From: Leucosporidium creatinivorum
Taxonomy: Eukaryota; Basidiomycota; Microbotryomycetes; Leucosporidiales; Leucosporidiaceae
Assembly (NCBI GenBank): GCA_001600635.1
Contig: BCKL01000005.1
Coordinates: 871,350-935,349 of the forward strand
Direction of reading: 5' to 3'
Length of the DNA stretch: 64,000 nucleotides
Below are positions 1 through 64,000 of the stretch, piece by piece. Position 1 is the stretch's first letter. Every line of letters starts with the position of its first letter. A program made the translations under genes and the position numbers. The notes beneath the pieces are model-generated. The model was not told the origin of the DNA, did not search any database, and saw nothing but the letters and a program-made list of their open reading frames with translations.

Positions 1-122
1 GTACACTCGTTCGACTACAGCCTCTCCTCCCCAGGCCAGCGTTGGGCTTTTCCTTCCCCCCTTCCCTCTGCCGCAACTGGTCGAAAAGCTCAGCAGCCCT
101 CTGGCAGACGACGACGCCGACG

Positions 123-3100
123 ATGGACTCGGACGACAGGCCACCGCGCCAAGCACCGCCTACAGCTCTCGGACAAGCTAGTCAACGCCCTGCTCGCCTA
201 CAGCAACCTTTGCAGTCTTACGAGACGTCCAAATCATCAGCAGAGACGCTCGACCCTCAGCTGAGGCCGCCTCTGCACTCGCTGCCGTACGGCTCGGCCG
301 AATCGACCACCAGGGTACAATTCTCCAACGTCAATCCCTCGGAATCATCGCGCGCCAATCTCCTCGCTTCCACCTCCGCCTTACCCCAAGACTCGCTCCA
401 GCCTGGCTTCTCGGGGAGCGACTTCAAGCGCAAGAAGTCGCTCGTACGCCCCGATAGGGAGCGCATCGACGAGAATCATCGCCTGTACAACTACCGCAAG
501 CATGCCGCTCAATTCGAGGCCGAAGGGAGGGGAGTCGCTGCCGTCTCGAGAACGGGTCACACCGCCTCGGCGGGCTTAGCACCAGACGGCGGCCACTACG
601 GCAACGAGGCCTACTCCAACTCGACCAACCTACGCCGAGGCAAGAGCATCCTCGCCCGCGAGGAAGGCATGGCCAACGAGACGGGCCTCAGCATGTTCAA
701 GCGCGGCGCGACTCTTCGTCGCCCGAACAACAAGAGCGGCGGCGGAGCGCAGGCATTACCAGGAGGATCCTACGAGAAGGGCAAGCAGGCCAAGGATCAG
801 AAGGAACCACTCGGCCCATGGATGCTCTTCTGCCTCGCCATCACCATCTGCTGTCCTTCGCCGCTCCTCAAATGCTTCGGTGCGTGATGTGACCTCTTTC
901 GCACGTTCAGCAGCACTAGCTGACCTCGGGCTGCACTGCAACAGGCCTTCGCACCAAGGACCGACAGAATGCCTGGCGCGAGAAGATCGGCCTCCTCTGC
1001 ATCATCGCCATGTCGATGGCCTTCGTCGGATTCCTCACGTTCGGCTTCACCGAGTCGGTCTGCGGCACCCCAGCACTTCGCTACAAGCACGGCGACATCG
1101 AGGGAGGCTCCATGATCTTCCACGGCTACGACTACGATCTCAACAACTTCTCTCACCCCGCCGCCAACGGTATCGAAGGCGGCTCCAACCCCCTCTACAC
1201 GGGCTACAACACGGGCGGCATGGACGGCTCCTTCCTCTTCCAAACCGTCAACGAGAAGTGCCTCGACATCATCACCCCCGCCGCCGGCACGGGCATCACC
1301 TTCTCGGGCAACAAGCTCGGCTGGTACTTCCCCTGCAACGTCTTCAACCAGTGGGGCACCAGCGCCGTCAACCTCACCGACTACTCCGAGGGCACTCTCT
1401 GCCATACTCAGGCGGACGCCAGGACTCAGTTCTCTGCCATGAAGCCGCTCGGTCAGGTCTACTTCGAGTGGGCCGACCTCAAGAATACGTCTCGCAACCT
1501 CGGAGTCTACGATGGGTGAGCTGAGGTCGACTTTCAACTAACGAGAAGAAATGCTGATCCCTTTCTCCACCTAACAGCGCCGTCCTCGACTTCAACCTCC
1601 TCAACTGGCTCGACAAGTCCCAAGTCTCGTACCCCGCCCTCTTTGACCAAATCAAGTCGAGCAACGCCTCGTTCCAAGGCCGCGACATCACCCAACTCAT
1701 GGTCTCGAGCGGCCAGCGCGCCGTCGCCGAGTGCATGATCGACACCATTCGCGTCGGCTTCGTCGACTCGGTCACGCTCGGGTGCGTCGCCTCCGACATC
1801 GTCCTCTACGTCTCCCTCGTCGTCATTATCGGAGTCGTCGCCATCCGCTTCTTCATGGCCGTCCTCTTCGGCTGGTTCCTCTCGTGGAAGGTCGGCAAGT
1901 TCCCCGACGAGACGTATGAGCAGCGCCGAGCTCGAGCCGCCGAGATTGAGAACTGGACGGACGACATCTACCGCCCTGCCCCCGCTCGGTACCGCCCCAA
2001 CGCCAAGGCGCAGAAGAAGTCGATGCTGCCCAAGACGAGTCGCTTCACCAAGGGCGACCTCGTCAAGGGCGGAGGAGGAGCGATTGCCAGCTCGGCGAGG
2101 GGAGGAGATTCCAAGTACGGCGAGTATCGCAAGAGCTCAAGCATGACGCCCAGCTTGAGTGGAGGACGGAGCATGCTCGGCATGGGCATGAGGAACTCGC
2201 CGCCCGACTCGCCCGGTGGACCCGCCGCTTCGCGCTCATCGACCTCGCTCCCCGCGTCTGGATACGGAGTGAGTCATCAGCCTCACGCTCCAAGCCTGTT
2301 TAAGAGCCCTAGCTGACCTCGCCTGTACAACAGCTCGACGCCCTCACTCGCTCCGCCGGCGATGGCTACCTCGGCGCCTGCCCCTTCCCTCCCGAGGACG
2401 TCGTTCCTCAACCTCCCGCCGACTACCAACCCTTCAACTACCCTCTCGCACACACCATCCTCCTCGTCACCGCCTACTCCGAATCGGTCGAGGGACTTCG
2501 CACCACGCTCGACTCGCTCGCCACGACCGACTACCCCAACTCGCACAAGGTCATCCTTGTCATCGCCGACGGTATGGTCAAGGGATCCGGCAACAGTCTC
2601 ACCACCCCCGAGATTGTCCTCGGCATGATGAAGGAGCTCGTCGTTCCCTCGGAGGACGTCGAGGCCCTCTCCTACGTCGCCATCGCCGACGGCCACAAGC
2701 GCCACAACATGGCCAAGGTCTACGCTGGATTCTACGAATACGACAACAACACGGTCGAGATGAGCAAGCAGCAGCGCGTGCCGATGATGCTCGTCGCCAA
2801 GGTCGGCAACCCCTCCGAGATGAACGACGCCAAACCCGGCAACCGAGGAAAGCGTGACTCGCAGATCGTCCTCATGTCCTTCCTCCAGAAGGTCATGTTC
2901 GACGAGCGCATGACCACCTTCGAGTACGAGTTCTTCAACTCGATGTGGCGCTGCACGGGAGTCTCGCCAGACCGCTACGAGACGGTTCTCATGGTGAGTG
3001 AGAGGCTGGCTCGGGGGAGAGGCAAGTAGGATGGAAGCTGACTTTGCTCCTACCCACGCGCAACGTGCAGGTCGACGCCGATACCAAAATCTTCCCCGAC

Positions 3101-5281
3101 TCGGTCTCGCGCATGGTCGCCTGCATGGTCCACGACCCCGAGATCATGGGATTGTGTGGAGAGACCAAGATTGCCAATAAGAGCGAGACCTGGGTCACGA
3201 TGATTCAAGGTGAGACCCGCTTCGCCTCTTCCTCGTCGTCGCCGAAGCTGACCTTTCCCTCTCCCTCGCGCAGTCTTCGAGTATTACGTCTCCCACCACC
3301 TCACCAAGGCCTTCGAGTCGATGTTCGGAGGAGTTACGTGCCTCCCCGGATGTTTCTCGATGTACCGCATCAAGGCGCCCAAGGGGGGAGATGGCTACTG
3401 GGTCCCCGTCCTCGCCAACCCCGACATCGTCATGCACTACTCGGAGAACGTCGTCGACACGCTACACAAGAAGAATCTTCTCCTCCTTGGAGAAGATCGC
3501 TACCTCACCACCCTCATGCTCCGCACCTTCCCTCGGCGCAAGATGATGTTCTGCCCCCAAGCCGTCTGCAAGACGGTCGTCCCCGATACCTTCAGCGTCC
3601 TCCTCTCTCAACGTCGTCGCTGGATCAACTCGACCGTCCACAACCTCTTCGAGCTGTTCGTAGTTCCCGACTTGTGCGGAGTCTTCTGCTTCAGCATGCG
3701 CTTCGTCAGTGAGTAGCCGCTCGCTCGCCTCTCCACGCGGGGAATCCACAGGCTGACCTCTCCTTCCTTAGTCTTCATGGAGCTCGCCGGTACTCTCGTT
3801 CTCCCCGCCGCCATCGCCTTCACTCTTTACCTCATCGTCGTCGCCATCATCCCCGGCACTGTCAAGCCCGTCCTCTCCTTAATCCTTCTCGCCATCATTC
3901 TCGGTATTCCCGCCGTCCTCATCGTCGTCACCTCCCGCAAGGTCGCCTACCTCGGATGGATGCTCATCTACCTCATGTCGCTGCCCATCTGGAACTTTGG
4001 TGAGGCCGTTCTTTCTCACCGAAGATCTCTACTTCCTGCTGACCTCTCTCTGCGTTCCCAGTCCTTCCCTTCTACGCCTTCCTCCACATGGACGACTTCT
4101 CCTGGTGAGCCATGCTCGCTCGGCTACACTCCAGTTCCACTCGCTGACGCCCGTCTCACTCGCAGGGGTCAAACTCGCAAGATTGTCGGTGACGACGGCG
4201 CCGCCCATACTGACAAAGATGGAGTGTTCGACTCGTCGCACATCGTCATGAAGCGATGGGTCGACTTCGAGCGCGACCGGCGGTACAAGAGCGGCAACCA
4301 CTCGCGCGATTCGACCTACGACATCATCCACCGCGCTGGTTCGCCTCAGAGGTCGGCTAGCAATCGCTACTCGGTCGTCTCGGTGAGCTGAGCGTTGATT
4401 TGATGCGTTGCACAGTCCTGACTCCGTTTCTCCTTTCGCAGTCTGCCGATACGTACGCCTCGCTCCCAGGCAGCGGCTCGGGCGCTGGCGAGACCTTCTT
4501 CCGTCGCTCTTCGCCATCGGAAGGCGGTTTCAATCCTTCGAGGTACCCAGCCACCCTCGAGCTCCCTGCACCTCTCGCGGCGCAACGCTCCAGCCCAGCC
4601 TCTTCAACCTCGAGCATCCCTCAAGACATCCACACCCCTCCCGAGCTCCCCACCAAGTCCTACGACGCACACCCTCAGCAAGCGTACGAGTACCCTCGGT
4701 ACGCCGAAGGCTACGACTCGGATGAGCTCGAGCGCGAAGCCATCCTCGTCGACCGCCGGGGCGTCAACTCTCCTCCCATGGATGGCTCCTCCTTCCCCAC
4801 CGCACGCGACGACGGCATCATGTACGCCGAGCCCGAGTCGCTCCCATCCGCCGCCTCCCGAGATGGACGCTCGTCTGAGCCCAGCTACCCCTACCCTTCT
4901 TCCGCCGCCCCTCGCTCCAGCTCCGCCTCTCCCATGGACTCGAACCCTTCTCGCAACCCCTTCACTCAGCAGCAGCAGCAGCAGTCGCAGCAGCCGCAAC
5001 CTCAACAACGACCACCTCGTGAGGCCTCAAAACCTCGTGGAGTCTCCCTCGTCGACTCGGGACCCGTCGCCGGCGCCGAAGGCATGCGAGTCGTCCAGCG
5101 TGCTCGTCGAACCTCGTCGCAGCAAGGCGGTAACGGCTCGCAGGGCGCCCACCGCTCGCGCAACTCGCTGGGCGGCGCCTTCCCCGACCAGCAGCCTCCG
5201 AGCTCACCCACCTCGGGCTCAAGTGGTACTCGCGCTTCGCTCCCTCCAGGAGCGGCACCACCGAGGCATTCGATGCAGTGA
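123..5281 (+). CDS. Class IV (Chs3-like) chitin synthase
   Basis: Processive GT2 enzyme that makes chitin from UDP-GlcNAc at the plasma membrane. Ten exons: 123-879, 945-1515, 1578-2268, 2334-2993, 3071-3209, 3274-3708, 3772-3999, 4062-4104, 4166-4382, 4442-5281. Their sum is in frame and gives about 1526 aa. Seen: a hydrophobic segment near residue 240 ([14 protein letters not shown]), a second one after it, the catalytic-region motifs EDRYLTT and QRRRW, a C-terminal cluster of membrane helices, then DDFSWGQTRKI, which is diagnostic of the Chs3/class IV group. The last exon encodes a Ser/Pro/Gln-rich cytoplasmic tail of about 280 residues with a CAG-encoded glutamine run near 4968-4985. The start is the first ATG of the open frame; upstream codons in the same frame contain no ATG. 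The 5' flank is only 122 bp here, so an upstream exon cannot be excluded. Confidence 0.93.
4968..5003 (+). repeat. CAG-rich microsatellite encoding polyglutamine
   Basis: Run of CAG codons, then CAG mixed with TCG/CCG/CAA, inside the last exon of the chitin synthase. It encodes a Gln-rich stretch in the cytoplasmic tail. Likely length-variable between strains. Confidence 0.7.
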
Positions 5282-5491
5282 AGTTAAGGGAGCGGGGCTC
5301 CCCACAGACACTTAGTCATTTTCATCTACACCTACATAGCCTTGTGTTTAGCGCAGCAATGGACCCTGTCAGCACTATCGAAGCGACCGAAGCGAGCTCT
5401 CGGTGCTAAGGCGGAGCTGACGAGAAAAGACTAAACAGCGATTGCGAGTTACAACACACACACTAAGCACCAGCTGCCGCCACCTAAACCC

Positions 5492-8400
5492 CTACTCGTT
5501 GTCATCCGAGTCGAGCACCACCCTCCTCTTCTTCGCCTGCGACACGGCGCCCACAGCCTCCTCCTCGTCCGAATCACTGCCCGCCGTCAACTTTTGCACC
5601 ACCTTGGCCGCCGAGGGAGCAGGCGACGACTCGAGCGTAGAAGTGACGGAAGCCGACCGCTTCCTCCCGCTGTCGCTCGGACTCGTCGAAGTACCCTGCG
5701 CCTGCGCCTCCTTGGCGACCATCTTCTCGAGGTTGCCCATCAACTCGTCGTCGTCCGAGATGTCACTGACCAGTTCCGAATTGAACGTGGTCTTCTTGGG
5801 TCCCTTCTTTGGCCGGCGAGTGACTCGTTGGCCGCCCTCGGAGCTGTCGCTGTCGCTGCCCTGCTGCTTTTTCTTGCCCTTGGACTTGGACTTGGACTTG
5901 GCGGCGGAGGAGGCGGTGGCAGTGGCTTTGATCTTCTTGGCCTTCGTTCCGGTGGCAGCGACGGGGACGACGACTCCTTGAGCGATCTTGAGGCGAAGCT
6001 GGGGCGGGGGAGAGGGTGAGAGAGGACAGGAAGCAGGCGAGAGGGGAGGTGAACAGTAGCGGAGGGGACAAGAGGTCAGTTTGGCTCTTCAGGCTTCCTC
6101 TCTTCGAATCGAGACCGACTCACCTCGGCTTCACGAGCGAAGAAGGCAGCGTCGGCAGCCTCATCATCATCCGAATCCTCGATGAACTGCGCCGACTTGT
6201 ACGCCTCAACCTCCTCCTTCCTCTTCTTCTGCCTCTTCTTCGCCGGAGCGTCCATCTCTTCCTCGACCTCCTCGCCATCCGAGTTGAGCCTCGGCGCTCG
6301 CTCTTTGCGCTTGCGGACAGGCGCCTTGCGCTTCTTGCGGAGGAGGTCGGCGGCGGTCTTGCCGTTGGGATCGACGGGGTCGAGGAGGAAGTCGGCGATG
6401 ATCTTGTGGTCGCCGTCGAGAGTGGAGGGCATGAGGGAGGTGGGAATGGACCAGACGAGCTCGTCGCTGTCGGGGACTGCAGACGCGGGGCATCGAGTCA
6501 GCGACGGCGGAAACGACATACGAGTAATTGAGACGGCTCACCCTCGGTCTTCTCCCACTGCAGCAGCGTCATGAGCAGCTTGAAGTGAGCGTTGACCGTC
6601 GCCGCCTTGGTAGTCTCCTCGCCTCCAAAGTCGACAACATGAGGCGAGAAGAGCGCGACAGCGTCTTTGCTCGGTCCTGCCAGTCGCGAAGCCTTTTTGC
6701 GAAGCGCCTCGTCCGAGCCGTCGTCTTCTTCTGGCTCCGCCGAGTTGTCGCCGTCGGTGGTGAGGACGATCTCGGTGCGTGCAGCGGACGCGAGAACGAG
6801 TTGCTGTTGATCAAACCGACGGATGAGCCAGCGCGAGAGCGAGACAGAGGGAAGTATGACATACAGCTTGGATGAGCTCGACGAGGGACAAGTCGCCAGC
6901 GTCGACGAGACATGCAACAGCGATACCGACTTGCTGAGTGAGCGAGAAGCCTGGCTGAACCTCGACCTCGCCCGACTTGAGGAACTGTGAGACGAGTGAT
7001 CAGTTCAGCGCCAAGACGAAGTCGCAGTGACTGAACGAACCTTGAAGCCTGTTCCCTCGTCCTCACTCGACTCGTAGTAGTCGACATCGCCGAGACGAGA
7101 CTTGCGAAGCTGCTTGCTCGACTTGGGGAAGAAAGCCTGCGGAAGAGGGAGAGGGTCTCGTCAGTCAGCTCGGCGCTGATTTCAGAGGGTTGACCGGCGC
7201 ACCTCGACGAGGAGCATTGGCTTCTCCTTGACCGCCTTGAAGAACTTCTTGAGGATATACTCGACGAGCTTCTTTAGGTCCGAAGACTGCTGATCTTTGG
7301 AAGCTGAAAGAGCCTCGTCCTGCAGGATTCGCTGGAAGAGCTCGAGAACCGAGGGCTGCGATGGAAAGAGGGAGTTCAGCGAATACTCCCACGGTCGAGG
7401 AACTGTCCAGTCGCTCACCTTGAAGAAGAGACTCTCGGTTTTGGTCTTGACGGCCTGCCTGTGCATCAAGCTGACGATCCGCTTGAGCTGCTCGGGATCC
7501 TGGAACGACTTGTAGCTCTCGAGGTAGATGACGAAGGTGTCGAGGACGGCTTCCTCGGCGAATCGCTGTAGGTGTAAGGTCAGCTTCAGAGGCGAGTGAG
7601 CTGAGTGAGCAGCTCCGATACCCACCTCCTCGAAATGGTTGAAGTTGAAAGCATGCTCGGCGAACGAAGGGGCGCTGCGGTCGACCTCGTCCTCCTCTTC
7701 GTCTCCCATACCGATTCCATCGCCTTCGTCGAGCCCCGAGTCCTCTTTAGCATCGCGAGGCGTCAGCTCTGCCCAACCCTTCGGCGAGACCAGACTCACT
7801 GTTCTTCTTCTTCTTGCTAGCCCTCGACTTCTTCTTGCGCACGTACATGTACGCCTTGGACTTGCTATACTTCTCCAGCATGCGCAGGAGGACGTAGGAG
7901 AGGTTAATGACCGAGTCGAGGTACCTATAGCCATCGCGGAGGGTCAGCTTCTGCTCTGGTGAGGGAGAATGGTGATGACCCACTTGTGCGACTGCTGCTT
8001 GTACCTCGTGATGACGTTGAGGACCATATCGAGCGACTCAGCCTCGTAGTAGAGCTTGTGCTGGAGGATCTCGGCGACGTCGATGTGATCCTGGACGCCT
8101 GAGAGCTGAAGCGCTTCGATGACGAGGAGCTGGTGCGTGAAGAAAGGTCAGCATTGGCAAGAAGTACGTAGGATGACGAGTAACGCACAATCTGGATGTA
8201 GCAGTCAATGCCGGCGTGCATGTCCATCCACAATGGCGGCTTCTCCTCCAGCGCCGACTTCATCCTCGTCGTCACGAACCCAATGCTCTGCGGCTCCGTC
8301 ATCTCGGCAATCAGGTCAAAGTCGTGACCCTCTTCGCTCTGCGGGTCGATGCCTTGTCGCTTCTCGTCGTGGTAAACGAGGAGGAAGAACTCGAGGAAGA

Positions 8401-10354
8401 AGCGCGAGAGGAAGAGGAAGCGGATCGTGTCAGACTCCTTGACCTTGAGGCGTTCCATGCGGATATCCTTGAGGACCGAGGAAAAGAAGGCTGTTGGCAC
8501 AGGCGAGTCAGCGAGTGCGGCAGGCGGAGGAGTAGCCAGAACGAACGGTTGAAGGCCGAGTCGAGGAAGGAGAGGGCCACCGTGCGAAGGCATTCGACAG
8601 CTTCTGGTCGGAGGTGGGAAGGAGGAGCGAGATCGTCCTGTTCGAATGTGCGAGAGGGTAAGCAAGGCGGGAGCGAGGGAGGGGCGCAGGTCTCGCTCAC
8701 GTCTTGCCGGATCTTCTTGGCCTTGCTCCTCTTGATCTTGTCCATCGTCTGCTCAGCGCCGACGTGAAGCGTCGACTGCTTGTGCATGATGTACTGCTGC
8801 TTGCCCTGCGGTAAGGAAGAGAGCGGGTCAGTCGCTGAGCATGGAGCTTAACTCGGCGCGTCGAAACTTACCGCCTTGAGCGCCATAGTGGTGCCGAAGC
8901 GAGAGTGGCGAGAAGTCGACAGCTTGGCCGCCGTCTTCTTCTTCTTGCCCTCGAGGTCGAGCAGATCCTTGAGCCTGTTCTCGTCGATCTGTTCGTCCGT
9001 CGCTCTCGTTAGCTCTCGCCCGTCTCCTCCTCCTTCTGCGCACGCACCTTGTTGGTCGGAGTCATCAGCTCGGTCGGCTTGACGCAGCGGAAGATGAGGT
9101 GGAAGATGTCGAGGGCGACCATGTTCCAGGGAGCGTACTCGGTCGACTCGGCGTTGTGGGCGATGGCGATGAGGAGGTCGAAGATCTGCTCCGAGGCGAG
9201 CTGCTGGATGTACTCGCTCTGTGATGATGCAGGAGAGGGTCAGGTGCATTCACGAGATACGAACAGGCAGGTCGAAGCTCACCTGAAGGCCTGACTGCTC
9301 GATGGCATCCGCCGAGTCGGAGATGGAGACTCGGTCCTTGAGGGCAGCAAGGTTGCGGAAGGTATGAAGCACGAGTGAGATGATGTTCTCGTCCTTGGTC
9401 GTCCTCTCCCTGTGCGCCGAAGTTGTCAGCGGCGTCTTGGCCTTCTCGAGAACCCGGGCCGAGCAACTCACCTCCTCGTCTTGGTCAGAGCGGGGCTCAT
9501 GAGCTGGAACATGGCCCTCAGAGCGCCCGTGCGAAGAATGATGGCCTTGTAGGAGAGCTGGGCCGAGATGAGGGAGGTGTAGTCGATGGACTTGCGCAGC
9601 TCGTCGAGGAGTTGAGCATCCCGAAGCTCTTCGGCGACGTTGATGGGCCAGGTCATGGCGCCAATGAGCTCGACTGTACGGTGAGAGATTGAGGTGAGCT
9701 CCAAGGTCCGAAGAGCAACGTGAAGGGGACCTCAGTACGCACCACAAGCAAGAGCGATACGATCCCCCTTTGCGCTGGTGCCGAGGGTGGAGAGGAGGAT
9801 GGGGATGAGGTCGTTCTTGAGCAGTCCAACGTCGTGAAAGATGCGAGCGACCGTCCTATCGTCGTCTCGCTCGTCCATGCGCCAGAACCTCTTCAAATCC
9901 TTGAGACAGCCTGTGCGAAAGCGAAAGCGCGGTCGCGTCGCGTGCGAAAGGTGAGCTGTCTGCTAGCGAGAAGGGAGCAAGAGAAGGAGCGTACCGACGA
10001 CTTGATCTCCCAGACTGTACTCGGAGTAGATGTCGCCATCCTCTGTCCTAAACTCTTCGACTCCTCCGAGAGCTGAGCAGAGCGACGCGATGGGCGGTTT
10101 GAGTGCTTCGTATTTCCTGTAGTTGAGGTGAGAGCGTGAGAGGTGCAGAGGAGATAGAAAAGAAGGCGCGTCAAGGTGTAATGAGGTGCAGACTGGTCAG
10201 CGCTGAGATTGGCACGCGTTCGAGACGGGAGAGCTCACCGCTGCTGAGCTGTAGCGGGTCCTCCTTCCTGGTCTGATTCCGAGTAATAATCCTCCTCTGG
10301 CTCTTGTTGGTTATCCTCCTGCATCCCTTCGTCGTCCGAGTAATGTCGTGGCAT
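5492..10354 (-). CDS. tof1: Tof1/Swi1/Timeless replication fork protection subunit
   Basis: Scaffold of the fork protection complex (with Csm3/Tipin and Mrc1/Claspin) that stabilises stalled forks and supports the S-phase checkpoint in the nucleus. Reading leftward, the protein starts MPRHYSDDEG. The TIMELESS N-terminal helical-repeat domain follows: segments such as KAIILRTGALRAMFQLMSPA and NIISLVLHTFRNLAAL, then a stretch around SEYIQQLASEQIFDLLIAIA. The C-terminal third is acidic and basic, rich in SDSDEE-type tracts, and ends LDSDDNE. About 19 short introns interrupt it, each with GTGCGT/GTGAGC-type donors and CTGAC branch sites. The estimated length of about 1200 aa fits the family. It is divergent from RRS1 with about 210 bp between start codons. 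Individual exon borders in the C-terminal third are less certain. Confidence 0.88.
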
Positions 10355-10565
10355 AGTCTAGGTGAAGAGAGCAGCGAAAGAGGGAGAGAGCCGAGCTCCC
10401 GAGAGACGCGCTGGCCCCTGGGCGGGTAAATTGAGGGTAAGCGAAAGTTCCTTAGTCGAGTTTCAATTCTAGTCCAATTCGAGGCCAGCTGCGAAGGTCG
10501 AGTCTCCCTCTCCGCCTCTTTCGCTCTCCTCCTCCTTCTCGTCTCTCGCTTCTCTCGACTCCAAA

Positions 10566-11966
10566 ATGGCTGCTGCACCACTAGACGTTTCCGAGCTCCT
10601 TCAAGCTACCAACGACAAGCAGTACGCTCTCTGCTCCACTGCGCTCCTCAAACAGCAAACCCGCACTCTTCAACAAAACTGACCTCGCTTTCTCTCCCGT
10701 AAAACAGCAAGGCGATCCATGTACCCAAGGAAATCCCCGTAGAGCTCGACTTGGGCCTCCTCGCCGTCTTTGACCCCAACCCTATCGAGGAGGAAGAGTA
10801 CAGGTTCGTCCCCTTGCAAAGCCCGCACTTTCTTCGCTCGGAGCTGACCCTCGCTTCTGCCATCATTACAGCCAGGACAAGGAGCAGGCTCTCCTCATGA
10901 ACGCTCGCGATGGTATCCAGCTCCTCGTCAACGAGATCTGGTCCCGCCCTACTCGCATCGTCGACGACGGAATCGTCGCAGAGCTCCCTCCCGTTTCCAC
11001 TGCCTTGCCCCGTGAGAAGCCTGTACGTAGCTCTGTAGCTTTGTCAACCTTAGGGAAGCTTATTGACAACCCTTCGCCATCTCACAGCTCCCCAAGGCCG
11101 CTCCCATGACCAAGTGGCAGGCCTTCGCCGCGACCAAGGGAATCGACCCCAAGCCCCGTCGCGACCGTCTCGTCTTCGATGAGGAGACACAGGAGTGGGT
11201 TCCCAAGTGGGGATACAAGGGAAAGAACAAGCAGCTCGAGAACCAGTGGATCGTCGAGGTGCCCAGCAACGCCGGTGAGTCGCTGATCTCGCGCCGAAGT
11301 CGAAAGCTCGGTCGAGTGATTGCTAACCTCTCCTTCCCCTCCAACAGACCCCGAGTTTGACCCCGTCGCCAACTCGAAGAAGGAGCGCAAGGAGCGAGTG
11401 GCCAAAAACGAGCAGCAGCGTCTCAAGAACCTGCAGCGCGCGGCGGCCAACGCAGCGACTCAGACCAAGTCGGCGGCGACCAACAACTCGGAGCGGGAGG
11501 CGCGCAAGAAGATGATTGAGAGGGAACTCAAGGTGACCAAGATGAGCACAGCCAGTCTGGGCAAGTTTGACAAGAAGCTCGAGGGCGAGAAGAAGGAGAA
11601 GAATGTCAAGCGCAAGGTTTGTCCCAGTCGGACTCTTCTGCGTGACTTTCGCGCTTGCTGACCTGTTTCCTCTCCCTCCCACTTCTATCTTCTCTCCTTC
11701 TCCCCTCTCATCACGCACCACAGTTCCTGTCAAATGAGGTCGACGCTTCGGCCGAGCGCACCAAGGCGATGAACATCCTCCACAAGATCGGCGCCACCCC
11801 CTCTAACAAGCGCACCAAGGTCTCGGACGATGCCCCTACCGCTGGCAAGGACGTCTCGGCTGGCGACCTCATCAACGAGAGGAAAGCGGTCAAGAAGCTC
11901 ACCGGTGGACGAGGTGCCATGAGCTTGGCGGACAAGAAGGGCGGCAAGGGCAAGGGGAAGAAGTGA
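10566..11966 (+). CDS. rrs1: Ribosome biogenesis regulatory protein Rrs1
   Basis: Nucleolar factor which, with Rpf2, loads 5S RNP (5S rRNA, uL5, uL18) into pre-60S particles. Six exons: 10566-10621, 10708-10803, 10872-11022, 11088-11274, 11348-11616, 11724-11966, giving 333 aa with all phases consistent. Seen: the conserved N-terminal half with IPVELDLGLLAVFDPNP, LPREKPLPK and MTKWQAFAATKGI, then EWVPKWGYK. The C-terminal half is Lys-rich, nucleolar-localisation-like, and ends KKGGKGKGKK. The ATG has a good context (aaaATGGct). It shares a roughly 210-bp promoter with the minus-strand Tof1 gene. Confidence 0.95.
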
Positions 11967-12349
11967 GCGAGGTCGTTGGAGTGTTGACGCGTTATGCTTG
12001 TGATCGTTGTAACATCGCTCGAGAGAGCCCTTGTAGTCTCGTACTTTTCCCCTCGAGCGGGAGCTGCCAAGTCCGAAGGAGCGCCGAGATGGAGTCGAGT
12101 CTGCGATGCAGCTCTGGAGCGTCAAGCGTTGAGCTACTTAGAGGTCGAAAGGGCGCTCGTGAGTCTAGGCAAGTTTCTGCAGCTCTTTGGAGTCGACCTT
12201 ACGCGCCTGCGAAGCTGCTCGCGCAGGTTACCCGCTCCCTCAACACTCGCTCGTCTCATCTCTCGCCTTCGCCGCTCCGCAAAGCACATACCAACTCGTC
12301 TACCATCCACCTCGAACCTATCACTTGTGCACCACCTCAGCACTCGCCC
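11967..12349 (+). other. Intergenic, rrs1 to dpm3
   Basis: 383 bp between tandem genes. It must hold the RRS1 3' end and the DPM3 promoter. Open frames here are short and lack family similarity. I see no RNA gene or repeat. Confidence 0.5.
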
Positions 12350-12842
12350 ATGACCCGCCAGAGCAAGTTCGCAAGCTCTGGAGCGGCTCTCCTCGTCGTC
12401 TACCTCTCCCTCTGGGTCCACCTGCTACCAACACCCTTCATCGATGACTCTGTTCGAGATCAGATCGTCCCTTGCGTGCGTTGAGCCTCTCCTTGAAGAT
12501 GAGCACGAGCCGCTGAAAGCTGACGAGCATCTCTCGCTCCTTCTTGACGACCTGCAGCTGCCGTTCAACTTGCTCGTAGCGCTGGGGAGCTATTGTCTGT
12601 GGGAGCTCGGGATGGGAGTGCTCACGTTCGGCGAATGTGAGGGAGCTTACGAGGAGCTGATGAAGGTGAGTCGCCGCGCTTCGTCCCCTCGTCTTCTGCT
12701 GTCTTTCGGAGGGCGGGAAGGCGACTCGAGTTGTACGAGATGACTAAAGCTGCTTGCTGACCCTCTCCCTGCTCCTCGCCGACTCCAGGAAATCAAAGAA
12801 GCGCGAGACGACCTCAGGACGAAGGGCGTGTCCGTCGACTGA
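12350..12842 (+). CDS. dpm3: Dolichol-phosphate mannosyltransferase subunit 3 (DPM3)
   Basis: Small ER membrane protein that anchors the soluble DPM1 catalytic subunit, needed for dolichol-P-mannose synthesis (N-glycans, O-mannosylation, GPI anchors). Three exons: 12350-12475, 12558-12665, 12789-12842, giving 95 aa, which matches the usual DPM3 length of about 90. Seen: two N-terminal transmembrane helices (around SGAALLVVYLSLWVHLL and PFNLLVALGSYCLWELGMGV). The C-terminal cytosolic helix is the DPM1-binding tail: FGECEGAYEELMKEIKEARD, then LRTKGVSVD. That tail, with the FxxCxxAxxEL pattern, identifies the family. Its presence implies a human-type three-subunit DPM synthase rather than the single-chain yeast Dpm1. 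Confidence 0.92.
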
Positions 12843-12998
12843 GCTATAGATCAGCAGTAGATCTTTACATATACCCCCAGGATGTAACAGGAAGGATACC
12901 CAACGACTCCGAGTAGCGTCGTTGACTTCGCGACTCGACGCCGAGCTTCCTTTCTCTCCTGCCTTCGCTCGCTTCGACTCGCCTCGCTTCGCAACAAC

Positions 12999-14259
12999 AT
13001 GGCGCACCAACGTCACACCTTCGAGCCTCACATTGACGTCACCAAGCCGTGCTCGCACAAGATTTCAGCGCCGTTCGGAATCTTCAGCGTTGTTCAGCGT
13101 TGGAGACTGGCTGTTGTCGGGGGGGCCTCGTGGAACGGCGGGCGAGTTCAACTTGTCGCTCTCCTGGACAGGTGCACGAAGCGCTGCGGCCCCGAAGCTA
13201 GCCCTCGCTCTGTACAACTGTGCAGGCAAGCGCATTCGACTCTGGCGATTGCCGCTCGTCCTCCAGCAAGGCTCTCGCACCTTCCCTGCCTACGCAATTG
13301 GAGCCCAGACTTGGATCCTGGGTTACAGTGGTAACAATCCCCAGGCGTACGCGCGGCTCAGCGTGCAGGGGCAGGTCGATTACGCCCCCAACCTCAGCGT
13401 AGCGACCGACCTTGGTGAGTCCTCTGCTCGTGCAGCGGCTCAGATACGGTTCGGCGGTGCTGATGACGCCATTACATAAGCTTCTCTCCTCAGCCTCCAC
13501 CCCAATGACGTTCGCTTCTACTTCCCTGCCTCCAACCGCGAGCTCTTCGCCAACGCCGAGCTCCTCAAAGCTTCCTCGCCTTACTTCGCCGCTTTGCTGG
13601 GCACCGATTTCGCCGAGGGTCAAAAAATCGCCCCTGCAGATAGGACGATACGCTCTACGTCTACGGTCAACGGCGGTGGATCGATTGTCGGCTTCAGCGA
13701 CTCGGACGAGGAGGGAGACTCTCAGCTCGGCGGCACGGCGCAGCAAGGCGATTTCGCCTGCAACACTCCTTTCCACGACGTTGTCGTGAACAACTTTGCC
13801 CACAAGACCTACACGGCGGTCTTGCTCTATCTCAAGAGCGGGCACATCGAGTTCGGCAACATCAGCTCGGCCTCGGCTCCTGCTTTCGACACTTCTCAGG
13901 TTCCGACCCAGCTGAACGCACCTGCTCGTCCTTTCAGCAACAATAGCTCGATCCTACCCTCTGTCTCCCCCAAGTCCGTCTACCGTCTCGCCCACTTCCT
14001 CACCCTTACCGACCTCTCCAATCTCGCTCTCGCCGTCTTCAAGGAGCAGCTTACCGTTGAGAACATCGCTCTCGGGCTCTTTACCGAATTTGCGGCTTCC
14101 TTTCCCGAGGTGGGCGACATGCTCGTGAACTTTGCGGTGGAGAATTGGAAGGAGGTCAAGGAGAGTAAGGCGATGAAGGAGATGATCCTGTCGAGTGAGA
14201 AGGAGGGAGGGGAGCTGCCGAGAGGAATCGCGTTGAAGTTGATGATGAGACTTGCTTGA
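12999..14259 (+). pseudogene. BTB/POZ-domain protein gene with a frame-breaking 10-bp tandem duplication
   Basis: Probable substrate adaptor (BTB proteins commonly recruit targets to CUL3). The start ATG at 12999 has a strong context (caacATGG). The N-terminal part resembles a MATH-like beta-sandwich (FSVGDW, GEFNLSLSW, KLALALYNCAGKRIRLWRLP). The C-terminal part is a BTB domain, starting near LHPNDVRFYFP, with ELLKASSPYFAALLGTDF and YTAVLLYLKSGHIEF, followed by RLAHFLTLTDLSNLAL. A perfect tandem repeat of TTCAGCGTTG (13083-13092, 13093-13102) shifts the frame. Before it the ATG frame fits the family; after it the +1 frame does. The single intron is probably 13415-13480 with an AAG acceptor. 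Either the gene is inactivated in this strain, translation starts elsewhere, or the duplication is a sequencing artefact. The second half is fully open to TGA at 14259. Confidence 0.7.
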
Positions 14260-15131
14260 GAATAGGAAGCGAGGGTGAAGGTGAGCTCTAGAAGTCTTTT
14301 GGGCGCTCGGCGAGCGTGGGGGCGCTGACTCGGTGCTCTTCGTCTCGCTTCAGCAGGGGGGTGGAGAAGCAAGTGGAGGGCTGTGGCACTCTTACAAGAT
14401 GATAGCTACCCTCTCGGCGATGCAAAAGCATACAGCTTGACTTTGATCGTCCGTAACGTAAGGAGCGAGCGTACTTGCTCGACGAAGGCTCCTTCAGGGC
14501 ATCATTGCCCTGCCCCGAGGGGAAATTTGAACGAGTGACGACGCATTTCGAAGCTCTACAGCAGCATGCGAGGCGCTCTGTACTCTCTGCCCCTCCTCAG
14601 GCCTGCTCCGCCGGCGCCTCTGCGAAGGTTCGGCGATGTTGAGCGACGGTTTTGAGAGGAGCGGAAGACGTCCGACGCTCCGCCGAGAATTAGGGGAGGC
14701 GTTTCGAGTCTAGTACAGCTTATCTGACTCCTACTGGGCTCGGCGGACGTCCAGTCGGCGGGAGCATACAGGCAGGAATCGCTCAACCACAGCCTCGGGT
14801 CGTGCGCCGGCGGAGGTGCAAGAGGGGTGACAGCTCGACCTGTAGCAAAGCAGCAGCTGTTCAGATACAACCCTGACAGCATTCTCAAGCTGCCCTCACT
14901 GCGCTCGGTCCAATATAAACAGCAACTTCCAAGACTTTGCCTTGGCGATTGACAGCGCCTCTCGAGCTTTCTCCCTCCTACCACAACCTCCCTCCCAGCG
15001 CCCTCCCCATCTTCACTCGTTTCCTTAGTCGTCTAAAACCCTCCCAGCGACCGCCCACTCCCCTACAGAAGCTCTTCCGTGCTTCCGCCTCCCTTCCGCC
15101 CAGTCCTCCCGACCTCCGCCTCCGCTCCACG
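14260..15131 (+). other. Intergenic, BTB gene to mannoprotein; contains likely mannoprotein promoter
   Basis: 872 bp without a supported gene. The distal half likely serves as promoter of the highly expressed type of secreted mannoprotein that follows, and a CCAAT/TATA pair lies near 14910. I found no RNA gene. Short open frames on both strands have no recognisable features. Confidence 0.5.
14910..14919 (+). promoter_or_regulatory. CCAAT-overlapping TATA box upstream of MP88-like gene
   Basis: CCAATATAAA, with TATAAA at 14914-14919, about 213 bp upstream of the start codon at 15132. It is one of few clean TATA boxes in this GC-rich window, and it precedes a gene of a type usually strongly expressed. 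The role is inferred from position only. Confidence 0.45.
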
Positions 15132-16865
15132 ATGGTTCTCGCTCCCTTGGCCCTTGTCGCCACTCTGTCGGTCTCCCTGGTCGCAGGACAAACTACAGCC
15201 CTGGCAGCAAAGCGCTTCGACTACAAGAACCTCGTGAGTAGCCTTACAGCGCCTGCCAAGCCTTTACGCTCAAAGCTGATCGTCGCCGCCGATACTGCCC
15301 ACGATGATGCTGACCTTGATGTACCGCCTACTCAAGCCTTACCAAGCCGACACTGACACCGGCGAGCGAGGCCGTCAGTCAGGCTACAATGTATGCAATT
15401 CGACGACCGCCGGACCCGACTCGCTGTGTCAGACCGCCATCATCAACTCGCTCGACGATTTCTGCCTCTGGGGTCCTCAAGAGGCTGGCGGAGTCGTTGG
15501 GAACATTGAGGGAGAGATGTAAGTTGCTTTCTTGGCGAGAATGCCGCCTCCATCTGGTCAAAATCGTCGGCCACCTTTGCTCAAGCTGACATCGCCGAAC
15601 CTCCTCGCAGGGTCGCTTGGTGCACTCAGGGAGAGAAGTACGGCGCTCGCACCATCCCCGCTGGTGCTCTGCAGGGTGTCACTTTTGTCAAGACCCCCCA
15701 CTACGTCCAGGGTGAGCTCCGCTTCCGCTTCCCCGCGCAGCACCGACCTCCAAGCCCAATCGCCCACGCTTACGATCTTGCTCTCCTACAGTCACCGGCT
15801 TCATCGACCAGGCCATGATTGACATTGCTTCCGACGATGATGGAGGAGAAATGGACCCTCACGGAGCCGACAACGTGAGTCGAACCCAAACGCCGAGCCG
15901 CTCGACCGAGACGTTGAAGCTGACCTTGACATCCTACAGCGCGGCAACCCCCTCGGCGGTCTCCTCTTCACCCAAGCCTTCAACGGTAACCTCAACTCGA
16001 CCGCTATCGTCAATGGATCCGACTTTAAGCAGGTCGTCCAAGTGAGTTCGAGCCTTCTCCTCTCCGCCCCTCCTTGCGCACTCCCTTCACTCGCCCTCCC
16101 TTCATTCGCTCTCCCTACTACTCGAACCGCTCCCACCGCTCTACACCGCCTCCATGACGATTTGGACTCCCCTCGAGCCGAGGCTGACCCTTTCCTTCGC
16201 AGTGGCACAACTTCATGGGCGCCAACGTCTTCTGCCTCAAGGCATGCGACCCCTCCTACGCTAACGACTACGCACTGTGCGAGCACATCTACGACCGTGT
16301 CGGCTGTGGCGTCAACGCTCCCATGGAGATGAAGAACGGCACCTTCGAATCTTGCCTCGGCGATGATCAGCTCCCCCCGGGAGTCTACATCGAGAACAAT
16401 GTCACTAAGACGTTTACGCAGGGACCTGAGGGAGTCCCTATCAGTAGTGTGCCCATTTCTCAGCCTTCAGAAACGACTCAGAAACTGACCCTCGGCGCCC
16501 GTCTCTTCTCGCAGCTCTCCCCTACGTCCCCTTCACTCCCGCCAGTTCCTCCTGCACCACGTTCCAATCAAACGAGCTCTACCTGGCTGCTAGCGTGAGT
16601 CTTGATGTGCTACAGCTTCCTAGGAAGCCGCTGAACTTCGTCTCGGTTCACGCAGTCCTCGTCGACCTCCACCTCGGCGACTTCGACCTCCTCTTCGGCT
16701 GCTGCCACCGACAGTGCCGCCCCTGCTGGCTCGTCGGCCAACTCTGGATCCGCCGCTTCCGGATCCGCCCCCTCGGCCACCTCTGCGCCTTCCTCTGGCG
16801 CCGAGCGCATCCTCCCCGTCGGAGGAGCTCTTGCCCTCGTCGGACTCGTCGCCGCCCTCCTCTGA
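15132..16865 (+). CDS. MP88-like secreted GPI-anchored mannoprotein (macrofage-activating glycoprotein family)
   Basis: Predicted cell-surface glycoprotein. Eight exons: 15132-15233, 15337-15518, 15611-15711, 15792-15874, 15940-16041, 16203-16443, 16515-16594, 16656-16865, giving 366 aa with phases checked. Seen: a signal peptide (MVLAPLALVATLSVSLVAG). The conserved domain contains YNVCNSTTAGPDSLCQTA, FCLWGP, VAWCTQ, VTGFIDQ, DPHGADNRGNPLGGL, WHNFMGANVFCLKACDPS and LCEHIYDRVGC. A Ser/Thr/Ala-rich linker and a hydrophobic C-terminus (ILPVGGALALVGLVAALL) of GPI-signal type follow. From memory the domain matches Cryptococcus MP88 and its basidiomycete relatives. There are several N-glycosylation sequons (for example NSTA, NGT, NVT). 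Intron 1 uses an AAG acceptor. A truncated second copy lies at 19430-19870. Confidence 0.9.
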
Positions 16866-17323
16866 TCGCCTCTTTGCGCCTCGATGGTTTACTACGGACA
16901 GTTGGGCATGGATCGTTAGCTCCCCTTCACGATACGCAACCTCGCATTCATCAGCATACTACCTTCCTCGGTCTTTCCCTCCTTTTCGTACCCCCTACAA
17001 TTCAGCGGACACTATGATAATACAAGTTTTGTGGCCGTGATGATGACCTGCAGAAGATGAAGAAAAAGAGTCGAGAGCGAGAGCTGCAAGCGAGAGCTCG
17101 GCGCTCAGTTCGGCACTCAATTCGGCGAAGTCGAGACGACCGGAGCTGTGTTGCAGGGCGACAGTCCGCAGAGCCGCTTGCAATCTGCTCTACTCTCTCA
17201 CTGCTCGGAGCCTTTCGAGCGCAAGCTTCTTATAGAGCGTCGGCTCAAGCCTCCAAGCGCCCAAGCGCCTTCCCCCGCTTCAGCAACCTCGCTGCTCTCC
17301 CTCTCGCCGTTCACTGCTCAAAG
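16866..17323 (+). other. Intergenic, mannoprotein to amidohydrolase
   Basis: 458 bp holding the mannoprotein 3' end and the amidohydrolase promoter. A short direct repeat of the motif TCGGC(G/A)CTCA(G/A)TTC occurs near 17098-17125. Nothing coding is supported. Confidence 0.4.
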
Positions 17324-19174
17324 ATGAGCTCCCTCACCTTCGTTAACGCGCTGCTGGTCGATAAGCCTGGATCGACCTACACGGTCGTCATCACCAATGG
17401 CCATGTCGCCTCCATCTCAACCTCCCACCCCACTTCGACGGAAGGCGAGGTCGTCGACTTGCGCGGAGAGCAGTATCTCGGGCCCTCGCTCGTGGATGCG
17501 CATACGCATTTCACAGCGTGGACGCTCAATAGGACTCGAGTGGATCTATCCGGTGCCAGGTCGGCCAAGGATGCAGTACAGATGATGCGAGATGCGGCGG
17601 AGAGGGAGGGAGGGCATTCGACGGCGCCGCTGGTCGGAAGAGACTTGTGAGTGGTCGAAGAAGCGACCTAGCTGTACTTGAACACTATGCTGACTGTTTG
17701 CCCCTACAGCCGAGTAGGGAAATGGCCCGACATCGCCGACATGACCAAGGAGAGCCTCGATACTATCGCTCCAGGTCGACCTGTCGCTTTGATCGCTGGT
17801 GACCTTCATTCGATGTACGTGCAGCACAGCTCCCCCGTCTCCGACTCAAGCTGAGCCACTCTCATCACCACAGCTGGCTCAGCTCGGTCGGGCTCGAATT
17901 CGTCGGCGTGGATCCTGTCGGACAAAACGGCGTTCTCTTCGAGAAGGCTTCATTCGACGCCATCGGTGTACTGAACGACCTCAGCGAGGAGGCTCTGTAC
18001 CCTCTCATCCAAGCCTCGGCGAAGGCAGCCGCCGCCCGAGGAGTCACTCAGATTGTGGATCTCGAGATGAAGCACAACATCCCAAACTGGATTGGTCGAG
18101 CTGAAAACGGATTCGATACCCTTCGAGTGGATATTGGGATGTACACCGAGCATCTGGACGATGCCATCTCGCGCGGGCTCAAGTCGGGCGATGATGTTCC
18201 TGGAGGCGAGGGCTTGCTCAAGGTCGGGCCGTACAAGATTATCACTGTGAGTTTTTGTATCGACTATGATCCTGCTTAATGCGACGCGCTGACTCACTCC
18301 GACTCTCCCACTCACCTCCTTCCGCCTCGGCTTTCATCCTCCTTGCCCAACTCCGCCTCGCTACCCCCTCATGACGCTTCTTCCTGCACCCAACAATCCA
18401 CCTCGATAGGACGGCTCTCTCGGCGCTCGCACCGCCTTTTGCTGCGATCCCTACCCCGGAACACAAGACCACGGCCTCTGGATCTACCCCGACCTCGAGC
18501 TCTCCTCCATGCTCGCCTTCGGCACCTCTCAATCCTTCAAGCTCGCCGTCCACGCCATCGGCGACGAGGCCAACTCTCGCACTCTCGCCGCCTTCGCCGC
18601 TCTCGACCCTCCCCCGCTCCCTGGCTCTTCCATAGAGCATGCGCAGATGCTCCTTCCGGGCGACTTTTCGACATTCGGCAAGCTGGGCTTGATCGCGAGT
18701 ATTCAGCCGGAGCATCTGTTGGATGATATTGAGCTGGCGGACCGATTCTGGGAGGGCAGGACGTCGCGAGCGTTCCCTTACCGGTTCGTCTTCTCTCTCT
18801 TCACATCTCGGTCCTCACCCGCTGACAGTTCTCCTCCTCACAGCTCACTCATTGATGGCGGCGCCAAGATTCGGATGGGTAGCGACTGCCCTGTTGCGCC
18901 TCTCGAGCCCTGGGGAGCCATAGCAGCAGGAGTGAGCCGAGAGCGAGCAGGAGAGGAAGGGCTCGGAGGGTGGCATCCCGAGCAGGCTCTCTCGCATCGA
19001 GAGGCTTACGAAGGTTCCACTTGGAGTGGGAGGGCTTCCGTCGAGGTGGGGGATGTGGCCGATTTGTGCATCACCAGGGGCGATCCTTTGACCTCTTCGG
19101 CGAAGGACTTGAGGGCGATGAGGGTATCGGGCACGCTGTTGCAGGGTAGATGGACTCATAGAGAGGGTGTTTAG
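17324..19174 (+). CDS. Amidohydrolase_3 family metal-dependent hydrolase (YtcJ/formamide-deformylase type)
   Basis: Predicted cytosolic metallo-hydrolase of the amidohydrolase superfamily; the substrate cannot be told from sequence. Five exons: 17324-17646, 17710-17814, 17874-18246, 18410-18783, 18844-19174, giving 501 aa, typical for the family. Seen in order: VDAHTHF (HxH metal motif), DGSLGARTAFCCDPYPG, LAVHAIGDEANSRTL (the HxxGDxA signature), SSIEHAQML (metal His), SIQPEHLLDDI, and GSDCPVAPLEPWGAI with the catalytic Asp. No signal peptide. The third intron (18247-18409, 163 nt) is longer than most here. It is flanked by the mannoprotein gene and its truncated copy, so the copy jumped over, or was duplicated around, this gene. 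Confidence 0.88.
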
Positions 19175-19429
19175 AGTACAATGGAGTCATAGAACATCAG
19201 AACGTCGTAGCTGCTGTCGAGAAACAAGATGGGCGAGCCTTGGCGAACTGGCGGTCTGCTCGGCGCTCGACACCCTCGCTACTGCTCAACGACGCAGACA
19301 GTCCCCTGCATGTCCTCTCTTGCGACCCATGGCTTTGAGACATCGAGATACAGCAAGCGACGCCCTCAAGATCGCAGGAAAACGGAAAGCCCCGAGGCTC
19401 AACCCAACGCCGAAGCTCGACTGCTCGAA
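19175..19429 (+). other. Intergenic with residual open frame before the truncated mannoprotein copy
   Basis: 255 bp between the amidohydrolase stop and the start of mannoprotein homology. The frame is open from here into the copy but shows no signal peptide and no similarity to the missing upstream mannoprotein exons. Confidence 0.35.
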
Positions 19430-19870
19430 CGCCAACGTCTTCTGCCTCAAGGCGTGCGACCCATCCTACGCCAACGACTACGCTCTCTGCGAGCACATCT
19501 ACGACCGTGTCGGCTGCGGCGTCAACGCTCCCAAGGAGATGAAGAATGGAACCTTCGAATCTTGCCTCGGCGATGATCAGTTGCCGCCGGGCGTCTACAT
19601 CGAGAACAATGTCACTAAGACCTTTACTCAGGGGCCTGAGGGAGTTCCTATCAGTAGTGAGAAAATTTTGGCTTATCGCACCTCAGAGACGACTCAGAAA
19701 CTGACCCTCGTCGCCCGTCTCTTCTCGCAGCCCTCCCCTACGTTCCCTTCACTCCCGCCAGTTCTTCGTGCACCACTTTCAAGTCGGAAGAGCTCTATCT
19801 CGCTGCTGGTATACGCTTGATGCTCCCCAGGCTGTCGAGACGGCCGCTGATCCTGCCTTCGTCGCAGCCT
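19430..19870 (+). pseudogene. Truncated second copy of the MP88-like mannoprotein gene
   Basis: Sequence equivalent to exons 6 and 7 of the gene at 15132-16865, with the intron between them and a recognisable version of intron 7. It begins at the ANVFCLKACDPS segment; exons 1-5 and the signal peptide are absent. Many substitutions separate the copies, yet almost all exonic ones are synonymous (visible exceptions include M to K in NAPMEMKNG), and donor, branch (CTGACC) and acceptor of the exon 6/7 intron are preserved. After intron 7 the Ser/Thr-rich tail and GPI signal are not recognisable. This pattern suggests a once-functional paralogue that lost its 5' part, rather than a fresh partial duplication. 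Confidence 0.8.
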
Positions 19871-20264
19871 TCGACCGTCGCCGCGCGAGGGCCGACCTGA
19901 AGGGGTCCCTGCAATGCTGCAGAGCTCTATCGCCAGTGCTGTTCTGTCGCGAGTCGGGCAAGCACTCCTCCGTCTGGCTGGGTGGCATGCCTCTCCTGGG
20001 GCCTGTCTCTGCTTCGTCCAACGAGCGGAGCATCGGCGCCGAGCTGACTCTCCTCGAACCACGAAGGCGGCAGCAGAGGGCCTGCACCTTCTCGCTAGCG
20101 GACAAGGAGCCTTCCACACCTCCACGGTTGCACCTTGGCCCATTTCAGCCTCTCTCGCTCTCGTCTAAGACTGCTCGATCGACGTGGGAATAAAGCCGAG
20201 AAAGCCTGGTGTTACAGAATGCGAACGACAGTAGGGGTAAAAGGGGGTAAGGTCGGCGGTAGTA
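19871..20264 (+). other. Degenerate downstream flank of the mannoprotein copy
   Basis: About 390 bp without a supported gene, between the truncated mannoprotein copy and the PAM18 stop codon. A frame stays open to about 20193 but codes for no recognisable domain. It may be a decayed 3' exon and UTR. Confidence 0.35.
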
Positions 20265-21090
20265 TTACTTTGACAGCGTCTTCTCTGTAGGTCGGTCAGG
20301 AGGGTCAGCTTGGTTCGTCCGGGGAAGGAGGAAGGAGGAGAGCTTGCCGATGAGATCCTGCGAAGGCAAGAGAGCGGGTCAGCACGAGGGTAGCAAAGAG
20401 GAGGGAGAAAGGGAGAACACACCTTTGCCTCGTTGACCTTGGAAGCGATGTATGGGCTTCCTCCACGGTCGGGGTGGTTTCTGCTCGGTCGACCAAGCTC
20501 GGTCAGCTGATGGCTCGGTGGCGGCGGGGCGTAGGTGAGGGTAGCAGAGGAAGAGAAGGGTCAGGACATACGCCAGCATAATCCGACGGTGAGCATCCTT
20601 GAGGCGGATCTTGGTCATGTGGGATTCCCTGCGCGAGAGGGAAGGAGGCTGAGTCAGTCGGCGAAGGTCGTGTGCGAAGTGTGAGAGTTGGGTCGAGCTG
20701 AGAGGTTGGGGACGAAGTATGGTGCAGCTTGATAGTAGCCACAGCCTAGCTGTCTGCTGCCGCACCTGCACACTCCTACAGCCTTGCGAACCGTCCCGAG
20801 AATCGCTCGTTCTGGCGCAGCGCCCTTCGCTCTTCCTGCACCCTAACGATCCCCTGCAGCACTACAGAATCATGCACTCACTTGAGACCCAGAATCTGCG
20901 CTGCCTCCTTCCTGTCCATCTTGCCCTGGAAGCCGCCCTTGATCCATTCGTCTCCTACTCGCTTCTGCCCGGCGAGAGCAGCCATCATGGGGGAGAGTTT
21001 TGCGCCGTTCTTGGCGGCTGCTCGTAGGCCCATGCGAGCTGCCACAGCAGTGCCAAAGAGGGCGCCAGCGCCGAGAAGGACGGTGGCCAT
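20265..21090 (-). CDS. pam18: Mitochondrial import motor J-protein Pam18/Tim14
   Basis: J-domain co-chaperone of the presequence translocase-associated motor at the inner membrane; it stimulates the mtHsp70 ATPase to pull precursors through TIM23. Read leftward: one N-terminal transmembrane helix (VLLGAGALFGTAVAARMGL). The linker follows, then the J domain: GFQGKMDRKEAAQILGLK, IRLKDAHRRIMLANHPDRGG and SPYIASKVNEAKDLIGKL, with the HPD triad. Four exons. The second donor splits the codon before NHPD. Length is about 138 aa; the last exon runs on after IGKL into a short Pro-rich tail ending at TAA (20265-20267). The start at 21090 lies 262 bp from the divergent MIM1-like ATG. Confidence 0.92.
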
Positions 21091-21352
21091 TTGATGTTGT
21101 TATTAAGAGACTTGTGAGGGGAGCTGTAGAAGCGCGAGAGATGAGCGATTGGGCGATGTAGAAGGGTACAGAATGTGCCGCACGGTGAGAGCCGAGTCGA
21201 ACGAGTGGTGAGAAATGTAGCGAGGTACAAGGCGGAGGGCAACCCTTTGGACGCGGCTCGGCAGGAAAATGCGACTGATGAGGCTCGGCGGCTTTCGCTT
21301 TCTTACTCTTCCTTACTCCCAATTAACTCCAGCTAGAGCCTATTCGTACAAG
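21091..21352. promoter_or_regulatory. Bidirectional promoter between pam18 and the MIM1-like gene
   Basis: The only sequence available for both divergent start codons (21090 minus and 21353 plus). Both products act in mitochondrial protein import. An in-frame upstream ATG at 21269 could lengthen MIM1 by 28 residues and shorten this region. Confidence 0.55.
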
Positions 21353-23880
21353 ATGGCCCAGACTGCGCACCGTTCGCAGATTCCTGTAGCTTCTGCTTCC
21401 TCGCCTTTACCACCTTCCCCTTCCGCTTTCCCTCCGATGCCTTCCTCCAACGCATCATCCAACCCTTCTCCCCTCGCCGCTCCTTCGACGCCTACGCCGA
21501 GCTCTCGTACAACTCGACCAGAATCAAACTCGAGCATCCCTTCTTACGCTGGAGCATCCAAGCAATTCCTTCCGCAACCACCTAAATCATCCGCACTGGC
21601 TAGGATTCAACCCTCGTCAACCGGTCCCGCTTCCCCTTACTCGCGACCAGCAACAGAGGAGCAACCTGCTAAGCAGTCACAAAAGACCGCTACCAAGAAC
21701 AAAAGGATGAGCTTGCCTGTGCAGGGTGCAGCAGGCAAGGGTGCTGGAGCAGGCAAGAAGGGCGGCGCCGCGGGCAAGGGAGGAGCAGCAGGAGGAGCAG
21801 CCAGGGGACCAGGATCCGCCAACTCGAACCAACGACATGCACGCTCTCGCTCGGAGCAACATCTCCCTCTCCCCAAGCCTCTCTCGCCGCGCTCCTCCCC
21901 GCTCTCGGCTTTGGCTCCCACTTTCGCTTTCCGACCAACCGCTCCTTCGTTCCAACCTTCCGCTCCCCTCGTCGCCCCTCCCATCGTCCCTGCTACAGCA
22001 GAACAGGTAGCAGCCGAGCACCTCTCGCCCCTCGCCCCTACTTTCCAGCCTACCTCACCCGTTCTCGGCTCGGAGCCCGCCGCCGAACCTGCTTCGATCG
22101 AGGAGGACAAGAAGACCGAGGAGGTGACTACGGGACTCGGACTGTCGGAGGAGAAGGAGGTGACCCCTCCTTCGCCTTCGTTCAAGGAGATGGCTATCGA
22201 AGCCGAGGACGAAGCTGCTGCGGACGGAGAGGGCGCTATCGCCGAGCAGGCGGAGCCTAAGCCCCTTGAGGCTGAGCCCGAGGTTGAGGAGAAGCAGGAG
22301 ACTGTCGAGGACGAGCCCACCGTCCCTCAAGTGACCGAATCGACCCCCCTCCCCGAACCGCTCGTCCACGCCATCGCCCTCCAAGCCGAGGCTTCCGACT
22401 CGCACCCTCAACCCAGCGAGGGGACTCCCCTCCCCGAGCCTCTCGTTCAAGCGACTCTCGACGCCGCCTCTGCTCCTTCCTCCTCCCCTTCTCCCGCCCC
22501 CGCTGCCGACGTCGAGGAGCAGCCCATCCCCACATCCGTCGAGGAAATCATCGCCCTCCCCTCCACCCCCTCCCTCGCCGACACGCTCGACCGCGCCTCG
22601 GAGGAGATTTCCCAATCTGCTACGCCCGAGGTGTCTACCCCGGCGGAGATCAAGCTGAGGAGGGAGGAAGCCGAGGCCAAGGTGGAGAAGGCGGTGGAGG
22701 GGGTCAAGAAAGCGTTGGAAGAGCAGGTGGAAGTTGTAGAGGAGAAGGTGGAGCCGGTTGTTGAGCAGGTGGAGGAGAAGGCGGAGGAGATCAAGGAGAG
22801 CGCACAGCAGGCGGTAGAGAGCGTGGAGGAGCAAGCCGAGCCTCTTCTCGAGCAGGCGAGGGAGAAGGTCGAGGAAGCCGTCGAGTATGTCGAGGACAAG
22901 GCCGAGCCCTTGGTGGAGCAGATCAAGGAGAGTGTGCAGGACGCTAGGGAGTGGGTTGGCGAGCACGTCGAGGCGGCCAAGGACAAGGTCGAGGAGGTCG
23001 TCGAATCGCTTCGCTCGTCCTCCGAGGAGGAGCCCATCGTCGAGGATTCCACCTCCACGCACGCTCCTCTCCCTACTCCTATTCGCTCCTCCTCTTCCAC
23101 TTCCACCTGGGAGCCCTTCGAGGAAGTCGTCGACGAGGCTGCCCCTCCCGCTGCTACTTCGCCCGCCGACGCCCAGGACAGGCAGTCCGGCGCTGATGTT
23201 GTAGAAGGCGAGGAGGGCGAGCTCGAGGAGGGTGGAGAGTCGACACCTACGCCTTCCGCCCCCGCTCCCGTTGAGGAGTCGACTCCCCTCGCCGCTTCTC
23301 AGCCTCTTCCCACCACCTCCTCCACCGACGCCGAATCCGCCGCTCCCGCTCTTCTCACTCGCCGCTCCTCCTCCCCTCCTCCACGAAACGACGATGACGC
23401 GCCCCCCGCCCGGGACCCCTCCTCGTCCGAAGCTCCCTCTCTCACCCTCTCCATCGTCTCGGCCTGGCGTCAAGCTTCGTGGGCCAAGAAGATCCCCGCC
23501 ATCCTCGCATCCATTGCCATCAACTTTGGATTGCCCTTCGTCAACGGTGTCATGCTTGGTGAGTTTTGTCTTGTCTCTCTCCCTCTCGAGCGCCAGGAGC
23601 ACAGGCTGACTCCCCTCCATCCCCTCGAACAGGCTTCGGCGAGCTCTTCGCACGCAACTACATCGGCGTCCGGCTCGGCTGGGGTAACCCCTTCCGCGCT
23701 CCCAGTAGCACCTCCACGTCCTCCGACCAGCGCGCCAACACAGCCACCGGCGTCGGCCTTCGCGCCAACACCTCGCCACTCGATTCTGGACGGCCGGATC
23801 ACCCGCTGCATGGTGGAGCGGGGATGAGGACTGCGGTGGAGGCAGTGGAGGACTTCGCGATTGCTGAGGCGAGTGCTTAG
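21353..23880 (+). CDS. MIM1-like mitochondrial outer-membrane import protein with very long N-terminal extension
   Basis: Two exons, 21353-23558 and 23633-23880, giving 817 aa; known Mim1 proteins are roughly 110-150 aa. The Mim1 signature is in the last quarter: IPAILASIAINFGLPFVNG, then VMLGFGELFARNYIGVRLGW, including the GxxxG-containing transmembrane segment used for oligomerisation and insertion of alpha-helical outer-membrane proteins. The intron splits codon G of MLG|FGE and its phase is correct. N-terminal part: Ser/Pro/Ala-rich to residue 160, a basic Gly/Ala/Lys patch (residues 123-155), acidic linkers, and an array of 11-residue amphipathic repeats at about residues 436-556. An ATG at 21269 is in frame; I prefer 21353 for its context (aagATGGcc). 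The Mim1 match rests on one short but characteristic segment. Confidence 0.8.
22645..23020 (+). repeat. Array of about ten 11-residue amphipathic repeats in the MIM1-like protein
   Basis: In-frame tandem units of 33 nt. The register is unbroken: VEEKVEPVVEQ, VEEKAEEIKES, AQQAVESVEEQ, AEPLLEQAREK, VEEAVEYVEDK, AEPLVEQIKES, VQDAREWVGEH, VEAAKDKVEEV, with two weaker units before. The period and the hydrophobic/charged pattern are those of apolipoprotein, perilipin, synuclein and LEA type membrane-binding helices. Confidence 0.8.
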
Positions 23881-25998
23881 ATCGTGAGCAGGAGTAGGAA
23901 AGGAGGAGAAGGGAGAACGGACTCTTGATTTCTCTTGATTAGGCCAACGAAGCCAGATCTCTATGTATTAGTAGCAGCCCCCACACACACAGCATCGCAC
24001 ACACAAAATTCAATCTCGCCCGTCTGCAGTTGTCTCCGGGGCTGAGGGCTCCTGAGAGACGAGCGAGCGGCTTGCAAAGTAGCGGGGCAAGCTCGGCGTT
24101 CCCATTTTCGGCATCGGGGCGGCTCAGCGGCCACTCGCTGAGCAGCCAAGCCTCTACCTGTGCTAGAGCCTCCTCTGCCGCGTAGCAGAGAGTGGGCAGA
24201 GTACGCTGGACGTGAGAGGCGGGCGCTCGCGTCAACGTCTGACGCTTCGGCGAGCGCTGAGAAGCCGAGTCCGTACCGGAAGTCAGGCGAGCAGGCTGGG
24301 GAGGTAGCTGAGGACATGCTGAGTAGCCCTAGGTACATTCCTGCACAAAGTGCACCCATTCGTCTAATTTGGGAGTAGCGAGCTTGGTCAAGGCCGAGCT
24401 TTCCAAAACGGCTCGCTTGGCCTCCTTCCTCTCTTTTTCTCCTGCCACATCCTTCTGGAGTGGTCGTTGCGTGTACCACTCATTAGCATAGTGCTCACCT
24501 TCTAGCGAGTGCAGGCCTCTGTAATAGGCTCTGCCACTGGATCAAGGCCCGACTCTTCCTCGCGTGAAGTGCTCGTCGACCTCCAAGCTCTCTCGGCGAA
24601 GGATCGCAGAAGCAGTGCTCCTCCCTCCAGGGGTGTTGGGAGCATCTCACTCACGATCCTGGGACGACCGCTTTAAGCCTCCCAACAGCTCTCGCAGCCT
24701 GCTCCTTCGAGGAGCAAGCTCGAAGCTGAGATCCAGCGCCCAGAGGAGCTCGCTGCCATCTGCTCCTCCTTAGCGATGGGAAGACCGCTATAGCCTTCTC
24801 GCTCAAACCTGAGCCATCCTAGCGGTGGGCACCTACAGGCTGCTGCTCACCCAGCAAGCCCTCGCAACGAGGAGCCGGCAACGAGGAGCCGCGAGCAAAG
24901 TGCTCCTCACTCTCAAGCGTCGACGGGAGGCGCGCTACAAGTCCTCCCATTGCAGCCGGGTCTGCTCCAAAAGGATCAAAGTTTTCACAAGCTCACCTTG
25001 CTGCTGCGCCGCAGAACAGAGGTGTAAGTCGGTCTCTTCTCTCGCTCTTCGCTCTTCGCGCTCGGTCGAGCAGCTTGCTCCGATCGCTCACAGCAGCAGG
25101 CGCACAGAGGCCGGGGGAGAAGGCAAGTAGCTCTTTGAAACCTTCGATTGTCAGAGCAGAACGGCGAGAGACGGGACAGGGAGCAAAGCGCCAAGGAGGA
25201 AGGGAGCAGGAAGGCGCCGCCAAGCCCGGAAGATAAAGTCGGGGCTGGACTGCGGAACCTGCGCGATGATGAGCAGTCTGGGCTTTCTGCTGAGCTAGAG
25301 GGGTACATACAAAGTACACAGTAAACCGTTGAGCGCTGGGGGGCGGAGTTGGGGAGAAACATCAGCGCGGCGGATCAGCTCGGCGACGTCGGTCAGATCT
25401 CGGGAAGGCTTGAAGCCTCACAGAAAGGCGAGCTACATGATCGGGGACAGACTGTAGTAAATTTGAGCTATTTCGGGACGGGAGGCTCTCGAGGAGCGGG
25501 CGCGTGCACCCGCTGAGGAAAGAAAGGCGAGCTCGGCGCTCGGCGATGGTAGATAAAGCGGAACCACCCAGCCTGCGCGCTCGCTGGTCCCGCCTACAGA
25601 AGGAAGGCAGTAGGAATCTTTCCTCTCAGCTAGGACAGTCGTGCAGGAACGAGAAAATCGTCGCCCTCATTTGTTTCCTGGCCTCGGCAAGCAAGCGAAA
25701 AGAAGGAGCAGGTCACGCCTCATGAAACTCGGCCGCCAAAGCGCCGATAACGCTACTGCAGGCGAACGAAAGCTTGAACAGGTAGAAGACGGCCTGGCGT
25801 CTCGTCCTGACTGTCCCCGAACGGCATCGCCAACCGCCGTCCCGTCTATTGCTCGTCTTGCTTCGGCGAGCTGTTTCGCCCTTCTCAGCTTGGTCGCTCT
25901 CTCCAATACAACACGATAGAAAGGTGTATCATTCGCTCGATTACTTCCCTCGGTTACTACGGGCGCCGTCAATGCAAGGGGAGGAAGGGAGGGAAGGC
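23881..25998. other. 2.1-kb gene-free convergent gap with hairpins and diverged repeats
   Basis: Largest non-coding stretch of the window, between two converging stop codons (MIM1-like and RBM25-like), so it needs no promoter for either neighbour. No open frame longer than about 170 codons exists, and none shows a domain or plausible splice chain. Visible structure is concentrated at 24610-24910 (separate entry). CTCGGCG-type heptamers are frequent (for example near 24090, 24590, 25375, 25540). It could hold an unrecognised non-coding RNA gene, a fast-evolving gene, or simply decayed sequence. Confidence 0.6.
24610..24910. repeat. Cluster of GAGGAGC/GCTCCTC inverted repeats and short direct repeats
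   Basis: Two inverted repeats have the same 7-bp stem GAGGAGC/GCTCCTC and the same 12-nt loop length (24743-24768 and 24883-24908). A tighter hairpin TGCTCCT-TCG-AGGAGCA lies at 24700-24716, and a weaker TGCTCC/GGAGCA pair at 24616-24644. A 13-bp direct repeat GCAACGAGGAGCC occurs at 24864-24876 and 24878-24890. The segment ending in GGGA(C/A)GACCGCT near 24661 recurs, diverged, near 24778. Confidence 0.65.
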
Positions 25999-28406
25999 TC
26001 ACTGAGAGATGCCAGCTTGGGCCAACTCGAGCTCGTAAATGAGGATCTTCCACACTTTGATGACGAACTCGGTCGCCTCCTCGTCGAGGACCTGTTGAGT
26101 AGCAGAGGTAAGCAATCAAGATTCCTCAGCATGAGAGGAAGCGAAGACGAACCGGCTCCAACTCGTCGACGAGGGCCGCGGCGTCCTTGTGAGCCCGAAG
26201 ATGACTGGTCACCGCGCTCAGTAGTTCCTCCTCCTCCGAGCCAAGATACTCAACGATCGATTTGGTAGCGAAGGGCGCGAGCTTGGTCTTGATCATGTCC
26301 TGGGGGAGGAAGCGAGTGCTCAGCTCGAGGTTCGACGGCGGCAAGGCAACACAGCATGAGGAGACGGGAGGCGCACCTCAGTGAGAGCCGACCACTTGAC
26401 ACTGTAGCTCCATAATCCCTCCTTGGTAGTCGGCACCTTCACCCCAACCTCCCTAACCCTCTTCTCCCGCTCCACCGCCGAGAGCTTGCCCTTGACTTTC
26501 GGCTTCTCATCCTCGTCATCCGAGTAGCTCAACGGGATCAACTCCCTCTTCTTCTTTCCCTCATCCTCATCCTCGGCCGATCCGAATGCCGTCGCCCTCG
26601 TCGGGGGAGGAGCCTTGACGACGGGTTTTGTAGTCGCGCCGAAGGAGAGCTTGACCGCCGGTTCATCAGGGTTGGCTCCGTTCGAGGTCTTGAGCTCGCC
26701 TTTGCTCATCTCGGCGAAGAGGTCGGCTTGTTGCTCGAGGAAGGCTTCTGAGGCCTTGTTGATGGCTTCGAGCTGGGTCGCCTCGGCTTGACGATCTTTG
26801 GCGTCGGCTTCCTGCTCGCGGGCGCGGAAGGGCTTGCGCTGAGCACGCCAGCGAAGTCTGTGCAGAGAGAGCAGTCAGTGAAAACGCTCGGCTTACGTTC
26901 AAGCGCTGAGGGACGCTCACCGGTCGGCGTAGAAGGCCTCGCGACCCTTGTCGGCCTCGACGTCGTCGTCCCAAGTCGCCAGCCGCTCCCGCATCATGAC
27001 ACGTTCTCGGTCCTCCGTTTCCATCACGACGCGCTCACGGTTCCGTTCCCGCTCATAGCCGACGATCCTGGCTCGTTCACGAGCTTCGAACCGACGCTGA
27101 CGCTGAGGACGAGAAGCGAGGGTCAGTCTGAAGCTCCTAGCTCACGGAGTCGGTGACTCACGTCTTCAAACATGGCTTGTGCTTGACGATGCTCCCTCTC
27201 AGCCCGTTCCCGCTCCTTCTGCGCATCATCAATGACCGGCTCGGCGGCTGCCTCCTGCTTGACCTCGGCTGCTTGACCGTGTCCCACGAACCCGATGGGC
27301 TTGTTGTACGACTGAGGATCCACGCTCGACGGAGCACCGCCTCTTGCACCCCAGCCCCGGTTCTGCTGCGCTGCAGGACCGCTATTCCGCCTCGCCTCCA
27401 TCTGAGCTTCCATCTGAGCCTTCTCCGCCGCGCGTTTGGCTGCACGCTCGCGGAAGAGGGCAATCTCGCTCGTTACGATCTCGCGATGCTGTTCGGGAAG
27501 ATCTTGAGCGTCGAGATCCTGTAGATGGGCGAGAGAGCGACCGCCGGAGGTCGGGTTGGCCGAGGATTGGTCGGTGGAGAGAGCGGTGGTGGAGGGAAGG
27601 TCGCCGGCGTTCATTCGGACAATGATGGCAGCGAGATCGTCCTTGGCTTGCAGTAGGTACTCGTCCTGGGACTGCGAGGGAGAGACATCAGCGAGAGAAG
27701 CGAGGCGAAGGGAGAGCCGGCTCACCTCGTTCTTGACGCGCGACGCTTTGTATTCGTCCAAGCGAGCAGTGGTCTTGTCGTCCGCTTTGACGAGTAATGC
27801 CTTCTCCTGGCCCGACTTGCCAGTGAGCGTGGCGCCATTGACGACCTCGAGGCAGCGAAGAACAGCCTCTGCGTCGCCGTACTCGACGAAAGCGAAAGGC
27901 GGCGAGGGCCTGCGCATGGACAGCAAAGTTCCGACGGTCTAAGGAGAGTCTACAGTGTCAGCTTGAGGTGCAGGCGCGTACAGGCGAGGGAAAAGAGGGC
28001 ACGCACTCCGAGGATCCTCTCGAGCCAGCCGTCCGAGACTCCATCCGCGATGCCACCGACGAACAGTGAGAACTTCTCTCCACTCCAGGCAGGTGCAGGC
28101 GAGCCTCCAGAGAAGCCTCCGGCCGGGGAGAAATTGGGGGCGCGAGGAAGGTGCGGTGGTGGTGGGAGGTTGGGAGCAGCGCCTGACGCTCCGAGTCCTG
28201 CATGGCGAGGTCCTCCCCCTCCTCCTTGCATGTGCGGTGGAGGCTGATGGTAGCCTTGCTGTTGCTGCTGCTGAGGTGGGAAGCCTCCACCTCCTTGGCT
28301 ACGAGCTCCCCAGCCGTTGTCCTGTCGTGGTGGTCCTGTGGGCGAGCAGAGAGATGAGTGGACGCGTAAGAGCAGTGTACAGGTGTATCTCACCGTTTCC
28401 GTACAT
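25999..28406 (-). CDS. RBM25/Snu71-like U1 snRNP-associated splicing factor (RRM + PWI)
   Basis: Nuclear splicing factor thought to bridge U1 snRNP and 5' splice sites. Reads leftward from ATG at 28406. The first exon is tiny (13 nt, MYGN), then a Gly/Pro/Gln-rich region with a glutamine run (about 28256-28273). An RRM follows (EKFSLFVGGIADGVSDGWLE ... PPFAFVEYGDAEAVLRCLEV). Next comes a long charged Arg/Glu region (RQRRFEARERARIVGYERER), then an acidic/basic linker. The C-terminal PWI domain is around DMIKTKLAPFATKSIVEYLG and ATEFVIKVWKILIYELAQ. The order RRM, charged helix, PWI is diagnostic of RBM25. About six introns. The TGA complement is 25999-26001. Confidence 0.87.
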
Positions 28407-28762
28407 CCCTGTATGCGATTCAGCCGAGAAGAAGCAGAGACGAGGTGATGGAGGGAGAGCAAAGAGGAATCGCTCGACTCGCGCCGGCTACCATCTCGCG
28501 ATTGTCGGAGTACAGAAGTGCAGAGCTGATCTCAGTCGAGCGAGACGCACAAAGCTTTCCGAGCAGTCCGACTAGAGCCTGCCGCTGTGAGAGAGCAGGA
28601 AGGGATCACGAGAGCGAGGGCCGAAGCCGAATCGCTTGCTCGCTCTCGTGGGACAGCCTGGCGGTCGGTTTTCAAGACTTGTAGTACATCCGCCTCAACA
28701 CCGATACATGGAACAAACTCGCTATCTGCCCTTCCTCAGTACGTGCCCGCCGCCGTAGTCGC
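28407..28762 (-). other. Intergenic, sdh1 3' end to RBM25-like promoter
   Basis: 356 bp between two minus-strand genes: SDH1 terminator and RBM25-like promoter. No further feature seen. Confidence 0.45.
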
Positions 28763-31670
<2,908 letters not shown>

Positions 31671-32217
31671 CTTTGGTAGAGTCGGAAGGGTGTGCGAAAG
31701 GGAGGAGGCGGAGGCGGCTTTCGACCATCTCAGGCTCAGAAAACACGCGGAGGGGGTCGGAGAAAGGTCGGGGCTGCCTCTCGTCTGACCAATTTGGTGG
31801 CGTACAGCGAGCTGGGATTCAGGGTACAGCTTCACGGTCCTCAACCGAGCTACCTTCAGGTGCTGTACCCTCTTCGTTCTCTTGCAGCAGGTCGCCGCGG
31901 CTGCTGGCATTTCGCCCGAGACCTTGACCCTTCATTTCTGTAGCGTGTTCGGCTGCCGATGGCTGGTGGAGCATGCTACTCATGTACTTGAAAGCACGGA
32001 ACGGACATCCGAAAGCCTCTAGTATGCTTCAGCCGCAGACAGCCGATGCGAGAAGCCATCGCCGAAGTCGGCTTTCGCGAGATGTTCAGTGCGCTAAGAG
32101 CTGTTGTGAATGTCTGCTAATCGTTGAGGCGCACCCTGACTCTTGGAGGTCTCCCCTCTCATGCTCTGTATGTAGCTCGTAGCTCCCGATCCTTGCGCTT
32201 TCCCGCCCTTCCTCGAT
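31671..32217 (-). other. Intergenic, cupin-like gene 3' end to sdh1 promoter
   Basis: 547 bp upstream of SDH1 and downstream of the cupin-like gene. It likely contains the SDH1 promoter. No coding or RNA feature is supported. Confidence 0.45.
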
Positions 32218-32948
32218 TCAGTCGCAGAAAGACCGAGCGACGACCTCATGCGGTGGCGGGATGGTATCCTTGAAGCGCACGGTAATTACCGACGATCCTG
32301 TTTTGTGCGGTCAAGTCAGCAGGCACGCCCAAAGTGCTACACGGCTGCAGCTCACCCGCCGTCCACTTCGTGAGATGCCCTTCGCTGACCGTCGAGTTAT
32401 CCACTACAACCAGGTTGGTCCCCGGTCCACACTCGATCGTTTCCTTGGTATCGGGAAACGAGATGACGCCTCTTCCAATGAGGAATATTACGTATCTGAC
32501 CGTCGAGGAGATGAAGGTCAGCCTCGGCGATCGATTCGAGTTGGTTTAGTCACGCACTGGTTCGCTCCTGGACCATGTAGCGGAGCAGAATAGTCGCTCG
32601 GGAAGTAGATATACCCCGCCGTGGAGACATTACCCAACGAAACGCCTAGCGTGCCGAGTATAGAGGGGTCGGTGCCGGTGATGAAGTTCGGCTGCAGATT
32701 CAAGGGTCAGCCTGAGCACGGGAAGCTAGGCCCATAGGACACACTTCGATGGCCCAGCACTCTGGTACAGATTTTCCATTCTTGACGCCGATAGCTGGGA
32801 GATAGAGCCTCGTAGACGGCGGCGGCGCAGCCTGCGGTGGAGCGCTCGGCTGTAGCAGAGCAACAACTGCATCTCCGACGTTGTCCATCCCCACTGCAGC
32901 CGCCATCCAAGTCTGTAAAGCTAGCAGAGCGTACATTTCGCAGCGCAT
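32218..32948 (-). CDS. Small secreted cupin-like protein
   Basis: Four exons (32948-32745, 32691-32558, 32495-32356, 32297-32218), 185 aa, phases checked. N-terminus MRCEMYALLALQTWMAAAVG looks like a signal peptide. The core has the spacing of a small RmlC-like cupin: FITGTDPSILGTLGVSLGN, YIYFPSDYSAPLHGPGANQY, VIFLIGRGVISFPDTKE, CGPGTNLVVVDNST. I recall similar small secreted proteins in basidiomycetes, with GTDP, a single HxxP-type motif and a FVFV(L)SG strand, but function is unknown and a metal site is not evident. No membrane segment after the signal peptide. Fold assignment is an inference from strand pattern. Confidence 0.72.
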
Positions 32949-33312
32949 GGCGAGCGAAGAAGACGGAGCAGTGGAAGAGGCGAGGACGAAGGAGCGGGAA
33001 GCGACGTCGGACTGCCTCTGCGAACCTTCCTCGGCTCCTTCCTTTCTCGGACTCTCGCATAACTCTGCTCTCTCATCTTCAAGAGGAACCTTTGAAGCGT
33101 TGTACAGAGGGACTACCTATCGACAACGGAAGGGGAACAGGTAACGAACGGATTGGGTAGAACTCGGCGAAGGGATGGAGGTGGAGTGGTGATGGACTGC
33201 TCTTGAGGCTCGGGAATAGAAGATGTACAAAGAACTGCAATATATGAGTGTGGGGGGTGATGTGAGATGAGGCGGATGGATGGAAGTAGGGGAAAGTGAG
33301 GAAACCATTGGT
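32949..33312 (-). other. Intergenic, orphan gene 3' end to cupin-like promoter
   Basis: 364 bp; holds the cupin-like gene promoter and the 3' UTR of the next minus-strand gene. Nothing else seen. Confidence 0.4.
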
Positions 33313-34964
33313 CTACTGCGACGATGAAAGCAGCTTGGCCATGATCTGGAAGGGATGAAGCGGGATTAGCTGCTGTTGCGGAGCAAGCAGAAATCTTCCA
33401 AAAGCTCACCTCGGCGGGCGACATGTCCTCGGGCGAGAAGACCTTGCTGTGACCGCTGGCGAACTCGACCGTCACCGAAGCTGGCTCGCCGTACGTGCTC
33501 GACACTGTCGGCCATCGCGTGTGTCTTGGTCGTTTGACCTCCTCCTTATCCCCGTCTGCAGCCGTCGCTGGGGAAACCCTGGGATCCCATGCTCGCCTCG
33601 CGCCTCCCGTCTCCATCTCGCGGAGGCCGAGCAAGAACGAATTGACCCCACTGAGCCCATCCTGAGCTACGCGAAACCGTACATTAATAGCTCTCACGTC
33701 ATCCCAAGCGAGTGAGGGAGACGAGCGAGGTGGAGAGGCGATTCGAGATGCTCGGGGTAGGGACGAGCCCACTGCTGCGACGCCGTGGCGGATCTGGAAG
33801 TACGACTCGGAAGCCAGGTTGGTGAAGTCGAGTTTGGTGTTGGATCGGCCGCGGTTGGGGTGGTCTTCGGGGGAGGAGATGGGCGAGCTGGAAGTGGAGG
33901 AAGAGCTCGGCGAAAGGGATCCGCTGCGGCTGAGGGCGAGGTACTTGGCTAGCGCGTTCTGCGAGGATGAGGTCTCGGTCGTAGAGTATTTAAGGTGTAC
34001 TCCTTGATCCGAGTGACGGCGAGAAAAGGTGGGGGTGGGAGCGGATGGGAATTGCTGATGACTGGCAAGCATCTCGGCGGCGTTCGAGAGGGTCTTCCTG
34101 TGGCGCAGGCGGCGAGGTGGCGATTGGCGGGGCAAATTATGTGAAGGAGAAGACCCGCGATCCAGGGGGGGAGAGGAAGCAGACTCGGCTTGGAGCTGGC
34201 ACCTGCAATCCGAAACAAGAGCGAGACGTTAGCTGTCCGTCTAGTCCTGCTCGCCAAACTTACGAAGGGTCGACCTTGGCCTGCTTGATCATTCTGGCCG
34301 TCCAAGCATCTGGGCTCATCTCCCTCACTGAGCTTCTGGAAGTACTCCTCGGCGTTCCCGCCGTGCGAAAGCTCGCCCTCGAGCCGGTTCGAGGGACAAG
34401 ATTAGGCTCTCGTCCGCGCCTCTCATGTGGCTGCGAGCGACGAGGGACCTCCAGAGGGGAGCTGAGACGAGTATTGAGAGCGAGCGACGAAGGGCGTTGG
34501 AGGGAAGCGAAATTGGCGAAGAGGGGTTCGTCGATGTCGTCCAGCCTCTCATCGCCGAAGTCGTCGAGAGTGAGGGTGGAGGTCCAGCTGGAGGGGATGG
34601 AAGCGCCTGCAGAGGTCATCTGAAGCTTTTCGTGGCCGATGTGCTCGAGTCCTGCTTGTCCTCCAGTCTCCTTGTCATCTGATCCCCTCGAGTCCTCCAA
34701 GCGATGAGCGTTCGGTTTCGCCGCAGGCAGCTCCTCCTGCTCGTCTTGCTCCGTCGCCGACCACGAAGTGCCTTGAAATGTATAGGAGTACGGAAGAGTA
34801 CGAGCTGGAGGAGAGCAAGGCATCTCGAGAGGCTGCGAGTCGTCCGAATGCCTTCGGTGAGGCCGAGGGATGGCGATTGGCCTCGGCGGAAGCGGCGTGA
34901 GCAGCTGCCGTAGGTTCACAATCATGGCAAGGTTGTCCAGACGCTGATCTCGAGGCATTCTCAT
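33313..34964 (-). CDS. Uncharacterised Ser/Arg/Pro-rich protein
   Basis: Not recognised. Three coding exons (34964-34264, 34202-33410, 33345-33313), 508 aa, phases checked. The first in-frame ATG gives MRMPRDQRLDNLAMIVNLRQ. Most of the chain is low complexity (Ser, Pro, Arg), with basic clusters suggestive of a nuclear or cytoplasmic regulatory protein. A more ordered segment near the C-terminus includes YFQIRHGVAAVG, VTVEFASGHSKVFSPEDMSP and an end of AEIMAKLLSSSQ. No transmembrane helix or signal peptide. A spliced 5' UTR exon probably lies at about 35083-35300, because GTGAGC...CAG borders (intron about 34995-35082) precede the ATG but no in-frame ATG occurs upstream. Confidence 0.68.
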
Positions 34965-35366
34965 CGAGTTGGCCAAGTTTCGGCGTTTCCTGAAGGCTGA
35001 AGCTGTGCGTCGTCGTTTGAGCTGTTCGGAAGCGGGAAGGTGAGCAGGGAAGGCGAGCGAAGGGGAGCAGGGAGCTCACCTGACAACCGAGACCGTCCTG
35101 CTGTTGACGCTGCTTTTGTGTCGGATCAGACGTCGAACTCGGCGAGAAGGTGGTAAAAGCGAAAGAGGTTGGCCCAAGTCGACGAGGGCGATCGCTCAAC
35201 TGCGAGGCGTCCGTGCGTCGGTTTCGCAGAGCAGCTGACGGCTTTAGAACGAGGCGAGCTGGGTGCAATGCTACAGCTACCAAGAGGCGAGGGGAATATA
35301 GAGCAAAGTAAAGGGAAGGGGGTAGAAAGAGCGAAAAGCCAGGAAAGAGGGAGCGCCGAGCACAGC
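34965..35366 (-). other. Probable 5' UTR exon and promoter of the orphan gene; CUL3 3' end
   Basis: 402 bp. The left part follows the CUL3 stop codon on the minus strand in reading order; the right part holds a candidate 5' UTR intron with consensus borders. No separate gene is supported. Confidence 0.4.
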
Positions 35367-38300
35367 CTAGGCCATATACCTCAGCGTGCGCCTTTCGTTC
35401 TCGTCGCGCTCCAAGTACTCCTTCTCAATCATCCGTTCAATGGCCTTCTTGATCATGGCCGGTTTGGGGAGGAAGCGACTCGACAGCTGGCGAATGACTT
35501 CGTTGACGAGGTCGGTGTGCTGGAGGACCTTCCTATCCTTCATTACTCGGACGATGCAGGCCTGTAGGATGGAGAAGGGATAGAGAGAAAGGAAGGAGCG
35601 AGGTCAGCGAGCCGCAACGGGCGTGTTGATGGAGGAGGAAAGCTGCGAACTCACATCGCACTGGGTGTTGCGCATCTCCTCGACCTTCTCCTCGGTTTCC
35701 TTCCTCTCATCCGCCGACTCGACTTTGCTAGCGACCGTCTGGATCTTGATTTTGGCGAGCGGGGCGGTGAAAGCCGAGTTGAAGAGGAACGAGTCGGTAT
35801 CGTCGATGTCGCGGCCTTTCGGTAATTTGGTGAGGACCTTGTACTTGGCACATGCGAGGGACTGCAGCGTGCGCTTGAGTTCTCCGGAGGCCATGTTGGT
35901 TGAGGAGGCGATGTCCTGATTGCGAGGACCGGAGTCAGCTCGGCGTCGCATAGCGCTCCCTCAAGGCCGCCGCCTACCTTGTAGCTCAAGCTCTCCTCGT
36001 CTCCCAAGCCCTCAAACAGCGCTAGCACACACATGCAGTGCGTCGAGACGGACAACTCGTGTGTCCGAGCCTTGAACTTGGCCTTGACGTCGACACTGCC
36101 GAGTTCGGGGCGGAAGGTGAGGATGCGACCCGAGTGCTTGACGTTGTAGAAGGCCTCGTAGGCCTTGACTCCCTCGAGCAGGATTGGCGGAAGGTTGCAG
36201 TTCTGATCCTTGTTGCTGAACTATGGGCGAGGACGGGAAGATGTGAGCGAACGGCCCCGTTGGCTCAGAGGTGGGCGCAAGGAGTCTTACCGGCCAGAAA
36301 TTCTGTCCACAGACAATCGGTTCCATCGAGAAAGGCGCTTTCTGCGAGCGGGATGCTGGCAGGTCAGCGGGAACAGAACGCAGCGAGCAAGAAGCCGACT
36401 CACGACGGCGCCTGCCTTGTCCTGATAGCGCTTGTATTCCGCTAGGGCATCCTCCGACGTCTTGATATCCTTCATCATACCCTCTGCACTCTTGGTGAAC
36501 GCCGCGCCGGCCTCGACCTTGAACTTGGCGAGCATGTTGCGCTCGGCGTCGTCCGAGACGGAGCGAGACGAGATGAGACGCTTGGCGAGGTGCGAATTGT
36601 AGTACTTCTCGAAGTGGTCCTTCTCGATGAGGAAGCGGAAGAGGGCGATGGTCTTATTGAGGACGTCGTCGACTTCGACCTCGGTTTTCTGGTCGGAGAA
36701 GGAGAGGTCAGCAATGGGAGGTCCGGCGGCGAAAGCGACTACCTACACCCTTGAGCCCCTTCTTGAGGTTCTCGTCGATGAAGAGCGAGATGTATTCCGG
36801 TGACTTGGTGTTCTGGTTGACAAAGACGGAGAAGGCCTGTTGGAAGCAGACAGCGAGGTCAGCGCCGAGTCTCGGAACCCGTCCAAATCCGCAAACTAAC
36901 ATCGTTGATGGACTTCTCGAACGCCTTGTCCCCGCTGAAGGCCTTGGTCAGGATGGCATCGAACTTGTCCTTGAGGTCGAGGACGTTCTGCACCCATGCG
37001 AGGGCGGCCTTCGTCTTGGCGTTCCCTGGCGCCTCGGGCCTCTTCTTGCCGGCCGAGACGTCGGGCTTCATGTCGGTGTCGCCTCCAGCGTCCTCCCTCG
37101 CCTTGCCCTTGCCCTTGGGATCCGCTGCTCCGTCGTCATCGCCGCGCTCGAGCACGACGAGCAGTCCCTCGTTGACCTTGCCTCCAATCTCGACAATCCA
37201 CTTGCTCACAGCCGTCTGCAGCGCAGCGTGACCGGTGGCTACGCGTCCGAAGAGGGTGTAAAGTAGTCGCAGATCGTCCAGGCGCGAATCTTGGATGAGA
37301 GTAGAGAGGCCGGAAGCGGAGTGGTCGAGGATGGCAGCGAGGTGGGCCGAGATGAGGGTGCGTTCGAGGAGGTTGACGAGGAGGGGTTCGGTGGAAGGGG
37401 CGAGGTAGGTCTGAGCGCGGGTGCGCTCTTCTTCAAGGCGGCGGTTGATCTGCGAGATGGAAAAGTAGAGTGAGCGACCGAGCCGAGCGCCGAGAAGCGA
37501 GCACTCACCTTCTTCAAGAACGTCGGGCAGTCGTTCTCCACCAGCAACTGCTTGCTCTCCCTCTGATAAAACTCCTCCGATTGCTTCAGGAAGGCCTTCT
37601 CGAACGACGTCCTGTACGGACTCTGTCCGATGAGCCCCTGCTCGCCCATGACTGCCGCTCCCCTCCCGCTTCCAGCACCCGAGCCTACACCCAGCACAGG
37701 CGTACCCGATCCTGTTCCTTGCGACGCCGTCACAGGAAGAGGAATGGGACCCTCGTCCGTCAACGTCGAGAGGATGGCCACAACGTCGGCGATCGAGTGT
37801 CGCGAGACGACCTCTCCTTCTCGCTCGATGCGGATGACCGAGAGGAGGGTGTTGATGAGATGTGATGCGATTGTTGTAGGATCGGCGACGGGGGAGACGG
37901 TGGGAGGTGCTGCACGAGCGCCGGCGCGGGAGGGAGGGGGAGGTCTTGGGCGAGGGCCGGAGGTGGAGTAGAGGATGACGTGGTGGAAGAAGAGGGAGAG
38001 TCCGAGATCCCAGGTGGAAGGGAGGGAGGAGGATCCAGTGTAGACCTTGTCCTGCAGAGAGTACAGAAGGTCAGATCGTCTCCCTCGCCGCCGCACTCGC
38101 AGCTCGGACGCAGCTCACCATGTACTTGAACACGTCCTTGAGCTTGCCCATGCATGCCGAGTGATCATCCCACACCTCCTTGACCCTATCGAGGAACAGC
38201 TGCCCTGCTTCCGCCTGCGCCATGTTGCTCGCTGCCGCTTGCTGTCCACCGCTCTGCGTCCCGCTGCCCGAGGCTACCGACACCGCGGTGGAGGGAGGGA

Positions 38301-38707
38301 AAACGGGTACAATCTTGTTGAGCGCTTCGGACTCGAGATGAGCAATGATGAGAGTCGAGACGGCATTGTACAGCGTGTGGCCCTGCGCGCGTTCAAGGAG
38401 CCAGAGTATGAGCTTCGAACCGCCCCGGAAAGGATCACAACAGCTCGAGCTTACCTGCTTGTGCAACACGAGGTTGTACGAGTTGCGATATACTGCTTCG
38501 AACGACAGCTGGGACGCCTGGTGCTGCTGGATCTGAGCCACGGCCTCCTCGACTCGCTGCAAGGTGTCGTCCAAGGGCTGCACGTGCTGTGAGGCGGTGG
38601 TGTAGGGTCAGCGCGAGCTCAGCTGTACTCCAACAAGTCCAACTCACCTTGCGAGGTGCTTTTACGCGGCCTGCACCCTTTGTCATCGGTCGTCGAGGCG
38701 CGCTCAT
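35367..38707 (-). CDS. cul3: Cullin-3 ubiquitin ligase scaffold
   Basis: Scaffold of CRL3 E3 ligases: the N-terminus binds BTB adaptors, the C-terminus binds Rbx1 and is neddylated. Reads leftward from [14 protein letters not shown]. Seen: [19 protein letters not shown] (family start motif) and [20 protein letters not shown], then [13 protein letters not shown]-like cullin repeats and [19 protein letters not shown]. The cullin homology domain has [20 protein letters not shown], then [20 protein letters not shown] and GQNFWP. The neddylation region [11 protein letters not shown] carries its Lys, and the winged helix ends [14 protein letters not shown]. Compared with animal CUL3 there are low-complexity inserts (Pro/Arg/Ala-rich and Gly-rich near 37620-37960; Lys/Asp-rich near 37040-37130). 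About ten introns. A BTB gene lies at 12999-14259 in the same window. Confidence 0.94.
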
Positions 38708-38975
38708 GTTGGCGGAAAGAGTGGCGACGAGAGAGAGCAAGCAAGAGGAGCTTGGTCAAGTGCAGAGGGGTACAGAGAGCGTCCGCTAGCTCAGAAGACG
38801 ATCCGACGAGCTGCACGCGAAAGTTGAAGCGAAACGAACGATTTTGGAGGAAGCAGAGCCCGCTCGCGAGCTTGAGAGGTCAACTTGCGAAGTCGCTGCA
38901 CCGCTCTCGTCGCTCTTGTAAACGAAGGTACTGATCTTTTCATTGCTATTCTGCTATTCAAGCTCTGCGAAGCGA

Positions 38976-40154
38976 CTAATCGAAGAAGCCGCTGGCCTGC
39001 TTCTCCACCGCCGAGCGAACCGCCTCGGAGATGCTCGTCTCTCCCTTGATCAAGTCTAACGCCAATCCAGCCGAGCCCTTGCCAGGAAGCGCGATGAGCT
39101 CCAGCAGAGTCGCCGCTACATCCTCACGCTGTGCGTCGGAGCAGAAAGCGGCGAAGTCAGCTCGGCGATTCTCAATCCCTTCGACCCGGCTCTCCTGAGG
39201 CTGTCCGGTCACTTCAGAGCAAGAAGGAATACTTACAGGAACTCCTCCCATGTGAGTCTGACCGACCTGGACCTTGCCGGTGCCCTCGCCGTCCTCGAGG
39301 TGGCCGGGTCGCAGGATAGTCCAGTCGAATGTCGTGCGCTTGACGAGATCCCTGTCGGCCTTGAGCTTGGCGTCGTAGTACGCTCCGATGGCTTGGTGCG
39401 CCTTCTTCGACGCTTCGAGGTCCTCGGCGTTCTGTGGAAGGGCGAAGAGGCGTGAGCTAATCATCGCCGAAGCAGACTAAGACGAAGCGCGAAAGTCTCG
39501 TCCAGCTCCTCCGAGCCTTTCCCGCTGCGCACAAAGCACGGTGATGCGAGAAAGTTTCGAAAGGAAGGTGACCTACGTAGTGAGGGGGAGCAGGCTTCTC
39601 TAAATCGCGAGTGTCAAGCGCCGAGATGAGGAACAAGGCCGGCTTCTGTCCCTCGACCTTCTCGATAGCATCAAACGTCTTGACGGCCCCGAGGTAGTCG
39701 ACAGCCTCGATACGCTCGGCTCCTCCCTTGCCTCCAGCACCGGCCGAGAAGACGACGGCGCGAGCTCCCTTGAACCTGGCGGCGAGTTCGGCGGTGGAGG
39801 CATCCTCGAGCGAGAGGAGTACAGGCGAGGCGCCACGGGAGGTGAGGTCGCCGAAGTGCTCCTCGGACCTCACGAGCGATTCGACGCTGTAGCGCGAGGA
39901 AGCCAGACGGGCGAAGTGGAGGGCGACCCTGCAGGAGAGTGAGGTTAGCTGCGGCCGTCGTTGCTCGGTAAGCAGGAGCTATGTAATCTGTAGCTGTGTA
40001 ATACCGTGCAGCTGGCGAGTCTGGTACAGCAAGCGCGCCAACCTCACAGACCGGCGATGACGAAGTGGGGAGGAGGGAGGTAGCAGCGCCGGGAGCTGTA
40101 GGTGACTTACTTGCCATGACCTCCGACGACTACAATACGTTGAGCTGCTGCCAT
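38976..40154 (-). CDS. NAD(P)-binding atypical short-chain reductase (YMR090W/YwnB-like)
   Basis: Reads leftward from MAAAQRIVVVGGHGKVALHF. The first strand and GGHGK loop form a Rossmann NAD(P)-binding motif of the atypical SDR (NAD(P)H-binding) group. Later landmarks are VFSAGAGGKGGAERIEAVDY, LFLISALDTRD, TFDWTILRPGHLEDGEGTG (the 'W-T-ILRPG' strand typical of this group) and the end RSAVEKQASGFFD. About 270 aa, four introns. Catalytic substrate unknown. Similar fungal proteins such as yeast YMR090W are uncharacterised. It is divergent from the RsfS-like gene with 125 bp between start codons. Confidence 0.82.
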
Positions 40155-40279
40155 TCTTTGCTGTAGGTGATTCGAGGTTGTAGCGAGAAGCTGATGGTAG
40201 GAATCCAACCTTCGCCCTCCGCGCCTTTCGCTGCTCTCCCTCCTTCGCCGTTCTTCATCTCGCTCACAACTTGAAGGCC

Positions 40280-41227
40280 ATGGCTCAGTCACTCATCCGC
40301 GCTACTTGTCGCTGCAGTAAATCACTACTAGCACGACCCAGCTTGTACTCGGCTACAGCTTCACCCCTCCGTCGAAACTTCGCCTCTTCGCCTACCCCTC
40401 GCGACGAGCCCTTGCCGTGGTTTGTCGATCCTAGCTCCCTCCCAGCAGCACCAGCAACATCTTCACCCAAACTGGCTACAGCTCCTGTGCCTACACCGCC
40501 GCCAGCGCACCTCGATCAGCACTTGCACCCGCTGCACAACCACCTTTCCATCTCGCCTTTCCTCGACAAGAACTCGCTCGTCTACATTAATGCGAGGGAA
40601 GCGGATCCCGAGACTGCTTGGGTGGAATGGGTGGTAGTGGCCTCGCTTAGGAAAGGCAGGGAAGGAGGTCTCCGAGGTGCCATCGAAGGAGTGAGGACTT
40701 TCGTAAGTCGCTTGCGACCGCTCAACTTCAGCTCGAATGATGGCCTTCACCTTCTCGGATCCTGTACTTACACCCTCCTACATCACCCACAGCTCGCCGC
40801 CAACCCCGTAGATGCCTCGCCGTCCCCTCCCGCTTCGGCGTTCGCACCCCCTTCCTCCTCCCCTCTCATCACCGGTCTCCCAACACCACCATCCAAGCAC
40901 GCCCGCTCTCGCCAAGCGTCGCCCTCGCGCGCCGAACAAGCGAGCGGCTGGGCCATGCTCGACGCAGGCAACGTCGTCGTGCATGTCATGACCGAGGAGG
41001 CGCGGCCGGGATGGGGCATCGAGGAGATGTGGAGGAAGATTGGCGCGGAGGGCGAGAAGGAGAGGAGGGCGGTGCAGAAGATGTTGCAGGGAGAGGAACT
41101 CGGAGAGGAGGAGCTGGAGGCTGTGCAGGCGAAGGAGGAGCAGGAGGGAGAGGGATTCGAGGAGATGACTGAGGCCGAGTTGAAGGTCGTCAGAGAGCGG
41201 GAGGGCAAGAAGGTGTATGACGAGTAG
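40280..41227 (+). CDS. Mitochondrial RsfS-like (ribosomal silencing factor) domain protein
   Basis: N-terminal Arg/Ser-rich presequence (MAQSLIRATCRCSKSLLARP). RsfS-like strands follow: NAREADPETAWVEWVVVAS, then after a Ser/Pro-rich insert GWAMLDAGNVVVHVMTEEAR and PGWGIEEMWRKIG, matching the WVLLDxGDVVVHVF...W pattern of RsfS/MALSU1/ATP25-N, which bind uL14 and control mitoribosome subunit joining. The C-terminus is acidic (about 60 residues). Exons are probably 40280-40702 and 40793-41227. The 90-nt GTAAGT...CAG segment between them is itself open and in frame, so the chain is 285 or 315 aa. The ATG is preceded in frame only by non-ATG codons. Insert size makes the domain match imperfect. 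Confidence 0.75.
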   Translation: MAQSLIRATCRCSKSLLARPSLYSATASPLRRNFASSPTPRDEPLPWFVDPSSLPAAPATSSPKLATAPVPTPPPAHLDQHLHPLHNHLSISPFLDKNSLVYINAREADPETAWVEWVVVASLRKGREGGLRGAIEGVRTFVSRLRPLNFSSNDGLHLLGSCTYTLLHHPQLAANPVDASPSPPASAFAPPSSSPLITGLPTPPSKHARSRQASPSRAEQASGWAMLDAGNVVVHVMTEEARPGWGIEEMWRKIGAEGEKERRAVQKMLQGEELGEEELEAVQAKEEQEGEGFEEMTEAELKVVREREGKKVYDE

Positions 41228-41326
41228 TCAGGTGTGCATTCGCAAGGCAATAGAGCCACCTCTCTCCTCTCTTTATTGATTCGTCGGACTCGCTGAGGCT
41301 GGTCGAGAGAACGAAAGCTAGGCGAT

Positions 41327-42994
41327 CTATTCCTCCTCCTCCTCATTATCCTCGTCAAGATCCTCCATCATAAAGTCTACGCCGGCCTCTTTGGCCGTGC
41401 CCACAGTCTCTTCGAACCGCTGCTGCCGCCATACAAGGGCTGCCTCTAGTACGTCGATTTGACCTGCGAGCGAATGAAGATTCAGCGCCCAACTCTTATC
41501 TGCTGCAGGATGCGGGAGTGCAGCGAGCGAGCGAGAAGTCCAACTCACCCCTCCTGTACTCATCGACATTCTCCCTGATTCCACTGCGAACCTGACTCTC
41601 CTCCACCTGCCTCGCCGCCTGCTCTCCCCTCTTCAGTCCCCCGAGCTTCATCTCCAACATCCCCTGCAGCGCATCAAGCACATCCAACTCATTCTCCCAC
41701 CCCAGGAACCCCAACACCTCTTCCCACGCCACGCTCCCTCCCTTCCCATTCTCATTGAACGCCTCGACGTCCTCCTCGCTCGCCATGAATAGGCGCATCT
41801 GCGCCAACAGAGCTGCTGGAATTGCGCCCGAGCGGGGGACAAAATGGCGGAGGTCGGAGATGCCGAGAGCTGAGAGAGTGGTGGGGAGATCAATGAGCCA
41901 GGAGGAGGAGGGTGGGAGGGAGAGCTTGAGAGCGACGAGGTCGGAGGGGTTGGAAGGGGTCGTAAAGCCGTAGCCGAGGAGAAGCTCCTCGTTGGGCTTC
42001 GGTCCGTAGGTGTTGAATGCTTGTTGGTCTGTAGTTGGAACTGAGGCGTCAGCGAGTGAACGGAAGAGCGAGGGATGGGGACGTCGACTCACCTTGCTCC
42101 ACTCCCTCGTCCAGCACTATCGCCAGCTTGCCCTTTGGCTCGCGCAGAGCCGGTTCATTGACATCTGTGATCCAGCTTGCTTTTGCGCCGAGGCGATGAT
42201 TCAGTGTATCGACGCCGGGGAAGAGGACGGGCGTCGAGTCCGCCGAGGGACCCTCGATGAGCGAGGAGGGGAAGGCGCGGGAGCTGCAGGACACGACGGG
42301 GTCAGCGGTGAATGGCGAAGAGAGTGAACTAGCCTTACGAGAGGATGGTGCAGGCCCAGAGGAATGATTCCCTGCAGCATGGAGAATGGTCAGCGAGAGC
42401 CGTCCTTCGCGAGCTCGCTACTCACCAGCTGAGCTTCTCCGCGGTCTCTTTATCGCCCAGCAGCTGCTTGAGCTGTTCCCATTCTTCCCCCCACCCTTGC
42501 AGCCTGTCCCTCGTAGCTCCCACCAAGTTCGTCCCCTCGAGCAGCCGCAATTCCGCGTCGGTGTAGTAGCAAGGGGTCCTCATCTCGTCCGGCCGAGGCA
42601 GCGTCTCGATGTAGGGGTAGTGCTCGAGCTGCAGACCGCTAGGGAGCCCGCTTGACGATGGGTAGACGAGATGCAGAGCGAGGTACATCGTCATGAGATG
42701 GTGGTTGGAGGGAGTTGACGGTGAGGGCTTAAAGAGCGATGAGACGCAGCGGAGGGCCGAGGTGGGAGTGATTGCGAGTGAGAAGGGGCATGATACAGCT
42801 GCTTCCCCAGCTGGTAAGGGCTGAGCGGCGTAGATTGAGGTTCCGAACGCGTCTGAGAAAGGTGAAAGGTCAGCTGCTGGCGGAGAGTAGAGGTGCAGAG
42901 GAAGCTCACCTTTCCTAAACTCGAGTCTAGAGTTGAACCCTCCTCCTGCGCTAGCGAGCCACGAGCCGAGAGGTGAGGAAGCGCAAGACGACAT
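41327..42994 (-). CDS. SET-domain protein methyltransferase (Rubisco-LSMT/SETD6/Rkm type)
   Basis: Reads leftward from MSSCASSPLGSWLASAGGGF. SET features: DAFGTSIYAAQPLPAGEAAV (start of the SET fold), a split insert (iSET) with PYIETLPRPDEMRTPCYYTD, SRAFPSSLI, VLFPGVDTLNH (D-x-x-NH SAM/active-site motif) and FNTYGPKPNEELLLGYGF, which matches the 'YG.x.N.ELL..YGF' hallmark of this subclass. The C-terminal Rubisco-LSMT substrate-binding helices follow, and the chain ends in an acidic tail DEDNEEEEE. About 450 aa with five introns. Likely substrates are ribosomal or translation proteins as for yeast Rkm1-4 and Efm1, but that is inference. Converges on the RsfS-like gene with a 100-bp spacer. Confidence 0.87.
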
Positions 42995-43202
42995 GATGAG
43001 CGAAGGGAAAGCCGAGCATGGGCTTGCCGAGGTCAAGTCGATGCCGGTCGAGAAGTCTGCTCGCTTGAAGAGTAGGCCGAGGCGCCCAGATTGCTACTGC
43101 TATTGCTCTACAGACGAGTAGTTTGCACCGAAAAGCCCTCCAAGCCGCCCACCGAGCCTGCTCGGCGATGCTGTTCGGAATGCTTCCAGCTTCCTCGCCG
43201 CT

Positions 43203-44209
43203 CTACCGCCCTCCGCTCGCGCCTTGCAGCTTCATCTTGATCACCGCCAACTCCCTCCATGACTTGACCGCTTTGTCACTTGCCAAGCCAGTCAAGGAGG
43301 GGACCGCCATTCCGAAGAGGGCTTCCAACGTCTCGATTGACACCTGGGTAGGCTCGGTAACCTCCTCTCCTGTGAAGCCTTTGAACGAGCCGTATGGTAG
43401 GCATAAGCGCAGGCGAGCACGAAGCTGCTCTTGCCCCTGGGCGTTGAGGGAAGCAACGCTGCCCTGCCAGTAGAGCCGAGCAATCGCGAAGAGGGTGTCC
43501 TTGCGCTTCGAATTGCTGTTCGTGTAGCGGTGGGCTTTGATATCGAAGCTCGAAACACCATCGGGACCAATGTCCATGCCTGTAGTGCGTTGTCTTAGTC
43601 AGCATTCGAGCTCGGTCGAGCAGCGCCGAGTTGACGCGAGCCGCCTCACCGTTCAATTGATCGACGCTGCCGCTCGAAAGGACGGCCGAGTAGAATTGAG
43701 CTGCAAAGTGCTGTGCGTCGGTGAGGGCCTCTTGTCGGTATCCACCCCTGTTGAGACGGCTGGCGACCTGCCTGTGAAGCGAGAACGACGCCGTCAGCGG
43801 AGCTCAGGACATTCCCCTGGCCCCAACACGAAGCTCACCAGCTGCTGTTCGGATCTTGATCTTCTTCCTCTTGCTCTTCCTCCTCGTCGTCGCTCGGAGA
43901 AGGAGGGCGACGAGGAGCGCGATCCTCAGGCTTGATGCAATTCATTCGGTGGCCACAAATCCAGTCTTTCGTCTGACATGCAGACCTGTAGTAGACCAGT
44001 AGACTGTACATGAGCCGTTGAGTGCTTGTAGGAGACCAAGTAGAGCCTACGAGCAGCTGTTGAAGCGGAATAGTCAGCGACGCGTCGACGATGACGAGCT
44101 GTAGTCAGCTGTAGGAGAGCTGTTAGACTCACTAGAAGCAATCCTGGCACCTCGAGCACCGCATCGTTGCCGGAGAGGAACATGTGAAGCAGCGCGGCTT
44201 AGGCGACAT
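43203..44209 (-). CDS. MYND-type zinc-finger protein (copy 1), with 6-nt micro-exon
   Basis: Five exons read leftward: 44209-44133, 44056-44051 (6 nt), 43985-43839, 43771-43650, 43579-43203. The sum is 729 nt, exactly 242 aa plus stop. The N-terminal MYND finger is CFTCSSPATMRCSRCQDC, then FYCSSACQTKDWICGHRMNC, with all seven Cys and the His present. A Pro/acidic linker follows (PPSPSDDEEEEQEEEDQD), then a C-terminal region of about 165 residues of unknown fold (DTLFAIARLYWQGSVASLNA and onward). MYND fingers bind proline-rich peptides. The micro-exon encodes part of the Y-C-S core; skipping it would create a stop (TA|G). A tandem paralogue is at 44378-45427. Confidence 0.85.
44051..44056 (-). 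other. 6-nt coding micro-exon (CTGCTC) in MYND gene copy 1
   Basis: Upstream intron 44132-44057 (76 nt) has donor GTGAGT, branch CTGAC and acceptor CAACAG. Downstream intron 44050-43986 (65 nt) has donor GTAGGC and acceptor CTACAG. With the flanking exon ends it reads TA-CTGCTC-G, Tyr-Cys-Ser, completing the MYND finger. Total exon length is divisible by three only with it. Confidence 0.8.
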
Positions 44210-44377
44210 GACGGGCGAAGCGAAGGGGAGAAGGGAGCCGAGAAGTTGGGTTCGATGAATAGCCTAGGGGCCAAGTTCGCGTCCTTTGCATATCGATGTA
44301 ATGCATTACTATTCCCAGTGGATCTGCAAGGTCATCCCTACTGCTCACAGGCCTCAGCCCTCAAGCGCCGGATCAGC

Positions 44378-45427
44378 CTACTCGGCGATGCTGCTTCCTC
44401 GTTCGCCCTGCTCAAGCCAGCTACCCTCCGCCTTCATGATCTCGATTGTGGCCCTCTCTACCCTGACAGATTTCTCCCTAATCGCAATCCACTTCTTCCA
44501 CGTTCGTATGAGCTTGTTGTCCACTAACCCCGAGAGCTTCGGCAGGAGATCCGTGCAGAGGGCGTCTAAGGTCTCGTCGGAGAGCATGTACGGCTTGTTC
44601 AGCTCTTCCCTTGAGATTGCGTTGGAGATTGCGGACGTTGATGGGAGCGTTGCAAGGCGAGCTTGGAACTGCAGCCGACCGGGGACGTTGAGGGTGTGGA
44701 GAGTTCCGAGCCAGTAAAGTGCCGCCATCCACCGAAGAGTCTCGCTCGGGAGGTCACCTTCACCAGGGGGCGATCCCCTTGGCAATAGTACCGTCCTCCA
44801 AGTGGACCAGGTCTAGTAGAGAACCGGTTCATCAGTTTGGAGACTTCGGTCGAGCCTCGGTCGAGCCTTTGCGCACCAAAAAGCATCCGCCCGTCCCCAC
44901 TGTTGATCACCCGTCTGTAGTAAGACACATTGCAGTGTTGTTCGTCGCTCAGAGCACGAGAGCGGAAGCCGGCGTCGGTTAGGAAACCAGGGATCTGCCT
45001 GTGAAGCGAACGACGGTCATTAAGTGGGACTCGGGCGCGGTGACAGCCCAGTGGGAGCTCACCAAACATCCTGTGGTCTTTCCCTCTCCCTCCTCTCATC
45101 CTCAGCCTCATCCTCATCCTCCGACTCGCTCGCAGAAGCAGGCGGAGCAGCCTTCCCGCAGGTCTGCTTGTGCCCGGCTTTCCACGCCGAGGTCTGGCAT
45201 TCGACGCTATCGGAGAGCAGGGGAGAGTCAGACATAAGCTAGTTCGAGCTTCCGAGGTAGCGTCGACTCACCTGCAGTACCTGCTCGGGCGAACAGGATG
45301 GAGAGACGACGCGTGAGCTGTGTGCAGGTAATGAGATCGATGCAGGCTACTCACGTCGCGAACTTGCAACGACTGCACTGCTTGCATTGTTGGAGTTAGG
45401 TTTCTTGCAGACGGCGCAGGAAGGCAT
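44378..45427 (-). pseudogene. MYND-type zinc-finger gene (copy 2), frame interrupted twice
   Basis: Tandem paralogue of the gene at 43203-44209, same strand, 169 bp apart. Exons: 45427-45355, 45280-45272 (9-nt micro-exon), 45206-45063, 44998 leftward, probably split by an intron with a GTGCGC donor near 44885 and a TAG acceptor near 44815, then to 44378. Finger: CAVCKKPNSNN, then CKQCSRCKFAT, micro-exon, YCSVECQTSAWKAGHKQTC. The first two pieces are in frames one nucleotide apart. A second one-nucleotide offset occurs beside the C-run in the last exon, before ETLRWMAALYWLGTLHTLNV. The C-terminal domain aligns with copy 1. It is either a young pseudogene or has two homopolymer-associated sequencing errors. 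Confidence 0.7.
45272..45280 (-). other. 9-nt coding micro-exon (GTACTGCAG) in MYND gene copy 2
   Basis: Flanked by introns 45354-45281 (donor GTGAGT, acceptor GAGCAG) and 45271-45207 (donor GTGAGT, acceptor GATAG). It reads AC-GTACTGCAG-C, Thr-Tyr-Cys-Ser, the same part of the MYND finger as the 6-nt exon of copy 1. Confidence 0.78.
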
Positions 45428-46336
45428 GACGAGAGAGAAGCAAGAGCGAAAGAGTTGGAGAGACGCGCTCGCTGAGCTCGAGGGCGATAGGAGAGGGGTG
45501 CAGTAGATAGAAGGGGCTTGTAGGAATAGTCGGCGGTTTGATATTAGCTCCGATACCTTCACTGAAGCTTTCCGAGAGCCCAGCATCGCCTGCGGCGAGC
45601 AGCGCCGAGCGCCGAGCTTCGCCCGCCCAGCTCACTCGCTGGCCGTGCTGGTATTCGTTAGCTTTTGCCATCCTCTGGGGATGCTCAATACGCGCCCTGA
45701 TCACCTACAAAGCTTCTCGCCAGTCACCATCCTTTCGCTGGCCCCTCTATTCTCCTACATCTCGGCGGATTGCCTCGCCTGGCTGCTCGGCTCGCTCGGG
45801 CCCTTCTACGGCGATCCAGACTCACGCTGGAAGCTTCGAAAGGATAGGAGGCGTGGCTTCAAAGAGCTTACGACGCCCGCTCGCTCTTTGGCTCTCTCCA
45901 CAACCTCGTCTCAACTCCAACTCGCCTTCGCCCGCCACAGGACACTACAGCACACGCTTCACCTCCCTACAGCACTCCTGCACCTCACTCACTCGCTACT
46001 CAGCTCCCTCGCTTTAACCCCAGACACCGAGCAGCCACTCCCACTCTCTCTCTTCCCGCATCTCGCTCTCACTCAGTTCGATATGTGAGTCATCGAGGAT
46101 TGTAGGGCGATAGCTGGGTGCTGCAGCAGACCAGAGCACGGGCAGACAAAGACGACAGACGCCACTCGCAGCTCGTGTGCGCTGAGGCGATCTCGTGCAC
46201 TGCCTTCCTAAGCGAGGAAGCTCGGTCTGCTGTAGCTCAGTAAGCTCCAGAAGTACAGCTGAATTGACCCTTGCTCTCACTCCCCGCTCTTATCCTTCGC
46301 AACAGCCTTACCGAGTCAACCCCTCCTTATCGCCTA
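45428..46336 (+). other. Region upstream of the Ub-AN1 gene; possible N-terminal coding exon
   Basis: 909 bp between divergent genes. A plus-strand frame open from ATG 45681 to 46084 (Leu/Ser/Thr-rich, no recognised domain) could be spliced through a 221-nt intron with consensus borders (46085-46305) in frame onto the Ub-AN1 gene. Equally, this could be a 5' UTR intron. No other feature is supported. Confidence 0.4.
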
Positions 46337-47001
46337 ATGCAGCTCTTCGTCCGTTCCCTCGAGGGCCGCTCCCTGCCCATCGGTGAGCTCTACAGCAATC
46401 GACAGAAGATGCAGAGCTGACCCTGCTTCCTCTACAGACGCCTCCTCGCTCGATACCCTTCGCTTCGCCGTCGCCGACCGGACTGGCATTCCCATGGAGG
46501 AGCAGCGACTTAGCTTCGGCGGCAGGCAGATGGAGTCGGGCTCGCTTCAGAGCTACGGTGTTCACGATGGGGTTACGGTCGGCCTCGCCCTGAGGTGAGT
46601 TGTTGGTCATCAGCCGAGCGGGAATCCCTTGAGGCTGACCTATGCGTCTCGCCCTGACTCCTCCCGTTTCAGGCTTCGTGGAGGCGAGAAGAAGAAGCGT
46701 TGCAACTGCTTCATTACCACCACCGACCGCTGCTCGCAGGCTTCCCTCCGCATCGTCGGCGATTGCAGCTACTGCACAAAGTCCTTCTGCGGAAGTGAGT
46801 TCCTCTGCTCTCTCCCGCTGACGTCTGACCCTCTTCGGCGATCATTCGCTGACTCTTTCGCTTCGCTTTGCAACAGCCCACCGCCTTCCTGAAGACCACA
46901 AGTGCCCCAACCTCCAATCGTGCAAGCAAGAGGCCTTCGACAAGCTCAAGAACAGGCTGGAGGGGGAGCAGACCGTCACCGAGAAGATCAAGTCCTTTTA
47001 A
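46337..47001 (+). CDS. Ubiquitin-like / AN1 zinc-finger fusion protein
   Basis: Four exons (46337-46382, 46438-46594, 46673-46794, 46877-47001), 149 aa, phases checked. Residues 1-72 form a ubiquitin-like fold beginning MQLFVRSLEGRSLPI and ending LALRLRGG. An AN1 zinc finger follows directly: EKKKRCNCFITTTDRCSQAS, GDCSYCTKSFCGTHRLPEDH, C. The end is KQEAFDKLKNRLEGEQTVTE plus KIKSF. Ub-AN1 proteins (ZFAND family) usually act in proteasome or p97-linked quality control and stress responses. The Ub-like part keeps the diglycine followed by Lys-rich sequence, as in ubiquitin-ribosomal fusions. MQLF resembles ubiquitin's own MQIF start, supporting this ATG, but an in-frame upstream exon (from 45681) is possible. 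Confidence 0.85.
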
Positions 47002-47490
47002 TTCTACGACTACACTCAGCATAGCAGGCATGAGCGCCTTGACGGCCGCTCTGCCACGATACCCTCGCCTTCAGCATTTACACACATCTTCCCCTCCCCC
47101 GAATCGTTCTTTCGTCCCCCTCCACTTCCCTTCCCCTGCCATCCACCTTCCTGTACCCCTTCCGACCTGACATCACGCCTTTACCCCTTGTTATAGCTGC
47201 CAATCCTAGACCTCCGAACTTCCGAACTTCCATGCCTGAGAGGCAGCAGGGGAGAGAGCGACAGAGCCGAAGCCAGCGCCGAGCGAACTTGTCCAGGTCG
47301 TCGTGGGCATAGCTGGTGCCGTACAAGCTCGGAATCATCGTCAAGACGCTTCGTTGAACCATCAGGTGCTGATAAGCTACAGCGAACTCCTTTCGCGTCG
47401 ACTCACCTCGACCGTCATCATCGCGCCCGCGTCGCTTGTCCTCCGGCCAAATCCTCGTCTCGCTTCATCTCGACTCGACACAGCGCGAGG
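47002..47490 (+). other. Intergenic, Ub-AN1 to orphan membrane protein
   Basis: 489 bp of C/T-rich then mixed sequence. It probably contains the promoter of the next gene. No gene or repeat of note. Confidence 0.4.
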
Positions 47491-49103
47491 ATGTCGGCAA
47501 TACCACCTTCACCCTCGAAAGGGTCTGCAAAACAGCGCACCAAGCTTCGCCGACGAGTCGACACAAGTGGCGCCGCTCCTCGCTCGCCAGCACGCGCAAC
47601 CTCTCGCCGCGACTCTTGGGAGGACGACGAGGCCGAGCTGCAGGACAATGACGAGCTATTGCTTCGTAAAGCTGCTGCTGTAGCTCCTCCGAAGCGCAAG
47701 CGACGACCTCCAGCTCCTACAGCTCCCTCCGCCTTCTCTCCCGCCGTCCTCCTGCGCCCTCTCCTCCGCCTACTGTCGTTCGCAGTCACTCCACTGTGCA
47801 GCTGGCTCATCACTCTCCTCCTCCCTATCGCCCTCGTCGCCCTCGCCATCTACCTCGGCGTCACAACCGTTCGGACGGCACTCTCTACGACCCTTTCCGC
47901 CTTCCTACCCGCTGGGATGTCAAGTGTGGTCAGAGTGTACTGCGCTACAATTGGATTAGGCTGCCCGAAGACGACGGACGAGCGGATCATTGGAGCGGCG
48001 GCCAGGCAGGCGACGGCGAGGGCCGAGCAGGCGCTGGACGTCTTTCAGTCATTGCTCAAGATGGGAGGGGAGGACTCGCAGGGGTTGGCTCTGCATCCAG
48101 TCGAGTGAGTCGATGTCCCTTGCTTCTCTCCGAGAAGAGCGCTCGCTGACGTCGTACTTGCAGGGCTTGGGAGCTCGCGACGGCGGTCAAGTACTCGGGC
48201 TTGGAGGAGAGAGACTTCCTGTCGGAGCAGCTGAACGAGCTGGGTACGTTACAAATCCTCCGATGATCTACTTACACGACATGTTGACCTCTCTTGCCCT
48301 GCAGGCGATCGCGTGCGAGATCTCAAGGACGACGTTATCGGCCTCAACTCGCTCGGTCTGAACAGTTTCGTTTGGATTGTGTAAGGCTCTTTTCGGCCAC
48401 CTCGAGCCCTTGAGCTGATCTCTTATGATTTCACAGCCACGAGTTCACCCGTCTAGAAGAGCTCATCATTCGTCAGCGGGACAACCCCAACGCCCTCAGC
48501 CCCGAGCAGCTCTCCGCCCTCATCTCCTCCCTCTTCGAGAAGATCAACACTTCGCTCGGATCTCTTCTACAAGCTCTCGACCGCACGATCCCAACCGCCA
48601 CTCGGGCGTCCGACCATTCTCGCCTCATCTTCGGCGCCATGAAGGAGGAGGAGTCGAACAAGCAGCGTGAGAAGGGCGAATTGGGATGGGCGCAGTACCT
48701 GGGTGGTGTGGCGGGTGCTAAAGGGTGGAAAGGGCAGCAGCTGAGGAGGGATTTGGAGTTGACGAGGGAGTCGGCTGCGAGTGTGGTCGAGATTTGGAAG
48801 GGGCTCGAGGGGACGAGGACCTCGCTGTTGGGCTACAGGTCGAACGTCGGTCACTTCAAGGTCTGTCTGACATCACCGGATATCTCGCTGTTCTCTCCAC
48901 TGACCCTCTCTCCTTTCCTACAGGCCGGCGTCATCGGCTTCCACATCTCGGGCATCGAGCTCAGCGCCGAGGATGAAGTCCGAGCCTTGCGCGCCATCAT
49001 GGGCGACTTTCGCTCGACCTTGGCGGAGGCAAAAGCGAGAGGGAATAGGAAGCCAGGTCAGGGGATGGAAGATAGGACGCTACCGCCGGCGCCGGTCGAA
49101 TAG
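47491..49103 (+). CDS. Uncharacterised membrane protein with coiled-coil C-terminus
   Basis: Not recognised. Five exons starting at ATG 47491 (MSAIPPSPSKGSAKQRTKLR), TAG at 49101-49103. Layout: a basic and acidic low-complexity N-terminus (residues 1-80), then a hydrophobic block (PAVLLRPLLRLLSFAVTPLC and SWLITLLLPIALVALAIYLG) giving one or two membrane spans. A soluble C-terminal half follows with heptad-like helices (TARAEQALDVFQSLLKM, RLEELIIRQRDNPNALSPEQ, EVRALRAIMGDFRSTLAEAK). No signal peptide before the spans. The arrangement (nucleoplasm- or cytosol-facing basic N-terminus, membrane span, coiled coil) is compatible with a nuclear-envelope or ER protein. That is inference only. Confidence 0.75.
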
Positions 49104-49338
49104 GCTTAGTGAGGATCGCAACGCCGACTTCGCGGTTGACTTCGGCAGCCAGACTTCGCTGCGAGCTGCGAGGGTCATCCTGCTCTCCTTGCGCTCTCTC
49201 GCATGTCGTTCGAAGTAGCTCGGCGAGGTAAAGTGATAACAGCTGAGAGCGAGCGGGAACTACAGGTGGAGAACGACGACGGGTGTGGGAGTAAGAGTTG
49301 CGAGACGTTTCGGGTTTTCGGTAGAAGTGCGTGTGTAT

Positions 49339-50571
49339 TCAGAACTTGGGGATCCTGCGAGACGAAGAAAGGTCAGCTCTGTAGCACTCGATCGAGACAG
49401 CGCCGAGAGAGAAGAAACCCACCTCAAAGTCTTGGAGATCATCAACGAGGCCCAGAAGAGGAAGACGAGCGATCCATAGTGTACGTCAACGCCGAGCGCC
49501 TCCTTGAGCGGCACAATCAACCCTCCAGGCAGTCCCGCTCCCCTTCCTCCGGGTCCCTCGATCCATCCCTGGCGCACGCAGTAGGCCATGATGCCGACGA
49601 GGAAGAGGGACGAAGGGATGGGCATGCCCTCAAAGTACTTGGACTTGCCAGTCTCGTCCTTGGGAACGAGGGCGACGGTGGCGTTGAAGCGGGCGAGACG
49701 AGCGATACCGGCGCAGATGAAGACGGTGAGGAAGGCGGTGTCGGTGGTGGTGCGGAGGCCGATGCAGAAAGCGCACATGGCGGGCGCGACACCGAAGGAG
49801 ATCTGTAGTATCAGAGAGGTTAGCTTGACGCGGTTGAGAGGTCAAGGGAGAGCGCACCGAGTCGGCGAGCGAGTCGAGCTCTTGTCCGAGCATGGACGAC
49901 TCGTTCCTCCAGCGGGCGACCTTGCCGTCAAGGGCGTCGAAGATCATGCCAGCGAGAGGGAAAGCGAGTGCTTGCCTGTTGAACAGAGTGGGATGTCAGC
50001 TCGTCGCTCAACTACATAGGTCGTTTAAGCGCTCACCAGAGGTACTTGGGGTCCGAAGTGAGGAGGTAGCGCGCCGAGGAGAAGAGGGAGAGAGAGCCGC
50101 AGAAGCCATTGCCAAGGGTGACGAGGTCGGCCAGGCGGAAGTTCCTACAGAAATGTGAAAGCAGGAGATGAGCGTCATGGGAGAAAGTCGCAAGAGGCCG
50201 CACGTGAAGGCCAGCGCTCAGCCCTCGTCGCCTGTAGCCTGATAGAGAGTCAAACATACCTGACCAAGCTGAAGTGTCCACCATCCTCTACAAACTGCTT
50301 GAGCGCCTTCGCATCCACCTCAGCGGCCTTCTCCTTGCTGGCGGCAGTGACGCTCTCCCTCCTCGAAGCCAACGCTTTGGCCGCTCCTTCGGGGGAAGCG
50401 ATGGGTGCAGCTGCTTTACTTGAGACTTGAGCAGGTCCAGCACTCGTTGGGTTGGTCAGGTCGGGGGAAGTTCCTGTAGGCGAGGACAGCAGCGAGAACC
50501 GAGACGGGTCAGTTGGATGACGAGCTGGGCTGGCTTCGGCTGGAAGAAGGTAGCAGGAACTTACCAGGCAT
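49339..50571 (-). CDS. cho1: CDP-diacylglycerol-serine O-phosphatidyltransferase (phosphatidylserine synthase)
   Basis: ER/MAM membrane enzyme that makes phosphatidylserine from CDP-DAG and serine. Reads leftward. A 7-nt first exon (ATGCCTG, 50571-50565) is followed by a 91-nt intron. An N-terminal Ser/Ala-rich arm leads to [20 protein letters not shown] and [12 protein letters not shown]. The CDP-alcohol phosphatidyltransferase signature is complete: DALDGKVAR, eight residues, GQELDSLAD, followed by SISFGVAPA. Several membrane helices follow ([40 protein letters not shown]), ending SKTLRIPKF. The end LRIPKF and the order of motifs match fungal Cho1. Divergent from the ureohydrolase gene with 179 bp between starts. 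Confidence 0.93.
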
Positions 50572-50750
50572 GTTTGGTAGTAGAAAGCGAGTAAAAAGTC
50601 CTGAGTGAACGAGGTCGAGATGTAGTCGAGCAAGTTAAGGGCAGAGCCAAGCCGCGACTTTCCAGCGTCGGCTCTCTGGATCTCGTCGAGGCGGGGGGAA
50701 ATCTCCGAAGCCGTCTCTTGCTCTCCTGCCGCTCGCTCGCTTCTCTCGAC

Positions 50751-52728
50751 ATGCTGCTTCTCACTGCTTTGGCGCTCCCGCTGCTCTGCGCAGCCCACAG
50801 GGATGCCTGGTCCACTACCTACTCCCCCGAAGGCTCGAAGCCAGCTACACCCGTGAGTCCCGAGATAAGCGCGACCAGGGGAGGTGGTGGCTGTCCAAGC
50901 GGCGCAGGAGGATGTACGATAGCTGACCGAATGTCTGCTGCTCCTACAGATCATGTACGGCGGTGAGTAGTCGTCCTTCATGCTCGGCGCCCCCACGAGG
51001 AGCTTCGGCTGGCGGCAAGGGCGGCAGCGGCTCATTTGACTCGACTATTGAGGGAGAGCGCTGGGGTGCAGATCATTTTTGATGAAGAGCACCAGGTGGA
51101 CGAAGCATGCGAGCCGGAAAAGGAATGCCCGGCTGACCTTGCCATTTCGCTCCCCTCGGCGCAGGCTTCAACTCGTTCGCTCACCTTCCTCACTACCACG
51201 ATGGCTGCCTCGGCAACACTTCCCTCACCTTTGACCTCGCCGTCCTCGGCGCTCCCTTCGATACTCTCGTCTCCTTCCGCCCCGGAGCTCGTTTTGTGAG
51301 TGTCGGTCGTCGTTGAGCAGTCGGAGCGGTCGCTGACCCTCTTTGCGCCTCCCTCAGGGACCTTATGCCATTCGCTCAGGATCGCGGCGTCAGAGGCCTC
51401 AACGTGGATACCACCCCGAGCTGAGGATCAACCCTTACCAAGCCGGCATTAAGTGGCTCGACTGTGGAGATGTGCCGATGTGAGCCTCGGACGGTCCTTC
51501 GCTTCGCAACGCCCCGAGAGATACTCACTCAACCACTCCTACAGGTCCTCCTACGACCCCTCCCTCGCCATCGACCAGCTCTTCGTAGCCTACCACTCGC
51601 TGCTCTCTCGCCCAGTCGAGACCGAAGCCGAGGTTCGCCGAATCGACGGCCTCTCGTTGGACGGCGAGAAGCACCCTCGTCTCATCACCATGGGAGGAGA
51701 TCACACCATTGTGCTTCCCATCCTGCGCTCCCTCTCGAGCATCTATGGACCCATCTCGGTCATCGTGAGCTCTCTCGTTTCGTTTTCGCCGAGCGGCAAG
51801 CTGACTCTGCACGACTTCACAGCACCTCGACGCTCATCTCGATACCTGGGAGCCTCTCGGTATCCCTTCTGAGACCCACGGGACTTTTTTCCACGCTGTA
51901 AGTCAACTGCTCGGCGGGCGGCTCGGCGCCGAGAGGCTCTCGCTGACTTCTCACCTTGCTCACAGGCCGCCGAGGAGGGCCTCATGGGACCTTCCATCCA
52001 CCTTGGTATCCGCACTCGTCTGTCCGGAACCGTGAGTGTCCGGGCGCCCTCATTCCCTCTTTCGCCGACCGGGCGCCCTCATTCTCACTTGCCGACCGCT
52101 GACTCGCTCCCCTCTCTCTCGCCTCCACAGGACGAGCACGACTATCGCCACTCCTCCATGCTCGGCTTCGACCTCATCACCACCGACGCCCTCGACGAGA
52201 TGGGCGCCGTCGGCGTGGTCAAGGCCGTCAAAGAGCGAGTCGGCAACAACCCCGTCTACATCTCGCTCGATATTGATGTAGTTGACCCAGCCTATGCGCC
52301 GGCCACCGGTACTGCCGAAAGTGGTGGATGGACCAGTCGGGAGGTCAAGAGGATCCTGAGGGGGTTCGAGGGGCTCAACATCGTTGGCGCTGATATTGTG
52401 GAGGGTGAGTTGGCTTTGAGCGCTCGCTTAAAAGCTCGAGCTGATATTCATCCTACTCATAGTCTCTCCTGCCTACGACACCAACGCCGAGGTAGGTTCT
52501 CGTTTCGATCCGCGCTTCCGAGCCTTCGCCGAGCGCCGGGCTGATCTTTCCCTCTCCGTTCCCCGCTCCCCTTCCGCCTCTCCTATCGCTCAATCTCTGC
52601 TATAGATCACCTCCATTCTCGCCGCCGACCTTGTGCACGAGTTTGGCTCCATCATGGTTGCTGGCGACAAGAAGTTCGCTGCCGAGCAGGAGAAGGGGGA
52701 GCAAGGAGCGGTCAAGGACGAGCTTTGA
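50751..52728 (+). CDS. Agmatinase-like ureohydrolase with signal peptide and C-terminal KDEL
   Basis: Manganese ureohydrolase family (agmatinase/arginase). Ten exons: 50751-50852, 50950-50962 (13 nt), 51165-51295, 51358-51479, 51545-51764, 51823-51897, 51966-52031, 52131-52404, 52463-52491, 52606-52728. The sum is in frame, 384 aa. Seen: a signal peptide (MLLLTALALPLLCAAHRDAW). Agmatinase motifs: FAHLPHYDGCLGN, LGAPFDTLVSFRPGARFGPY, TMGGDHTIVLPIL, HLDAHLDTW and YISLDIDVVDPAYAPATGTA then ESGGW. All Mn-ligand His/Asp are present (GGDH, DAHLD, DIDVVD). The family's usual PGTGTPE is ATGTAE. The last four residues are KDEL, so an ER-lumenal location is predicted. The substrate may not be agmatine. 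Confidence 0.9.
50950..50962 (+). other. 13-nt coding micro-exon in the ureohydrolase gene
   Basis: Preceded by CTACAG and followed by GTGAGT. Encodes Ile-Met-Tyr-Gly plus the first base of Gly, joining the mature N-terminus to GFNSFAHLP. Phases before (0) and after (1) agree with both neighbours. Confidence 0.72.
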
Positions 52729-52923
52729 GGCTGCTGCAGGTCACAAAAATATCGAGGTACGATCCGGCTGTACTGCAAGCTATTTATCGCCCCGCCCTTC
52801 TCAGACTCAAGCGGTTCCGCCGATGGCTCTGTGAGCCCCGGCTTCTTCGACGTCAAGCTCGAGGCGTGCTCCGCTCTCTTCCTCCGGTCTCTCGCGCGCT
52901 CAAGTTTGTCAGCAGACGCAGTA

Positions 52924-54761
52924 TGACGGCACACGAAGCTACATCGCCAACCACTCTCGCCATCTACCATCCGAACCCCTCCCTCTTCCGAAGATGGGCG
53001 CGTCGCTTCAACGCTTGGAAACGCTCTTCGCTCTCACCCTCACCATCCTTGGAGCACGATACATCCTCTCTTGACTCTCGAACCTCAGTCACCACCTTCC
53101 GGTTTCCACCCTCCCTGCCACCTCCCCCGCCGAGCAGCTCTGTCACCCTCCTCCTCCCCACCCCTTCCTCCTGCCCTCTTCTCACACCCAAGCTCCACCG
53201 TCGCCTCCTCTCACACGGCCTAATCTGCACACCAGCTGTTTACGACCCGACGGGCTCCCTCCTCTCTCTACTAATCGACCCCGAGGAGATCAAGCTGGTG
53301 AACCCGCCTGCGCCGAGGGAGGTGCATGTCCTTGTATGTGTGACGAGGAAGGAGAGAGCGAGTTGGCGGACGAGGAGGTTGCTGCAGGGGCTGGCAACTA
53401 GGATGGATCGGAACGTGCATCTTGTGTGGGAGAGGGAGGGGGACAGCGTGAGGGCGTTGCCTGGCTTTGAGGACTGCGCTGAGGCGAGCAAGGTGGACAT
53501 GCCGTATGGGATTACGGCTTGGACGTTGACACTGAATGGGGGTGATAATTTGGCCGGTGAGCGGGAAGACGAAGCCGAGGAAGCGGAGACGCTGGCAGAG
53601 CCGAGCATTTCGGCGCCGACCTCGGTGGAAGGCATTTGGTCGGTCGCTTCGACATACAGCTCCAACGGCAAGCAAATAGGACATCACTCGGTTACTCTTG
53701 CTGTGAGACGTCTCATCGCTGCAGTGATCGTCCTCTCTCCGACGCTAACTCTGCTTTCGTTCGGCGCTCAGCCCCCGTCCCGAACCACCGACCACGAGTA
53801 CTTCCCGCTCCGTCTCTGCAACCAGCCCTGCACCACCTCTCTCCTCAACAGTACCCTCCTCCTCGTCAAAGCCTACATACCCCGAGGTCACACCCAAGGC
53901 TGGGATCTGTTCGTCCGCTCCTCGGCCCCTTCCCTCGCCTCGCCTCGCCTTGCCCCCCTTCCGTCTCTGACATCCATGACACACAGCATCGGCAAGGGCC
54001 CTCTAGGGCATCGCAAGTACCGCGCCACTCGTATATCATCCCTTCATCCAGGCCGCGCAGCCTGCTATACCTGTGGAGGTTCGGCGCAGATTGACTTTCA
54101 ATGGGAGGAGGTGAGGGGGAGGGAAGAGGGATGGTACTACGAGTGGCTGGAAAAGGAGGTGCGCCCTACATCACCATCTCTTTGTCCCTTGCCAAGCTTC
54201 AAGCTGACCCTTGTAAGCGGCGCGAAGCAGGAAGAGAGGGAGATGGAGGTGATTGCTCCTCGGCTGAGCTTGTCCAAGACGAGGAGGATCGGACCGTCTG
54301 ACCACCGCGGGAACGCAGTAGAACAGGGGGAAGAAGTGATAGATGAGCTTGTGCTCAAGTTGAGGCTGGATGAGGAGGACGGCCGGATCGAGGTGAGCTT
54401 CGGCGTTCATTCTGCGAGCGTGTCCTGCTTCGTCGGAAGCTCGAGGAGGCCAGACGGCGGTGATTTCGACTTGACTCGCTGATACTCAGCCTTTTTTTCA
54501 CATCAGTACCCTCTGACCATCGCCCAAGCTACGCACGTCTTCGTCCACACGCCTGCTGGATCAGGTTCGCCTACTTCGCCGAGCTTCGTAGGCGGGCTTC
54601 TGGTCCATCGGGTGCGTCTCTTGTCCCTTCTTTCATCATCACAAGCTCCTGAACCTAACTCCCTACCTCTACAACAGCTCAACATCCCCAGTCTCGCAGA
54701 TGAGGTCGGATCGAGGATGGAGGTCGGCGTTAATTTTGAGCGAGGTGAGCTCGTGGGATAA
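52924..54761 (+). CDS. Uncharacterised protein
   Basis: Not recognised. Five exons: 52924-53702, 53772-54158, 54231-54393, 54507-54611, 54678-54761; phases checked from exon 2 on. First in-frame ATG gives MTAHEATSPTTLAIYHPNPS. Content: a basic/Ser/Pro N-terminus, strand-like segments (SSSVTLLLPTPSS, REVHVLVCVTRKER, NVHLVWEREGDSVRAL, GITAWTLTLNGGDNL) and an acidic linker. Further strands are WDLFVRSSAPSLA, ACYTCGGSAQIDFQW and THVFVHTPAGSGS, and the end is FERGELVG. The pattern suggests beta-sandwich modules. A CYTCGG motif is not paired with another CxxC. No signal peptide or clear membrane helix. It is downstream of the ureohydrolase in the same direction (196 bp). Confidence 0.62.
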
Positions 54762-55082
54762 TGTACCGCAACTCGCCGAGAAGGGAGCTCACCGCTGTTC
54801 CTCCACGCGCTTGTCAGGAGGGCACACGGTGACCAGGCCCTGAGGCTGGAGCAATTGCTCGAGCTCGAGCTCGAGCTCGGCGCTGGAGGGGCGAAAGCAG
54901 TCGAGAGGAGGGGGGGCTGAGAAAATGGGTGCTCTTGAGCCGGAATGGACCCTCCTGTGTCCTGTCTTGCCAAGAACGTCGTCCTCGCCCGCTCTCCGTC
55001 GCGGCTTCGGCGCTGAGAAATGCGAAGAGGGTATCTCACTGCACTGCGAATGGGTATCTCTACTGCCATGTCCGTCTCCTCC
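54762..55082. other. Convergent intergenic spacer
   Basis: 321 bp between the orphan gene and the LAMTOR2 stop. Contains a short palindromic (GAGCTC)n stretch at 54858-54879. No other feature. Confidence 0.45.
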
Positions 55083-55629
55083 TCACTGTCCTACACGACT
55101 CAGAGGTTCCTTGAGCTGTTCTTCAGCTAAGCGAATCTGCGAGCGAGTCCCAAAGTCAGCATTCGGCGCGAGCTCACACGACCGCCGAAGCGAGCAGCTC
55201 GGAGCTCACCTTCTTCTCCAAAACGGGCCAAGGAGAGACTTCTGTTCCTACGAGGAGCAGTAGGAATGTACCGATGGAGGTGATGGCTATCCGTCCGAGC
55301 TGTAGGAGAGTCGGATCAGCCTACAGCTCTTCCCAAGAACAGGCGTCCGAACGACTGACCTCCGTCTCTAGCATCAAGACCTGTTTGTGGTGACCCTGCT
55401 GTTCCTCCTCCTCCCAGCTACTAACTCCTACAGCAGCATACAACCTTGCCCTCTCTTGGTCGTCCCTATCGGCCAACGAGTGTGGTGGGAAGGGGGGTAA
55501 GCTAGGGGAGTGTTGATTTGCGATGACTGAGCCGTTTGAGCGAGAGATGAGGATAGCAGTGTGTGGTGCTCCTTGTGCTGAGACGAGTTGAGAGAGCAAA
55601 GAGGTGAGGGAGGATAGGATCAAGATCAT
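55083..55629 (-). CDS. LAMTOR2-like Roadblock protein of the Ragulator/EGO complex
   Basis: Small scaffold subunit that tethers Rag GTPases to the vacuole/lysosome for TORC1 signalling. Three exons: 55629-55360 (donor GTCAGT), 55299-55210, 55136-55083, giving 137 aa, near the usual 125. Seen: MILILSSLTSLLSQLVSAQG, HTAILISRSNGSVIANQ (LAMTOR2 'STLLLNNEGSLLAY' strand), an acidic insert with SSWEEEEQQGHH, and VLMLETELGRIAITSIGTFL then LLVGTEVSPWPVLEKK ('GRVAITRVANLLLCMYA'). The end is EEQLKEPLSRVGQ, matching the family's LEEPL C-terminal helix. Divergent from the EF-hand gene (316 bp between starts). Confidence 0.86.
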
Positions 55630-55945
55630 TGATGATGCCCTCAGGCGGAGGTGAGGGACACGGGAGAGGGGCCGAGGGGAGAGTTAAAAGCTGTAGGTCG
55701 GTAGGTCGCTGTAAGCTGCTCTGCTTCTGCTGTTGCTCGGGGGCGGAGAGACGGCAAGATGGATTCGAGGGCTGTCGTCGAAAGCGAACGAGATGGCTGA
55801 CCTCGTCGCTTTCGCTTCGAATCGTTCGCTTCCTTGTCCTTTTTCTTTCAACTCGACCTACAACCCTACAGCTTCTACTCTTAGCGCCCTTAGCGCTCAT
55901 ACCACCTCGCTAGCAGCACTACACCCTCACTCTCTCCACCTCAAG
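55630..55945. promoter_or_regulatory. Bidirectional promoter region, LAMTOR2-like and EF-hand genes
   Basis: 316 bp between divergent start codons. No TATA box seen on either strand. No further element recognised. Confidence 0.4.
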
Positions 55946-57397
55946 ATGAGGCCCACCACCGCCTCCGCTCTTCTCGCCCTCTGCGCTCTCGCTCAAGCTC
56001 ACGGAGGAGACGATGGACATGCTACAGTCATCGAAGGAGACGCTTCCTATGCAGAGCTGCACATGGCTCAAGAGGTGAGCTCTTCAGCTACAGAAACAGC
56101 GGCACCTTGGCGTCCCGTCGTCGCTCGCTCGCCCGCTCAGCCAGCTGACCCCTCCTATATCACTCTACAGCACCACATGGATTCATTCGACATTCAAGCC
56201 TTCTTCCACCTGCACGACCTCAACCGGTGAGCTTTCCTCTTGTTTCTCTCAGAACGAGGCCCCCGCTGACGCCCTTCCCCTCCTCGCCGGCAGCGACGGC
56301 ATCCTCGACGCCAACGAGCTCGAATCCATCTACGGCGTGCACCACGAGAAGCGGCGCAAGGCCTCGGGCGATTCGGTCGAGGTTCATACGGAGAAGGCCA
56401 AGGAGATTGTCAAGGAGGTGCTCGACAAGTTGGATACGAATGGCGATGGAGTGCTTACGATGAGGGAGTTTGTCGCTGGAGGAGTTGGGGGGTTGCCCAA
56501 CTTTAAAGGTGTGGAGCATTTGGGACATCATTATGGTGAGTGGGGGTTTGCAGAATGGAGAGAGAAGCAATCTGACCCGAGCTTCACTTCGCCGAGCAGA
56601 TGCCGAGGGAGAGTACTTCCTGCAGTGAGTGCAGATGACCATTTGGGTCTACGCTGCCACTATGCTGACCCTCACTTTAACCCACAGCCACGAGGAGCAA
56701 TTCCACAACACGCCCGAAACCCAGAACGAGGAGGATTACATCCATCCCGAGGGTCCGCTTGCCTCTCCTCTTGTCCCTCCCTACTCCACATTGACCCTCT
56801 CGTTTCAAAACAGACATCGAGCACTTCATGGCGCACGAGCAAATCGAAGCCGAAGAAGAGGAGCGCATCCGCGAGTTCCAAGGCCTGCCCGTGGACGAGG
56901 AGCTCGCCTCAGCAGCACACCCCAATGACCCAGCCACCGGAGCGGACGATTCGACTGAAGAAGGGTTGAACGCAGTGCAGCAGCAGCAGGTGCTTGGTGG
57001 TGCCGGTGTGGTGGGAGGCGAGGATCGCTCGGCGGCGACGACGGCAGAGGAGCAGGCGAGGGCGGAGAGGGCTGCGTTTGCCAAGGCCCAGGCGGCCAAG
57101 TTTGGCAAGGATGTCAAGGAGGCGGGCAAGAGGGGAGAGTGGTGAGTCTTGGTGGCTCGTTGATGGGCAGGGGAGCAGCCGCCGAAGCTGACCTCGGCCT
57201 TCGCTTTCGCTTCGCACAGGGGATCGGACCAGTTTGGAAAGCCCAGGGATGCGGCCGACAGGCTCCGCAAGAATGTGCCCTACAAGTTCAAGCTGTGAGT
57301 TGGCGCCTCTTGCTGGACTCTCGACGCCGAGGACAGCCCTGACTGACCTCCCTTGCTACGCCGAAACAGCAAGAAGAGCTGGTGGGGAGAGTTCTAA
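55946..57397 (+). CDS. SSP120/nucleobindin-like secretory-pathway EF-hand protein
   Basis: Lumenal calcium-binding protein. Signal peptide MRPTTASALLALCALAQAHG. Then HHMDSFDIQAFFHLHDLNRD, GILDANELESIYGVHHEKR (EF-hand 1) and LDTNGDGVLTMREFVAGGVG (canonical EF-hand 2, DTNGDG loop). GVEHLGHHYDAEGEYFLHHE follows, then DIEHFMAHEQIEAEEEERIR. This order (HHMDxFD, EF1, EF2, HHxDxExEY, DIEH) is shared with yeast Ssp120 and nucleobindins. An acidic/Ala/Gln-rich region follows, then a basic tail ending KKSWWGEF. One internal exon is only 25 nt (DAEGEYFL). About 300 aa. In yeast, Ssp120 works with Emp46/47-type cargo receptors; that role here is inferred. Confidence 0.86.
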
Positions 57398-57595
57398 GCT
57401 ACTCGGAATATCATTAGCATTTATCCCCCCTCCTCCCTGTATATTGTCTCCAATTCAGCTTAGCATTCGTTTCGCATCTCTTGACCCTCCCTCTCGCGCG
57501 AAGGCCTCCGACTCTCTCGCTCCTCCTCAATCGCGCTACTCTCGTCTCCCGTCTCCGCCCTCGCTCGTTCGGTTCCCAGTAGGACCACTAACGAC

Positions 57596-60500
57596 ATGGC
57601 CGCCCCGCCGCCCGTCGCCTCGACTTCCGCCGTCCCAGCTGTAGCGCTCGACACGACGAGCGCGGTGGGTGAACCGGCGCTTTCTTCGCGGAGGGGGAGC
57701 ACGAGGATCAGGGATTCGTTTGCTGCGTTGGCGGCGCAGGAGAAGGGTGAGCTTTGTGCTGCGAAGAGCTGGGGATTGTGATCAGCTGCAGAAGAGAGTG
57801 CGAGGATGGGCGCGTTGACGTGTTGGTGGAGCGTTTTGAGGGGCTGCAGCGAGTGTGGCAGGACGGAGGGCTGATGACAATGATTCTACAGCTCTACAGA
57901 GTGATCCCAAGTGGCGCAAGTACAGTCAGCTGGTCGAGAAGACGCTTCAGTCGTTCACGCAACTTGACGAGTGAGTGGCCCCTTGGAGCGCCGAGCTGCT
58001 TCCTTGCAGGGGTCTGCAGGGTGATAGTTGACCGACTTCCCATCGATACAGATGGGCCGACTTCATCACCTTCCTCGCCAAGCTTCTCAAGGTCCGTCTC
58101 GCGCTGCTCCTCCCCTTCGCGTTTCGTCCAGCTCACCTGCTGATCGTCTTTGCTCCTCTTCTACATCCGTCCACAGTGCCTCCAAGGCTACCCTCAATTC
58201 CAGATGATCCCCCACAAGCTCACCGTCGCCAAACGCCTCTCGCAATGCCTCAACCCGGCCTTACCGACCGGCGTGCACCAGAGGGCGTTAGATGTGTACA
58301 CTCATATCCTTACGGCTATTGGGGTGAGTCTGAGCGACGCGGAGGGGTGCAAAGAAAGACGAGCCGAGCTGATTTGACCTCCGCCGAGCAGCCCGAGAAT
58401 CTGAGGCGCGACCTCCCGGCTTGGTCCTCGGGATTGTTCCCCTTCTTCCAATATGCAGCAACTTCCGTCAAGGTTAGCCCCCTGACTCTCTCCATCTAGA
58501 TTCGCTCGTCCTGACTTCTACTCGCGCTTCGCAGCCCATCGTCCTCGGCATCTACGAGCGGTTCTACCTACCACTACAAGAGAGTCTTCGACCCGCTACC
58601 AAGGCGTTCATCCTCGCCCTTCTCCCGGGACTGGAAGAAGAGACGGGCGAGTTCTTCGAAAAGGTGAGTCTTTGTCCACCGTCCCTTCCCCACGCTCGCC
58701 GAGCTGATCCTCTCACTCTCTACAAGGTCGCCGAACTGCTCGACCGCGTCTCCGGAACCGTTTCTCCCTCCTTCTTCTTCCAAAACGTTTGGCTCGTCCT
58801 CGTCACAGCACCCAACTCGCGCATCCCAGCGCTCAACTACCTCGCTCGGCGGCTGCCCAAGATGGAATCAGAGGATAGTGCGTTGACGTCCGGTCGGCTA
58901 CGATCTCATTCATTCGCCTTGTGAGCGATGAGCTGATTCGTCGACTTGCAGGCATGTCGCCCATCGTCGGACAGGACGTGGGATTGATGATCCGGGGCTT
59001 TGCCGCCGCGCTGGAGGATTCGCAGATCCTCGTACAGAGGGGTATTCTCGACCTTCTCACCACAACACTCAAGCTCGATAGCGTGGGGTTCAAGAGGTGC
59101 GTCTCGCATGCTCCTTCGCGTCCTCGGCCGAGCTGACCCCATCCTCCGCTCGCAGTACAAGACGAGACGACCAGATCCTCCTCATGCGCGCGGTGACGGG
59201 AGTCGTACTGCGGCGAGACCTCTCGCTCAGTCGCAGGCTGTATACCTGGCTGCTGGGGTCGTCGGAGAGCTCAGAGTCGCAGGTCGCGCATCTCAAGGAG
59301 CATGGGCTGGAGCTGCTGAGGTCGGCGTTGAAGGTGAGTGGACCTGACGTTCTATAGTCGATAGCTCGCTGACCTCGTGATAATCCACAGGCCGACATGG
59401 ACGCCCAGTCGACCGACACGGTGGATCGCCAGCGACCGTTCAAGATCTTCATATCATTGCTCGACAAGTGGGAGATTGGCGCCGCTTTGACCGAGGTACT
59501 CGTGCTCGACGCGTTTGCTGCTCTGCGGACATCCCTGCGGCCGAACGATGATCACGACGAGGTGAGCTCTCGCCCTCGCCACTGACGTACGGCGCTGCCA
59601 GCTCACCCTCTTGCGTCTCGCAGCTCCTCATGACCGGCAACATGCTCTTCGAGATCCTCGACCCATTCCTCATGTGGAAGCAAATATACTTCTCTCTGCG
59701 CGACAGTATCGACGGAGCAGGATCGGCTGAGGTGGGTCGCTTCATCTCCGCGCCGAGGCACAGGCTGACCCTATCCCTTCGCAGTCCATCGAGCTGGCTC
59801 GCTTCATCATCCGCACATTCCGACTACACGATGAGGAGGTCCAAAAGCTGCACGCACCCTTCGTCGCCTTCGCCATCATCGATCTCGTCGAGGTGAGCTT
59901 TGTCCGCGCTCGGCGGAGGTTGCCTCCCTCGCTCATCACCTTGCCTCACAGGACTCGACACGCTCGGCATCGGCCTTTGAGGACGTTAGCAAGCTCGCCT
60001 CGGTAATGACCCTCACCGGCGAGCTCCTGCACGAGATCTCGCCCAAGTTCTTCGAGACTTCGGACTCCCTCGTCGAGCCGCCAGCAGAACACCTCGGCCG
60101 AACGCTCGCCAACGCTCTCTACGGAGCATCAGACATGAAGGCGGCGTCACTCCCCGAGACGGAGGGTCGCGAACTCTTAACGGCGGGATTCGCGACCGCG
60201 CTGCAGCTCGCTGAGCGGTGCGCCAACAAGGTCACGGCGACTCAGGGAACGTCGAGCGGCGCGGTACAGCTTCTTCTAGCTACCTTAGGGATCATCTCCA
60301 CCCTCTCCCAGGCCTCTTCGCACTCGGACGAGACGCTACAGCTGCCATGGCAGCCGGAGGCTTGGACCGACTCGTTCGTACGATGCCTCGAGGCGACCGA
60401 GGCCAAGGTCTCGTCGTTTGGAGTCCACGCCGCCATCGTCTACGCAATTCTCACGCTGTCCAAGACGCCCAGTCTACGACCAGCTGTCAAGAGGAATCGT

Positions 60501-63500
60501 CGCCATCTCGTCGGAGCGTTGGCATCAAAGGTAAGCAAGCTCTTCTCGGTTAGAATGTCGAAGCTGACCCCGGCGCCTTCGCAGCTCCTCGAGTATCTTC
60601 AACCATCGTGTGCACCATGCTTTGTCGAGTCGGTGCAGCTCTTGTGGGGCGTCGAAGCGCTTTCCGACTGCCGGCACCTCGAGTCGATGATCTCGGATCG
60701 ACTCGCTTCGCCCAACCCTGCGATCCGTCTACCTGCGTTCGAGGCCTTTGGCAACCTATGGCGCTTCACCGGTGAGCTTCAGCTATGAATCCCGGCTGCG
60801 AGCTGTGCTGACCCTGTTCTCACGCTTCGTAGAGGATGCTCAGCTGCCCGGAGTCGTCCTTCGCACGCCAATGTTCAAGATGCTTGACAGTCTCAAGGCT
60901 GACGATCTCGGTACACGGAGAGCTGGAGAAGCATGGATGAGGTGCAGCCTCAAGTCCTACCTTCGGTTTGTCGCGCCCCTCGTTGCTCATCGCCGAAGCG
61001 TCGCTGACCCCTCACCACTCTGACAGCATCCTCGATCCCCTCCTCTTCACCCTGCTCGACCCCGCGATCAAGCAGCACGCGACCATGTGCAAGGTCGATG
61101 GCGTCCGTCTTCCCATCCTCGAGTACAAGCATACGTTCGACCAGGCGCGGGTTCACCACGTCCTCGACGACCTGCTGAGTCTCGCGAGGTTCGGAGGACA
61201 GGGCTTCATCCGAATCGCCAAGGGATCTTTCCTCAAGCATACCCTCGATCCTGCCTTCCGGGAACGAGTGCTTGCTTGTACGTTGAGCCTGACGAGGCGA
61301 GATGCTACGCGCTGACTTTCGCTTGTCCTTCGCAGCCGAGCTCGACACGCAAACCTACCTTGATGGTCTCATCACCGTTCTCGTCAAGTATGATGCTACC
61401 CCACCGGCTCACGAGAGGTCTCGCTAACCTTCTTGCCGTCGCCAGCTTCCTCCGCGCCGAGCCAGCGCCCGGACTCGTCAGCTCCCTCGGCCCCCTCAAC
61501 TACCACATCCACTCCGTCGTCGCCGAGCTACTTCAAGTCATCATCTCGCGCGGCGAGGCCGAGATTGCAGGACTTCAAGCGATCGAGTCGGCCCTCACCT
61601 CTCGCCTCTTCCTCTGCATCCACCGCTCGGAACTCGACCTGCAGAACAAGCTCCTCCACGTCCTCCATTCGGTCGTCCACGCCGTTTCAGGATCCAATCG
61701 CCGTCACCACAAGTCACCCTCCCTCGCCGGCGACCCGACCAAGGCGCGCGAGGTGCTCAACGAAGCTCAGCCGCCCGACCTCACCCACGACGCCATGTTC
61801 GTTCGCGTCGTCTCGGACGCCATCTCGACGCAAGCAAACAACGCCGTCATCCATCACTGGATCGACTTCCTCCTCATGACCATCCCTCAGTTCCGCCAGG
61901 CGCTCCACTCGGTCATCTTTCCCCTCGTCGACTGCCTCGTCATTCGCCTCCGCTCGCTCGTACAAGACTTCAAGCAGACCTACACCGCACAGGGCACACA
62001 GGACTTCAACATCACCTTTGATCCGTCGTCTTGTACAGACGCCGAGTACACTGTCCTAGTCAACGCGCTCGAGCGGCTGCTCCTCATCGCAGTCACCGAG
62101 TCGCTAGCGGCGGTAGTCGACGAGGAGCCCAAGTCGGCCGAGAGACCGGTGCCTGAAGCCAGCGGTGGCGGTGCTGGAGGACTGCTCGGCTACATGAGTG
62201 GCGTACTGGGTAACGCCGAGATGGAAGCGCCCGAGATCTCGGACGAGACAAGGGTACGTCGTCCGAACCCGAGCAGCTAAGGTCATCGCTGACTTTGCTT
62301 TCCCCTCCACAGACGAAGCACGAAGCTCTTCGCCGCGTCAAGGATTCGGTCAACCTCTTCCTCTTCTCTTGGGACGTCACTTCGACCCTCGAGACGGCCG
62401 CCGGCGACGACGCCAGCACCTCGCAAGGTCACTTTGCCTCTCGGTCAAAGATGCGAGCTCGCAAGGCACTGGAGCGCATCTACAAGGCCGCCCCCTCGGA
62501 CGTGCTGGACGACCTTGCCGTTTACTGGAACGGGCTGCACGCCGTCGGTGTGAGTCGCCAGCTTTTGGTCAGTCGCCAGGTCTGCACTGACTCTGCCCAA
62601 CCTGCAGAACACCGATGGGGAGGAGAAGGTCTTCGCCATGCTTCAGATTCTCGCTCCCAGCGCGCAATCGGTCGTCTCCATGATTTGCGACAAGCTCGGC
62701 TCGAAGGGATCGAGCTCGGTCGACCGCAACAAGAGTCCTTACCTTGCGTACGCCTACCTGTCCTCAGTCCGAAGGTCGCACTAACGTAATCATATCTCGC
62801 AGACCGGACGACCTGCTCTTTTCTTTCCTCGAAGCCTACCTCGACCGCATGGAAGGCGCCATCGCTGTTCAAGTCTGGAGCACCTGCCTCTCGTTCGTTC
62901 GCGACTTCCTCAGCAACCTCTCCACCTCACGGCCCTACATCTTCTCCTGCCTTCGGTATGCTCATTTGCCTGCAAGCTCCCGCGACTCATCGCCGTCGCT
63001 GACCCCGACACCTTCGCAGCTGCTTCACCACGCTCTCCGAGAAAGTGTCGCAGACGAGCGCGCTCGAGGACCGCCGGATGCGGCGAGACCTGCAGGAGAC
63101 CTTCATTCGACTCGCCGACGCTTCAATTCAGCTCGCCGGTCGTGCAGTCGAGCAGGGAGGATGGCTGCGCCGGACCAAGCTCGAGGGGGTCAACGGTGAG
63201 TGATCCCGACAAAAGTCGCTCAAAGTCACAAGGATCCTCTGGCTGACTCCGTCTCTCCCTACACAGGCGACTCGGACAGCCTCATGTCGCGCGAGACGAA
63301 GGAGGTAGACGAGGAAGAGGAGAAGCGGCCGGTCGTTCCAGCACCGACAGGCAATCAAGCGCATGAAGTAAGTACCGTGGTGCATCTTGTAGACTTTCAG
63401 AAGCTGACCCCGCGCCTTACACAGATCACCGAGTTCCTTGCTCGTCGTGTGCTCGCCGACTTCCGTCGCTTCCTCATCGACGGGGACAAAACCGTCGCCG

Positions 63501-64000
63501 TTTGCTCCAACATGGTCTACTACATCGTCGCTCCTGCTTTCAAGACTCGCTCCAAGTGAGCATCTCTCTCGCTTCCTGCTTTGAAACTCGCGCTAACCGC
63601 TCCTCGCAGGACCTTCGACATCGAGCCCGCCGTCTTCGAGCTCCTCGTCGAAATGGCTCGCAACCCTCAGACGACCAAGGCATGGAAGACGCAAGTCGGC
63701 GATGCCTTTGCCGATAACCGTTTCTTCAACGCCCCGCCGAGCATCCACCCCAAATGGAAGCCGCTGATTCAAGCGCTCATGACCTCGGACAAGGAGCGGC
63801 TGGTGGAGCTGACGGGTGAGTCGCGAGTTCGTCCGCTGCTCGTATACAGGCGCTGACACTCTACCCTTCTCGCAGCCAAAATCTCGACCGTCTCATCGGC
63901 TAACATCTTCACCAACCGCGAGCTCGAGAGCCTGTCGAGGGCGCTCAGCCTTCGTCGTCTTACCTACACCATCTTTACTGGCGAGCAAAATCGCTTCCTC
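57596..64000 (+). CDS. dop1: DOP1 (Dopey) endosome-Golgi trafficking protein, 5' part; runs off the window
   Basis: Very large leucine-zipper-like protein that, with Mon2 and the flippase Neo1, acts in endosome-to-Golgi transport. ATG at 57596 starts a short disordered N-terminus (MAAPPPVASTSAVPAVALDT). The highly conserved Dopey N-terminal domain follows: SDPKWRKYSQLVEKTLQSF, WADFITFLAKLLKCLQGYP, LTVAKRLSQCLNPALPTGVH, QRALDVYTHILTAIG, DLPAWSSGLFPFFQYAATSV, GIYERFYLPLQESLRPA and FFFQNVWLVLVTAPNSRIPA. Later parts are helical-repeat-like and match in register down to the edge (ELESLSRALSLRRLTYTIF). More than 20 introns, nearly all 55-75 nt with GCTGACC-like branch sites. The 3' end lies outside the window, so total length is unknown. 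Confidence 0.92.

Follow-up and report, generated by a model that had tools for sequence, protein, structure and literature searches.

A 6-nt micro-exon for the Tyr-Cys-Ser core of a MYND zinc finger in a duplicated gene pair of Leucosporidium creatinivorum

Exons of a few nucleotides are already known in fungi, where an exon of under 30 nt between canonical introns is taken as a micro-exon, and the MYND-core case reported here belongs to this known kind. In the bglA gene of basidiomycete yeasts, the passages cited give the shortest exons, set by cDNA, as 5 bp (Sirobasidium magnum) and 6 bp (Rhodotorula minuta), and these tiny exons lie between short introns as those of the present locus do (PMC9142197). 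The P450 multigene family of Phanerochaete chrysosporium is likewise described as having small introns and micro-exons of 2–10 aa, the shortest being 6 bp (PMC1184071). In Fusarium CYP621A, similar to the present case, a 1-nt exon was inferred from a broken conserved motif and from orthologs, and its authors proposed that tiny exons may be favoured where introns interrupt conserved motifs (PMC12940212). In Trichoderma Xlr2, a micro-exon gives cysteines of a fungal zinc-binding domain (PMC11121469), and the 4-bp micro-exon of MPC1 is described as constitutively included (PMC9929638).

In this study, a window of 64,000 nt of Leucosporidium creatinivorum DNA (the window being this whole stretch) was analysed. 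Two MYND finger genes, copy 1 and copy 2, lie on its minus strand, and each carries a micro-exon between two short introns that supplies Tyr-Cys-Ser, at the places given in a preliminary description of this DNA (Table 1). For copy 1, we observed the borders, the frame, the recurrence in paralogs and a close relative's protein with the same core, and the micro-exons of copy 1 and of its paralog B, with a finger core from a tiny exon, are well supported as real.

Table 1. Exons and introns of the two MYND finger genes, numbered within the window
Feature	Position	Strand	Remarks
Copy 1 exon 1	44133..44209	-	Start codon and both finger CxxC pairs; ends ..TTC TA
Copy 1 intron 1	44057..44132	-	76 nt, GTGAGT..CAACAG; CTGAC upstream of acceptor
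Copy 1 micro-exon	44051..44056	-	6 nt CTGCTC; (TA)C-TGC-TC(G) = Tyr-Cys-Ser
Copy 1 intron 2	43986..44050	-	65 nt, GTAGGC..CTACAG
Copy 1 exon 3	43839..43985	-	Remainder of finger and acidic linker
Copy 1 exon 4	43650..43771	-	Product matched by full-length P0001
Copy 1 exon 5	43203..43579	-	Stop codon inside; product matched by full-length P0001
Copy 2 exon 1	45355..45427	-	Frame broken between its two CxxC pairs
Copy 2 intron 1	45281..45354	-	74 nt
Copy 2 micro-exon	45272..45280	-	9 nt GTACTGCAG; (AC)G-TAC-TGC-AG(C) = Thr-Tyr-Cys-Ser
Copy 2 intron 2	45207..45271	-	65 nt
Copy 2 exon 3	45063..45206	-	Remainder of finger and acidic linker
Copy 2 exon 4	44877..44998	-	
Copy 2 exon 5	44378..44757	-	Preferred among four acceptors tried; open to stop

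Copy 1 consists of five exons separated by four GT-AG introns (76, 65, 67 and 70 nt), and its frame is open through all five exons with exact borders, giving a 242-aa product. The TA of exon 1, CTGCTC and the G of exon 3 were joined into the codons TAC TGC TCG, and the finger reads CFTCSSPATMRCSRCQDCF-YCS-SACQTKDWICGHRMNC, where YCS is the core supplied by the micro-exon. The CDS had been described as divisible by three only with the micro-exon, which was wrong, since both 729 nt (with it) and 723 nt (without it) are divisible by three. The C-x2-C, C-x2-C, YC..C and H..C positions of MYND fingers act as zinc ligands, and all of them are present in copy 1 and B. Compared with described MYND fingers (PF01753, ZMYND10 2d8q), copy 1 has the full C6HC pattern. 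The whole protein with YCS matched Pfam zf-MYND (PF01753) with 33.4 bits over all 39 profile positions (cut-off 22.7), and a 73-aa piece without YCS obtained 19.0 bits, below the cut-off. The nearest solved sequence was the ZMYND10 structure 2d8q (E 8.3e-08), and outside the finger the copy 1 protein matched no Pfam family above its cut-off. The donor after the micro-exon, GTAGGC, was absent among the donor hexamers of 28 introns from other fingers, a table that includes some suboptimal paths.

A second gene pair was found about 33 kb off, beyond the window and on the opposite strand, with the same order of a 9-nt gene and then a 6-nt gene. Gene B (C5:949544, + strand) shares the five-exon structure of copy 1; its 6-nt unit is TTGCTC, its finger is intact and its frame is open throughout. 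In gene A (exon 3 at C5:948370), the 9-nt unit CTACTACAG is flanked by GT-AG introns, and about half of the eight ligands were judged absent by inspection, the micro-exon Cys among them (TAC for TGC). The DNA of the two pairs matches in inverted orientation, copy 2 against A giving 73% over 269 nt. The pair order recurs in an inverted arrangement on the same contig, and pairwise identity among the four products is no more than 30–34% (34% for the copy 1 and B proteins); the layout is therefore old, which supports the earlier suggestion that it predates the duplication. The suggestion that both copies have the same residues and arrangement was correct for the YCS core and incorrect for the borders of the micro-exon, which are not identical, as the upstream intron is at column 18 in the 9-nt genes and at column 19, one codon later, in the 6-nt genes. 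Intron bases shared by copy 1 and B amount to 57–58%, at or just above the shuffled maxima of 56–58% (60 shuffles per pair), and those shared by copy 2 and A to 65–66%; no intronic motif common to the family was seen in the intron alignments.

A further gene on the minus strand at C2:943566 (the C2 gene) is unlinked to these pairs. Its exon 1 ends TA/GTGAGT and the 9-nt unit CTACTGCAG stands at the same place, and the donor after this unit lacks one base (CAG/TCAGCC) and is not GT. GT-AG introns on both sides together with a kept frame were found in copy 1, copy 2, A and B, and not in the C2 gene. Either the splice site is truly mutated or the assembly is wrong by one base, and the finger is complete in P0003, a relative of this gene. 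For the C2 gene, a GT-CA intron was rejected by reasoning only.

A splice-aware MYND finger profile search was written for the purpose and located both window micro-exons unprompted. Four rows of the first profile came from the family itself (copy 1, B, copy 2 and C2); the shuffle test and the genome survey were repeated without them, and both window micro-exons were again recovered. The shuffles preserved dinucleotides and covered the DNA between the outer exons (an earlier version used 300 shuffles). With the family-free profile, the score of the real DNA was reached by 0/1000 shuffles in each of copy 1, copy 2 and B, while 5/1000, 2/1000 and 2/1000 of them, respectively, contained a short exon (≤15 nt) by which a [YFWH]C core was restored. 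For A, the finger is not convincing on its own and is not better than chance, because 8/1000 shuffles reached its score.

These results bear on the possibility that AG, 6 nt and GT stand together by coincidence and that one longer intron is removed. The bare 6-nt splice pattern is indeed common, with 61 matches in the genome vs 71 in the reversed control, so that this pattern search is uninformative; copy 1 and B were known among the 61, and three others that were inspected (C5:870066, C5:790320 and C6:1069688) had no finger. Coincidence is nevertheless hardly credible, since no shuffle of the 1000 reached the finger score of copy 1, copy 2 or B, since B has its exon at the position corresponding to that in copy 1, and since a single long intron leads to a stop in both copy 1 and B. 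The bare 9-nt pattern had 2 matches in the genome (control 2), namely copy 2 and a kinase-like gene on contig C12. A locus on contig C9 with a weak C-terminal match (E 0.0045) was rejected, as the surrounding DNA has no finger.

At E ≤ 0.01 among 5.8 billion sequences, the copy 1 protein had two homologs, both of them predicted proteins of Leucosporidium creatinivorum. P0001 is 75% identical to spliced copy 1 over 100% of it and reads ..CFYCSSSCQ.., with YCS included, and P0002 is 46% identical and reads ..TPYCSSSCQ... From 8 matches to the C2 protein (read with the 9-nt unit), P0003 was taken, which is 71% identical over the whole length and has the full finger CREVFYCSVDCQ; P0004–P0006 are partial. 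Going by these predicted proteins, the lineage's protein carries the core that the micro-exon supplies, and the genes of P0001 and P0002 may be without these introns. In a tree of six proteins, for which copy 2 and A were taken from hand-made partial models (copy 2 lacking exon 1), the sole grouping fixed was copy 1 with P0001, and the other branches were long. A structure prediction of P0001 with P0002 had a mean pLDDT of 40.2 and was useless. The related red yeasts of the preliminary description are doubtful as a group for comparison, as the named near-full-length relatives belong to Leucosporidium, which the cited passage describes as white (PMC12093110).

Splicing completes the finger of copy 1, as had been proposed, but not that of copy 2, in which the two CxxC pairs are in different frames despite the micro-exon. 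The core of copy 2 with the micro-exon reads ..CKFAT-YCS-VECQ.., and its pieces obtained 34.0 bits with YCS vs 16.6 bits without it against Pfam zf-MYND (cut-off 22.7). The first CxxC (MPSCAVCKK) is out of frame with the second (CKQCSRCKFA) and a TAA lies between them in the finger's frame, and so the zinc ligands of copy 2 do not stand in one frame. The two pairs (45355-45427, -) are separated by 29 nt, which is due to mutation or assembly error, and an extra 35-nt intron in exon 1, being very short and with a poor donor, was rejected by reasoning only. With its exon 1 frame-broken, copy 2 is probably a pseudogene, provided that the assembly is correct at exon 1. Its product had no homolog at E ≤ 0.01, which is weak evidence because exon 1 was absent from the query and exon 5 was attached at a point before the preferred acceptor. 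The micro-exon of copy 2 (45272-45280, -) starts with GT after AG (CAG/GTACTGCAG/GTGAGT), which is not common to copy 1, A or B; once joined to exon 1, it could recreate a donor, as in recursive splicing.

It could be considered that the finger is not made at all, with exon 1 and the micro-exon being relics in genes that use a downstream translation start or are pseudogenes. The broken frame and the homolog search of copy 2, the lost ligands of A and the missing donor base of the C2 gene would agree with this. However, no frame break interrupts copy 1 or B and their fingers are intact, and the core is also present in a close relative that matches copy 1 over its full length. Copy 2 and A are explained by the relic reading and copy 1 and B are not, and overall we regard it as quite unlikely.

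The gene next to copy 2, at about 46050-47000 (+), seems to be split by several short introns and to have a ubiquitin-like part followed by the Cys-rich stretch KKRCNCFITTTDRCSQASLRIVGDCSYCTKSFCG; it resembles a ubiquitin-like/AN1-type zinc finger gene.

The other MYND fingers of the genome were surveyed with introns of 42–129 nt only and from a six-frame start, by which genes with a split finger can be missed. The six-frame family scan gave at least 88 MYND matches at E ≤ 0.001, the five family genes not being among them, and a survey at the own place and strand of each match gave 88 distinct fingers. No exon of ≤15 nt was found in these 88 other fingers (0/88), and none had an intron at columns 17–22, the site of both family introns (0/88); their introns are at columns 4–16, 23–27 and 36, and 22/88 had no intron in the aligned part. 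The family-free profile gave the same four survey counts. The finger micro-exon is not a general MYND feature. Uninterrupted fingers in related MYND genes had been named beforehand as an observation that would speak against the arrangement; they do occur in the MYND family at large, and not in the micro-exon subfamily. The 71 introns placed in these fingers had a mean of 77 nt and a range of 49–120 nt within the imposed limit of 42–129 nt, and the family introns are ordinary in size. As a side observation, a pattern count with the full profile showed His at the expected Cys of the CQ motif (YCSxxHQ or similar) in 50 of the 88 fingers, Cys in 31, Pro in 1 and 6 unclear. Many of the 88 matches are on contigs C31, C11 and C6; the group is greatly expanded, and a presumed zinc ligand has changed in it.

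When the micro-exon of copy 1 is skipped, TA is joined to G and TAG follows at once, as the preliminary description had stated; in B, skipping gives TAA. It was proposed from this that inclusion is controlled and that skipping, through a stop in the finger and nonsense-mediated decay, switches the gene on or off. A regulated micro-exon is described for Trichoderma Xlr2, where inclusion of a 20-nt micro-exon carrying two Zn2Cys6 cysteines is glucose-dependent (PMC11121469). However, the stop arises because the Tyr codon is split TA/Y and the Ser codon ends, by coincidence, in G or A, and any split TCN Ser codon that ends in a purine gives a stop on skipping. Retention of either flanking intron of copy 1 also leads to an immediate stop, just as early, so the stop is not special to skipping. 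A switch conserved across the family would give a stop in every member, and in copy 2, A and the C2 gene the frame is kept on skipping. The switch is thus unsupported, and we consider it improbable. It is also very doubtful that the MYND-core micro-exon was kept through duplication, as the surrounding protein changed, because its inclusion is regulated and decides between a working finger and none.

The reading that we hold with high confidence is that the genuine micro-exon of copy 1 is constitutively included by intron definition and that its layout is older than the inverted duplication. Copy 1 would be a five-exon MYND gene in which a genuine 6-nt exon supplies Tyr-Cys-Ser; the spliceosome would recognise the 76- and 65-nt introns each across its own length and remove them in turn, and constitutive inclusion of the micro-exon would give a complete C6HC finger. 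Inclusion in the mRNA, its constitutive nature and intron definition are deduced from the DNA sequence. Skipping would require one intron of 147 nt, while the longest in the 88 other fingers is 120 nt (the search stops at 129 nt). The cited passages of a PRP-40 study in worms and mammalian cells propose that exon definition does not work for micro-exons because of their small size, and cite intron definition as a default for short introns (PMC8378409). Dedicated splicing enhancement, as had been suggested for the micro-exon, is unsupported, since both flanking introns are short and intron definition is described as a default in such a setting (PMC8378409). The layout is probably older than the event that duplicated the gene pair in inverted form, and the 9-nt genes of the pairs (copy 2 and A) would later have lost the intact finger, the 6-nt genes remaining intact.

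Gene finders and read aligners easily miss such exons, and MYND and other finger genes with split cores may be under-counted; the six-frame scan (E ≤ 0.001) missed all five family genes. The 6-nt, 9-nt and broken-donor genes form a natural set for testing how a short-intron spliceosome handles tiny exons. No MYND micro-exon was found in the literature, in a weak search of open-licence papers. Among the known systems, bglA belongs to another gene family and is not a zinc finger, and the cited passages on it hold no paralog comparison (PMC9142197); the P450 genes of Phanerochaete chrysosporium are also an enzyme family and not a zinc finger (PMC1184071). The exon of Fusarium CYP621A is smaller, comes from an ascomycete and was confirmed by sequencing reads (PMC12940212). 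The micro-exon of Trichoderma Xlr2 is 20 nt long with its glucose dependence shown, whereas the MYND micro-exons are known from DNA alone (PMC11121469). Beside these systems, copy 1 and B offer a clean case of a 6-nt exon that is kept in paralogs at 34% protein identity and bears a presumed zinc ligand.
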